From positions 1-44,925 of the forward strand of contig DVJQ01000012.1 of NCBI GenBank assembly GCA_018716625.1: a stretch of DNA of 44,925 nt. Direction: 5' to 3'. Below the pieces are notes generated by a model. That model did no database searches and was not told where the DNA came from. It worked only from the letters and a program-made list of their open reading frames with translations. The position numbers and the translations under genes are program-made. Below are positions 1 through 44,925 of the stretch, piece by piece. How positions within the stretch are numbered: position 1 is the first letter of the stretch; each line of letters begins with the position of its first letter. The stretch is from Candidatus Galligastranaerophilus intestinavium. GTDB lineage: Bacteria; Cyanobacteriota; Vampirovibrionia; Gastranaerophilales; Gastranaerophilaceae.

Positions 1-236
1 TCTGTTTGTAAAAGTAAAGATATAAAATATTAAAATATTTACATTTTGTAATAAATTTGGTTAAAAATCCCATAAAATAGTATATTTTAAGTGTGTTCCG
101 CCTGTTAAATATATCATAACTTTAAAAAAACAAATACACAATATTGCCAAAAACATTTAAAAAATCAATAAAAAAGCCTTGCATTGAAAAATTTAACATG
201 TATGATTTAATATATCGTAAATTATAAAGGAAACTA
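1..236. other. Non-coding leader upstream of infA
   Basis: Very AT-rich stretch with no open frame that looks like a gene and no tRNA-like or riboswitch-like fold that I can recognise. It presumably holds the promoter for the ribosomal operon near its right end. What lies to the left of the window cannot be seen, so the 3' end of an upstream gene's terminator region could also be here. Confidence 0.6.
179..213 (+). promoter_or_regulatory. Candidate promoter of the infA ribosomal operon
   Basis: Two overlapping sigma-70-like readings are possible: TTGCAT (179-184), 16-nt spacer, TATGAT (201-206); or TTGAAA (184-189), 18-nt spacer, TAATAT (208-213). Either would start transcription 15-25 nt before the infA ATG and leave the AAAGGA ribosome-binding site (226-231) in the mRNA. 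Judged by eye in AT-rich DNA, so modest confidence. Confidence 0.4.
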
Positions 237-452
237 ATGTCAAAAGACGTAATAGAATTTGAAGGAACTATACTTGAGTCATTGCCAAATGCTATGTTTC
301 GCGTGGAGCTTGAGAACGGGCATGAAATCTTGGCTCATATTTCAGGAAAGATAAGAAAGAATTTCATTAGAATTCTTCCGGGTGACAAGGTAAAAGTCGA
401 GATGACTCCATATGACCTGACGCGAGGCAGAATTACATACAGGCTAAAATAA
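237..452 (+). CDS. infA: Translation initiation factor IF-1
   Basis: Encodes 71 residues, the normal IF-1 length, forming one S1/OB-fold RNA-binding domain. IF-1 binds the 30S A site with IF-2 and IF-3 during initiation. Conserved landmarks are visible: the start [12 protein letters not shown], the central [19 protein letters not shown] and the end [13 protein letters not shown] at 237 follows an AAAGGA ribosome-binding site. It is the first gene of a run of ribosomal genes and lies 20 nt before rpmJ, the usual bacterial neighbour. The map, adk and secY genes that often precede infA are not in view and the 236 nt upstream look non-coding, so the operon may begin here. Confidence 0.97.
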
Positions 453-472
453 AATAATAAAGGAAAATAAAA

Positions 473-586
473 ATGAAAGTAAGAGCATCAGTAAAACCTA
501 TTTGCAAAAATTGCAAAGTAATTAAAAGAAGGGGCAAAGTAACGGTAGTTTGCTCGGATCCAAGACACAAACAAAGACAAGGCTAA
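473..586 (+). CDS. rpmJ: 50S ribosomal protein L36
   Basis: A 37-residue gene found by reading the gap between infA and rpsM. The translation begins [20 protein letters not shown] and ends with [10 protein letters not shown], the standard L36 pattern. It keeps the zinc-ribbon ligands Cys11, Cys14, Cys27 and His32, so this is the zinc-binding (C+) form. An AAAGGA site lies just before the ATG. The infA-rpmJ-rpsM-rpsK order is the common bacterial one. L36 is a small 23S rRNA-binding protein of the large subunit. Confidence 0.97.
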
Positions 587-616
587 GTAAATTAAATCAA
601 TAGGAGATATAAATAA

Positions 617-985
617 ATGGCAAGATTGGCTGGGGTTGATTTGCCCCGTAACAAAAGAATGGTTATAGCTCTAACCTATATTTATGGAATCGGACCGACA
701 AGAAGTGCCAGAATTCTAGAAGCTTGCGGTATTTCGCAAGACCTTAGAACTGACGACTTGACGGATGATGATATTAAAAAATTAAGAGATGAAATATCTC
801 ATTATACAATTGAAGGTGACCTTAAAAGAGAAGAATCTCTAAACATTAAAAGGCTGTCTGAAATTAACTCTTACAGAGGCGTAAGACACAGAAGAAAATT
901 GCCTGTAAGAGGACAAAGAACAAAAACAAATGCCAGAACTCGCAGAGGTAAAAAATCCGGACCTATTGCAAACAAAAAGAAATAA
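617..985 (+). CDS. rpsM: 30S ribosomal protein S13
   Basis: Encodes 122 residues, typical S13 length. It starts [20 protein letters not shown], has the helix-two-turns-helix segment with [12 protein letters not shown] near residues 24-35, and ends in the very basic tail with [20 protein letters not shown] that contacts tRNA and rRNA in the subunit head. An AGGAG ribosome-binding site lies about 10 nt upstream. It sits between rpmJ and rpsK with short gaps, as expected for the alpha-operon arrangement. Nothing looks unusual. Confidence 0.98.
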
Positions 986-1035
986 TGTGGCTTTGAAGCG
1001 TAAAGTTTGAAATTAACTAAAAGGAAGATAATATA

Positions 1036-1422
1036 ATGGCTAAACCTACAAAAACTAAAAAGAAAGAAAGAAAGAATGTATTGCAAGGTGTTGTACATAT
1101 ACAATCAACTTTTAACAATACAATTGTTACTTCAACAGATACTCAAGGTAATGCTGTTGCTTGGGCTTCAGCAGGTGCATGCGGTTTTAAAGGTGCCAGA
1201 AAAGGTACACCTTTTGCAGCGCAGTCTGCTGCAGAGCTGGTTGCTAAAAAATCGGTCGATCAAGGCATGAAAAAAGTTGAAGTATTTATAAAAGGACCTG
1301 GTTCAGGCAGAGAAACTGCAATTCGTGCAATACAAGCTGCAGGTCTTGAAATAACACTTATTAAGGACGTAACTCCTATTCCTCACAATGGCTGCCGTCC
1401 TCCTAAGAAAAGAAGAGTATAA
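1036..1422 (+). CDS. rpsK: 30S ribosomal protein S11
   Basis: Encodes 128 residues, matching S11, a platform protein that helps form the mRNA exit region with S7 and S18. Hallmarks are [19 protein letters not shown] in the first third, [19 protein letters not shown] in the middle and the end [18 protein letters not shown]. The N terminus is lysine-rich ([12 protein letters not shown]). AAGGAAG precedes the ATG. It is co-directional with rpsM (50 nt upstream) and rpsD (23 nt downstream). Confidence 0.98.
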
Positions 1423-1445
1423 CAATATAAAAAAAGGAGCTAAAA

Positions 1446-2048
1446 TTGGCTAGATATACAGGACCGACAAATAAATTATACAGAAATTTCGGTGTCAAGG
1501 ATTTGTCCAACCGTAAATTGACATCGTCTATGAGACAAAATTCTTCAGGACAGCATGGTGCTATGAGAAAAAAAGCCTCTGATTATGCCCTACAACTGAA
1601 AGAAAAGCAGAAGATACGTCTTACTTATCTTGTTTCAGAAAAACAATTTGCAAAGTACTATGAAACTGCTTCTCGTAAGACAGGCGTAACCGGTACAATT
1701 ATGTTGCAAATGCTTGAATCAAGACTTGATAACGTAATATTTCGTGCAGGTTTTGCAGTTACAAGACGTCAGGCAAGACAGATTGTTAACCATGGACATG
1801 TTCTTGTAAATGGCAAAAAAGTTGATATTCCCTCCTACTTGTTGAAAGCCGGAGATGAAATTACTGTAAAATCAAACAGTCAAAATTACATTAAAAATGT
1901 TCAAGAATCAATTGATATGGCACTTTCGTTTGCTTGGCTAAATGTAGACAAAGCTGCTCAAAAAATTATTTTTGACAGAGTACCGCAAAGGGAAGAGATG
2001 GACCCTGAATTCAAGGAACAACTTGTAATTGAGTACTACTCTAAATAG
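1446..2048 (+). CDS. rpsD: 30S ribosomal protein S4
   Basis: Encodes 200 residues, the usual length for S4, a 5'-domain assembly initiator of the small subunit and, in many bacteria, a translational repressor of the alpha operon. The N-terminal part carries [17 protein letters not shown]. The S4 RNA-binding domain occupies about residues 90-155 with [20 protein letters not shown] and [20 protein letters not shown]. The start is TTG at 1446, 6 nt after an AAGGAGC site; no in-frame ATG gives the conserved MARY beginning. N-terminal zinc cysteines are absent (C- form). Confidence 0.98.
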
Positions 2049-2061
2049 TAATTAGGAGAGA

Positions 2062-3048
2062 ATGAAGAATATGGAACTTAAAATTAAAAACGTTAATACT
2101 ACAACAAGCTCTGACGGTTCTCAGTATGGCAAGTTTGTTATTGAGCCGCTAGAAAGAGGCTATGGTGCTACAATTGGTAACTCTCTCAGACGTGTATTAC
2201 TCTCTAGCCTTGAAGGTGCAGCTGTAACTTCTGTAAGAATTGAAGGTATTACTCACGAATACACTTCTATCCCGGGTGCTGTGGAAGATGTTATAGATAT
2301 CATGTTGAACCTAAAAGGTCTTGTTGTAAAAACAGAAAGTAGAGATGTTCAACATTTAAGGCTTGATGTTACAAGATCTGGTCCTGTTTTGGCTTCTGAT
2401 ATTGAGTTGCCTGCGGGAGTTAAAATCGTTAACCCTGATTGTTTAATTTGTACACTTGCTGAAGGCGGTTCAATCCATGCCGACATAGTAGTTGAGGTTG
2501 GCAAAGGTTACGTTACACAAGATGTATTAAAAGAGCAAAAAAATGGAATGCCGATCGACATGTTGCCTATTGATGCAGCATTTATGCCGATTAAACGTGT
2601 AAGTTATGTTGTTGAACCTGCTCGTGTGGGTGAAAACCTTGACTATGATAAATTGACTCTTGAAATTTGGTCAAATGGCTCAATCGATGTAACACAAGCA
2701 CTTTCAAAAGGGGCAAATCTGTTAATTGAGCACTTCTCTCAAATTGCTGCAATTACAGGTACTCCTGTAAGTGTAAGAGTTGAAGAAGAAGCTAAGGTTG
2801 AAACTGTTCAAGATGATACTCCGGCATTTACGATTGAAGACTTAGAGTTGTCAGTGCGTGCTTATAATTGCCTAAAAAGAGCAAGTATAAACTCTATGGC
2901 AGAACTTCTAAAGAAATCAGAACATGATTTGTTGAATATTAAAAATTTCGGTAAAAAATCTTCTGATGAAGTTATTGAAAAATTACACCAGTTAGGCTTG
3001 GATCTTCAGCCCAACCCTGAAGGTGTGGATGATTTAGAACTAATATAG
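2062..3048 (+). CDS. rpoA: DNA-directed RNA polymerase subunit alpha
   Basis: Encodes 328 residues, normal for alpha. The N-terminal dimerisation domain (about 1-235) includes LERGYGATIGNSLRRVLLSS, which contacts beta and beta', and the insert domain. A linker leads to the C-terminal domain (about 258-325) with DLELSVRAYNCLKRASI and LLNIKNFGKKSSDEV, the surface that binds UP-element DNA and activators; the DNA-contacting Arg and Asn of SVRAYN are kept. The start may be ATG 2062 or ATG 2071: the AGGAG at 2054-2058 is 3 nt from the first and 12 nt from the second, so it does not decide. It lies between rpsD and rplQ as in most bacteria. Confidence 0.97.
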   Translation: MKNMELKIKNVNTTTSSDGSQYGKFVIEPLERGYGATIGNSLRRVLLSSLEGAAVTSVRIEGITHEYTSIPGAVEDVIDIMLNLKGLVVKTESRDVQHLRLDVTRSGPVLASDIELPAGVKIVNPDCLICTLAEGGSIHADIVVEVGKGYVTQDVLKEQKNGMPIDMLPIDAAFMPIKRVSYVVEPARVGENLDYDKLTLEIWSNGSIDVTQALSKGANLLIEHFSQIAAITGTPVSVRVEEEAKVETVQDDTPAFTIEDLELSVRAYNCLKRASINSMAELLKKSEHDLLNIKNFGKKSSDEVIEKLHQLGLDLQPNPEGVDDLELI

Positions 3049-3064
3049 CAAAAGGATAAATAAA

Positions 3065-3493
3065 ATGAGACACCAATGTAAAAGACATCATTTATCAAAA
3101 CCGGCTGATCAAAGAAAGGCATTGTTGCGCTCTTTGGCTACCGAATTGTTTTTGCATGGCGAAATTACTACTACAATGGCAAGAGCTAAAGCACTTCGCC
3201 CATATGCTGAAAATGTTATAACATTTGCCAAAAAAGGTGATTTGGCTTCACGTCGCCAAGCTGCAAAATTCATTTTTGATAAAGAAACTTCAAAATATAT
3301 GAATCTTGAAACAGGTGAGATATTTGACACACCTCAAGAAGGACAAAAACTTCCTTCCCAGACTGTTTTAAGACAATTATTTAGTGTTATCGGCAAAAAG
3401 TATGCAACTCGTAATGGTGGCTATACAAGAATATACAGACTTGCACCAAGACGCGGTGATGCAGCTGAGATGGCATTAATTCAACTTGTGTAA
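3065..3493 (+). CDS. rplQ: 50S ribosomal protein L17
   Basis: Encodes 142 residues. Conserved segments are MRHQCKRHHLSKPADQRKAL at the start, LFLHGEITTTMARAKALRPY, and NGGYTRIYRLAPRRGDAAEM near the end. It is slightly longer than the 116-127 residues common in other bacteria because of a short insertion around TSKYMNLETGEIFDTPQEG, before the last third. L17 lies on the back of the large subunit near the exit tunnel. Its TAA stop shares one base with the truA ATG (TAATG), which points to translational coupling. Confidence 0.97.
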   Translation: MRHQCKRHHLSKPADQRKALLRSLATELFLHGEITTTMARAKALRPYAENVITFAKKGDLASRRQAAKFIFDKETSKYMNLETGEIFDTPQEGQKLPSQTVLRQLFSVIGKKYATRNGGYTRIYRLAPRRGDAAEMALIQLV

Positions 3494-4287
3494 TGACAAT
3501 ACGCTACGTGCTCAAAATTCAATATTTGGGTGAAAATTATCGCGGGTCGCAAAAACAGCCAAATGGTAATACAATCCAAAATAAACTTGAAGAAGCACTT
3601 TGTACATTGATAAAAAAGGACATACGCACTATATTTTCAGGCAGGACTGACTCCGGTGTCAGTGCCCGTTGTCAGAGCGTTCATTTTGATATAGAGTTTG
3701 AAATTTTGGACAAATTAAAATTTTTAAAGTCTCTAAATGCAATTTTGCCTGACGATATAAGAGTTTTTAATATTGAAAAGACTGATGAGTGTTTTCATGT
3801 TCAAAAGTCTGCAAAATTTCGCCATTACAAGTATGTTATCAGAAATCATTTTTGCGATGATGTATTTGATAAATGTGTGTTGCATTATCCGTATAAACTG
3901 GATGCAAACAGAATGGATGCTGCGCTTGCATATTTGGTTGGTGTACACGATTTTAGTGCGTTTAAGTCCAAATCAGACAACCCTGCATGTTTGTGTGAAA
4001 TATATTTGGCACAAGCACGCAGAAGTTCCGATAATAAATATGTAATAATTGACATTATCGGCAACAGGTTTCTGTATAACATGGTAAGAACAATTGTCGG
4101 AACCTTGCTTTTGATTGAAAAAAATAACCTCGAACCGCTATCGATGTTAGAAATATTAAAATCAAAAGACCGCTCCAGAGCTGGTATTACGGCGCCAGCC
4201 GTTGGGTTAACGCTCGAGAGCGTTGGTTATAACAATTGTCTTGAATATATAAAAACAAATAAAAACATAGGAAAGGTACATAAATGA
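3493..4287 (+). CDS. truA: tRNA pseudouridine(38-40) synthase TruA
   Basis: Encodes 264 residues, the usual size. TruA converts uridines 38-40 of tRNA anticodon arms to pseudouridine. The catalytic aspartate is Asp53 in [12 protein letters not shown]; most relatives have GVHA here, so the Ser at the third place is a mild variant. Other matches are [19 protein letters not shown] at the start, RHYKYVI, FSAFKSK and [17 protein letters not shown]. It overlaps rplQ by 1 nt and rplM by 4 nt (ATGA), so it is embedded in the ribosomal operon. The rplQ-truA-rplM-rpsI order is common in Cyanobacteria and Firmicutes. Confidence 0.96.
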
Positions 4288-4724
4288 AAACATTTAGCGC
4301 AAAGCCGCTTGAAGTTGAAAGAAAATGGTATGTAGTAGACGCAGATGGTCAAACACTGGGTCGTCTTGCTGTTGCCGTTGCAAATATTCTACGCGGTAAA
4401 AATAAACCTCAATACACACCACATGTTGATACCGGTGATTTTGTAGTGGTTATTAATGCTGCAAAAATCCAAGTGAGCGGCAAAAAGGAAACTGATAAGC
4501 TTTATCGTTCACACAGCGGATACCCCGGCGGTTTTAAAGAAATAAGCTTTAAAGCGCTTATGGAAAAAGATCCGACTCGTGCAATAGAAAAAGCTGTTAA
4601 AGGCATGTTGCCTCACAACACATTAGGCGATCAGCAATTTACTAAATTAAAAGTATATGCTGGTGACAAACATCCTCATGAGGCACAAAAACCTGAAAAA
4701 TATGAAATCAAAGGAGACAAGTAA
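4284..4724 (+). CDS. rplM: 50S ribosomal protein L13
   Basis: Encodes 146 residues, the typical length. Conserved L13 motifs are [20 protein letters not shown], the [20 protein letters not shown] segment, YRHSGYPGG-like (here [12 protein letters not shown]) and [13 protein letters not shown]13 is an early-assembly large-subunit protein. The ATG overlaps the truA stop (ATGA), with GGAAAGG about 10 nt upstream inside truA. rpsI follows after 2 nt, the near-universal L13-S9 pair. Confidence 0.98.
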
Positions 4725-4726
4725 TA

Positions 4727-5128
4727 ATGGCAGATGCTAAATTAGAAGTAGTTAAAACCGGCAGAAGAAAATGCTCTATTGCGGTTGCAAAAGTTGTGTC
4801 CGGTAAAGGCAGAGTATTTATTAACGGTAAAACACTTAAAGGTTATTTCGGCAATCGCCCTTCGCTTGAGATGGCAATTTATCGCCCGCTTGTACTAACT
4901 GACAACCAAGATAAGTTGGATGTAAGAGTTAAGGCTGTTGGCGGCGGTGTTTGCGCTCAAGCTGATGCGATTAAACATGCAATTTCTCGCGCTTTGCTTG
5001 AAATGAATGAAGAATTTAAGCCGGTGTTAAAACAAGAAGGTCTTTTAACACGCGATGCAAGAGTTAAAGAACGTAAAAAATACGGTCGCAAAAGAGCAAG
5101 AAAAAGATTCCAATTTTCAAAAAGATAA
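4727..5128 (+). CDS. rpsI: 30S ribosomal protein S9
   Basis: Encodes 133 residues. S9 landmarks are TGRRKCSIAVAKVVSGKGRV, VRVKAVGGGVCAQADAIKHA and LLTRDARVKERKKYGRKRAR, ending with the classic basic tail KRFQFSKR that reaches the P-site tRNA. AAAGGAGACAAG precedes the ATG by a few bases, within the end of rplM. It is the last gene of the operon, since a strong hairpin terminator begins 13 nt after its stop. Confidence 0.98.
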   Translation: MADAKLEVVKTGRRKCSIAVAKVVSGKGRVFINGKTLKGYFGNRPSLEMAIYRPLVLTDNQDKLDVRVKAVGGGVCAQADAIKHAISRALLEMNEEFKPVLKQEGLLTRDARVKERKKYGRKRARKRFQFSKR

Positions 5129-5141
5129 TTTTATATCAAAC

Positions 5142-5171
5142 AAAAACCGCCCTAAATTGGGCGGTTTTTTT
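5142..5171 (+). terminator. Intrinsic terminator of the ribosomal operon
   Basis: Stem CCGCCC (5147-5152) pairs with GGGCGG (5159-5164) around a 6-nt TAAATT loop. The stem is extended by an A-tract on the left and a T-tract on the right, and ends in seven Ts. It lies 13 nt after the rpsI stop. A textbook Rho-independent terminator. Confidence 0.92.
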
Positions 5172-5252
5172 AGTAAACAAATATATGTATATTGTTTGTC
5201 TGATTTAAAACCTGATGTTCTGTGGCATAATTACTCACATAAGGAGGTTATA

Positions 5253-5711
5253 ATGGTTGATTCAATTAATGACTCAATATATTCACAAAACCTTATGGGG
5301 GCTTATTCGATTGGCAGTTACTCTCAATTGAATAAAACAGATACAGAGGTTTTTGAAGACTCTTTTCAGGATGTTTTGGATAGTGTTGGTGATAAGACTC
5401 AAGAGAATTCTGTGCAAAAAATAGACGAAAGCTCATTGGGCATTCCTTTGGGTATGGAAATAAATGGTATTCAGGAAGTTGAAGAAGTTGCACAAGGTGA
5501 TACTTCTCAATCGGGCGGCAGTGGTTCATCATCACAGGAGGATGATGAAGAATATGATGAAATGGACTTAAATCAAGACGGTACTGTAAGCCCTGCTGAG
5601 ATGATTATTTATGAAATGACCCATGGTGCAACCAAGGATAACAACTCGCAAGTTTCTTCGGCTGATTCTTCGCTTATTAGTGAAGCTATAAGTGCATATA
5701 TGGCAGCTTAG
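5253..5711 (+). CDS. Small EF-hand protein
   Basis: Encodes 152 residues that I do not recognise as a named family. It has one perfect 12-residue EF-hand loop at 105-116 (Asp105, Asn107, Asp109, Gly110, Val112, Glu116), which predicts Ca2+ binding. Before the loop is a Gly/Ser/acidic linker (about 82-104). There is no signal peptide or membrane segment. The open frame extends upstream to 5055 through rpsI and the terminator, but ATG 5253 is the real start because a strong AAGGAGGT site (5241-5248) sits 4 nt before it. It has its own transcription after the terminator. Its stop overlaps that of wecB by 4 nt. One of four EF-hand proteins in this window. Confidence 0.8.
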   Translation: MVDSINDSIYSQNLMGAYSIGSYSQLNKTDTEVFEDSFQDVLDSVGDKTQENSVQKIDESSLGIPLGMEINGIQEVEEVAQGDTSQSGGSGSSSQEDDEEYDEMDLNQDGTVSPAEMIIYEMTHGATKDNNSQVSSADSSLISEAISAYMAA

Positions 5712-6826
5712 TCTTTAAATTTTTCAATTATTGCATTGGCAATTCTTTTTGAAGCAAGCCCGTCTCCGTAAGGATTTGCGGCTTGTTTCATTGAATTGTA
5801 AAATTCTTTATCATCAAGCAATTTTTGTACTGTTGATATGATTTTATCTCTGTGAGCGCCAACTAACTTTACACATCCGAACTCAAGCGCTTCAGGGCGT
5901 TCTGTTTCATCTCTTAAAACAAGTACGGGCACACCAAGTGAGGGCGCTTCTTCCTGAACTCCGCCTGAATCGGTTAAAATTATATGTGATTTTTTCATCA
6001 AAGTTGCAAATGGTGCATAGTCAAGCGGGTCAATTAATTTTACCCTTTCTACTCCGCCAAGCTTTTTTCTTACCGTATTTTGCACATTAGGGTTCAAATG
6101 AACAGGATAAACAAACTGAATATCTTTGTTTTTGCTAACCAATTCCAAAACTGCGTCACAAATTTCTTCAAGCGGTTTCCCAAAATTTTCGCGTCTGTGT
6201 GAAGTTAAAAGTATGGTTTTTAAATTATCATCAAGCCCTATAAAATCAAGCTCTGCCTCTTTGTTTTCTACAGTGTACAAAAGTGCATCTATAACTGTAT
6301 TTCCTGTTTTGTATATGGAATTTGGTGTTTTTATTCCCGAGTTTTTTATATTGTCAATTGCGCCTTGAGTCGGGCAAAAGTGCATATCGCACACCGCATC
6401 AGCTAAAACCCTGTTTATTTCCTCGGGAAAAGGGTAGTCTTTGTTAAATGTTCTAAGTCCCGCCTCAACATGACCTATGGGAATTCTTGCGTAATAAGCG
6501 CTTAGCGCGGCAGCAGCAGCTGTTGTAGTGTCGCCATGTACAAGGACAATATCGGGTTTAATTTTTTCAAAAATTTCTTTTGTCTGTAAAAGCACATCAG
6601 AAGTCAACCCCCAAAGGTTTTGGTTTGGTTTCATCAGGTTTAGGTCATAATCAGGTGTAATTTCAAAAAGTTCAAGAACTTGATCAAGCATTTGCCTGTG
6701 TTGAGCTGTAACAACTGTTATTGCTTCAAGCTCCTCTCTTGATTGTATTTCTTTAACAAGAGGCGCCATTTTAATAGCCTCGGGGCGTGTTCCAAATACT
6801 AATGCTACTTTTATTTTCTTTTTCAT
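5708..6826 (-). CDS. wecB: UDP-N-acetylglucosamine 2-epimerase (non-hydrolysing)
   Basis: Encodes 372 residues, the normal WecB/MnaA length. The enzyme interconverts UDP-GlcNAc and UDP-ManNAc for envelope polysaccharides. GT-B fold motifs are present: FGTRPEAIKMAPL (11-23), VHGDTTT with Asp99, GHVEAGLRT with Glu121, PEEINR, TSHRRENFG with His210, and TDSGGVQEEAPSLGVPVLV (285-303), which contact the UDP-sugar. No enzyme using ManNAc lies next to it. There is no Shine-Dalgarno sequence, and a promoter-like -10 ends only 7 nt before the ATG, so it may be leaderless. It converges on the EF-hand gene with a 4-nt stop overlap. Confidence 0.94.
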   Translation of the reverse strand: MKKKIKVALVFGTRPEAIKMAPLVKEIQSREELEAITVVTAQHRQMLDQVLELFEITPDYDLNLMKPNQNLWGLTSDVLLQTKEIFEKIKPDIVLVHGDTTTAAAAALSAYYARIPIGHVEAGLRTFNKDYPFPEEINRVLADAVCDMHFCPTQGAIDNIKNSGIKTPNSIYKTGNTVIDALLYTVENKEAELDFIGLDDNLKTILLTSHRRENFGKPLEEICDAVLELVSKNKDIQFVYPVHLNPNVQNTVRKKLGGVERVKLIDPLDYAPFATLMKKSHIILTDSGGVQEEAPSLGVPVLVLRDETERPEALEFGCVKLVGAHRDKIISTVQKLLDDKEFYNSMKQAANPYGDGLASKRIANAIIEKFKD

Positions 6827-6833
6827 ACACTAA

Positions 6834-6862
6834 ATTGTATTAAAATCATATCTAAAAAACAA
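6834..6862 (-). promoter_or_regulatory. Candidate promoter of wecB, predicted leaderless
   Basis: Read on the minus strand: TTGTTT (6862-6857), 17-nt spacer, TACAAT (6839-6834), then 7 nt to the ATG at 6826. With the usual 6-8 nt from -10 to start point, the mRNA would begin at or within a base or two of the ATG. No GGAG-like site is present between them. Confidence 0.5.
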
Positions 6863-6875
6863 GCTTATTTTGTGT

Positions 6876-6904
6876 TTGTCATGCCCTTTTGTTTGTTGTA
6901 AAAT
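6876..6904 (+). promoter_or_regulatory. Candidate gyrA promoter
   Basis: TTGTCA (6876-6881), exact 17-nt spacer, TAAAAT (6899-6904). The predicted start near 6911 leaves about 25 nt of leader containing a TAGGAG ribosome-binding site (6922-6927). It is back-to-back with the wecB promoter in a 109-nt divergent region. Confidence 0.6.
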
Positions 6905-6935
6905 GTTATCAATAGGCAGTTTAGGAGTTTAAATT

Positions 6936-9479
6936 TTGAGCCAGACTAATTTATTTGACCATGGAAAAATTGTTCCTGTTAATATTCGCGATGAGATGAA
7001 GCGTTCGTATATAGATTATGCTATGAGCGTTATCGTAGGACGTGCTTTGCCTGATGTAAGAGATGGTTTAAAGCCTGTTCACAGGCGTATTTTATTTGCT
7101 ATGAACGAGCTTGGAATGACGCCTGATAAACCGTTTAAAAAATGTGCCAGAATCGTCGGGGAAGTTCTCGGTAAATATCACCCCCATGGTGACAGTGCGG
7201 TGTACGAGTCTTTGGTTCGTATGGCTCAGGACTTTGCAACAAGATACTTAACAATTGACGGTCATGGTAACTTTGGTTCTGTTGATGGCGACTCTGCTGC
7301 GGCAATGCGTTATACCGAAGCCAGAATGCACAAAATAACAACGTCTATGTTGGCAGATATAGATTGTGAAACCGTAGACTTTACACCAAACTTTGACGGA
7401 TCTTTGCAAGAACCCTCTGTTCTGCCTGTCAGACTGCCTATGTTGTTGCTAAATGGCGTGTCAGGCATTGCTGTCGGTATGGCTACAAATATCCCCCCGC
7501 ATAACTTGTGCGAAATAGTTGACGGCACAATTGCAATGATAGACAATCCTGAAATTACAATAGAAGGTTTAATGCAATATATTAAAGGCCCTGACTTTCC
7601 TACTGCCGCAACAATAATTGGTACATCAGAAATCAAAAAGGCATATGAAACAGGTCGTGGTTCAATAAAAATGTCTGCAGTATCTTCAATTGAAGAACTC
7701 CCCGGCGGAAACGGCAGGCAAGGCAGGACTGCAATTGTCGTTACTGAAATTCCTTATCAGGTAAACAAAGCAGCACTGATTGAAAAAATTGCCGACCTTG
7801 TAAAAGAAGGTAAAATACAGGGTATATCAGATATCAGAGATGAGTCCGACAGAGAAGGTATGAGAGTTGTAATAGAACTCAAGCGCGATGCAAAACCTGA
7901 TGTTGTAAGAAATAATCTGTATAAGCAAACTGCACTTATGACAAGCTTTGGCGTTAATATGGTGGCTCTTGTGGGTCAGCAGCCAAGGTTGCTTAATTTG
8001 TATGAAGTCTTAAACGAATTTATCGAGCATCGGGTAGATGTAATTACAAGAAGAACTATTTTCTTCTTAAAGAAGGCAAAAGCTCGCGCTCACATATTGG
8101 AAGGTTTAATGATTGCGCTAAATGCGCTGGATGAAGTCATTGAACTTATTAAAAAATCAAAAAATACTGAAGAAGCCAGAAATGGTTTGATGTCGCGCTT
8201 TGGGCTTGATGTAGAGCAAGCAAATGCAATTTTGGAAATGCAATTAAGGCGCTTGACCGGCCTTGAGCAGGACAAAATAAGAGCTGAGTATGATGATTTA
8301 ATTAAGAAAATTGCTGAGTACGAAGCTATTCTTGCAGATAGAAATAAAGTTTTGGCATTGATTAAAAATGAACTCTTGGAAGATAAAGAAAAATATGGCG
8401 ATGACAGAAAGACACAAATTTTGCCGGAGCAAGGCGAGTTGAATATTGAAGATTTAACCCCAAATACCGCAATGGCTGTCTTTATAACACGTCAGGGTTA
8501 CATAAAACGTATCTCGCTTGATACTTTTGAGCGTCAAAATCGTGCAACACGCGGTAAGGGCGGTATGAAAACAAAAGAAGACGATGATGTGGACCATTTC
8601 TTTACTGCGATGATGCATGATAAAGTCCTTTTCTTCTCTTCAAAAGGTGTTGTATACAGCTTAAATGTATATGATTTCCCTGAGGGCTCTCGCCAATCAA
8701 AGGGTTTACCCATCATTAACGTATTACCTATAGAACAAGACGAGCAAATTACCGCTGTTGTACCTGTAAGCGAGTTTAACCCCGATACAAATTTAATTAT
8801 GTTAACAAAGAAAGGTTATATTAAACGTATCGGACTTGATAACTTTGTAAACATCAGGCGAAACGGCATTATAGCTATAGGACTTGAAGAAGGTGATACA
8901 CTTAACTGGGTAAAACTTGCTCAAAATAACGATGAGATAATTATCGGTACATCCTGCGGTATGGCAATCCGTTTTTCAATTGAGGATTTAAGACCATTGG
9001 GACGTTCTGCAAGGGGTGTGAACTCTATGAAACTCAGAACGGGAGATACAATAATCGGTTGCGACGTTGTACCAAAGGATTACGACGCTGACTTGTTGGT
9101 TGTAACATCAGACGGTTTCGGTAAGCGCTCAAAACTAAGTGAATTCAGACCTCAAAACAGAGGTGGTCTGGGTCTTATTGCAACTAAGTTCAAGTCTGCG
9201 GCATCAAGACTTGTTGCGCTTACAATCGTTGATGAGCACGATGATATTATGGTTGTTACGGCAAACGGCATCGTAACTCGCGTAAGCGCTGCAGACATCT
9301 CGCGTCAGGGCAGACCTGCTACAGGTGTTAAGGTACAAAATCTTGTCGATAATGACACTGTAGTTTCCGTAAACAAGATAATTAACCCTGATGATGATAG
9401 TGCAAGCTCAGCTAATGTTGATTCAGATAAAGCAAATCAACAAGACAGCGACGTTTCGCAAGGAAACCTTGAACTATAA
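6936..9479 (+). CDS. gyrA: DNA gyrase subunit A
   Basis: Encodes 847 residues. GyrA cuts and passes DNA with GyrB to introduce negative supercoils. The breakage-reunion domain (about 1-500) has the catalytic Tyr126 in [10 protein letters not shown]. In the quinolone-determining region Ser87 and Glu91 ([11 protein letters not shown]) match drug-sensitive Gram-positive-type enzymes. The C-terminal part holds six beta-pinwheel repeats (for example [33 protein letters not shown]), which separates it from short ParC types. The GyrA-box region reads [10 protein letters not shown], a rearranged form of the usual QRRGGKG. The last 30 residues are an acidic Ser/Asp/Gln tail. The start is TTG at 6936 after TAGGAG. 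gyrB is not in view. Confidence 0.95.
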
Positions 9480-9496
9480 AGGGTTTAAATAAAATT

Positions 9497-9527
9497 ATAT
9501 CCCGCAACATAACTTGTTGCGGGATAT
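9497..9527. terminator. Probable bidirectional terminator between gyrA and bamA
   Basis: A perfect 12-bp inverted repeat, ATATCCCGCAAC (9497-9508) and GTTGCGGGATAT (9516-9527), with a 7-nt loop. T-rich but interrupted tails follow on both strands. It stands between two convergent genes, 18 nt after the gyrA stop and 38 nt beyond the bamA stop. Confidence 0.65.
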
Positions 9528-9564
9528 TTATTATCTTTGTTTTGTTTAGGAGACTAAATAACCC

Positions 9565-11562
9565 CTAGTACATTTCACCCATACCAAATGTAAAGAACCC
9601 GTTGCTGCGGTCTTTTCCGCCTGTGTTTGTAAACGGTATCGCGTAGTCTAAGTTAATCGGCCCAAGTCCGGGTATAAAGACTCTCAAGCCCACACCGGCT
9701 GTAATGGCGTATCCGGGTCTGTCATATAGTTTGTTTGTGAGAGAATCACCAAATATTGTACCTGCATCAACAAAAGCGGCAAGTCTTACATTGTTTAAGA
9801 ATGTGTTTGTTGTGAGTCTGTCCATAAATGGTATAGGCGTTCTAAATTCAGCCGTACCCATCATAAAACCGTTGCCTGTACCGACTTCTGATATATTAAA
9901 ACCTCTAATGCTATATGGGCCACCAAGTGCAAAGGCTGCAAATTCAGGCATATCGCCATGCAGTTTTCCTCCACCACGCGCAGCCACAACGAAGGTGGAT
10001 TTTTTACCCACAGGTATAAATTTCTTTAACACCCCATATAGTTTACCAAAAGAATCTGCACCAAACCCTATTGATTCTTCAAGGCAAATGCGTGCCAATA
10101 CACCTTGTCTTGTATTAACTATAGTATCTCTTGTATCATACGTTAAAGCAGGTGATATTTTTGCATATACTCCGCCGTCAAGTTGTTTTGCACGTTCAGA
10201 GAAGTCTATACCCCTGCTTGCAAAGACTTGTCTTGCTTTCCACTCATCACCTTCGTCCAAGTCCACACTTTCGCCGCCAAAGCTTATGCTGCCGCTAAGG
10301 TTTTTAAATGCTTTAAATCTCCTTGTAAAAGTTATATCTGCACCATAGCGTTTTTCAATTGCAAGCGGTACTTGATAGCTTCCAAAATTTCTGATAAATG
10401 CTCTAAATCCTAAAGTTTGGTTTTCTGACTTAAAATGAGGTTCCAAAAATCCAAGCTCTGCTTGCAGGTTTGGTCTGTCAATAATTGAGCTGTCGTTCAT
10501 CAAAATACCGGTACCTGCCATAAAATTGATACTCAGCTTTTGCCCCAAACCTCTAAAGTTGTTTTCGGAAAAACCGACTGAGCCAAAGAAACCTGATGTA
10601 GAGTCTACACCTACACCCAGAGAAATTTTTCCTGTTCTTTGTTCATCCAGTGATACAGTAATGTTATACTTACCTGTATTTGGGTCCATTTCAATGTCGC
10701 GCTTAACATCTTTAAATGCTTGAGTGCCCATAAGTCTCAAAATGTCATCGCGCATAATGTTTTCATTGTATACTGTGCCGGGCTCCAAAAGAATGTTTCT
10801 TTTTACGATAAAATCGCGAGTTTTGTAGTTTCCTTCAACTATAACGTCGTTAATTACACCCTCGTCAACAGTTATGTTAACTATTCCGTCAGGATCATCC
10901 TGAACGGATGTAACTCTTGCAAGAATATAACCTTTGATACTGTACATTTCCTGAATTTGTTCAATTGCAGAGTTTATGTTTAGTATATTTTGCGGTTGAC
11001 CTTCGTATTGTGAAAGTATATTCATTATGTCTTTTGTTGCGACAACGTTGTTACCCTCAACAGTAAAACCTTTAATTGGCGGGTTTTCTTCAACAATTAT
11101 TCTCAGTCTTATTCCTCCACCTTCAGCCCTTAGGGGTACGGCACGTATATTTTGGGTGAAATATCCTGTTTTGTATATTTTGTTTAAGTCGGCAGAGATT
11201 GTTTTTCTGTCGTATAAATACCCTTCTTTTGCACTTAATTGATCTTTAATAAAAGATGTTTCTATAATATTGTTTCCAAAAATTTCAACCTGACTTATAT
11301 ACACTGCATCTGTTTCGCCCGAGTTTTCCGACATATCATGTGTATCATTTGCATTGTTGATATTCTCATCTTGAGGCGTAATTTCTTCTTCGAAATTTTC
11401 AATATCTTCCTTTTGTTCTTGTTGATTTTCTTGTATTTTCTTTTCTTTTTTAAATTTAAAAAACTTTGGAAATTTAAAGTTAAATGCAGCATAACTCGGT
11501 TGCTGGATGAATAAAATCCCCAACACTGTATATATCAGCAACAATTTTTTTATACTTCTCAT
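9565..11562 (-). CDS. bamA: Outer-membrane assembly factor BamA / Omp85
   Basis: Encodes 665 residues. BamA inserts beta-barrel proteins into the outer membrane. A signal peptide occupies about 1-26 (basic start, LLLIYTVLGILF core, SYA end). A charged Lys/Glu/Gln linker follows (about 36-85), then three POTRA repeats at about 87-161, 162-236 and 237-310, and a C-terminal 16-strand-type barrel with the conserved loop motif SIRGF. The final residue is aromatic (Tyr), as barrel proteins require. Three POTRAs rather than the five of proteobacteria is the cyanobacterial arrangement. GGAG precedes the ATG by 5 nt. The gene stands alone, without skp or lpx neighbours. Confidence 0.93.
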   Translation of the reverse strand: MRSIKKLLLIYTVLGILFIQQPSYAAFNFKFPKFFKFKKEKKIQENQQEQKEDIENFEEEITPQDENINNANDTHDMSENSGETDAVYISQVEIFGNNIIETSFIKDQLSAKEGYLYDRKTISADLNKIYKTGYFTQNIRAVPLRAEGGGIRLRIIVEENPPIKGFTVEGNNVVATKDIMNILSQYEGQPQNILNINSAIEQIQEMYSIKGYILARVTSVQDDPDGIVNITVDEGVINDVIVEGNYKTRDFIVKRNILLEPGTVYNENIMRDDILRLMGTQAFKDVKRDIEMDPNTGKYNITVSLDEQRTGKISLGVGVDSTSGFFGSVGFSENNFRGLGQKLSINFMAGTGILMNDSSIIDRPNLQAELGFLEPHFKSENQTLGFRAFIRNFGSYQVPLAIEKRYGADITFTRRFKAFKNLSGSISFGGESVDLDEGDEWKARQVFASRGIDFSERAKQLDGGVYAKISPALTYDTRDTIVNTRQGVLARICLEESIGFGADSFGKLYGVLKKFIPVGKKSTFVVAARGGGKLHGDMPEFAAFALGGPYSIRGFNISEVGTGNGFMMGTAEFRTPIPFMDRLTTNTFLNNVRLAAFVDAGTIFGDSLTNKLYDRPGYAITAGVGLRVFIPGLGPINLDYAIPFTNTGGKDRSNGFFTFGMGEMY

Positions 11563-11692
11563 CTAACTCCGGATAAAAGTCTAGTTTATCTCTCAATATA
11601 CATTATATAACCAAAAAACATGCGCTGCAAACCCGTCAAATAATGTAACAATTATGCAAAAAAATATATTAAAGGATATAATTACTATTGTA

Positions 11693-11704
11693 ACAGCATG
11701 CTGT
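11693..11704. promoter_or_regulatory. Perfect 12-bp palindrome, candidate operator
   Basis: ACAGCATGCTGT is a perfect palindrome lying 2 nt before the AAGGAG site of the sigma-like gene and about 10 nt after a TATAAT (11677-11682). At that position a bound repressor would block transcription start or translation. It could be an autoregulatory site, but a chance palindrome cannot be ruled out. Confidence 0.35.
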
Positions 11705-11718
11705 AGAAGGAGTTTTAA

Positions 11719-12363
11719 TTGGACGCTAAACACAGAGAATTGATTGAAAATATTATAAGACAAAACCCGAATTTTGTAGGTCATGAATATCTTATGGAAA
11801 GTATTTGTTCCGAGGTATATAAAAAATCTTACCTTCTTTTAGATGCTGTTTCAAATATTGAAAGTTTAAGAAATTATCTGAATAAGGTTGCTGACACATC
11901 TATTTTAAATATTATAAGAAGTCAGGGTGTGGATTCGGTGTCTGATAAAACAAAAGCCAAACAGACAGAAAATACAAAGAAAATTGCACACGAGTCTTTG
12001 AGCGGTATGGATTTTGTGCGAAGTGAAGCTAAAGTTAACAGTGCAAAAGCTCCAGAGATTTCTGAGGTAGGAAATGTTAATGAAAATGATGTTGAAATAA
12101 ATAATCCTTACGAGGGATTAATTGATCCGCTTGAATTTTTCCCTGAAAAAATGTCAAGCCCCGCTCTTGCAAAAAGTATAGTAGAAGCTCTTTATCAGCT
12201 TGATTCAAAATATCCTGCAAAAAAATACCTCGATATATTTAAGATGAGATACATTTATAAGTATGAGCAGTCCCTAATTGCAAAGAAAATAAAACTGAGC
12301 AAATCTGACCTAAGTAAAAGGTTTTGCGAAATGGTTAAATATATAAGACAACAAATTTTATAG
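11719..12363 (+). CDS. Divergent sigma-factor-like / HTH protein
   Basis: Encodes 214 residues with no family I can name with certainty. The first 70 residues (EYLMESICSEVYKKSYLLL, then RNYLNKVADTSILNIIRS) resemble region 2 of ECF-type sigma factors. The last 50 (about 164-214: DIFKMRYIYKYEQSLIAKKI, LSKSDLSKRFCEMVKYIRQ) resemble the region-4 helix-turn-helix. Between them is a long polar linker (about 70-150). No transmembrane segment or signal peptide. The start is TTG at 11719, 6 nt after AAGGAG. It is monocistronic, with a palindrome just upstream, and ends 1 nt from the convergent neighbour. The sigma assignment is inference; it could be another HTH regulator. Confidence 0.5.
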   Translation: MDAKHRELIENIIRQNPNFVGHEYLMESICSEVYKKSYLLLDAVSNIESLRNYLNKVADTSILNIIRSQGVDSVSDKTKAKQTENTKKIAHESLSGMDFVRSEAKVNSAKAPEISEVGNVNENDVEINNPYEGLIDPLEFFPEKMSSPALAKSIVEALYQLDSKYPAKKYLDIFKMRYIYKYEQSLIAKKIKLSKSDLSKRFCEMVKYIRQQIL

Positions 12364-12364
12364 C

Positions 12365-12919
12365 CTATATTTTAAGATTTTTGCTTTTTGCAAAATTGAT
12401 ATAATTGCTTATTCTGAGGGGTGTATTGTCTTGGCTTTTCCTGAATAAAGGCTGGTAGTTAAAGTTATAAGTCGGCATTGCGTCTTGAATTTTCTGTTTA
12501 AACGCTTTTCTTTGCGCCACAGTGCCAAGTTTATTTCTTATCATGGGAGTTAAAATATTTGTGGAAACAATACCACCAACAAATGATGCCAAGACGGCGG
12601 CACCGCCTTTTAGGCTTTTAAATTCGGCACTGTTTTTGTCTACGTTCCTAAATGATATTACCCCTTTGTCAATGAGTTTATCTGTCATATTCATTAGTGG
12701 CGCAGTTATTATCGCATAAAGACCTATGTTTGAAAGTCCGTCAAAAACCTCTTGAGGTACTAGGAATTTCTTATCTTCCTTGTCAATTTTTTTATTTGTC
12801 ATTATGCCAAATGTTTGTGCGGCACTTGCGAGAAACCAACCTATTGCTGCATTTATAAATAAGAATTTTCCGTTATCATTAGCAAAATTTGCAACTGTTT
12901 TTTGAATAAAATTAGCCAT
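12365..12919 (-). CDS. Hypothetical membrane protein, paralogue of upstream gene
   Basis: Encodes 184 residues of unknown function. Hydrophobic segments lie at about 18-40 (FLFINAAIGWFLASAAQTFG), 64-80 and 107-130. The motifs TFG followed by a NK-IDKEDKK stretch, and APLMNMT, recur in the upstream gene (TFG, NKEVDKDTRK, APLTNLT), so the two look like related copies. The frame is open up to 12967, but ATG 12919 is preferred: it has GAGG 7-10 nt upstream and overlaps the upstream stop by 8 nt, implying translational coupling. The C-terminal third (about 130-184) is basic and soluble-looking. Confidence 0.65.
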   Translation of the reverse strand: MANFIQKTVANFANDNGKFLFINAAIGWFLASAAQTFGIMTNKKIDKEDKKFLVPQEVFDGLSNIGLYAIITAPLMNMTDKLIDKGVISFRNVDKNSAEFKSLKGGAAVLASFVGGIVSTNILTPMIRNKLGTVAQRKAFKQKIQDAMPTYNFNYQPLFRKSQDNTPLRISNYINFAKSKNLKI

Positions 12920-13493
12920 TTTTCGCCTCGTTATTTTCTTTTTCTTCATTGCCAAGGTTGGGCACAAGTTTGTCTAATTTTTCCATTGTTAAATTTGTAA
13001 GAGGCGCGTCTACCAAAAAGTTTGTAAATATCATAACTCCAAGTGCCACAAGCGAACCTATGACAGAGGGAGTCCTTTTTATTGCGTCGGACAATTTGCC
13101 ATCATCCAGTTTTAAAGAGTCAAAACCTTTCTTAAACGTCCTGTATATTTTTTGCTCATCAAGGATTTTTCCTCCGCTGCCTTTTTTACTAAAAGCAAGC
13201 TCAGCACCTTTAATCGTAGCTGTCCGTACCACAAGACCTGTAGCCGTCCCGATAATAGCTTTTGCTGCACTTCTCAGTGCGGATATTTTCCTTGTATCTT
13301 TGTCAACCTCTTTGTTTCTGAGGTCTATAGCAGGCTGTACAATCAATCCGAAGGTTCCAAGGATTAGTTTTTGATGTACACTGGAAAAGTTGTCGGCACT
13401 TTTTAAAACTTTTTGTACATTAGTACCTAAAGGTTTTAATTTTATTGCGCCAAAATTTAATGTGTTGTTGTTGCCTTGTACTTTTTTTATCAT
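12912..13493 (-). CDS. Hypothetical membrane-associated protein with NFGA motif
   Basis: Encodes 193 residues of unknown function. The N terminus (MIKKVQGNNNTLNFGAIKL) has no signal peptide but carries an NFGA motif reminiscent of the VSFTSR segment in the RelA/SpoT-like protein of this window. Hydrophobic stretches are about 43-57, 72-92 and 140-165; the last ends with DAPLTNLTMEKLDKLVP, similar to the ITAPLMNMTDKLIDKG of the next gene. The two genes overlap by 8 nt and form an operon. No clear ribosome-binding site precedes the ATG at 13493. They could make a small membrane complex, which is inference only. Confidence 0.62.
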   Translation of the reverse strand: MIKKVQGNNNTLNFGAIKLKPLGTNVQKVLKSADNFSSVHQKLILGTFGLIVQPAIDLRNKEVDKDTRKISALRSAAKAIIGTATGLVVRTATIKGAELAFSKKGSGGKILDEQKIYRTFKKGFDSLKLDDGKLSDAIKRTPSVIGSLVALGVMIFTNFLVDAPLTNLTMEKLDKLVPNLGNEEKENNEAKNG

Positions 13494-13664
13494 ATGCTTA
13501 TCTTTATCCGAGTCTTTTAATGCAAAACATGAAAAAATATTGCTATAAAAGTCCCAAATCTAAAAATATGTTTAATAAATTGTTACAAAATTGGTGATTT
13601 GTCATTAACGATTATTTGTTTTAGAATTGTATCACATTAGTATAAAAAATGGAATAGTGAATTT

Positions 13665-15185
13665 ATGCGTGAACCCTTTTTTTATGACATTACATTAAGA
13701 GATGGTAATCAGTCATTAAAAAAACCTTGGCAGCTGAGTGAAAAATGTTTAATTTTTGATAAGTTGCGTGAGTTAAATGTTCAGGCTGTTGAGGTCGGTT
13801 TTCCTGCTTCTTCCCATATGGATTTTGAAGCATGCAAAACTCTTGCAGATAAAGCTTGGAATAATCTCGTTGTATCAGCACTTGCAAGAACAGTACAAAA
13901 GGATATTGATTCTGCTGTTTTAGCAATAGGGCATGCTCAAATTCCCAGAATCCACGTTTTTTTAACACTAAGTCCTTTTCATATGAAATATGTATTAAAT
14001 AAAGACCCTAATTATTGTGCGCATACTGCAATAGAAGCTGTTAAGTATGCTTATGAGTCTGCAAAAAAGACAAATAAAAACGCACAAATCCAGTTTAGTG
14101 TTGAACATTTTGGTGATTGCGAGAATAATATAGACTTTGTTGTTGACACGCTAAAACAGATTGTTAAATCCGGCGCAAGTGTTATTAATCTGCCTAACAC
14201 CGTAGAGAGAAAACGTCCAAGGGTCTTTATAAACCTTGTTGAGAAGGTAATTGATGCACTTGGAAATGATGTTGTTATTTCCATGCATAATCACAATGAC
14301 CTTGGTATGGCAACTGCCACAACCGTTGAAGGTTATTTTTCAGGCGTTACACAGCTTGAATGTTGCTTAAACGGATTGGGAGAAAGAGCAGGAAATACTG
14401 ATTTTGCCCAAGTTGCGGTTGCTCTCTATAACAGTGGAGTTAGTGTTCCTGTTAATTTAGATAAAATATACGAAACGGCAATTACAATCTCTCAGATGTC
14501 AAAAGTACCGATATATGAAAAAGCCCCCTTGGTTGGCCCTGAGGCTCTGGCTCACAGGAGTGGAATACATCAGGATGGTGCCATAAAGACAAAAGATATG
14601 GAATTTGGCGCATATAGACCCATAAGACCTTCGCTTATCGGTAGGGATGATGACGAGAAAATCGGTTTTACTTCTCAGTCCGGAAAATCGGCAGTTTATG
14701 AAATAATCAATAATGCGGGTTATCCTATTACGCTTGACGAAGCTGTTCGTCTTACACCCGTTGTAAAGGAAATTTCCGAACAAAAGGGTGAGCTGGGTGC
14801 AGATGAAATCTTGAATGTATACTTTGATAAAATTCTTAACATAGAAGGTGCTTTTGAGCTAATTTCATTCAGGCATGAAAGTTCAGATAAATTTAGACTA
14901 GAGTTTAAGTTCAAAAATGAATACAAGGAAGCTTTCGGACGTGGTAATGGCCCACTGGATGCTTGTCTAGACGCTCTTAAAAATGCCGGATTTGAAAGAA
15001 AATTATCCTTTTACAAACAGTATGCCTTAGATGAAGATAAGTTTGGTTCCGGAGCAAGCGCTATGAGTGTAATAAACTTGATTGGTCATAACGGCGAGGA
15101 AATAATAGGGCGGGCTATTGATAAAAATACCGCCAAAGCAAACGTTAAGGCAATATTTAATGCGCTGAATCAGCTCTACAAGTAA
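13665..15185 (+). CDS. leuA: 2-isopropylmalate synthase family protein
   Basis: Encodes 506 residues. The family condenses acetyl-CoA with 2-oxoisovalerate in the first step of leucine synthesis. The TIM-barrel (about 1-270) has DITLRDGNQS with Arg12/Asp13, the metal ligands His208 and His210 in MHNHNDLG, and NGLGERAGNTDF (236-247). A linker with HRSGIHQDGA follows, then a C-terminal LeuA_dimer-type domain (about 365-506), the usual site of leucine inhibition. The residues NLPNTVE around the barrel resemble the actinobacterial/yeast-type branch more than E. coli LeuA. No leuB, leuC or leuD is nearby, so a homologous reaction (citramalate or homocitrate synthesis) is not excluded. It faces eda with a 6-nt gap. 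Confidence 0.82.
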   Translation: MREPFFYDITLRDGNQSLKKPWQLSEKCLIFDKLRELNVQAVEVGFPASSHMDFEACKTLADKAWNNLVVSALARTVQKDIDSAVLAIGHAQIPRIHVFLTLSPFHMKYVLNKDPNYCAHTAIEAVKYAYESAKKTNKNAQIQFSVEHFGDCENNIDFVVDTLKQIVKSGASVINLPNTVERKRPRVFINLVEKVIDALGNDVVISMHNHNDLGMATATTVEGYFSGVTQLECCLNGLGERAGNTDFAQVAVALYNSGVSVPVNLDKIYETAITISQMSKVPIYEKAPLVGPEALAHRSGIHQDGAIKTKDMEFGAYRPIRPSLIGRDDDEKIGFTSQSGKSAVYEIINNAGYPITLDEAVRLTPVVKEISEQKGELGADEILNVYFDKILNIEGAFELISFRHESSDKFRLEFKFKNEYKEAFGRGNGPLDACLDALKNAGFERKLSFYKQYALDEDKFGSGASAMSVINLIGHNGEEIIGRAIDKNTAKANVKAIFNALNQLYK

Positions 15186-15191
15186 ACAAGG

Positions 15192-15791
15192 TTATATTTT
15201 TGCCTGTTTCACGGCTTCTTTTACTGTAGTTACAATATCGTCGTATTTTTTGTTTAAATATAGTGCTCTGCCCATCCCAACTGCACATGCGCCTGCGTTT
15301 AAAAGTTCTCTTATATTTTCTATTTGAACACTGCCACATGGCATTACATTTAAAAATTTCATTGGTCTTAGTAAATCTTCAATGTAGGTTGAACTTCCAA
15401 GATCTTTTATTGGGAAAATTTTAATAATCGGCACTCTGGCTTTCCAAGCACTATAGGCTTCGTTTGGAGTTGTTGCACTTAGTATAAGCGGCACTTTGCT
15501 GCTGGATGATACTTTAGCGAGTCCCATTTGTAATATGGGTGAAACAAGAAGTTTTGCACCTGCTAAAATTCCTTTGTGTGCTTGTGCTGATGTTATAATT
15601 CCTCCTTGTGCAACATATACACCCTTTAGAGAAGCAACTTTTTCTATTGTTTCTATACATGAATTAATTTCTATGACTTTTATTCCGCCCTCAAGGTATG
15701 CTTGGGCAACTTCAAGTGCTATATCGGGATTATCTTCCCTTATTATGCCGTAAATTCTTGAGTTTAAAATTTCTTTTATTGCTTCACTCAT
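15192..15791 (-). CDS. eda: KDPG/KHG aldolase family protein
   Basis: Encodes 199 residues, normal for the class I aldolase that splits 2-keto-3-deoxy-6-phosphogluconate (or 4-hydroxy-2-oxoglutarate). The general-base Glu41 (VIEINS) and the Schiff-base Lys124 (IIKIFP) are in place, with GIIRED at 15-20 and LLVSP at 81-85. Substrate-site loops differ from the textbook enzyme: AQGGIITS replaces GAGTV, and MPCGSV replaces the PTGG phosphate loop. No edd or other Entner-Doudoroff gene is near. Its ATG overlaps the stop of a 100-residue gene (ATGA), so its regulation is tied to that protein. Family is firm; the exact substrate is not. Confidence 0.8.
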   Translation of the reverse strand: MSEAIKEILNSRIYGIIREDNPDIALEVAQAYLEGGIKVIEINSCIETIEKVASLKGVYVAQGGIITSAQAHKGILAGAKLLVSPILQMGLAKVSSSSKVPLILSATTPNEAYSAWKARVPIIKIFPIKDLGSSTYIEDLLRPMKFLNVMPCGSVQIENIRELLNAGACAVGMGRALYLNKKYDDIVTTVKEAVKQAKI

Positions 15792-16090
15792 CTTATTGAA
15801 TACACCCTATCTGCTACTGTACAATTTTTAATTTCAACCTTCATATTTTTGAGGATTAAATTAGAAATTATTTTTTTTGTTTCTACATCTTTTACAATCC
15901 ATTTAACGGTCTTGTCAGGAAATTGTGTAAATAATTTTGTAGAAAACATAAGTGCTGTTTTTGTTGCATCAATTAAATTCAGATTACTGATGTCAATTTT
16001 TAAATCTTTTTGCCTGAATTTTTTAAGGGAAATTTTAATTTCTTCGCTTGTACTTGGGGATGTTTTCTTAATAACTTTAAAAATGCTCAT
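15788..16090 (-). CDS. Small hypothetical protein, faintly STAS-like
   Basis: Encodes 100 residues, basic, no signal peptide or membrane segment. The stretch LKIDISNLNLIDATKTALMF (about 30-49) recalls the strand-turn-helix of STAS domains (VDLSGL-x-FIDSS), but the key Ser/Asp pattern is weak and I would not assign the family. It is translationally coupled to the aldolase gene through an ATGA overlap and is the first gene of that pair. An A-rich, weak ribosome-binding site (AAAGAA) precedes the ATG. Confidence 0.6.
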   Translation of the reverse strand: MSIFKVIKKTSPSTSEEIKISLKKFRQKDLKIDISNLNLIDATKTALMFSTKLFTQFPDKTVKWIVKDVETKKIISNLILKNMKVEIKNCTVADRVYSIR

Positions 16091-16216
16091 TTTATTCTTT
16101 ATTAAACTGTCTATATAATATATTTCGGCGGACTTATGTTATTTTTTATAAAAAAATTTTAATTCTCCTCCTTTTGATGTATAATTTTAAATAATTGTTT
16201 TTAGTATGAGGCTTGT

Positions 16217-17206
16217 ATGCAAAATTCCGCTATTATTAATTCTATTGATTTGATTGAAAGCGCAAAAGAGGTTTTTGATATTGAGGCAAATTCTGTTTTA
16301 GAGCTTAAGAACAGACTTAATGGTGATTTTATTAAGGCAATTGACATTATTTATGCATCAAAAGGCAAAGTGGTAGTTACAGGAATGGGAAAATCAGGAC
16401 TTATAGGGCGCAAAATAGCATCCACACTTTGTTCTACCGGTACCCCCGCTGTTTTTTTGCACCCCGCAGAATCGACTCATGGCGATAGCGGAATAATATC
16501 AAGAAGTGACGTTGTAATTGCAATTTCAAACAGTGGTGAAACTAAGGAATTGTTAAATTTATTACCTTTAATTTTAAGGTTTGGTGTTCCTTTAATTGGA
16601 GTTACCGGAGGGCTAAATTCTACTCTTGCGCAAAAAAGTGACGTTGTGTTGAATATTTCCGTTAAGCGTGAGGCTTGTCCGCTAAATAAGGCGCCCACTG
16701 CAAGCACAACTGCTACACTTGCCATGGGTGATGCTATTGCTGTTTGCTTGCTTAAAAAACGCGGTTTTTCATATGAAGATTTTTTGCTCTACCACCCTTC
16801 CGGCTCATTAGGGAAAGGTATTTTGTACAAGGTTGGCGAGTTAATGGTTAAGGGTGATGACATACCTGTAATTTCTCAAGATGTAAGTTTTGAACAAGCA
16901 ATAGTTTTTGTGAGTGAAAAGCGCTTAGGTACCGCACTTTTAGTAGATGATAATTCAAAATTGCAAGGAGTGCTAACAGACGGTGATATAAGAAGGGCTG
17001 TTATAAAGCATCCAAATGTGAGCAATTTAATGGTAAAAGATGTAATGACTAAAAACCCTAAGACTATTTGTGAAAGTGAACTTTGCGCAAAGGCGCTGGC
17101 AATTATGGAGAAATTTTCTATTACTTCCCTTGCTGTTGTTGATGAAAATAATGTTCCTGTGGGACTTTTGCACATTCATGATTTGCTTCGTGCGGGGGTT
17201 GCTTAA
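16217..17206 (+). CDS. kdsD: Arabinose-5-phosphate isomerase (KpsF/GutQ family)
   Basis: Encodes 329 residues, the standard length. The enzyme converts ribulose-5-phosphate to arabinose-5-phosphate, the first committed step to KDO for lipopolysaccharide. The SIS domain (about 35-185) has VVVTGMGKSGLIGRKIASTL (52-71), ESTHGDSG with His88, and ISNSGET (103-109). Two CBS repeats follow (about 208-329; GVLTDGDIRRAV and GLLHIHDLLRAGVA). The ATG follows GAGG at about 7 nt. kdsC begins 3 nt downstream, so two KDO steps are co-transcribed; kdsA and kdsB lie outside the window. Confidence 0.94.
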   Translation: MQNSAIINSIDLIESAKEVFDIEANSVLELKNRLNGDFIKAIDIIYASKGKVVVTGMGKSGLIGRKIASTLCSTGTPAVFLHPAESTHGDSGIISRSDVVIAISNSGETKELLNLLPLILRFGVPLIGVTGGLNSTLAQKSDVVLNISVKREACPLNKAPTASTTATLAMGDAIAVCLLKKRGFSYEDFLLYHPSGSLGKGILYKVGELMVKGDDIPVISQDVSFEQAIVFVSEKRLGTALLVDDNSKLQGVLTDGDIRRAVIKHPNVSNLMVKDVMTKNPKTICESELCAKALAIMEKFSITSLAVVDENNVPVGLLHIHDLLRAGVA

Positions 17207-17209
17207 TCT

Positions 17210-17746
17210 ATGTACGATTCTGTTGAAATAAAGTTAAAAGCTTCTAAAATTAAGCTTGCAGCATTTGATGTTGACGGAGTAATGACAGATGGCTCTCTTA
17301 TATATCTGCCTGATGGTAGTGAAGCAAAGGCCTTTAATGCAAAAGACGGTTTGGGACTAAGCTTATTATCTGCTGCAGGTATAAAAACAGTAATAATAAC
17401 TGCAAAGGATTCAAATGTTGTTATTAAACGCGCAGAAACACTTAACTTTACAAAGGTTTTTTTGAACCAAAAAAATAAATTGGTTGCCCTTGATTCTATC
17501 TGTGAAGAGTTTTCTATTGGATATGATGAGATATTATATATGGGTGACGATTTACCTGATATTGATGTTTTAAAAGCTGTCGGGTTATCTGTTTGCCCTT
17601 GCGATGCAATTGATGATGTTAAAAACATTTGCGATGTTGTAACCAATAAAGCAGGAGGCAAGGGTGCGGTTCGCGAAATTTGCGACTTTTTGTTAAGGGT
17701 CAAAGGTCTTTCCTTTAAGGATTTAAGAAGACCTACAAATCAGTAG
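17210..17746 (+). CDS. kdsC: 3-deoxy-D-manno-octulosonate 8-phosphate phosphatase
   Basis: Encodes 178 residues, typical for KdsC, a small HAD phosphatase without a cap domain. It dephosphorylates KDO-8-phosphate to KDO. Motif I is FDVDGVMTDG with Asp20 and Asp22, motif II is VIITAKDSN, motif III is the Lys in LNQKNKL, and motif IV is YMGDDLPDIDVL. The tail is GGKGAVREICDFLL, as in the family, where it closes the active site of the neighbouring subunit. It follows kdsD by 3 nt. A weak 6-bp inverted repeat (17745-17760) overlaps the stop. Confidence 0.94.
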   Translation: MYDSVEIKLKASKIKLAAFDVDGVMTDGSLIYLPDGSEAKAFNAKDGLGLSLLSAAGIKTVIITAKDSNVVIKRAETLNFTKVFLNQKNKLVALDSICEEFSIGYDEILYMGDDLPDIDVLKAVGLSVCPCDAIDDVKNICDVVTNKAGGKGAVREICDFLLRVKGLSFKDLRRPTNQ

Positions 17747-17836
17747 CTATTTTAATAGCTTTACATTTGTTAATAATTTTAACTTTTTTGTCAATATTTT
17801 CCCCCTTTGTAACTTTATTAATATAACAATAGTTTT

Positions 17837-18055
17837 ATGAGAGAATTAGAGATGACAGAGATTGAACTGAACACAATTTTTAACATCGTTTGTGATCCTG
17901 AGAAAAACGTCTATATGTTGGATAGTGCAAAAAAAATTCAGGAAGTACAAAGAATTGCTCGAATTTTTAATATTGCAAAGGAGCAGCATACAATTTCAAA
18001 GCAAATCTCGGCTCGTGCCTTGGCTGCTTTTAAAATGCTCGTAAGTAATAATTAA
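17837..18055 (+). CDS. Small hypothetical protein
   Basis: Encodes 72 residues, predicted all-helical and soluble, of unknown function. It has no cysteine pair, signal peptide or known motif. Start is ATG 17837 or ATG 17852 (MTEIELNT); neither has a convincing ribosome-binding site, and a TATAAC lies 10 nt before the first ATG, so a very short leader is possible. Its stop overlaps by 4 nt the stop of the convergent REC/GGDEF-like gene. It is separated from kdsC by 90 nt, so probably independent. Confidence 0.6.
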   Translation: MRELEMTEIELNTIFNIVCDPEKNVYMLDSAKKIQEVQRIARIFNIAKEQHTISKQISARALAAFKMLVSNN

Positions 18056-19383
18056 GGGGATGTTTTTAGACAGTTTTTAAAATTTATGTATAGTTCTTCA
18101 AGGATTTGAGATAATTTTTGAAAGTTCAGCTGCATAAAATCAAAAACTATAGAATTAGAGCTTACTTTAGCATTATTTTTGCTAATTAGGGTATCTATAC
18201 GAACTTTGTATAAGCCACCGTAGCCAATTGACAAAGAAGCCCTAACGTCATTTTTTAGCATGACAAAACTTGTGTTTTCAACTGCAGCTATATATTTTAT
18301 TTTAATGTCTTTTATTTTAGAGCTTATATAACTTTGATATTTGTCAAAAACAGGCTCAAAAACAACTTTGCACTTTTGCCTGTACGCTTGCTTGTGAAGT
18401 TTTGAAGTTTTTTCTTCGTTTGCTTCAATAACTGTTTTTTGTTCCGTTTTTTCCTCGGGTAGTTTACTTTGTGGCTCATGTAGTTGTTGCTTTGCAAGAT
18501 TTATTCCGGCATTGGGGTCTTTGGAGTGTGTGCTTGAAGCAACTATAAGCGCATTTGTTTCTTCTTTAGCTTTTTTAAGAGCCTGAGCCAAAAAGTCTTT
18601 TAACGTGTCAAAATCTTCATCTTTAATTTCAATAACAGAAGCATTTGCACCACAGTCTACACCAAGATTTGTATTTATTCTTTCAAAAATAGGATAGACC
18701 CCGTTGAGTTTTGTTTTTGGTAAGAATATGTAAAACTCGTCAACGTCTTTTATTGCAACTGTGTCATTTGCTCTTACCGATTTATTTATGACTTCTAAGA
18801 ACTCTTTCGGGTTTTTGTATCCGGGGTATTTTGAGTCCGGACTTATTAGCATGATACATGCGCTTGTTTTATATCTTTTAATTCTGTTTAGTTCTGCTTT
18901 TAAAAATTCTTCGCAATATTTCTGGGTGTATACTCCAGTGTCAGGCTGAATTATACCAAGGGTTTTCATAAATTCTTCCCTTGCTTGGTTGCCTGTAGTC
19001 ATTTCCTCTTTTTGTATACACCATATGGTGCGGATAAGTAGCTCATGGTCGTAAATCGGACATTTAATAATGTCTGTTACTCCGGAGTCAAAAGCATCTA
19101 TAATTGTTTCCCTGCCGCACTGGTCGTCAAGAAATAAAATTGGTGTTTGTGCAAAAATACTAACTCCTCTTATTTCTTTTACAAGTTTAATGGCGTCGGG
19201 GTTGTTTTTATCGCAATGAAGAATTATTACATTTGGCGGCGTGACTTTTAAAAAATTCATTGCATCTGTGAGTTTGCAATTTATAACTTTATCTAAATCT
19301 CTCAGCAGAACAAGTTTTGAACTTATTTGTTCTACAAGCCTTTCACTGTCGCTTATTACGGTTATGGTATTTGTAAGACCCAT
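18052..19383 (-). CDS. Degenerate receiver plus degenerate GGDEF protein
   Basis: Encodes 443 residues. Residues 1-125 follow the receiver fold (TVISDSE start; IIKCPIYDHELL with Lys107), but the phospho-acceptor place reads ILHCD, with His56 where Asp should be. Residues 145-290 follow a GGDEF domain (DTGVYTQKYCEEFLKAELNR, then VRANDTVAIKDVDEFYIFLP), with the signature degraded to DVDEF (213-217). A charged linker (about 290-335) leads to a C-terminal part with predicted beta strands and a final helix. It is therefore probably a signalling adaptor without kinase-driven phosphorylation or cyclase activity. GAAGGAG precedes the ATG. Monocistronic, divergent from the glycosyltransferase. Confidence 0.7.
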   Translation of the reverse strand: MGLTNTITVISDSERLVEQISSKLVLLRDLDKVINCKLTDAMNFLKVTPPNVIILHCDKNNPDAIKLVKEIRGVSIFAQTPILFLDDQCGRETIIDAFDSGVTDIIKCPIYDHELLIRTIWCIQKEEMTTGNQAREEFMKTLGIIQPDTGVYTQKYCEEFLKAELNRIKRYKTSACIMLISPDSKYPGYKNPKEFLEVINKSVRANDTVAIKDVDEFYIFLPKTKLNGVYPIFERINTNLGVDCGANASVIEIKDEDFDTLKDFLAQALKKAKEETNALIVASSTHSKDPNAGINLAKQQLHEPQSKLPEEKTEQKTVIEANEEKTSKLHKQAYRQKCKVVFEPVFDKYQSYISSKIKDIKIKYIAAVENTSFVMLKNDVRASLSIGYGGLYKVRIDTLISKNNAKVSSNSIVFDFMQLNFQKLSQILEELYINFKNCLKTSP

Positions 19384-19459
19384 TAAAATGTGACTCCTTC
19401 AGGTTTTATATTACAATGAAAAATATTATTTTTCCACTTTTTTAATTTTTTTGAAGAAA

Positions 19460-19488
19460 ATGACAAAGTTAAAAAGTTCTGCTATGCT
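19460..19488 (+). promoter_or_regulatory. Candidate promoter of the glycosyltransferase, nearly leaderless
   Basis: ATGACA (19460-19465), 17-nt spacer, TATGCT (19483-19488), then 9 nt to the ATG at 19498. The -35 is five of six to TTGACA. The expected start point leaves only 1-3 nt of leader and no ribosome-binding site is visible. Confidence 0.5.
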
Positions 19489-19497
19489 TTATTTACT

Positions 19498-21183
19498 ATG
19501 AATAAAAATAATACAGTGCTTTATTTAATACTAATACTTATTTTGGGAGTGTTGTTGCGCCTTTGGAATATTGATAAACCGGAGGGCATGTGGAATGATG
19601 AGTACCTTACTTGGTCAATTGCAAATCTAAAATTCCCGACGGACTTTTTTAAGGGAGTTGCAAATAATTGCCATGCTCCGCTTCATTACTTTTATTTAAA
19701 AGGTTGGATGTTTCTGTTTAGAGATTCTGATGTCTCTCTTAGAGTTTCATCTCTTGTACCGGGTGTTATTTCAATCTTTACGATGTTTCTTTGTGCAAAA
19801 GAATACCTTGTAAAAAAGCATGGCGAATTGTGTTCTCTGTGTGCTGCATTTATCACTGCTATAAGCGGATTTTTAATTTATTTTTCTCAAGAAGTTCGCA
19901 TTTATTCGCTTACATTTTTAATTGCATCAATTGTTTTGTATTACTCGCTAAAGGTGTTTAATAATCCTTCAAATAAAAACACTTGGTTGCTTACTCTTTT
20001 TTCCGTACTTTTGATTTTTGAACATACAATAGGATTTGTTTTTGTTCTGTTTAACTCTTGTGCGCTTATTGCTTTTATGCAAAGAAAGAAAAAAGAGAAT
20101 AACCTTACAAATAATATCATAGCGGGCATTGTTCTTTGTTTGCCGCTTGTACCGTTTTTATACGGGCTTTTTGCCCACCCGAGATATTTTAGCCAGTGGT
20201 GGGCTCCCTTTAGCTGGTCAAAGTTGCTTTTTTATTTTACGGATTTATTTTCGCCTGTGTTGAAAAATATTTCAAATGCTCCGCCAAGTTTTTTGCAGCA
20301 GATTTTTGACAATGCTTCACTAAACATTGGCTTCATAATTTTTGCCCTTGTTCCTTCCTTTATTTGCATAGGACTTCTAGTAAAAGCTTTTCAAAATGGC
20401 AGGAGAGTTAATTTATACCTTTTGACGGTTTTTGCTGCAACATTCTTAACTGTATTAATAGCTGCACTTTTTGGTAAGATTATTTTCCTTACAAAATATT
20501 TAATCGAGCTCTACCCGATTTTAATTTTACTTGTGGCTGTCGGCTGGTCAACAATGGAGTTAAAGGGCTTCAAAATTGTGCTTGCAACAGTTTTTTCGGT
20601 TTTGACACTTTTTTATATTGTTGTTTCTTATACATCTCCTGTACGACTTGTGAGGAATGAAGGGCAAAGGCTTGTTGTGAGTGCTCTTGAGGATATGAAA
20701 ATAAAAAGTAATGATAGGGTGTTGTATCTGTATTACCCTCCATCAAGATTTGAAAAGTATACGCGCGAAGAGAATCTTTTTTTTTACGCAAATTCAATAG
20801 ACAAGTATAATTTTCCCTATATTATGTATCCTACAAAATCTGATACCTACGAAGCTTTTAAAAACGGAAAGACTTTGTATAGGGATGTATTTTTGACAAA
20901 AAATAATCAAAAAATGAGTAATTTTTTGTATGGTAATTATTATTCAAAAATGAATAAAGGTGACAGACTCTTTATTGTAGAGCTCAAAGATGTAGCCTTT
21001 TTTGATGAAATAAGGCTTGAGAATATAGTTCTTGATTCTAAAGCGTACAAAAGAGTACCGTTTTTGTACCTTGTAAGTTCTTATACCAGAAATTACTCAA
21101 TAAAGAAATCTAAAGAAAATCTGTCTTACAAAGGTCACTATGAAACAGGCAGTTGGATGATTTACCTTTTTGAAAAAGTCTAA
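19498..21183 (+). CDS. GT39/ArnT-like membrane glycosyltransferase
   Basis: Encodes 561 residues. The first half is a multi-pass membrane domain (about a dozen hydrophobic segments from residue 7 to about 390); the last 170 residues are soluble. The first loop carries [10 protein letters not shown] with the acidic pair Asp34/Glu35, and [12 protein letters not shown] (59-70), both typical of the PMT_2/GT39 group that uses polyprenyl-phosphate sugars to modify lipid A, glycans or proteins at the outer face of the inner membrane. SQEVRIYSL near residue 130 also fits the family. Sugar and acceptor cannot be told. It is monocistronic and converges on clpP with a 4-nt overlap. Confidence 0.82.
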
Positions 21184-21803
21184 TCTTGCTGATGGTGCTC
21201 TGTTTCATCCCTTGTTATTATTCTGTCGATAAGGCCGTATTCAAGCGCTTCTTGTGCGCTCATGAAATTGTCCCTTTCGGTATCTTTTTTAATTTTTTCG
21301 ACTTTTTGACCTGTGTGCTGAGCCATAAGCTCGTTCAGCATGGTCTTCATTCTTAAAATTTCTTTTGCTTCAATTTCAATGTCTGTTGCCTGCCCCTTAG
21401 CACCGCCTAAGGGTTGGTGTATCATTATTCTTGAATTTGGTAGAGCAAGTCTTTTTCCTTTTGTGCCGCCTGATAGCAAAAAAGCACCCATAGAAGCTGC
21501 ATCCCCAAGGCAAATTGTTGATACATCCGCTTTAATAAGCTGCATAGTATCGTAAATTGCAAGTCCTGCAGTAATAACGCCACCGGGGGAGTTAATGTAT
21601 AACATAATATCTTTTTCGGGGTTTTCACTGTCCAGCAGCAAAAGTTGCGCTACAACAGAGTTTGCAACATCGTCATCTATTTCTGAACCTAAGAATATTA
21701 TCCTCTCTCTTAAAAGTCTTGAGAAAATATCAAAAGCTCTTTCACCTCTTGATGATGATTCAATGACTGTTGGAACGTAATCTATAATTTTATATTCGTT
21801 CAT
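21180..21803 (-). CDS. clpP: ATP-dependent Clp protease proteolytic subunit
   Basis: Encodes 207 residues, normal length. ClpP forms the double-ring chamber that degrades substrates fed by ClpX or ClpA/C. The catalytic triad is Ser104 ([11 protein letters not shown]), His129 ([11 protein letters not shown]) and Asp178 (ERDNFMSA). The oxyanion motif is [10 protein letters not shown] (71-80). The N terminus starts close to the mature form ([20 protein letters not shown]), as is common. GAGGG precedes the ATG. clpX and tig are not adjacent. It ends in a 4-nt overlap with the glycosyltransferase. Confidence 0.97.
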
Positions 21804-21948
21804 TTTTAACCCTCTAAAAAATATTACTCCTAATTATATTATTAAAAATGTTAAAAATTCAACTGTAAATACTTTTAATTAATTTGTTTGTAGTATAATG
21901 TGATACGGCGAGTTTCGCATTCATAATAGTATAAAGGAAGTTTTGATT

Positions 21949-23322
21949 ATGTATAATGTTGCAATAGTTGGCGGTGGTCCTGCAGGTATTTTTACGGCTC
22001 TTGAGATTACAAAATTAAAACCTGATTGGAAGGTTGTTTTAATCGAAAAAGGTTCAAAAATTGAAGAGCGCAAGTGTCCTATGCGAGAAGGTTTAAAACA
22101 GTGTGTTAACTGTAAAAGATGCGGACTTCTTTGTGGTTGGGGCGGTGCCGGTGCATTCTCAGACGGTAAACTCACTTTAACTCCCGATGTTGGCGGACAT
22201 TTGGTAGATTACATGTCTTATAATGACGTTGAAGATCTTATCGATTATTGTGACAAATTGTACCTTGAGCATGGCGCAACAGAAGTTGTTTACGGTACAA
22301 ACAGAGAAGAATTCGCAGATATCGAACGCGCTGCAACTTTGGCAGAATTAAAGCTTGTTCACTCTCCAGTCAGACACTTGGGAACAGAGCGTTCGTTACA
22401 TGTGCTAAAGCATATGCAAGACTACCTCAGCGATAAAATTACAATAATTAACAATGAAAAAGTTGAAAGTTTAATTGTTGAAAATGAGCAGGTAAAAGGC
22501 TTTACCACAAGTTCGGGAGAGAAAATTTTTGCGGATTATATTGTAATTGCCCCCGGGCGCGAGGGAGCAGATTGGCTTACTTGCGAATTTGAGAAAAATA
22601 AAATAGGCATGGTAAATAACGCAGTAGATATAGGTGTGAGAGTAGAATTACCCGCACCTGTTATGGAGCCTATAACATCAAGACTGTATGAATCAAAACT
22701 TATATACCATGCACCGACTTTTGGTGATGAAGTCAGAACATTTTGTATGAACCCTAACGGCGAAGTGGTAAATGAAAACTATAACGGTATTTCAACGGTT
22801 AACGGTCATTCATATGCAAACAAAAAAACCGCAAATACTAACTTTGCACTGCTTGTTTCAAAGAAATTTACGGAGCCTTTTAAAGAGCCTATTAAATATG
22901 GTCAACATATAGCAAGTCTTGCAAATATGCTTGGCGGCGGTATTCTGGTGCAAAGATTCGGAGATCTGCTTGACGGCAGACGCTCTACCGCTCAAAGAAT
23001 CAAAGAGAGCATAATAACTCCGACTCTTACCTGTGCAACACCCGGAGATTTGAGCCTTGTTTTACCCTACAGACAGCTTTTGAGTATTATTGAAATGTTA
23101 TATGCACTTGATAAAATCGCTCCCGGGGTCGCTTCAAGATATACTCTACTCTACGGTGTAGAGGTCAAATTCTACTCGGCTCGTGTACTTTTAACAAACG
23201 AGCTTGAAACACAAGGAGTTAAGAATCTCTTTACAATCGGTGACGGTGCAGGTGTTACAAGAGGTCTTATGCAGGCAAGTGCTTCGGGCGTTCATGTGGC
23301 ACGAGTTATTGCTTCAAGATAG
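21949..23322 (+). CDS. COG2509-type FAD-dependent dehydrogenase
   Basis: Encodes 457 residues. An N-terminal FAD-binding Rossmann motif VAIVGGGPAGIFTALE (4-19) is followed by a cysteine cluster, Cys43, Cys52, Cys55, Cys58 and Cys62, leading into GWGGAGAFSDGKLTL (63-77), the signature of this widespread but uncharacterised family. The C terminus has LFTIGDGAGVTRGLMQASASG, the second FAD contact. ATG 21949 is chosen over the TTG at 21943 because the AAAGGAAG site ends 8 nt before it. A TATAAT lies at 21894-21899. Substrate is unknown; cysteine spacing suggests a metal or Fe-S site, which is inference. Confidence 0.85.
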   Translation: MYNVAIVGGGPAGIFTALEITKLKPDWKVVLIEKGSKIEERKCPMREGLKQCVNCKRCGLLCGWGGAGAFSDGKLTLTPDVGGHLVDYMSYNDVEDLIDYCDKLYLEHGATEVVYGTNREEFADIERAATLAELKLVHSPVRHLGTERSLHVLKHMQDYLSDKITIINNEKVESLIVENEQVKGFTTSSGEKIFADYIVIAPGREGADWLTCEFEKNKIGMVNNAVDIGVRVELPAPVMEPITSRLYESKLIYHAPTFGDEVRTFCMNPNGEVVNENYNGISTVNGHSYANKKTANTNFALLVSKKFTEPFKEPIKYGQHIASLANMLGGGILVQRFGDLLDGRRSTAQRIKESIITPTLTCATPGDLSLVLPYRQLLSIIEMLYALDKIAPGVASRYTLLYGVEVKFYSARVLLTNELETQGVKNLFTIGDGAGVTRGLMQASASGVHVARVIASR

Positions 23323-23390
23323 TATTAATGATTATTGACACAAGTGTAAAAAACATATAGACTTGCTATAAAGACTTTTGGGGTAAGTAT

Positions 23391-23834
23391 ATGGAAATAT
23401 TTAAAATATGGGCAATAGTCGGTTTTATATTTCTCTTTATTGAAATAGCCGTTCCAAGCATGTTTTTTCTACCGCTTGGCGGTGCCGCATTTTTTGCGGC
23501 AGTTGCTGCGTTTAAATACCCTGATAACTATTGGATTCAAGGCGGTGTCTTTGCACTTTTTGCAATAATATTTTTTGTTGTCGTAAGACCTTTTATGATA
23601 AAAAAGCCCTCAAAAGACGAGCTCACAGGGGTAGAGGCAAAGTATATAGGTCAGTTGGCACAAGTTATAAAAGACATTGGAGTTGCCAACAGTGACGGTA
23701 TAGGAGTAATAAAAATTTACGGCGAAACTTGGCAGGCAAAATCATCTGACGGCTGCGAGATTAAAGCCGGACAAATGGTTAAAATCGTGCGAAACGAAAG
23801 CCTGATTATGTTTGTTGAAAAATGTGAGGAGTAA
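23391..23834 (+). CDS. NfeD-family membrane protein
   Basis: Encodes 147 residues, the short NfeD form. Three hydrophobic segments occupy about 5-25, 27-45 and 50-70, followed by a soluble OB-fold domain (about 80-145) with LTGVEAKYIGQLAQVIKD and IKIYGETWQAKSSD. NfeD proteins are encoded with stomatin/slipin homologues and are thought to work with them in membrane microdomains. Here the SPFH gene follows after 3 nt, confirming the pairing. It heads a six-gene run that continues to 28379. Confidence 0.88.
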   Translation: MEIFKIWAIVGFIFLFIEIAVPSMFFLPLGGAAFFAAVAAFKYPDNYWIQGGVFALFAIIFFVVVRPFMIKKPSKDELTGVEAKYIGQLAQVIKDIGVANSDGIGVIKIYGETWQAKSSDGCEIKAGQMVKIVRNESLIMFVEKCEE

Positions 23835-23837
23835 ATA

Positions 23838-24806
23838 ATGATTTTATTTTTTATTTTTGTGATTCTGGTTGTTGTATTTTTCTTGAGCGGATTTAAAATT
23901 GTTAATCAGGCACAAGTTATGATAATAGAACGTTTGGGACGTTTTAACCGTATATTGCATCCCGGGTTACAGTTTATCATTCCTTTTGTTGATACTGTTC
24001 GCGGTGTTCATTGGAAAAACACTCTAAGACTTGCAAATGGTGAAAGCTACAGTGTGTATCGCATTGTTGATAAAATAGATTTAAGGGAAAGTGTATTTGA
24101 TTTCCCTCGTCAGAATGTAATCACAAAAGATAACGTTACAATTTCAATTAACGCACTTTTATATTTCCAAATTATTGACCCAAAAAGTGCGGTTTATGAA
24201 ATTGAAAACTTGCCCGAGGCAATAGAAAAACTTACTCAAACAACGCTAAGGAATGTTATTGGCGAGATGGATTTAGACACAACTTTTACCTCTCGTGACA
24301 TAATAAATGAAAAATTAAGAGCAATTCTTGATGACGCTACAAATAAGTGGGGCGTAAAAATAAACAGGGTTGAGTTGCAAGATATTATTCCTCCAAAAGA
24401 AATTCAAAATGCCATGGAAAAACAAATGAAGGCAGAGCGTGACAGACGTGCTGCAATTCTTGAGGCAGAAGGTCTTAAAAAGGCTGCAATCCTTGAAGCT
24501 GAAGGTGTAAAAGAAAGTCAAATTAATAAAGCCGAAGGTGAGAAGCAGGCAGAAATTCTTGTGGCGGAAGGTAAAGCTCAGGCTCGTATTAAAGAGGCTC
24601 AAGGTGAGGCTGAAGCAATTAAAAACATAATAAATGCCCTAAGCGGAAACGGCCAGCCTGATAAATATTTAATTGCAATGAAATATATAGAAACATTGCA
24701 AGATATAACAAGCGGCAAGGATAATAAAGTTGTATATATGCCATATGAAGCAACGGGAATTTTAAGCTCTGTTGACGGAATTAAGCAAATGTTTGACAAA
24801 AAATAA
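23838..24806 (+). CDS. SPFH/slipin (stomatin-like) protein
   Basis: Encodes 322 residues. One N-terminal membrane anchor (about 1-20) is followed by an SPFH/band-7 domain (about 22-190; VIIERLGRFN, LHPGLQFIIPFVD, PRQNVITKDNVTISINALLY). An Ala/Glu-rich coiled coil follows (about 195-262; repeated AILEAEG and QAEIL units), then a short C-terminal tail. These proteins oligomerise at the inner membrane and are linked to membrane organisation and protease control. GGAG precedes the ATG. It sits between its NfeD partner and the response-regulator gene (10 nt downstream). Confidence 0.93.
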   Translation: MILFFIFVILVVVFFLSGFKIVNQAQVMIIERLGRFNRILHPGLQFIIPFVDTVRGVHWKNTLRLANGESYSVYRIVDKIDLRESVFDFPRQNVITKDNVTISINALLYFQIIDPKSAVYEIENLPEAIEKLTQTTLRNVIGEMDLDTTFTSRDIINEKLRAILDDATNKWGVKINRVELQDIIPPKEIQNAMEKQMKAERDRRAAILEAEGLKKAAILEAEGVKESQINKAEGEKQAEILVAEGKAQARIKEAQGEAEAIKNIINALSGNGQPDKYLIAMKYIETLQDITSGKDNKVVYMPYEATGILSSVDGIKQMFDKK

Positions 24807-24816
24807 AGGCACAAGT

Positions 24817-25539
24817 ATGACAAAAGCAAATAAAAGATTACTGGTAGTAGATGATGATGAACAAATAAGGGAGCTTTTGACATTCGATATTGCTCAGAGC
24901 GGATATATCGTAGATAGCGCATCTGATGGAGAGTCCGGTCTTAGGAAGGCTCTTGATAATAATTATGACCTTATTTTGCTTGACGTTATGATGCCAAAAA
25001 TGAACGGTTATGATGTTTGCAAAAATATAAGGCTGATTAAACCAAACGTTCCTATTCTTATGTTAACGGCAAAAGGTACGATTAATGATAAGACGGAGGG
25101 GTTTGAGTGTGGTGCGGACGATTATCTTGTTAAACCTTTTGACGTTCAGGAAGTTCTTTTGCATATTCGCGCCCTGCTTAGAAGGTCGGAAGGCTCTCAA
25201 GGTAGTTCAAACTCAAAAGAAGTTTTGCGCGCGGGCGATATAGAAATTCTTCCAGATTCGCTTGAGGCTCTTGTTTTGGATAAAAAAGTAAAATTAACTC
25301 CTACCGAGTTTGAGATTTTATATTGTCTTATGCAACATTTGAACAACCCTGTTACTTTAGCTACTTTGTTGGATGAAGTATGGGGATATGGTTCCGATGA
25401 AGATGTCAGAATGGTAAGGGTGCATGTCGGCTCGCTAAGACAAAAAATTGAAGCTGATACAAGAAAGCCAAAGTATCTGCATACGGTTACTAATGTAGGG
25501 TACAGGCTTACACCTTTTGGCACGATTGAGGGGGTATAA
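24817..25539 (+). CDS. OmpR/PhoB-family response regulator
   Basis: Encodes 240 residues. The receiver domain (about 7-122) has the acidic pair Asp12/Asp13, phospho-acceptor Asp56 (LILLDVMMP), Thr84 and Lys106 (YLVKPFD), all intact. A linker leads to a winged-helix DNA-binding domain (about 142-235; VKLTPTEFEILYCLM, VRMVRVHVGSLRQKIE, TVTNVGYRL). Upstream in-frame starts from 24772 lie inside the slipin gene; ATG 24817, after AAAGG, gives the normal family start. It is coupled to the kinase gene by a 1-nt TAATG overlap, so the two form a two-component system. Confidence 0.95.
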   Translation: MTKANKRLLVVDDDEQIRELLTFDIAQSGYIVDSASDGESGLRKALDNNYDLILLDVMMPKMNGYDVCKNIRLIKPNVPILMLTAKGTINDKTEGFECGADDYLVKPFDVQEVLLHIRALLRRSEGSQGSSNSKEVLRAGDIEILPDSLEALVLDKKVKLTPTEFEILYCLMQHLNNPVTLATLLDEVWGYGSDEDVRMVRVHVGSLRQKIEADTRKPKYLHTVTNVGYRLTPFGTIEGV

Positions 25540-27191
25540 TGCAAAGGTTAAAAATTGCTCAGCAAATTATAATAGTATTGCTTTTTGCGGTACTTATTCC
25601 CTTTGTTACAATTGGTCTTATTATTTCAAATATTTCTCAACAGTCCGTAAGGCGCGAGCTTAATTACAGTGCGCTTGAAATGTCAAGAACTATCGGGGAA
25701 AATATTCAGGCCTATCTTGCGTACTCTCAAAAAAAACTTGATGAGGTGTCCTCTGCCATAACTTTTATACCTTATGCAACGGATAGGGCGGATTATTTAA
25801 CAGAGATCGAGTCAAAAGATAAAAGCTTTAAAAATTTTGAAATTGTTGAACTAAAGGATGTTCCAAAAGATGATTATTTGTTTAATAAAAACGAATCTTC
25901 AATAAGCCTTTACAGCCAAATTAACGATGAATATGCACTCTGTGCAAAGCTCGATGTTATGTATATGCAAAATGCTGTTTCGGAGCGTTACAAGGAAGAA
26001 AAAAGGCAGATTTACATTCTTTCAAACGATAATGCGCTTATAGCAACAAATGCGCCTAATGCCCCCGAGCTTTCAAGACTTGTAAATAACTTACCTTCAA
26101 AAAGATCTGTTGAAAAAGCCGACTTGTTTAATAAATACAAAAACCAGCCAAGCGCCTACTATACTCTTGAAAAACCAAGCTGGACAGTTATTGTAAATAC
26201 AACAGAAAACATTACAAATGCGACGATTGATAAGGCAAGATTCAGAATTATTCTGGCACTTACTCTTGCTGCTTTCTTCATTATTGCAATGGTCGGTTTT
26301 TATACTTTTTATCTTTATATAAATATAAGGCAGTTGTTCAAAGGAATTATTGCCATTTCAAAAGGCAGCTACGAGAGAAAAATTCACCTTTTAAAAAGTG
26401 CCTTTACTCCGCATGAAATTGTATTTCTGGCAAAAGAATTTAACTATATGGCAAAAAAAATCCACCAGTCTTACCATGATTTGTCGGAAAAAAATATAGA
26501 ACTTGAGCGCTTAAATGAATTTAGGACAAATCTTGTAAATGCAATAAGCCATGAGTTCAGAACTCCCTTAACAAGTATTGTTGGTTACTCAAGCAGGCTA
26601 TTGAGGCATGATATAAAAATTGACGAGCAGACAAGAATTAAATCTCTAAAAATAATAAAACAGCAGGCACAAAGACTTTCAAGGATGGTTGAGGATTTGT
26701 TGGTTGTTCCTGACATTGAAAGTTTCAGTATCCAGTTAAACAAAGTAGAAATAAACCTTGCAGAGGCTTTGGAAAATTCTGTCTTGTATGCAAACTCTAA
26801 TAATTCTAATTTTGATGTTGAAATTTCAAAAGATTTAAAAGAGGTATATGCAGACTCTGACAGGTTGGAACAGGTTCTTATAAATTTGTGCGACAATGCG
26901 GTTAAATACAATCAGGATGATGAGCCTATAAAAATTGTTGCAAAAAATGTCAATGGTCGTCCTTGTGTATCAATTAAAAATAAATCCTTGCCAATTCCTG
27001 ATGATATGAAGGAAAAGTTATTTGATAAATTTATACGTATGGATTGCGAACTTACGCGCACGACCCGCGGAACCGGTCTTGGGCTCTACATCGTAAAGGG
27101 TCTTTGTGCCGCAATGGATATTGATTTAATACTTGATTGTGATGATAATTACTTTAACATAATGCTTGTATTCAATGACTATGTCGAATAA
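25539..27191 (+). CDS. Membrane sensor histidine kinase
   Basis: Encodes 550 residues. Transmembrane helix 1 is at about 8-30 and helix 2 at about 236-260. The 200 residues between form an extracytoplasmic sensor region, perhaps CACHE-like (SWTVIVNTTENI before helix 2). A HAMP linker (about 260-312) precedes HisKA with the phospho-accepting His338 (AISHEFRTPLTSIVGYSSRL) and an HATPase domain with LINLCDNAVKYN (N box) and RGTGLGLYIVKGL (G box). The ligand cannot be read from sequence. It is cognate to the response regulator just upstream and overlaps tadA by 11 nt. Confidence 0.93.
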   Translation: MQRLKIAQQIIIVLLFAVLIPFVTIGLIISNISQQSVRRELNYSALEMSRTIGENIQAYLAYSQKKLDEVSSAITFIPYATDRADYLTEIESKDKSFKNFEIVELKDVPKDDYLFNKNESSISLYSQINDEYALCAKLDVMYMQNAVSERYKEEKRQIYILSNDNALIATNAPNAPELSRLVNNLPSKRSVEKADLFNKYKNQPSAYYTLEKPSWTVIVNTTENITNATIDKARFRIILALTLAAFFIIAMVGFYTFYLYINIRQLFKGIIAISKGSYERKIHLLKSAFTPHEIVFLAKEFNYMAKKIHQSYHDLSEKNIELERLNEFRTNLVNAISHEFRTPLTSIVGYSSRLLRHDIKIDEQTRIKSLKIIKQQAQRLSRMVEDLLVVPDIESFSIQLNKVEINLAEALENSVLYANSNNSNFDVEISKDLKEVYADSDRLEQVLINLCDNAVKYNQDDEPIKIVAKNVNGRPCVSIKNKSLPIPDDMKEKLFDKFIRMDCELTRTTRGTGLGLYIVKGLCAAMDIDLILDCDDNYFNIMLVFNDYVE

Positions 27192-27618
27192 TATTTTTAT
27201 GCAAAAGGCAATAGATATGGCAAGACTCTCAGGAGTTGATATACCTGTCGGTTGTGTTATTGTCTGTAATGGTACTGTTATTGCAAAAGCGCACAATTTA
27301 CGTGAAGTAACAAATGACATAAGCGCACATGCAGAGATTTTGGCACTAAGGGATGCTGCAAAAAAACTTAATAACAAAATACTTGCGGATTGCTCGCTGT
27401 ATGTTACTTTAGAGCCTTGCCCGATGTGTGCTTGGGCAATTTTAAATTCAAGACTAAAAGAAGTATATTTTGGCTCTTATGACTTAAAATATGGAGCCTT
27501 TGGCTCAAAAATCAATCTTTGCCAATTGTCTGATTATAAACCAAAGGTTTTTGGGGGTATAATGGAGAGTGAGTGCAATAAAATATTAAAAGATTTTTTT
27601 TCGGAACTTAGAAAATGA
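27181..27618 (+). CDS. tadA: tRNA-specific adenosine deaminase (TadA type)
   Basis: Encodes 145 residues from ATG 27181 (in-frame ATGs at 27166, 27175 and 27199 are alternatives). TadA deaminates A34 of tRNA-Arg(ACG) to inosine. The zinc site is complete: His50 and catalytic Glu52 in SAHAEILAL, Cys80 and Cys83 in TLEPCPMCAWAI. The ASN-x-R-like loop reads NSRLKEVYFGSYD, and PVGCVIV is at 22-28. A related nucleoside deaminase is possible, but length and motifs favour TadA. It begins inside the kinase gene and overlaps the next gene by 4 nt. Confidence 0.85.
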   Translation: MSNNIFMQKAIDMARLSGVDIPVGCVIVCNGTVIAKAHNLREVTNDISAHAEILALRDAAKKLNNKILADCSLYVTLEPCPMCAWAILNSRLKEVYFGSYDLKYGAFGSKINLCQLSDYKPKVFGGIMESECNKILKDFFSELRK

Positions 27619-28379
27619 AAGAGTATCTTGACAGGCTTGTAAAAAAATATGAAACCAAAGACTTTATAAAGGACGACCCTGTCCAATTTGCGCATGCTTT
27701 TAAAAATAAAAAAGATATTGAAATTGCATCGTTTATAGCTGCTCTTTTTGCTTTTGGTAAGCGTGAGGCTTTTATTTCCAAACTTAAACATATATTTAAA
27801 GTTATGCAAAATGAGCCGTATAATTTTATTTTAAACTTTAGTGAAAAAAATAACCTATTTTGTGATTTTGTTTACAGGTTTGTTAAAGGTGATGATTTAA
27901 AATCCTTTCTTCTTGCTCTAAATAAGCTCTACAAACATGATAAAAGTACTCTTGAGGAGCTTTTTTATAAGGGATATTGTAGTAATGACATGCTGGGTTT
28001 TGTTTCAAAATATTTTTATTCCACGCTAAAATGCCCGCCCAACCTTGGTTTTTGCCATCTTTTTGCCCGCCCTGAAAAGGGTGGCGCCATGAAGCGAATG
28101 AATATGTTTTTAAGATGGATGATAAGAAGCGGGCCTGTGGATATGGCTCTTTGGGATTTTTTGAAAAAAAGTGAGCTTTTAATCCCTCTTGATGTTCATG
28201 TGGGCAATGTTTCAAGGTCGCTTGGGCTACTTGGGCGCAATGCTAATGACTTTAAGTCGGTTATTGAGCTGACGCAAAAACTTATGGAGTTTGATTCGGA
28301 TGATCCGGTAAAATATGACTTTGCCCTGTTTGGTGCGGGTGTAAATTCCGATAAAATGGAGAAAATAAAAATTTTATAA
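27615..28379 (+). CDS. DUF2400 / TIGR02757 family protein
   Basis: Encodes 254 residues. The order KDFIKDDPVQFAHAFKNKKD (about 15-34), EIASFIAALFAFGKREAFISK (about 35-55), NMFLRWMIRSG and DVHVGNVSRSLGLL matches the TIGR02757/DUF2400 family. That family is widespread, structurally like HhH-GPD DNA glycosylases, and has no proven reaction. It starts with an ATGA overlap with tadA and is the last gene of the run from 23391. The base-excision link is inference. Confidence 0.85.
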   Translation: MKEYLDRLVKKYETKDFIKDDPVQFAHAFKNKKDIEIASFIAALFAFGKREAFISKLKHIFKVMQNEPYNFILNFSEKNNLFCDFVYRFVKGDDLKSFLLALNKLYKHDKSTLEELFYKGYCSNDMLGFVSKYFYSTLKCPPNLGFCHLFARPEKGGAMKRMNMFLRWMIRSGPVDMALWDFLKKSELLIPLDVHVGNVSRSLGLLGRNANDFKSVIELTQKLMEFDSDDPVKYDFALFGAGVNSDKMEKIKIL

Positions 28380-28459
28380 ATTATCATGAATGCTTCAAAT
28401 ATTTGTATTACAATATTGTTGTTAACGTTTAATGTGACGCATAATTTAAGGATTAATCA

Positions 28460-30109
28460 ATGAAGTATTCTAAATATTCCGTAGTAATAATCGGCAGCGG
28501 CGTTGCAGGCGCCTACCTTGCATATAAGATTGCTACTCAAAAACATCTTAATGACGGGGTGTTGCTTATCGCAAAATCTGCTCTGAATACTTCTTCCTCC
28601 GAGCTTGCCCAAGGCGGCATAGTCGCTGTTTTGCCTGAAATTAACAAAGGTGATTCAATAAGTTCTCACATAAGTGATACAATTAAAGCAGGGTGCGGCT
28701 TAAATGATTTTAATGCGGTTAAACACATTTCTCAAAGTTCATCCTGTGTTATACAGGATTTAATGAATTTGGGAGTTGAGTTTGATAAAACTCCTGAGGG
28801 CAAGTTGAGTTTTGCACTTGAAGCGGCGCACAGTATCCCAAGAATATTACATGTTAAAGATGCAACAGGGCGCGCAATTGAAAATGTATTAATACAAAGA
28901 GTTAAAGAAAACGATGTGATTGATATTTATGAGGACACATCTGCGGTTGAAATTCTTGTTGATAAAACAAACAGTGCAAAAGGCGTTATTGTGTACAATC
29001 GTGATGCGGATTCATACGAGGCTGTGTATTCAAATGCCGTTGTAATTGCAACCGGCGGTATAGGACAGCTATATGCACACACAACAAATCCTTCCGTTGC
29101 AACGGGTGACGGTATTGCACTTGCATACAGGGCGGGTGCAAAAGTTAAAAATATGGAATTTGTTCAATTTCACCCAAGCGCTTTGGCTGTTTCCAATAAG
29201 CTTACAATGCCGCTTGTGTCTGAAGCGGTTCGCGGTGCCGGTGCAAAACTTTGCGATACAAAGGGGAATTATTTTGCAAAGAATTTTGATGAAAGGGGTG
29301 AACTTGCACCAAGAGATATCGTTGCACGCGCGATTTATACAACAATGCTAACTAATAATGATGATCATGTATATCTTGATATATCGCAAATGGGCATAGA
29401 ATATTTCAGAAACAGGTTTCCTAATATTGCAAAAAGCTGCGAGGATAACCATGTAGACGTTTCAGACGGTTTAATCCCAATTGCACCTGCTGCACACTAT
29501 TTTATGGGCGGAATAGAAACAAATGTGTGTGGTGAAACTTCTGTTTCCAATTTATACGCAATTGGCGAGTCAGCTTGCAGCGGATTTCATGGTGCAAACA
29601 GGCTTGCTTCAAATTCACTTTTGGAATGTGTGGCAGGCGCCTACGAGTTAGCAGATTTGCTTTCGCAAAAAAATCTTGATGCCCCCAAGAATTTTGATGA
29701 AAAAGTAAAAGCAACACTTGAGAAATATGTTCAAGACTCTGAAAGCACTTGCGAGCTTGAAGATGTAGATATTGACGATATTAAAAATAAAATCAAGGAA
29801 ATAATGTGGGAAGGTGCAGGAATTATAAGAAATAAAACAGGACTCCTTGATGCTCAAAAGAAACTTGATGAACTTCAAAAGGTTATAAATTCTGCAACCT
29901 GTGCACACATAAACGAGTGCTACGAAGTTAAAAATATGTTGCTTGTTTCAAAATTAATAGTAAATAGTGCCCTTGCTCGCGAAAATTCGATTGGAGCCCA
30001 CTTTAGAGAAGATTTTTGTACATTGAGTGCTGATATTGATATGGCAAATAATGTTGCTATAAGTTTTAAAGGCAAAGAGGTTAATAATGGCGAAGTTTTT
30101 ACTGAATGA
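28460..30109 (+). CDS. nadB: L-aspartate oxidase
   Basis: Encodes 549 residues, normal for NadB, the flavoenzyme that oxidises L-aspartate to iminoaspartate for NAD synthesis (with fumarate as electron acceptor when oxygen is absent). The FAD motif VVIIGSGVAGAYLAYKIA is near residue 8, followed by SSSELAQGGIVAV, EAAHSIPRILHVKDATGRAI, APAAHYFMGGI and GFHGANRLASNSLLECV, which separate it from succinate dehydrogenase. AAGGA precedes the ATG. It overlaps nadC by 23 nt. nadA is not in view. Confidence 0.95.
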   Translation: MKYSKYSVVIIGSGVAGAYLAYKIATQKHLNDGVLLIAKSALNTSSSELAQGGIVAVLPEINKGDSISSHISDTIKAGCGLNDFNAVKHISQSSSCVIQDLMNLGVEFDKTPEGKLSFALEAAHSIPRILHVKDATGRAIENVLIQRVKENDVIDIYEDTSAVEILVDKTNSAKGVIVYNRDADSYEAVYSNAVVIATGGIGQLYAHTTNPSVATGDGIALAYRAGAKVKNMEFVQFHPSALAVSNKLTMPLVSEAVRGAGAKLCDTKGNYFAKNFDERGELAPRDIVARAIYTTMLTNNDDHVYLDISQMGIEYFRNRFPNIAKSCEDNHVDVSDGLIPIAPAAHYFMGGIETNVCGETSVSNLYAIGESACSGFHGANRLASNSLLECVAGAYELADLLSQKNLDAPKNFDEKVKATLEKYVQDSESTCELEDVDIDDIKNKIKEIMWEGAGIIRNKTGLLDAQKKLDELQKVINSATCAHINECYEVKNMLLVSKLIVNSALARENSIGAHFREDFCTLSADIDMANNVAISFKGKEVNNGEVFTE

Positions 30110-30950
30110 TTTTATAATTGAAGAACATGTTAAAAAAGCGCTTGTTGAAGATATCGGATATGGGGATATTACAACAGATTCCGTTTGTGCATGGCTTGAT
30201 GAAGATAAAATTTTTCAGGTTTACTTAACTACTCGCTGCGACGGTGTTTTTTGCGGCGAGGATGTATTTAAAAAAGTATTTGAAGTACTCTCAAAAGGTC
30301 AGGTAAATATTGAGTTTTATTTTAATGACGGTGATGAAATAAAAAAAGGGGATAAAATAGCAAAAATTACCGGCTCTGCCAGATATGTCCTAACAGGGGA
30401 GAGATTGGCGCTTAATTATGTACAAAGAATGAGCGGCATTGCAACTATTAGCAGAAAATATCAGAATATAGCGCAAAAATACGGTGCGCGCGTTGTTGAT
30501 ACCAGAAAAAATACACCTAACTTTAGAATTTTTGAAAAGTATGCAGTAAAAGTCGGTGGTGGTCATCTGCATCGCTTTAATCTTTGCGACTGTGTAATGC
30601 TCAAGGATAATCACATTGCGCTCTTGGGCGGGGATATTAAAAAAGCGCTAAAGCTTGTGAGAAAAAGTATTTCACATGCACATAAAATAGAGGTTGAATG
30701 TGACAAAGTTTCACAAGTTCATCTTGCGCTTGAGGCAGGTGCAGATATTATTATGCTTGATAATATGAGCGTCGAGCAGATGAGCGAATGTGTAAAATTG
30801 ATAGGACATAAAGCTATTGTTGAGGCAAGCGGCGGTGTTAATTTATCCACATTGGAAGAAATTGCAAAATACGGCGTGGATATAATATCTACAAGTGCAA
30901 TTGTTGCAAATGCACCTACACTTGATCTTGCGTTTGATTATCTGGACTAA
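30087..30950 (+). CDS. nadC: Nicotinate-nucleotide pyrophosphorylase (carboxylating)
   Basis: Encodes 287 residues, typical length. NadC makes nicotinate mononucleotide from quinolinate and PRPP, the step after NadB/NadA. Conserved segments are EDIGYGDITTDSV (about 16-28), LNYVQRMSGIATISRKY, VVDTRKNTPNFRIFEKYAV, KVGGGHLHRFNLCDCVMLKDNH, and EASGGVNLSTLEEIAKYGVD. The GGGHLHR variant replaces the more common GGG-x-NHR. It starts inside nadB and shares a 4-nt stop overlap with the convergent flavoprotein gene. Confidence 0.95.
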   Translation: MAKFLLNDFIIEEHVKKALVEDIGYGDITTDSVCAWLDEDKIFQVYLTTRCDGVFCGEDVFKKVFEVLSKGQVNIEFYFNDGDEIKKGDKIAKITGSARYVLTGERLALNYVQRMSGIATISRKYQNIAQKYGARVVDTRKNTPNFRIFEKYAVKVGGGHLHRFNLCDCVMLKDNHIALLGGDIKKALKLVRKSISHAHKIEVECDKVSQVHLALEAGADIIMLDNMSVEQMSECVKLIGHKAIVEASGGVNLSTLEEIAKYGVDIISTSAIVANAPTLDLAFDYLD

Positions 30951-32314
30951 GAGTCCTCCATTTGGCTTTTAAGTCTGTACGCTGCCGTTAAAAGTATATC
31001 TATGGTTGAAGAATATGGTGGCGCATAAGCCAAATCCAAATGTAAGAATTCATCAATCGTTAAGCCGGATTGCAGCGCCGCTGTTACTGTATTTATTCTT
31101 TTGTTAACATCCCCTGTACCAACACCCTGTGCGCCAAGCAGTTTACCTGTTTTTTTATTGGCAACAAGCTTAATTGTAATGTTTTCAGAGTCCGGCATGT
31201 AGCCGGCTTTGTCTTTTTTTATAACCGTTGCGCTGATAGACTGAATATTGTACTTATCGCCCAACTTTGCCGCATTCTCTTGCGTCATGCCTGTTAGTGC
31301 TATTGTGTAGTTAAAATATTTTGTTATGGCTGAGCCCAGCACTCCTTCAAATCTTTCGCCGATTTTGGGATCTGTGTTGATATTAATTGCCGCAACTCTG
31401 CCCTCTTTGTTTGCAATTGTTCCTAAAGACAGGTACATCGGGCGCTTTGTAATCATACATTTAACCTCTGTGCAATCTCCTGCTGCCCAAATATGTTCTA
31501 TATTGGTTTTCATGGCAACATCGGTTACAATCCCGCCTTTTGAGCCAATTTTTACTCCTGCGTCATATGCAAGCTCTACATTCGGTCTTACCCCCGAAGC
31601 CACTACGCAAAAATCTGCCTCAAGCTCCAGCCCGCTTTTTGTTATTAATTTTGCAAATTTTCCGTCTTCATCGGCAACGAATTCTACAATTTCTTGGTTG
31701 AAATGCATATCAACCCATTGTCCGTCGCGCTCCAGTATGAAGTTTTTTATTAAATCACTAAATTCGCTGTCAAAAATTCCCATTAATCGAGAACGACTTT
31801 CAACAATACTTACGCTCAGTCCGTTGTGCACAAAAGCTTCAAGCAGCTCTATCCCGATGTAACCTCCGCCTACTATAATAGCGCGTTTTGCATTTTGCAT
31901 AGCTTCTTTGATTTTTATTCCGTCGCTTACTCGCCTCAAGAAATAGACACCGTTCATATCTATATTCTTAATGTTTGGAATATTCGGTTTTGCGCCTGTG
32001 CATATTACAAGTTCATCGTAGCTGACTTCTTTGTCATTTATTATTACACACTTTTTTTCAGGCAGTATTTTTTGCGCTTTGTGATTTAAAAACACTTTTA
32101 TACCCTGCTTTTCAAAATCTTCAGGTGTCCTTATTATGAGTTGATTTATACTTTTAACCGTTCCCTCTATAAAATAAGGAAGACCGCAAGCACTGTATGA
32201 AATTATATTTTCATCAGTGTAGAGTTCAATAATATTTTCAGGGTTCATCCTTTTTGCTTTTGCGGCAGTTTTCGGGCCGGCCGCACTCCCGCCTATAATT
32301 ACAATTTTTTTCAT
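30947..32314 (-). CDS. CoA-disulfide reductase / NADH oxidase-type flavoprotein
   Basis: Encodes 455 residues of the pyridine-nucleotide-disulfide oxidoreductase family. An FAD motif VIIGGSAAGPKTAAKAK (4-20) is followed by the single redox Cys43 in SYSACGLPYF, the signature of CoA-disulfide reductases and Nox enzymes. YDELVICTGAKPN, the NAD motif AIIVGGGYIGIELLEA and IWAAGDCTEV are present, and a dimerisation domain fills the last 120 residues. Whether the substrate is CoA disulfide, polysulfide or oxygen cannot be decided; in an anaerobe any of these is plausible. It is divergent from rsmD, 29 nt apart, with an overlapping TATAAT-like element. Confidence 0.85.
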   Translation of the reverse strand: MKKIVIIGGSAAGPKTAAKAKRMNPENIIELYTDENIISYSACGLPYFIEGTVKSINQLIIRTPEDFEKQGIKVFLNHKAQKILPEKKCVIINDKEVSYDELVICTGAKPNIPNIKNIDMNGVYFLRRVSDGIKIKEAMQNAKRAIIVGGGYIGIELLEAFVHNGLSVSIVESRSRLMGIFDSEFSDLIKNFILERDGQWVDMHFNQEIVEFVADEDGKFAKLITKSGLELEADFCVVASGVRPNVELAYDAGVKIGSKGGIVTDVAMKTNIEHIWAAGDCTEVKCMITKRPMYLSLGTIANKEGRVAAININTDPKIGERFEGVLGSAITKYFNYTIALTGMTQENAAKLGDKYNIQSISATVIKKDKAGYMPDSENITIKLVANKKTGKLLGAQGVGTGDVNKRINTVTAALQSGLTIDEFLHLDLAYAPPYSSTIDILLTAAYRLKSQMEDS

Positions 32315-32343
32315 GCTATTATAATGAGGGGATATAAAGAATA

Positions 32344-32886
32344 ATGCAACTTACAGGTGGGCAATATAAAGGAAGAAAAATAATTACTCCAAAGGGTGTA
32401 CGTCCGACACTAAGCAATGTTCGCGAGAGCGTTTTTAGTGTTTTATATTCATACTTTGGCAGTTTTGAGGACAAAAATTTTCTGGATTTATTTTTAGGAA
32501 GCGGGATTATGACTTTTGAGGCTCTTTCTCGCGGGTTTAAAACTGTTTCGTTTGAACTAAGCGCTCAAGTTATAAGGCAGGTAAAAGACAGTGCCTTTGC
32601 CTTGGGTATAGAGCCTACCATAATAAAGGCAAATTCTTTGTGTGCAGCACCTAAGCTGAGTTCTAAATTTGACGTAATTTATGCTGATCCGCCTTGGGAC
32701 TATTCTTATTATGACATTTTTAAATGTTGTGAAAAACTGCTTTTAAAAAAATCTTTGGCAGTAATTGAATGTGACAAAAAGAAAAAGCCCGATGTGCTTT
32801 TAGAGCTGAACTCTTTTGACACACTTGAGCTTTTTAGGGAAAAAAATTATGGTCGTTGTTGTCTTTTATTTATAAAATTAAGTTGA
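32344..32886 (+). CDS. rsmD: 16S rRNA (guanine966-N2)-methyltransferase RsmD
   Basis: Encodes 180 residues. Conserved RsmD features are GGQYKGRKIITPKG at the start, RPTLSNVRESVFSVL (20-34), the SAM-binding FLDLFLGSGIMTFEALSRG (46-64), and catalytic DPPWDY (115-120). It methylates G966 of 16S rRNA in the small-subunit head. No ribosome-binding site is visible in the 12 or so nt after the likely TATAAT (32320-32325). It ends overlapping the convergent EF-hand gene by 9 nt. coaD, a frequent neighbour, is absent. Confidence 0.92.
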   Translation: MQLTGGQYKGRKIITPKGVRPTLSNVRESVFSVLYSYFGSFEDKNFLDLFLGSGIMTFEALSRGFKTVSFELSAQVIRQVKDSAFALGIEPTIIKANSLCAAPKLSSKFDVIYADPPWDYSYYDIFKCCEKLLLKKSLAVIECDKKKKPDVLLELNSFDTLELFREKNYGRCCLLFIKLS

Positions 32887-33390
32887 TGAACTAGACGAGT
32901 AGTCGTCATTTTCTACATAATTTGAAATATTTGTTGCCTGAAATTTCGGATATTTTTCTTCCATTTCATCTATTTCTTCATCCATACCATAAGCGGCTAT
33001 TTCTTGGTTTGTAACTCTGCCGTCACCGTCTTTGTCAATTTCTTGGAAATTAGCCAAAACTTCCTCAAGAGTTGAGCTTGCACTTCCGCTGTAGCACAGC
33101 TGCATTAACTCCTGATAGCTCAATCCTTTTTGGGATAATTTATTTGTGTATTGCTGCAAATCCGTTGCACTTATTTTTCCGTCACCGTCAGTGTCAATGC
33201 TTGAAAAATTTTGTGTCAGATAACTTTGAAAGCTTGCGTTTAAGTTATTTTTATTAACTTCATCCGACGGATTTACAATTTGATCAAGGGTTAAACCGCC
33301 TGATGCACCTGCGCTTAGTACCGCAAAATTATTTGTAAGACCGTAAATAGCTTGCGCCATAAGTCCTTGACCGCTTAATCTTGTACTCAT
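32878..33390 (-). CDS. Two-EF-hand protein
   Basis: Encodes 170 residues with a true pair of EF hands. Loop 1 (66-77) has Asp66, Asp68, Asp70, Gly71, Ile73 and Asp77; loop 2 (119-130) has Asp119, Asp121, Asp123, Gly124, Val126 and Glu130. Helices flank both loops, as in calmodulin-like units. The N terminus (MSTRLSGQGLMAQAIYGLTN) is mildly hydrophobic but is not a signal peptide. The C terminus is acidic and ends in a run of serines. AAGGTTAG precedes the ATG. Function unknown; Ca2+ binding is strongly predicted. Confidence 0.82.
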   Translation of the reverse strand: MSTRLSGQGLMAQAIYGLTNNFAVLSAGASGGLTLDQIVNPSDEVNKNNLNASFQSYLTQNFSSIDTDGDGKISATDLQQYTNKLSQKGLSYQELMQLCYSGSASSTLEEVLANFQEIDKDGDGRVTNQEIAAYGMDEEIDEMEEKYPKFQATNISNYVENDDYSSSSST

Positions 33391-33469
33391 AATCTAACCT
33401 TATTTTATAACCTAAGACAAATTTAATGATTTTTTTATAAAAAGAAAACAACTTTTTGGATGAGTTTGC

Positions 33470-33498
33470 TTGTTTTGAATTGCAATTGGTTGTAGAAT
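33470..33498 (+). promoter_or_regulatory. Candidate promoter of the zinc-ribbon gene, predicted leaderless
   Basis: TTGTTT (33470-33475), 17-nt spacer, TAGAAT (33493-33498), then 6 nt to the ATG at 33505. The expected transcription start coincides with the A of the ATG. No ribosome-binding site is present. The -35 is the same hexamer as in front of wecB. Confidence 0.5.
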
Positions 33499-33504
33499 TA
33501 CACT

Positions 33505-33681
33505 ATGGCTGAAAAAAGACAGTTTTTGGGAATAATGTTTGAATGCTGTAATGTATACGGCAGAATATATAAAAATAAAGAGGGCACTGCCTATGTAGGT
33601 AAATGCCCGAAATGTTTAAAAAATGTTATGGTCAAAGTAGGTAAAGAAGGAACAAATAACAGATTTTTCAGAGCTTATTAG
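33505..33681 (+). CDS. Small CPxC zinc-ribbon-like protein
   Basis: A 58-residue gene found by reading the gap between two EF-hand genes. The sequence runs FLGIMFECCNVYGRIYKNKE (7-26), then AYVGKCPKCLKNVMVKVG and ends TNNRFFRAY. Cys14/Cys15 and Cys34/Cys37 make a four-cysteine zinc ribbon. From memory, similar short proteins with the ECC-VY-RIY and CPKC blocks occur in Planctomycetes and other groups without known function; a search is needed to confirm. It has a promoter-like element ending 6 nt before the ATG and a 4-nt stop overlap with the convergent EF-hand gene. Confidence 0.75.
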   Translation: MAEKRQFLGIMFECCNVYGRIYKNKEGTAYVGKCPKCLKNVMVKVGKEGTNNRFFRAY

Positions 33682-34400
33682 TATAAATCTTTTGCCCCGC
33701 TTTCATTTGTTGTACTGCCACCGTTTTCACTGCGTTTTTTGTTAATTAAATTAAGTTCGTTTTCGCTGTAGAATTGTATTTTGCCGTTTTCATCTTTTAT
33801 TATTTGATTGTTTTCGTCGCGTTTCATTTCAGGAAGCATTACTTCTCCCCATACGACATTTGGATTTTTAATATTGTTAATACGACATATTTCATCCAGA
33901 TATTGTTGATAGTCGCTGCTATATAGCTCTATACCCTCAACATGTTTGTCTATTATCCTTGATAAGCAGTCGTCCACTCCTGTTCCCCAAGGTTGGATTT
34001 TTACTTTTTCATAAGGTGAATCGTTTGATTTTTCTTCATCAGCCGACTCGGCTTCTTGTGCACCGTCATATATTGCACCCAAAAGTGATGTTACTTCTTT
34101 TTCATTCAGCACACCATCACCCTTATCAGCGTCTGCTAATCTTGCAAAGACTTCAGTTTCATCTTCTTCTAAGTAACCTTTTTCAATAGCATCTTGCATG
34201 AATTCGTCGAGGTCTATCTCGTCTTTTCCTTGCATGATTTTTTCTTCGTAATATTCTATGAAATTTTCCCTGCTTGCAAATACGCTTTCATCATTGTGTG
34301 CTTTTTCATTTTCAATTACTTCTGCTGCTCTTTGGTTGAAAATATCTTTGTCTACTTTTACGCCTGCCAGTCTGGCATCATAGTTGAATTCTGATGTCAT
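33678..34400 (-). CDS. EF-hand protein with LysM-like C-terminal half
   Basis: Encodes 240 residues. The N-terminal half is acidic and helical, with an EF-like loop at 90-102 (Asp90, Asp92, Asp95, Gly96, Glu102) that is one residue longer than canonical. A second acidic stretch, GKDEIDLDEF (58-67), may be a degenerate partner. Residues about 137-192 (DDCLSRIIDKH, INNIKNPNVVWGEVMLPEM) resemble a LysM unit, usually peptidoglycan- or chitin-binding. There is no signal peptide, so surface location is not shown. AAAGGAAA precedes the ATG. It is the second gene of an operon with another EF-hand gene 26 nt upstream. Confidence 0.7.
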   Translation of the reverse strand: MTSEFNYDARLAGVKVDKDIFNQRAAEVIENEKAHNDESVFASRENFIEYYEEKIMQGKDEIDLDEFMQDAIEKGYLEEDETEVFARLADADKGDGVLNEKEVTSLLGAIYDGAQEAESADEEKSNDSPYEKVKIQPWGTGVDDCLSRIIDKHVEGIELYSSDYQQYLDEICRINNIKNPNVVWGEVMLPEMKRDENNQIIKDENGKIQFYSENELNLINKKRSENGGSTTNESGAKDLY

Positions 34401-34426
34401 TTTTTTGTTTTCCTTTATTTATATTT

Positions 34427-34840
34427 TTAAAACGGATTATTGTTTGTGTCGGCTGAAAAGTCCATGTCGTCGTTTTCATCAGATGTTAAACTTGCCCCAT
34501 TGTTGCTTTTTTCGTTTCTGTGTAAATTAAATTGTCCGAGTGTTTCATCTATTTCATCTTGTGTTACTATACCGTCGCCATCTATATCAAAATCATCACC
34601 TATTTCTCGCATGGTTTCATCGTCAATGCCATAGTCCGCAAATGCACCTTCGGTAAACTCAATCGTTGAAACGCTTTCATCATCAAATATGTTGTCAGGT
34701 TCAATATCGCTCAAGTCCATATTTGTGATATCAAATATGCTGGAATCTTCATTGTTTTCAGCTTTTTCCTGTTTTGCAGACTTTGCTTTTTCGATTTGTG
34801 AAGGGTCTATTCTTCGAATTTCGTTAATATTGCTGCCCAT
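34427..34840 (-). CDS. Acidic single-EF-hand protein
   Basis: Encodes 137 residues from ATG 34840; the frame is open back to 34933 but AAAGGA lies about 9 nt before 34840, and the upstream part is promoter-like. One perfect EF-hand loop sits at 85-96 (Asp85, Asp87, Asp89, Gly90, Val92, Glu96). The protein is very acidic, poor in hydrophobic residues and has no signal peptide or membrane helix; the C-terminal 30 residues are Asn/Asp/Ser-rich. It is the first gene of the pair with the EF-hand/LysM-like gene. Confidence 0.75.
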   Translation of the reverse strand: MGSNINEIRRIDPSQIEKAKSAKQEKAENNEDSSIFDITNMDLSDIEPDNIFDDESVSTIEFTEGAFADYGIDDETMREIGDDFDIDGDGIVTQDEIDETLGQFNLHRNEKSNNGASLTSDENDDMDFSADTNNNPF

Positions 34841-34933
34841 ATTATCATCCTTTCTTTGACCAACATATTTTCTATTTCGGACAACATTTGAATATACTTT
34901 ATTTTTTGTTACAAAACGTAATATAATGCACAA

Positions 34934-34966
34934 AAATACCTCGCTTTTTTGTTAAGCGAGGTATTT
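34934..34966 (-). terminator. Intrinsic terminator of gatA
   Basis: A perfect 13-bp inverted repeat, AAATACCTCGCTT (34934-34946) and AAGCGAGGTATTT (34954-34966), with a 7-nt loop. Read on the minus strand it begins 17 nt after the gatA stop and ends in TTTTTG. It separates gatA from the EF-hand operon. Confidence 0.8.
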
Positions 34967-34982
34967 ATAATAACGTTTTAAT

Positions 34983-36419
34983 TTAGTTTAGTTCTTGTTC
35001 CAAGCTGTATGCGGCTCTTAAAATGGTTGCTTCGTCAAGGTTTTTGCCGATTATCTGCAAGCCTATCGGCATTTTTTCGCTGTCAAAACCGCAAGGAGTG
35101 CTGAGTGCAGGTGCGCCAATTAAGTTTGCGCTAATTGTTGCAATATCCGTCAGATACATCGCAAGCGGGTCTTCGTTTCTTGAGCCTATATCAAAAGCAG
35201 TTGTGGGACAAGTTGGGGAAATTAAAATATCAACATCATCAAAAGCTTTGTCAAAATCATTCTTTACAAGCCTTCTTAACTGTTGAGCTTTTTTGTAATA
35301 AGCATCGTAGTAACCGCTTGAAAGTGCATATGTACCAAGCATTATACGTCTTTTTACTTCATCTCCGAAACCTTCTGCGCGTGTTTTTGTGTACATTTCA
35401 AGAAGGTTTTGTGCATCTTTTGTTCTGTAGCCGTATTTTACCCCGTCATATCTTGCTAAGTTTGAACTTGCTTCTGCGGTCGCTACTATGTAGTAGATAC
35501 CTATTGAATACTTTAAAAGCGGCAGAGAAATTTCTTTTATTGTTGCGCCGAGCTTTTTATATGTTTCAATAGCATCTTCAACGGATTTTCTGACATCATC
35601 ATTTACACCTTCGCCCAGAAGTTCTTTAATAACACCGATTTTAAGTCCCCCAACGCCGTCTTTTAGAGTTTTTGTAACATCGTCAACTTCTAATTTTAGT
35701 GATGTAGAGTCTTTTTCATCCCATCCGGCTATTGCCATATAAAGATTTGCAATATCTTCGACACTTCTGCCAAAGGGTCCGATTTGATCCAATGATGACG
35801 CAAAAGCAATCAAACCGTAACGGGAAACTCTGCCGTATGTGGGTTTAAAGCCGTTTATACCGCAAAAACTTGCAGGTAGTCTTATGCTGCCGCCTGTATC
35901 GGAACCAAGTGAAACTGTTGCCTCATAAGCTGCAACTGACGCTGCTGAACCACCAGAGGAGCCTCCTGGGACTTTGTTTAAGTTATGAGGGTTTCTTACG
36001 ATTTTGAATGCGGAATTTTCGTTACTAGAGCCCATTGCAAACTCGTCCAAATTTGCTTTACCTACTATTGGCACAAGATTTTCTTTTAATTTTTTTGTAA
36101 CAGTGGCATCATAGGGTGATACAAAATTTTCAAGAATTTTAGAACTTGCGGTTGTTTTTGAGCCAATCATGTTCATATTATCTTTAAGTGCAAGCGGAAT
36201 ACCTGCCATAATAGGCAAATCTTCGCCTTTTGCAATCTTTTCATCAACTTTTTTAGCTGTTTCAAGCGCCTGTTCTTTTGTAAGCGAATTATATGCGCCA
36301 ATCTTTTCGTCAAGATTTTCTATTTGTTTATATGTTTCATTAACTAACTCAACAGCGCTTATTTCTTTGTTTAAAAGCGCTTTTCTCTGTTCGGTTGCTG
36401 ATTTTTTAAGTAATTCCAT
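34983..36419 (-). CDS. gatA: Asp-tRNA(Asn)/Glu-tRNA(Gln) amidotransferase subunit A
   Basis: Encodes 478 residues. GatA is the amidase that releases ammonia from glutamine and feeds GatB, which amidates mischarged Glu-tRNA(Gln) or Asp-tRNA(Asn). The amidase-signature triad is Lys79 (GIPLALKDN), cis-Ser154 (PGGSSGGSAAS) and nucleophile Ser178 (GSDTGGSIRLPASFCG). FKPTYGRVSRYGLIAFASS follows, as in GatA. It implies the indirect route to Gln-tRNA. gatB and gatC are not adjacent, which is common in cyanobacteria-like genomes. GGAG lies 10 nt before the ATG. It is divergent from yraN across 39 nt. Confidence 0.96.
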   Translation of the reverse strand: MELLKKSATEQRKALLNKEISAVELVNETYKQIENLDEKIGAYNSLTKEQALETAKKVDEKIAKGEDLPIMAGIPLALKDNMNMIGSKTTASSKILENFVSPYDATVTKKLKENLVPIVGKANLDEFAMGSSNENSAFKIVRNPHNLNKVPGGSSGGSAASVAAYEATVSLGSDTGGSIRLPASFCGINGFKPTYGRVSRYGLIAFASSLDQIGPFGRSVEDIANLYMAIAGWDEKDSTSLKLEVDDVTKTLKDGVGGLKIGVIKELLGEGVNDDVRKSVEDAIETYKKLGATIKEISLPLLKYSIGIYYIVATAEASSNLARYDGVKYGYRTKDAQNLLEMYTKTRAEGFGDEVKRRIMLGTYALSSGYYDAYYKKAQQLRRLVKNDFDKAFDDVDILISPTCPTTAFDIGSRNEDPLAMYLTDIATISANLIGAPALSTPCGFDSEKMPIGLQIIGKNLDEATILRAAYSLEQELN

Positions 36420-36424
36420 CGGCT

Positions 36425-36452
36425 TTGTGCTCCACTTATTTTGTATTACAAT
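36425..36452 (+). promoter_or_regulatory. Candidate promoter of yraN, predicted leaderless
   Basis: TTGTGC (36425-36430), 16-nt spacer, TACAAT (36447-36452), then 6 nt to the ATG at 36459. The predicted start is the ATG itself. No ribosome-binding site is visible. The element occupies most of the 39-nt gap to the divergent gatA start. Confidence 0.5.
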
Positions 36453-36458
36453 TATTTT

Positions 36459-36803
36459 ATGTCAAACAAACTCAAAGGCAAACTCGGGGAAAATATTGCA
36501 AAAGATTTTCTTGTAAAAAAAGGTTTTAAAATTCTTGACACCAACTTTCACTATTCGCGTTTTGGTGAAATAGACATAATTGCGTCAAAATCAAATGTTA
36601 TTTATTTTGTTGAGGTAAAATACAGGACAAAAGACACTTTTGGCATGCCATTTGAAGCAATTACAAAAGCGAAGTTGGAAAAAATCACCTCAAGTGCACT
36701 TTTTTACCTTGCCAATTGTCCTAAAAAATATAACTCATACAGACTTAGTGCCATTTCTATACTCGGTGATAAAATTGATTTTATAGAAAGTATTTCAATT
36801 TAG
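36459..36803 (+). CDS. yraN: YraN/UPF0102 family endonuclease-like protein
   Basis: Encodes 114 residues from ATG 36459; a TTG at 36441 would add six residues but falls in the predicted promoter. The family is a small PD-(D/E)XK nuclease fold of unresolved function, often linked to DNA repair or uptake. The core is GEIDIIA with Glu37/Asp39 and VYFVEVK-like (here IYFVEVKYR) with Glu52/Lys54, followed by AITKAKLEKI. The N terminus SNKLKGKLGENIAKDFLVKK is typical. Confidence 0.9.
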   Translation: MSNKLKGKLGENIAKDFLVKKGFKILDTNFHYSRFGEIDIIASKSNVIYFVEVKYRTKDTFGMPFEAITKAKLEKITSSALFYLANCPKKYNSYRLSAISILGDKIDFIESISI

Positions 36804-36855
36804 CAAAATATTTTTTTTTCATGTTTTGTATCCTTTGTCTGTTAATGGGAATTTA

Positions 36856-38025
36856 ATGATGCTGAAATTGTTAAACTTTTTAAACACTTCAAATAATGTA
36901 GTAAAAAGCAAAAGCATTTATAATAATGCTTTATACAATAACTTTAATTTACCAAAGTTAAATATACTTGATAAGGACTGTGTTTCTTTTACTTCAAGGG
37001 CTAAAGAAAAGAAACAAGATACATCGGACACTGTAAAAACTACTGCCGTTGGCAGCTCAAGTGCGGATTCAAAGACTTTAAAAGACAAAAAACGAACAAT
37101 TACAAATAAGCTTGCACAAAATATTAGTGCAATGACAGATGCTCACACAAGAGAATTAAAGTATACAGTTGGAAAATGTTTGTCACATCTTGTTCAAAAT
37201 CCTGATTTACCTTGTAACTATGAACACCCGATATACAGGCTGGAATTTCGTACAAAGGGCGCAAATTCAATAAGGGAAAAGGCAAGTCAAAAACACCTTA
37301 CATCTAAGGAAGGTGTTATAGGTAATTTGCACGATCTTGCAGGTGCAAGAATTATTATGGGTACGCGCGCAAACGGCTCTGTAGAAAAAGTTTTGGACGA
37401 GCTTTCAAAAAGTGTAAAAGACGGTAAACTAAAAATCGTGGAAGTTGAAAACCATATTCCAACAGATACAAAATATCAATATGTTAGTCAGGCAAAGTTG
37501 AGAAAACTTGCTCAAATTTCATCTGACAGATTTTCTATAATGGTACCTGAAAGAATTACAAGAAATGAAACGGGCTATACTGCAATACATATGCTGGTTG
37601 AATTCAATGACGGAATAACTGGGGAAATTCAAATATTAGGTAAGGACGTTGCACTCTTTAAAGAACTTGAAGATATTTCATATAAAGTATTGCGTGCAAA
37701 AAGTGTTGCTCCAAAATATTCCGAAATAGTAGATATATTAAAACCGCTTGTTCCTGTCGGAACAGATATGTCTACGCCTGAAAACATTGCAAGGGCTAAA
37801 TTGAGAAAAGAATTTATTGCATATACTACAGCGGCATATAAACATGAGCGCGAAAAAGAAGGTGTTGCATCTAAGATGAACACTGTGCCCAAGTTTTTAA
37901 CACTGGATGAATTTTCGCGTACCCAAAGGGGTAAAATTCATTTGACCAGAGATATGGATTTTAATAATCTCTATGAATTAAAGACAAAAGCTGATGGTAT
38001 GATTTTAAGCCGTTTGCCAAAATAA
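36856..38025 (+). CDS. Stand-alone RelA/SpoT-fold protein
   Basis: Encodes 389 residues from ATG 36856 (GGGAATTT upstream; ATG 36859 and an upstream TTG at 36826 are alternatives). Residues about 125-285 match the RelA/SpoT nucleotidyltransferase fold: RLEFRTKGANSIREKA (128-143), NLHDLAGARIIM (157-168) with Asp160, ETGYTAIHMLVEF (238-250) with Tyr241 and His245, and GEIQILGKD (256-264) with Glu257. A roughly 35-residue insertion lies between blocks two and three. There is no HD hydrolase, TGS or ACT domain. The first 100 residues are low-complexity with VSFTSR at 43-48; the last 100 are basic and helical. It probably makes or transfers a pyrophosphate, but substrate is unknown. Confidence 0.75.
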   Translation: MMLKLLNFLNTSNNVVKSKSIYNNALYNNFNLPKLNILDKDCVSFTSRAKEKKQDTSDTVKTTAVGSSSADSKTLKDKKRTITNKLAQNISAMTDAHTRELKYTVGKCLSHLVQNPDLPCNYEHPIYRLEFRTKGANSIREKASQKHLTSKEGVIGNLHDLAGARIIMGTRANGSVEKVLDELSKSVKDGKLKIVEVENHIPTDTKYQYVSQAKLRKLAQISSDRFSIMVPERITRNETGYTAIHMLVEFNDGITGEIQILGKDVALFKELEDISYKVLRAKSVAPKYSEIVDILKPLVPVGTDMSTPENIARAKLRKEFIAYTTAAYKHEREKEGVASKMNTVPKFLTLDEFSRTQRGKIHLTRDMDFNNLYELKTKADGMILSRLPK

Positions 38026-38033
38026 TTTTTTAC

Positions 38034-38062
38034 TTGAACTATCCTTAATTTTGTAGTAAAAA
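38034..38062 (+). promoter_or_regulatory. Candidate promoter of the oxidoreductase operon
   Basis: TTGAAC (38034-38039), 17-nt spacer, TAAAAA (38057-38062). The predicted start near 38069 leaves a leader of about 30 nt with AAGGA (38088-38092) before the ATG at 38099. The -10 is weak. Confidence 0.35.
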
Positions 38063-38098
38063 ATTAGTGTATTCACTCACAAAATGTAAGGATTCAAA

Positions 38099-39193
38099 AT
38101 GGTAAAAAAACTTATTACACAAGACACCAGAATGTTCTTGACGGGAAATGAAGTTATTGCCTATGCGGCAAACGCAGCGGAAGCCGAATTTATGTATGGC
38201 TATCCGATTACTCCGCAGAACGAAATTATGCACACTTGGTGCAAATTGCTTCCTAAAACTGAAGCAGGTTTTTTACAAACTGAAGATGAAATTTCTGCAG
38301 GTTTCTCTACTATCGGCGGTATTTTAGCAGGTAAAAGAGCGTTTACTGCAACTGCAGGCCCTGGTAATGTAATTATGCAAGATGCTCAAAGCATGGCAGA
38401 GATGATGAGAATACCTTTTGTATGTGCAGTTATGCAAAGGGGTGGTCCATCTACAGCTACAGTAATTTACGCACAACAAGAAACAAGGCTTACTTGCTTT
38501 GGCGGTAACGGTGAAGGATTTAGAATTGTTTACTCTACCGCAGGACACCAAGACTTGTACGATTATATGATTAAAGCATTTAATACGGCATGGAAATACA
38601 GATTCCCTACATTTATGCTTGCTGATGGATATCAAGGAAAAATGAGAGAGCCGGTTACACTTTATGATCCTGCTTCTCGCGGTATAACAATGGTTCCGAC
38701 TGTTGCAACACTCGGCGGTGCAAACGGTTCAAGACCGGTAAATCATGTAAGAAACACTTTTAACCTTGAAGAAGAACTTATGGATGTTCTTGATAAATAC
38801 CAAGAAGAATTTGACAGAATTTCTCCGGAAATTGAAGAATATTTGGAATACAAGGCTGATGACGCGGAAATTCTTGTAATTGCACATGGTATTGTTGCAA
38901 GATCTGCAATGACGGCAATCGATGAATTGCGTGCAAAAGGCATTAAAGCAGGTTTATTCAGACCTATTACATTGCGTCCTCTTGCTGTTAAACCATTAAG
39001 AGCTGCTGTTAAACGTGCTAAACAAGTGCTGTTTACAGAGTCTGCAAACGGTCAGTTGGCACAAATGGTTCTTGAGAAAATATATGGATTGACAACGCCA
39101 TATTCAACCTTATTTAAAATGGGTGTTGGTGTTACAGGCGATGATATTGTTCAAAAAGTTGAATCCATGGTAAAAGAACCGGCTACGGTTTAG
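38099..39193 (+). CDS. korA: 2-oxoacid:ferredoxin oxidoreductase, alpha subunit
   Basis: Encodes 364 residues. This subunit carries the pyrimidine-type thiamine diphosphate-binding domain (about 10-180; FLTGNEVIAYAANAAEAEFM, YGYPITPQNEIMHTW) and a transketolase C-terminal-like domain II (about 240-355; EILVIAHGIVARSAMTAIDE, GLFRPITLRPLAVKPLRAA). The enzyme oxidatively decarboxylates a 2-oxoacid to acyl-CoA and reduces ferredoxin, an oxygen-sensitive step typical of anaerobes. The four-gene order alpha-beta-gamma-delta resembles 2-oxoglutarate and branched-chain 2-oxoacid enzymes; substrate cannot be decided. The beta gene follows after 27 nt. Confidence 0.85.
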   Translation: MVKKLITQDTRMFLTGNEVIAYAANAAEAEFMYGYPITPQNEIMHTWCKLLPKTEAGFLQTEDEISAGFSTIGGILAGKRAFTATAGPGNVIMQDAQSMAEMMRIPFVCAVMQRGGPSTATVIYAQQETRLTCFGGNGEGFRIVYSTAGHQDLYDYMIKAFNTAWKYRFPTFMLADGYQGKMREPVTLYDPASRGITMVPTVATLGGANGSRPVNHVRNTFNLEEELMDVLDKYQEEFDRISPEIEEYLEYKADDAEILVIAHGIVARSAMTAIDELRAKGIKAGLFRPITLRPLAVKPLRAAVKRAKQVLFTESANGQLAQMVLEKIYGLTTPYSTLFKMGVGVTGDDIVQKVESMVKEPATV

Positions 39194-39220
39194 ATAAATA
39201 GAAGGTATGAGGAAAAATAA

Positions 39221-39976
39221 ATGATAGAAATGCTAGAAAAAGGACCAAAGCTCGCAAAAGCTCAAAATGCGGAAGTTGGCGCATCTAAATTTTGCCCCGG
39301 CTGTGGTCATGGTATGATTTTAAAAACTCTTGCTCAAACAATTGATGAACTTGAGTTGAACGATAAAGCAATTTTTGGCTGTGATATCGGATGCTCTTTG
39401 CTTTCATGGAACTATATGAACGTTGATACGGTTCAAACTCACCATGGACGTACAACTCCGGTTATTTACGGTGTTACTCGTGCTAACCCTGAGTTAGTAG
39501 GTATTGCATATATGGGTGATGGCGGTGGTCTTGCAATAGGTTCTCAGCACCTTGTGAACGCTGCAGTCAGAAGTGAAAACCTGCTTATTATTGTTGCAAA
39601 CAATACAAACTATGGTATGACAGGCGGACAGATGTCACCTACCACAATGCCGGGTCAAAAGACCGAAACTACTCCATACGGTCGTGATTGCGATGTTACC
39701 GGTCGTCCTGCAAAAGGTGCTGAAATGGTTGCATCAATTGCTGATCCAAATAAGTCTTTTGTTGCAAGAGCTTCTGTTTCTAATTTAAGAAAATTAAAAT
39801 CTACATTCAAAAAAGCTCTTAAAAATGTTGATATGGGCGGTTTCTCTTTTGTTGAAGTTCTCTCGGTTTGTCCTTTGAACTGGAGAACAAACAACGTTCA
39901 AACATGGGACAGGTTAAAAACTATGGAAGAATTCTTTGAAGTTAAAGAATTTGTTCAAAGAGAAGGATTGGAGTAA
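39221..39976 (+). CDS. korB: 2-oxoacid:ferredoxin oxidoreductase, beta subunit
   Basis: Encodes 251 residues. It binds thiamine diphosphate and one [4Fe-4S] cluster. SKFCPGCGHG (22-31) gives Cys25 and Cys28, and FGCDIGCSLLSWN gives two further cysteines. The thiamine diphosphate motif is YMGDGGGLAIGSQHLVNAA ... NNTNYGMTGGQMSPTT. TETTPYGRD is conserved in this family. A TGAGGAAA site precedes the ATG. It is followed 4 nt later by the gamma gene. Confidence 0.9.
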   Translation: MIEMLEKGPKLAKAQNAEVGASKFCPGCGHGMILKTLAQTIDELELNDKAIFGCDIGCSLLSWNYMNVDTVQTHHGRTTPVIYGVTRANPELVGIAYMGDGGGLAIGSQHLVNAAVRSENLLIIVANNTNYGMTGGQMSPTTMPGQKTETTPYGRDCDVTGRPAKGAEMVASIADPNKSFVARASVSNLRKLKSTFKKALKNVDMGGFSFVEVLSVCPLNWRTNNVQTWDRLKTMEEFFEVKEFVQREGLE

Positions 39977-39980
39977 TAAT

Positions 39981-40541
39981 ATGGCAAGAACAAGAATAGT
40001 TTTAGCAGGTGAAGGCGGACAAGGCGTCCAAAGTGTTGCAAAAATCCTTGTAGAAGCAGGCTATGAAGCAGGCAAAGAAATTTTATACATTCCTAACTTT
40101 GGTGTAGAACAAAGAGGCGGCGTTTCAATTGCTTTTTGTCAAATTGCCGATGAAAAAATCGGTGAACCCAGATTTTCAAAAGGTGACATTGTAATTATGC
40201 TTTCTGACCGCGCTATCGACAGATGTACAACTTATGTAAGCGAAAATTCAACAGTAATTTACGACTCATCCGTTTGTACAAAGAAACCTGTTTGCAGTGC
40301 AAAAAACATTATTTCGGTTGAAGCAAATAAAATTGCAAATGAGCAATTGAGTGCAAGAGTATTCAACATTATTGTGCTTGGCGTATTGTTGAGTGCAACA
40401 AATGTTCTTAAATTGAGTGACATTAAAAATGCTATGGAAATGGCTCTTGGCAAGAAATTTGATGCAAAACCCGAATTGAGAGAACTTAACTACAAGGCTC
40501 TTGAAATGGGTATGGGCTTAATAGAGAAAGCAGGTGTATAA
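39981..40541 (+). CDS. korC: 2-oxoacid:ferredoxin oxidoreductase, gamma subunit
   Basis: Encodes 186 residues from ATG 39981 (GGAG 10 nt upstream in the end of korB); the longer open frame from 39936 is inside korB. The sequence starts RTRIVLAGEGGQGVQSVAKI and continues YIPNFGVEQRGGVSIAFCQI, the family signature for the domain that binds CoA and closes the active site. It lies 1 nt before the ferredoxin-subunit gene. Confidence 0.9.
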   Translation: MARTRIVLAGEGGQGVQSVAKILVEAGYEAGKEILYIPNFGVEQRGGVSIAFCQIADEKIGEPRFSKGDIVIMLSDRAIDRCTTYVSENSTVIYDSSVCTKKPVCSAKNIISVEANKIANEQLSARVFNIIVLGVLLSATNVLKLSDIKNAMEMALGKKFDAKPELRELNYKALEMGMGLIEKAGV

Positions 40542-40542
40542 A

Positions 40543-40794
40543 ATGACTACTAAACATAAAGCTATAACAGTTAATGACGTTGCAAAAGGAAAGGCTGATT
40601 GGCATTTGTATACTGATTATTGCAAAGGCTGTGGTCTTTGTATAGTAAAGTGCCCAAAAAAATGTTTAAATTGGTCTAAAGAAGTTGGTATCTATCAAAC
40701 TCCGGCTGTTGAACCAAACAGAGATGAGTGCATTGCATGTGGTACTTGTGAACTTGTTTGTCCTGATAATGCAATACGTGTAGACAAAAAGTAA
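40543..40794 (+). CDS. korD: 2-oxoacid:ferredoxin oxidoreductase, delta (ferredoxin) subunit
   Basis: Encodes 83 residues from ATG 40543. Two complete CxxCxxCxxxC motifs bind two [4Fe-4S] clusters: Cys27/30/33/37 (CKGCGLCIVKC) and Cys63/66/69/73 (CIACGTCELVC). It carries electrons from the thiamine site to soluble ferredoxin. It is the last gene of the operon; a strong terminator follows 17 nt after its stop. An in-frame GTG at 40534 is a less likely start. Confidence 0.93.
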   Translation: MTTKHKAITVNDVAKGKADWHLYTDYCKGCGLCIVKCPKKCLNWSKEVGIYQTPAVEPNRDECIACGTCELVCPDNAIRVDKK

Positions 40795-40811
40795 TTGTTT
40801 GATAAATTTTA

Positions 40812-40838
40812 AACACCCTCAAGTGAGGGTGTTTTTTT
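40812..40838 (+). terminator. Intrinsic terminator of the oxidoreductase operon
   Basis: AACACCCTC (40812-40820) and GAGGGTGTT (40825-40833) form a perfect 9-bp stem with an AAGT tetraloop, followed by a run of Ts to 40838. On the minus strand the tail is weaker, so it may only partly serve the 47-residue gene that ends nearby. Confidence 0.92.
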
Positions 40839-40847
40839 ATACACAAA

Positions 40848-40991
40848 TTAAGCATCAAAAGCCGATAAAACAGGAGCATTTGCACTTTGTTGTGCTATTT
40901 GGTTAATATATACAAAGCTCCAACTAAATACTATTGTTGCAAGCATTACTATTGTGCAAACAAGATAGTTTGCAATTTTCTTTTTATCCAT
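40848..40991 (-). CDS. 47-residue single-pass membrane protein
   Basis: A gene found by reading the minus strand. It begins MDKKKIANYLVCTIVMLATI, continues VFSWSFVYIN and ends ANAPVLSAFDA. One hydrophobic helix covers about residues 8-29, preceded by three lysines, which suggests the N terminus inside and a short C-terminal tail outside. A GGTGGTGA stretch lies before the ATG; another in-frame ATG at 41003 would add four residues. It starts 36 nt after the stop of the next upstream gene (41028-41399), so they may share an mRNA. I do not recognise the family. Confidence 0.55.
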   Translation of the reverse strand: MDKKKIANYLVCTIVMLATIVFSWSFVYINQIAQQSANAPVLSAFDA

Positions 40992-41027
40992 TGTCACCAC
41001 CATTTTTTAGAGAACTGTTAACTAAAC

Positions 41028-41399
41028 TTATGCTACACAGCTAATACTTGTGGAACATCCTGCTGACATGCCTGCACTAGATCCTATTGCAGCGCCACCA
41101 CAAAATGCATCACCTGAAAAGCTGTTATTTAAACTTGCCATGGTGCCTGTTGTCTCAACACTATCTGTGTATGCCATGGTACCTGTTGTTTCAACGTAGT
41201 TTTCTTGTTCATTTGCTATTGTTTGGGTATTTGTGTTGTTATATTCTTCACTGTAAGTGTTTGTATTTTCTTGTACTGATTGACTATTTTGAAATAAACT
41301 CGGTTGTGATTTTGACTTTTGTAGCGACTGCATTGCTTTTGGACTAATATTGCCGTCTTTATTTCCTAATATTAGGCTTGCACTTGCGCTCAGACTCAT
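41028..41399 (-). CDS. Hypothetical protein with Ser/Gly/Cys-rich tail
   Basis: Encodes 123 residues, no known family. Residues 12-22 (GNKDGNISPKA) look like a degraded EF-hand half-loop and resemble the loop of the protein at 5253-5711 (NQDGTVSPAE). The middle is Asn/Gln/Thr/Glu-rich and disordered. Two copies of VETTGTMA occur 12 residues apart (69-76, 81-88). The last 28 residues are Gly, Ala, Ser and Cys (Cys100, Cys115, Cys121; FCGGAAIGSSAGMSAGCS). AAGGAG precedes the ATG. No signal peptide. Possibly cell-surface or precursor-peptide-like, but no maturation enzyme is next to it. Confidence 0.6.
   Translation of the reverse strand: MSLSASASLILGNKDGNISPKAMQSLQKSKSQPSLFQNSQSVQENTNTYSEEYNNTNTQTIANEQENYVETTGTMAYTDSVETTGTMASLNNSFSGDAFCGGAAIGSSAGMSAGCSTSISCVA
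41137..41195. repeat. Tandem 36-nt-period direct repeat inside a coding region
   Basis: Two 23-nt copies (41137-41159 and 41173-41195), differing at two positions, lie 36 nt apart within the hypothetical gene at 41028-41399. They encode the two VETTGTMA units. This looks like a recent in-frame duplication of 12 codons. Confidence 0.8.
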
Positions 41400-41460
41400 A
41401 TTTTTGCTCCTTGTGTATTACTTCTGCTCTTTAAATCTCTACATCTATATAAAAACAGTA

Positions 41461-41490
41461 AAAAAGTATATATTTCAATATATACTTTTT
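41461..41490 (-). terminator. Candidate AT-rich terminator of the flavin reductase gene
   Basis: A perfect 12-bp inverted repeat, AAAAAGTATATA (41461-41472) and TATATACTTTTT (41479-41490), with a 6-nt loop. It lies between the flavin reductase stop (41519) and the next minus-strand gene. It has only one GC pair, so termination would be weak. Confidence 0.45.
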
Positions 41491-41518
41491 TTGTTACAAT
41501 ACTTAATATTTAAAAATT

Positions 41519-42016
41519 TTATGCTATATAAGTCGGAGCATTTTTTGGACTTTTGCCTTTAATTATATTATGGTAATACGAATACGTCATTGGAGTGTCG
41601 TTGTTTAATATTTCACATTGTTCTATTGAGGCTATAAAAATTGTATGAGTTGACATTTCAACACTATTTATTAGTTTGCAGATTAAATACGCGCAACTTT
41701 CGCTGCATATTGGTAAATTGTTTATAACTTTGTGATTGGTATTTGCAAATTTATCTGTATCTTTTGCACTCCTAAAGCCAAAGGTGCCAATAATGAGCGG
41801 ATTTGTCTTTTCACCCAACACGCAGATTGAAAACTCTTTTGATTCTTTTATGCATTTATTTGTATAGTTGTTGTGATTTATGCTAAGCGCTATTGTGGGA
41901 GGTTCTGCAGTAATTTGTATGAGCGAGTTTGCAATGCAACCGCAAAAGCGATTTTCGTCTTTTGTGCCAACAACATACATGCCGTATGATAATTTATTTA
42001 AAGCATTTTTATCCAT
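41519..42016 (-). CDS. Flavin reductase-like FMN-binding protein
   Basis: Encodes 165 residues from ATG 42016 (AAAGGTGT upstream); the frame is open ten codons further. The sequence follows the flavin-reductase split-barrel of flavoredoxins and the N-terminal part of high-molecular-weight rubredoxins: KLSYGMYVVGTKDENRFCGC, ANSLIQITAEPPTIALSINH, TGTFGFRSAKDTDKF-like (here IGTFGFRSAKDTDKF) and the tail YSYYHNIIKGKSPKNAPTY. The rubredoxin domain that often follows this tail is absent. In anaerobes such proteins pass electrons from NAD(P)H-flavin to oxygen- or NO-reducing diiron flavoproteins; that role is inferred. Confidence 0.85.
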   Translation of the reverse strand: MDKNALNKLSYGMYVVGTKDENRFCGCIANSLIQITAEPPTIALSINHNNYTNKCIKESKEFSICVLGEKTNPLIIGTFGFRSAKDTDKFANTNHKVINNLPICSESCAYLICKLINSVEMSTHTIFIASIEQCEILNNDTPMTYSYYHNIIKGKSPKNAPTYIA

Positions 42017-42075
42017 ATTACACCTTTGGGCACCGTATAATATCAATTATACATAATGATTGCAAAAAAGTAAAA

Positions 42076-42096
42076 GCCTGCTTTTTGGAGGCAGGC
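42076..42096 (-). terminator. Candidate terminator downstream of the TolC-like gene
   Basis: GCCTGC (42076-42081) and GCAGGC (42091-42096) form a 6-bp GC-rich stem with a 9-nt loop. Read on the minus strand it is followed by TTTTACTTTTTT. It lies about 100 nt past the TolC-like stop, on the way to the flavin reductase gene. Confidence 0.45.
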
Positions 42097-42198
42097 GTTG
42101 TAATAATATGTATTTAGGGTTGTTAGGTATCTTTTATACCTTTTTAAAACCACTAAATTAGTGTATTTGCTACAATTTATCAAAATTTTTACATTTCT

Positions 42199-43632
42199 TT
42201 ACGGATTATAATTTTTTAGAATTTCATTTTTTGATATTATTCCGCTGTCAAAGAGCATTTGAACCTGTGCTATATTGTATCTGATTATTGAGTTAACAAG
42301 TTCTACTCTTGTTTTTGTTTTAAATGTTTGTGCTTGAATTACGTCGATTAATATACCTTCGCCTGCATCCAACCTTAATTCTGCAAGCTTTACACTCTGT
42401 GTTGCATATTGTACCTGTTCTTTTGATATAGCAATTCTGTCTTGCGATATTTTAGATTCGTAATAATCTTTCAAAATGCTCTCTTTTATATCCCTTAGTG
42501 ATTGTTCCAAGTCTATAATTGTTTTGTCTATTTGTGCCTGTTTTGTTTTTGCTTGTGTTATTGTTCCAGCCCCCATGTTTTGCCCCAAGTTCCAATCGGC
42601 ATACACGCCTAAAACAATAGCAGGACCCATTCCTACTTTTGCCGTACCTTGCCACTGTTCTTGTGCAATAATTCTTGGCCTTGGTACAAACTGAGTGTAT
42701 ATCATCCTTTTTTCTTCTTTTAATGCTTGGATTTGTGAGCGTATTTTTTTTACATCCTCTCTGCTAAGGCAAGCAGTATTGTACAAATCCTCTATTGTTT
42801 TTTCTTTGTCTATTAACATATACTCCTGTGCTTCAAGTTCTACAGGCATAAGACTTGAGGTAATTTCAACGCCCATAATGTTTGCAAGCCTTGCTTGAGA
42901 GAGTCTGAACTCTTGCAGCGCATCCAAAAGATTTTGTTTTGCTTGTGCAAGTTCGGTTTTAGAGCGTATTACGTCAAACTTTGTTCCAAGTCCCGCCTGC
43001 ATGAGATTTTCGGTTTGCAACAGTTGTACGCATCTTTCTTTGTAATTTTTTTGATAAATTTCTATATTAAGTTTTGCTCTTAAAAGCTCATAATAGTATT
43101 TTGTTGTATATAGTAAAACTTCGCTTCTTGTATATTCAAGATTGTGTCTTTGTGCAAATTTCAGATTTTTCTTCATTCTTGCTTCAAATATTTGCTCACC
43201 TCCTTTTGTTAATTGGTGCGCACCTCTTACATATACTGACAGTGCAAGTTCGTTGAAATTTTCAAGTAATGCTGCACCGACGAGAACTTGTCCGCTGTAA
43301 TATACCGAGTAATTACTTACCGACAAATCAGGTAAAAAATTTGTAAGAGAGTTTTTATATTCCCAGCTTGACCTTATGTAGTCAAAGTTTGCACTTTTCA
43401 GATAAAAATTGTATAAGAGAGCTATTTCAAGACATTCTTTTAAATTTATGTATGTTGAATCTTCTCCAAGATAACTTTTTACTTCATCTTCAATGTTAAT
43501 GTCTTCCAAGCACTGCGCAAATCCTGTTGCAAGGTTTATCTCATCCCCGATTTGCTCCTCTTTGCAATAACAAATGTTTGTCGCACTTAGGATTATAAAT
43601 ATTATAAAAAGCGCAATTATACCTTTTTTCAT
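42199..43632 (-). CDS. TolC-family outer-membrane channel protein
   Basis: Encodes 477 residues from ATG 43632. The start MKKGIIALFIIFIILSATNI is a signal peptide, so the longer TTG start at 43650 is unlikely. Long helices with heptad patterns dominate and two OEP repeats are seen (about 60-250 and 280-470); YEARLR-like repeats include ELRLDAGEGILIDVIQAQTF and ENLMQAGLGTKFDVIRSKTE, the twin 'LDAGxGxxxDV' signatures of TolC. TolC trimers span the outer membrane and periplasm for type I export or drug efflux. No pump genes lie beside it. No ribosome-binding site is visible. Confidence 0.88.
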   Translation of the reverse strand: MKKGIIALFIIFIILSATNICYCKEEQIGDEINLATGFAQCLEDINIEDEVKSYLGEDSTYINLKECLEIALLYNFYLKSANFDYIRSSWEYKNSLTNFLPDLSVSNYSVYYSGQVLVGAALLENFNELALSVYVRGAHQLTKGGEQIFEARMKKNLKFAQRHNLEYTRSEVLLYTTKYYYELLRAKLNIEIYQKNYKERCVQLLQTENLMQAGLGTKFDVIRSKTELAQAKQNLLDALQEFRLSQARLANIMGVEITSSLMPVELEAQEYMLIDKEKTIEDLYNTACLSREDVKKIRSQIQALKEEKRMIYTQFVPRPRIIAQEQWQGTAKVGMGPAIVLGVYADWNLGQNMGAGTITQAKTKQAQIDKTIIDLEQSLRDIKESILKDYYESKISQDRIAISKEQVQYATQSVKLAELRLDAGEGILIDVIQAQTFKTKTRVELVNSIIRYNIAQVQMLFDSGIISKNEILKNYNP

Positions 43633-43732
43633 ATTAAAAAGATTAATCAAATTTTGCGCAAAAAATAATAAGCTTTATGGGCTAATACTTTTGTGATAAA
43701 TTATTTTTGTAGTTAATAATTTAGAGGGCAAA

Positions 43733-44925
43733 ATGGACAATTCGCAAATCCAAAACATGGCAACAACTTATGAAGCAAGAGAAATAGAAACTGATATTTA
43801 TAAGTTTTGGGAAAATAATGAATGTTTTAAGGCTGATGCAAAATCTAAAAAAGAACCTTATTCAATTGTTATACCTCCGCCAAATGTCACAGGTGTTTTG
43901 CATATGGGACATGCTTTGGATGCTACGTTGCAAGACATTTTAACAAGATACCACAGAATGCGCGGTTATGAAGCTCTTTGGCTTCCGGGGTGTGATCATG
44001 CGGGAATTGCTACCCAAAATGTTGTTGAAAAACAGCTTGCAAAAGAAGGTAAAACTCGCCATGACTTGGGTCGTGAGGAATTTGTAAAAATAACTTGGGA
44101 CTGGGCAAATGACCATAAGGGTAAAATTTTAAACCAATTTAAAAAACTGGGTGCTTCATTTGACCTGTCACGTGCCCGCTTTACTCTTGATGAGGGTTGT
44201 TCTCGCGCGGTTAAAAAAGTTTTTGTTGACTTATATAACAAAGGTTTAATTTATAAAGGCTCATACATTGTTAACTGGTGTCCGCGTTGCCAAAGTGCTA
44301 TTTCTGATATTGAAACACAGTATGAAAATGAGGACGGCAAACTTTGGGAGATTTCATATCCTCTGAAAGATGAAATGGGTGCAATTGTCATTGCTACAAC
44401 TCGTCCTGAAACAATGTTTGGTGATGTTGCGGTTGCGGTCAATCCAAATGACTATAAATATAAAGATTTAATCGGTAAAAAATGTGTAATTCCTTTAACA
44501 GGTCGCGAAATTCCTATAATTGCGGATGAATATGTCGATAAAAGCTTTGGTACGGGTGCGCTAAAAATTACCCCCGCACATGACCCTAATGACTTTGAAG
44601 TGGGCAGGCGCCATAATTTAAAATCTATAAAAGTAATTGATGAACAAGGCAGGATGATTGCATGCGCTGAAGTGCACCCTGAACTTCATGGCAGGGACAG
44701 GTATGACGCGCGTGAGAGAACGATAAGAATGCTAAAAGATCATCAGGTATTAGTGCGTATTACAGATCACCCGCATGCTGTAGGTAAGTGTCAGCGTTGC
44801 AATACGACAATTGAGCCTCTTTTGTCTGAGCAATGGTTTGTCAAAATGGAACCGCTTGCAAAAGCGGCAATTGAAAAAGTTAAAGACGGTTCAATAAAGT
44901 TTGTCCCATCTCGTTGGGAAAAAAA
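43733..44925 (+). CDS. valS: Valine-tRNA ligase, 5' part (runs off window)
   Basis: About 397 codons are present; the frame is open to the window edge, so the gene is partial at its 3' end. ValRS charges tRNA-Val. The class I signature HIGH is HMGH (57-60) within IPPPNVTGVLHMGHALDATL. WLPGCDHAGIATQ and NWCPRCQSAISDIE follow, and an editing domain (TTRPETMFGDVAVAVNP) is entered. The start MDNSQIQNMATTYEAREIET has GAGGG about 5 nt upstream. Confidence 0.97.
   Translation, partial: MDNSQIQNMATTYEAREIETDIYKFWENNECFKADAKSKKEPYSIVIPPPNVTGVLHMGHALDATLQDILTRYHRMRGYEALWLPGCDHAGIATQNVVEKQLAKEGKTRHDLGREEFVKITWDWANDHKGKILNQFKKLGASFDLSRARFTLDEGCSRAVKKVFVDLYNKGLIYKGSYIVNWCPRCQSAISDIETQYENEDGKLWEISYPLKDEMGAIVIATTRPETMFGDVAVAVNPNDYKYKDLIGKKCVIPLTGREIPIIADEYVDKSFGTGALKITPAHDPNDFEVGRRHNLKSIKVIDEQGRMIACAEVHPELHGRDRYDARERTIRMLKDHQVLVRITDHPHAVGKCQRCNTTIEPLLSEQWFVKMEPLAKAAIEKVKDGSIKFVPSRWEK

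What the first reader, a model, noticed from the sequence alone, without database searches (positions are those of the whole stretch)
32878..34840. Cluster of signal-less EF-hand proteins around a zinc-ribbon gene
Three genes within 2 kb encode EF-hand proteins (loops at 85-96, 90-102, and 66-77 plus 119-130 of each product) and a fourth is at 5253-5711, with a degraded relative at 41028-41399. Canonical EF hands are rare in most bacteria; so many in 45 kb of one genome suggests an expanded calcium-binding family. None has a signal peptide, so either they sense cytoplasmic Ca2+ or they leave by a dedicated route.
Basis: partly seen in the sequence, partly recalled or inferred. Interest (0 to 1): 0.6.

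Follow-up and report, generated by a model that had tools for sequence, protein, structure and literature searches.

The report
Conserved signal-less calcium-binding EF-hand protein
An uncultured group of gut bacteria related to cyanobacteria carries, in almost every genome, one small calcium-binding protein with no export signal and perfectly kept calcium sites; the idea that it leaves the cell through a flagellum-derived secretion machine is plausible but unproven.

Summary
The EF-hand loops are real at the stated coordinates, but the cluster is not one family. ORF A (32878-33390, -) is the solid part: two canonical EF hands plus two degenerate ones. It was found in 34 of 39 sampled Gastranaerophilales genomes, nearly always as one copy, and full length in 95 of 97 Gastranaerophilaceae, but in no sampled genome of other orders of the class. 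Ligand positions of both loops are canonical in 50 of 50 aligned homologues; dN/dS is about 0.02. ORF B has a 13-residue non-canonical loop and a LysM-like C-terminus. ORF C was found only here and in the nearest sampled relative. The 41 kb 'relative' has no EF loop. EF-hand content is moderately raised in the family (median 4 hits per genome, this genome 5) but not special to this genome. Signal-less EF-hand proteins elsewhere in the lineage carry LysM or CHAP-like wall domains, so some probably leave the cytoplasm. A possible route is a second, flagellum-independent type III apparatus: 74 of 97 family genomes keep its gate without flagellar FlhA. Linkage to EF-hand genes was seen in one genus only. 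Export with Ca2+-driven folding outside is my leading model (0.4); a cytoplasmic Ca2+ sensor or buffer is close behind (0.35).

The parts
32878..33390 (-). ORF A: 170-aa EF-hand protein, canonical loops at residues 66-77 and 119-130, degenerate EF-like elements near 27-40 and 84-98, disordered tail with a conserved motif
   Evidence: Pfam EF-hand_7 4.6e-11; order-wide conservation; ligands canonical in 50/50 and dN/dS about 0.02; AlphaFold mean pLDDT 81
33505..33681 (+). 58-aa zinc-ribbon-like gene, divergent from ORF A
   Evidence: weak Pfam Zn_ribbon_Top1 0.011; conserved beside ORF A in the genus at 75-88% identity
33678..34400 (-). ORF B: 240 aa, 13-residue non-canonical EF-like loop at 90-102, LysM-like C-terminal domain (about residues 130-200)
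   Evidence: no Pfam hit; profile matches solved LysM domains Ecp6 5.5e-6 and SafA 5e-4; mostly restricted to the genus
34427..34840 (-). ORF C: 137 aa from ATG 34840, one canonical EF loop at 85-96
   Evidence: loop pattern, Pfam 0.026; among fetched loci only in this genome and G010
5253..5711 (+). ORF D: 152 aa, one canonical EF loop at 105-116; unrelated to A-C apart from the loop
   Evidence: loop pattern, Pfam EF-hand_5 0.011

Best explanation
ORF A is a core Ca2+-binding protein of Candidatus Gastranaerophilales with two canonical and two degenerate EF hands. SHOWN: its Ca2+ ligands and sequence are under strong purifying selection, it has no recognisable signal peptide, and other proteins of the lineage join EF hands to LysM or CHAP-like wall domains, also without a signal peptide. 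INFERRED: the signal-less EF-hand proteins are passengers of a flagellar-type type III export apparatus, most likely the second one (FliE/FliF/FliH/FlhA2 and FliM-N/O/P/Q/R), which every sampled genome of the order keeps even when the flagellum is lost. In the cytosol, at low Ca2+, the EF hands would stay flexible and export-competent; in the periplasm or gut lumen Ca2+ would lock the fold and keep the protein outside.
For: Ligand positions canonical in 50/50 homologues, dN/dS about 0.02; order-wide presence; no signal peptide; signal-less LysM+EF-hand proteins L137 and L136 with Pfam LysM above cut-off starting at residue 3, and CHAP-like+EF-hand L130; second FlhA/FliP set in 39/39 order genomes, flagellin absent from seven of them, and 74 of 97 family genomes with the second gate but not the flagellar one; a signal-less SLT transglycosylase lies beside FliE of that apparatus; in G034 two EF-hand genes, one with LysM, lie about 200 bp from the fliR2 operon; precedent for type III-secreted proteins that fold on Ca2+ (PMC6506597).
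Against: No direct evidence of export of ORF A. Linkage of EF-hand/LysM genes to the apparatus was seen only in one genus (G029, G034) and not in G000, G014, G015, G019, G020, G021 or G028. ORF A is not near the apparatus in any locus read. Two family genomes without ORF A (G158, G197) keep the second gate. ORF A carries no wall or adhesion domain.
Confidence: 0.4

Rival explanations
1. ORF A is a cytoplasmic Ca2+ sensor or buffer, comparable in role to calmodulin or calerythrin: Ca2+ entry changes the EF-hand pairs and the conserved tail motif binds a partner.
For: Four EF-like elements, two of them canonical; closest sequence and fold neighbours are calmodulin-like, though the fold matches are weak; a conserved MSxFY-type motif in a disordered tail, 76 of 80 homologues; nearly always one copy per genome.
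Against: No partner, enzyme domain or conserved operon found; signal-less EF-hand proteins of the same lineage carry wall domains.
Confidence: 0.35
2. Signal-less EF-hand proteins leave by another route: an ABC exporter with a TolC-type outer membrane channel, or lysis.
For: The EF-hand/CHAP-like gene follows MacA/MacB-like ABC exporter genes on one strand with a TolC-like gene opposite, in G000, G010 and G006; TolC-like gene in the window at 42199-43650.
Against: In G007 a TerC-like gene separates the exporter from the EF-hand gene; to my knowledge MacAB-type pumps take substrates from the periplasm; no exporter lies near ORF A.
Confidence: 0.15
3. The cluster is an accident: ORF A is one conserved gene and B, C and D are unrelated, partly lineage-specific genes that each carry an EF-like loop, with no common role.
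For: A, B, C and D share no visible similarity beyond the loop; B is genus-level and patchy, C was found in two genomes; B's loop is non-canonical here; the neighbourhood of A is not conserved outside the genus.
Against: Four canonical loops in the window against 0.09 expected, three of them within 2 kb; EF hands recur throughout the lineage.
Confidence: 0.1

Closest known systems
Calmodulin-like EF-hand proteins, including bacterial calerythrin, CabB/CabC, CasA and EfhP (named in PMC4053335)
   Same: ORF A has EF-hand pairs with canonical loops; its profile matches calmodulins and amoebic EF-hand Ca2+-binding proteins in the PDB.
   Different: Only two of four EF-like elements are canonical; a conserved disordered tail; found only in one bacterial order in the genomes sampled; Foldseek and VIA-align matches are weak.
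LysM proteins such as SafA and Ecp6
   Same: ORF B's C-terminal domain profile matches their LysM domains; other signal-less EF-hand proteins of the order carry a Pfam-level LysM.
   Different: ORF B's domain opens with WGTGxDDCLSRI rather than a typical LysM start and is joined to an EF-like loop.
Flagellar and non-flagellar type III secretion systems (PMC3459982)
   Same: The second apparatus has FliE, YscJ/FliF, FliH, FliM/N-type, FliP/Q/R and FlhA, with a T3SS ATPase in G034.
   Different: It is kept in genomes without flagellin; no secretin gene was noticed in the loci read, but no genome-wide search for one was made.
Type III-secreted proteins with Ca2+-induced folding (VIC_001052, NopE1/NopE2; PMC6506597)
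   Same: Model for Ca2+-driven structure formation after type III secretion.
   Different: Those use a MIIA domain without a classical Ca2+ motif and autocleave; ORF A has canonical EF hands and no known enzymatic domain.

Membership tests
Canonical EF-hand Ca2+-binding proteins (ORF A) | 12-residue loop with ligands at positions 1, 3, 5 and 12 | tested here: met
   Both loops in ORF A, 50/50 homologues; Pfam above cut-off
Canonical EF-hand Ca2+-binding proteins (ORF A) | Helix-loop-helix fold, usually paired | tested here: met
   AlphaFold model, mean pLDDT 81, helices flank both canonical loops and two degenerate ones
Canonical EF-hand Ca2+-binding proteins (ORF A) | Ca2+ binding | not testable with these tools
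   needs purified protein
Canonical EF-hand proteins (ORF B) | 12-residue canonical loop | tested here: not met
   13-residue loop, no Pfam hit
Calmodulin fold group (ORF A) | Clear structural match to calmodulin-like chains | tested here: inconclusive
   Foldseek best E 0.011, VIA-align best Z 4.9
LysM (ORF B C-terminal domain) | Significant profile match to LysM | tested here: met
   profile of relatives against PDB: Ecp6 5.5e-6, SafA 5e-4; single-sequence Pfam scan negative
Type III secretion substrate (ORF A) | Secretion dependent on a type III apparatus | not testable with these tools
   needs secretion assay; only indirect genomic evidence here
Non-flagellar T3SS as defined in PMC3459982 (second apparatus) | Secretin present and flagellum-specific genes absent | tested here: inconclusive
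   FliE lies beside the gate, and rod-like FlgB/C/F/G genes beside it in G034, which points to a flagellar-type system; secretin was not searched for genome-wide

The most novel reading that the evidence does not exclude
Gastranaerophilales keep a flagellum-independent, flagellar-type type III export apparatus that secretes a set of signal-less wall-active and EF-hand proteins which fold only on meeting Ca2+ outside, with ORF A as a core member of that secretome.
Probability: 0.25. Interest if true: 0.8.

Novelty: new member of a known kind. Interest (0 to 1): 0.45.

Why it matters
ORF A is close to universal in the sampled members of a large uncultured gut lineage, is restricted to that order in the genomes sampled, and keeps its Ca2+ sites without exception, so Ca2+ binding probably matters to these cells in a way not described in the literature I could search. 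[quoted passage not shown] If it exports wall-active and EF-hand proteins it would be a secretion system in common gut commensals.

Tried and rejected
Expanded paralogous EF-hand family: rejected; A-D are unrelated outside the loop and the genome's count is ordinary for its family. 41028-41399 as a degraded EF hand: rejected. Conserved operon around ORF A: not found outside the genus. Sigma-28-like promoters upstream of EF-hand genes: the consensus used was not found, not even before flagellin genes, so uninformative. A TATATA-N-TATATA motif upstream of signal-less genes looked striking, but the reversed-pattern control was as frequent in two of three genomes and depletion of signal-peptide genes among motif genes was not significant (Fisher p = 0.14); kept only as a lead. 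Linkage of EF-hand genes to the second type III apparatus: one genus only, treated as anecdotal. A crude N-terminal composition comparison used too few controls to support a type III signal. Literature: the only paper holding both Melainabacteria and EF-hand was a cyanobacterial proteome map, not opened; no paper held both Vampirovibrionia and secretion system.

Full report
What is there. The window is contig C66 of a 1.76 Mb genome. The fetched relatives of ORF A whose record titles name a lineage are Candidatus Gastranaerophilales, Melainabacteria or cyanobacterium. By my reading of the translations, BamA-type and TolC-type genes in the window mark a diderm. Between rsmD-like 32344-32886 (+) and gatA-like 34983-36419 (-) lie ORF A (170 aa, -), a 58-aa zinc-ribbon-like gene (+), ORF B (240 aa, -) and ORF C (137 aa from the ATG at 34840, -).

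Check of the loops. A strict loop pattern finds four loops in 14,095 aa of window ORFs: A 66-77 and 119-130, C 85-96, and ORF D (5253-5711) 105-116. Residue shuffles give a mean of 0.09 and a maximum of 2. Pfam supports A strongly (EF-hand_7 4.6e-11), C and D only below the curated cut-offs (0.026 and 0.011), and neither B nor 41028-41399. ORF B's loop is 13 residues (90-102); relatives such as L008 keep a canonical 12-residue version. The 41 kb ORF has no loop.

ORF A. A search of 39 genomes of the order finds it in 34, once per genome except one genome with two. A profile search of 194 genomes of the class gives full-length matches (over 100 bits) in 95 of 97 Gastranaerophilaceae-level relatives (family f1) and in G028 of another family of the order, and only short EF-hand-level matches elsewhere. 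In 50 aligned homologues, loop positions 1, 3, 5 and 12 are canonical in both loops without exception; against the nearest sampled relative dN is 0.022 and dS 1.05. AlphaFold (50 sequences) gives mean pLDDT 81, with helix-loop-helix elements at the two canonical loops and two degenerate ones; residues 154-170 are disordered, yet an MSxFY-type motif at the start of that tail is kept in 76 of 80 homologues. Structural neighbours are calmodulin-like but weak; the sequence profile finds amoebic EF-hand proteins and calmodulins. Neighbours of ORF A are conserved only within the genus and its closest relatives.

Signal peptides. In-frame stops lie 2 and 7 codons upstream of A and B. The ORF A family's maximal N-terminal hydropathy (10-residue window) is at most 1.74, against 2.5 to 3.8 for nine proteins of the lineage that look to me like signal-peptide proteins. 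No signal-peptide predictor was available.

Neighbours. The zinc-ribbon gene stays beside ORF A in the genus (75-88% identity). ORF B is in most but not all genomes of the genus, and ORF C was found only in G000 and G010. A profile of ORF B's C-terminal domain and its relatives matches solved LysM domains (Ecp6 5.5e-6, SafA 5e-4).

How many EF hands. With PF13499 at E <= 0.01 this genome has 5 hits (one, at C56, lies in an SNF2 helicase-like protein and is probably false), the family median is 4 (range 1-9, 97 genomes), and other orders of the class run at about 0.85 per Mb against about 2 per Mb in the family; 2 of 14 well-known controls have any. The lineage is moderately rich in EF hands; this genome is not exceptional.

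Is export likely? Elsewhere in the order, EF hands sit in proteins without a signal peptide that carry LysM (L137:3550-4362 and L136:6416-7354, both above the Pfam cut-off, LysM starting at residue 3) or a CHAP-like end (L130, CHAP E = 0.01, below the cut-off). In L137 a stop close before the ATG leaves no room for a signal peptide. Such domains are expected to act on the wall, so at least these proteins should leave the cytoplasm; that is inference from domain function.

A possible route. PF00771 and PF00813 show two FlhA/FliP sets in flagellated genomes and one in the others, and the second set is kept throughout the 39 genomes, with gaps in incomplete ones. Seven genomes have no flagellin and lack the first set. 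In 97 family genomes the best gate match is of the flagellar type in 22 and of the second type in 74; the split is by score, without a gene tree. Around the second gate lie a signal-less SLT transglycosylase, FliE, YscJ/FliF and FliH, with a T3SS ATPase after it in G034; FliM/N-type, FliO-like, FliP, FliQ and FliR genes lie together elsewhere. Soo et al. [quoted passage not shown] I read this set as a separate, retained apparatus; that reading is inference.

The link between the two is weak. In G034 two EF-hand genes, one with LysM, lie about 200 bp from the fliR2 operon, and in the related G029 a LysM match lies about 2 kb from fliP2. In seven other genomes whose coordinates I compared by eye (G000, G014, G015, G019, G020, G021, G028) the listed EF-hand matches are not near it. 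ORF A is not near it in any locus read. A known case of a type III-secreted protein that folds on Ca2+ (PMC6506597) shows that such a mechanism is feasible.

Verdict. ORF A as a real, conserved, order-restricted EF-hand protein: about 0.95. Export of ORF A and the signal-less EF-hand set through a flagellar-type apparatus, with Ca2+-driven folding outside: 0.4. Cytoplasmic sensor or buffer: 0.35. Sequence alone cannot separate the two.

Noticed in passing
L123 5213-11808, L134 5289-8185, L125 583-1362 (own genome C22 and C47); same kind in L126, L127, L128, L135, L136, L138: A second flagellar-type type III apparatus, kept in genomes without flagellin; 74 of 97 family genomes have its gate but not the flagellar one.
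   Followed up: partly
L125 9328-10779 (own genome C47), L173 3585-5072: A soluble 483-495 aa protein matching only the cytoplasmic part of FlhA (Pfam FHIPEP 3.7e-46, positions 321-656), found in most or all of the 39 order genomes.
   Followed up: no
window 41467-41484; L130 2605, L136 4895 and 6369, L137 3473, L171 5159, L172 5203, L177 2909, L200 1312, L206 1509: TATATA-N2..9-TATATA motif 10-100 bp before many signal-less genes (EF-hand/CHAP, LysM/EF, SLT and others); statistics and the reversed-pattern control are not convincing.
   Followed up: partly
L130 1036-4895, L176 3401-8128, L178 3154-7925: A signal-less EF-hand/CHAP-like gene follows MacA/MacB-like ABC exporter genes on the same strand in three genomes of the genus.
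   Followed up: partly
L171 5191-7074, L172 5240-7131: Adjacent signal-less SLT transglycosylase and CHAP-like genes a few kb from a flagellin gene in two genomes of the genus.
   Followed up: no
window 12912-13493 and 36826-38025; L129 2014-3366: Several signal-less proteins share a short N-terminal motif of the type NxxFxG or SFTS; possible targeting signal, judged by eye only.
   Followed up: no
L006 1456-2880 (G007): ORF B homologue extended to 474 aa with repeats that give a weak MORN-like match (E 0.018).
   Followed up: no
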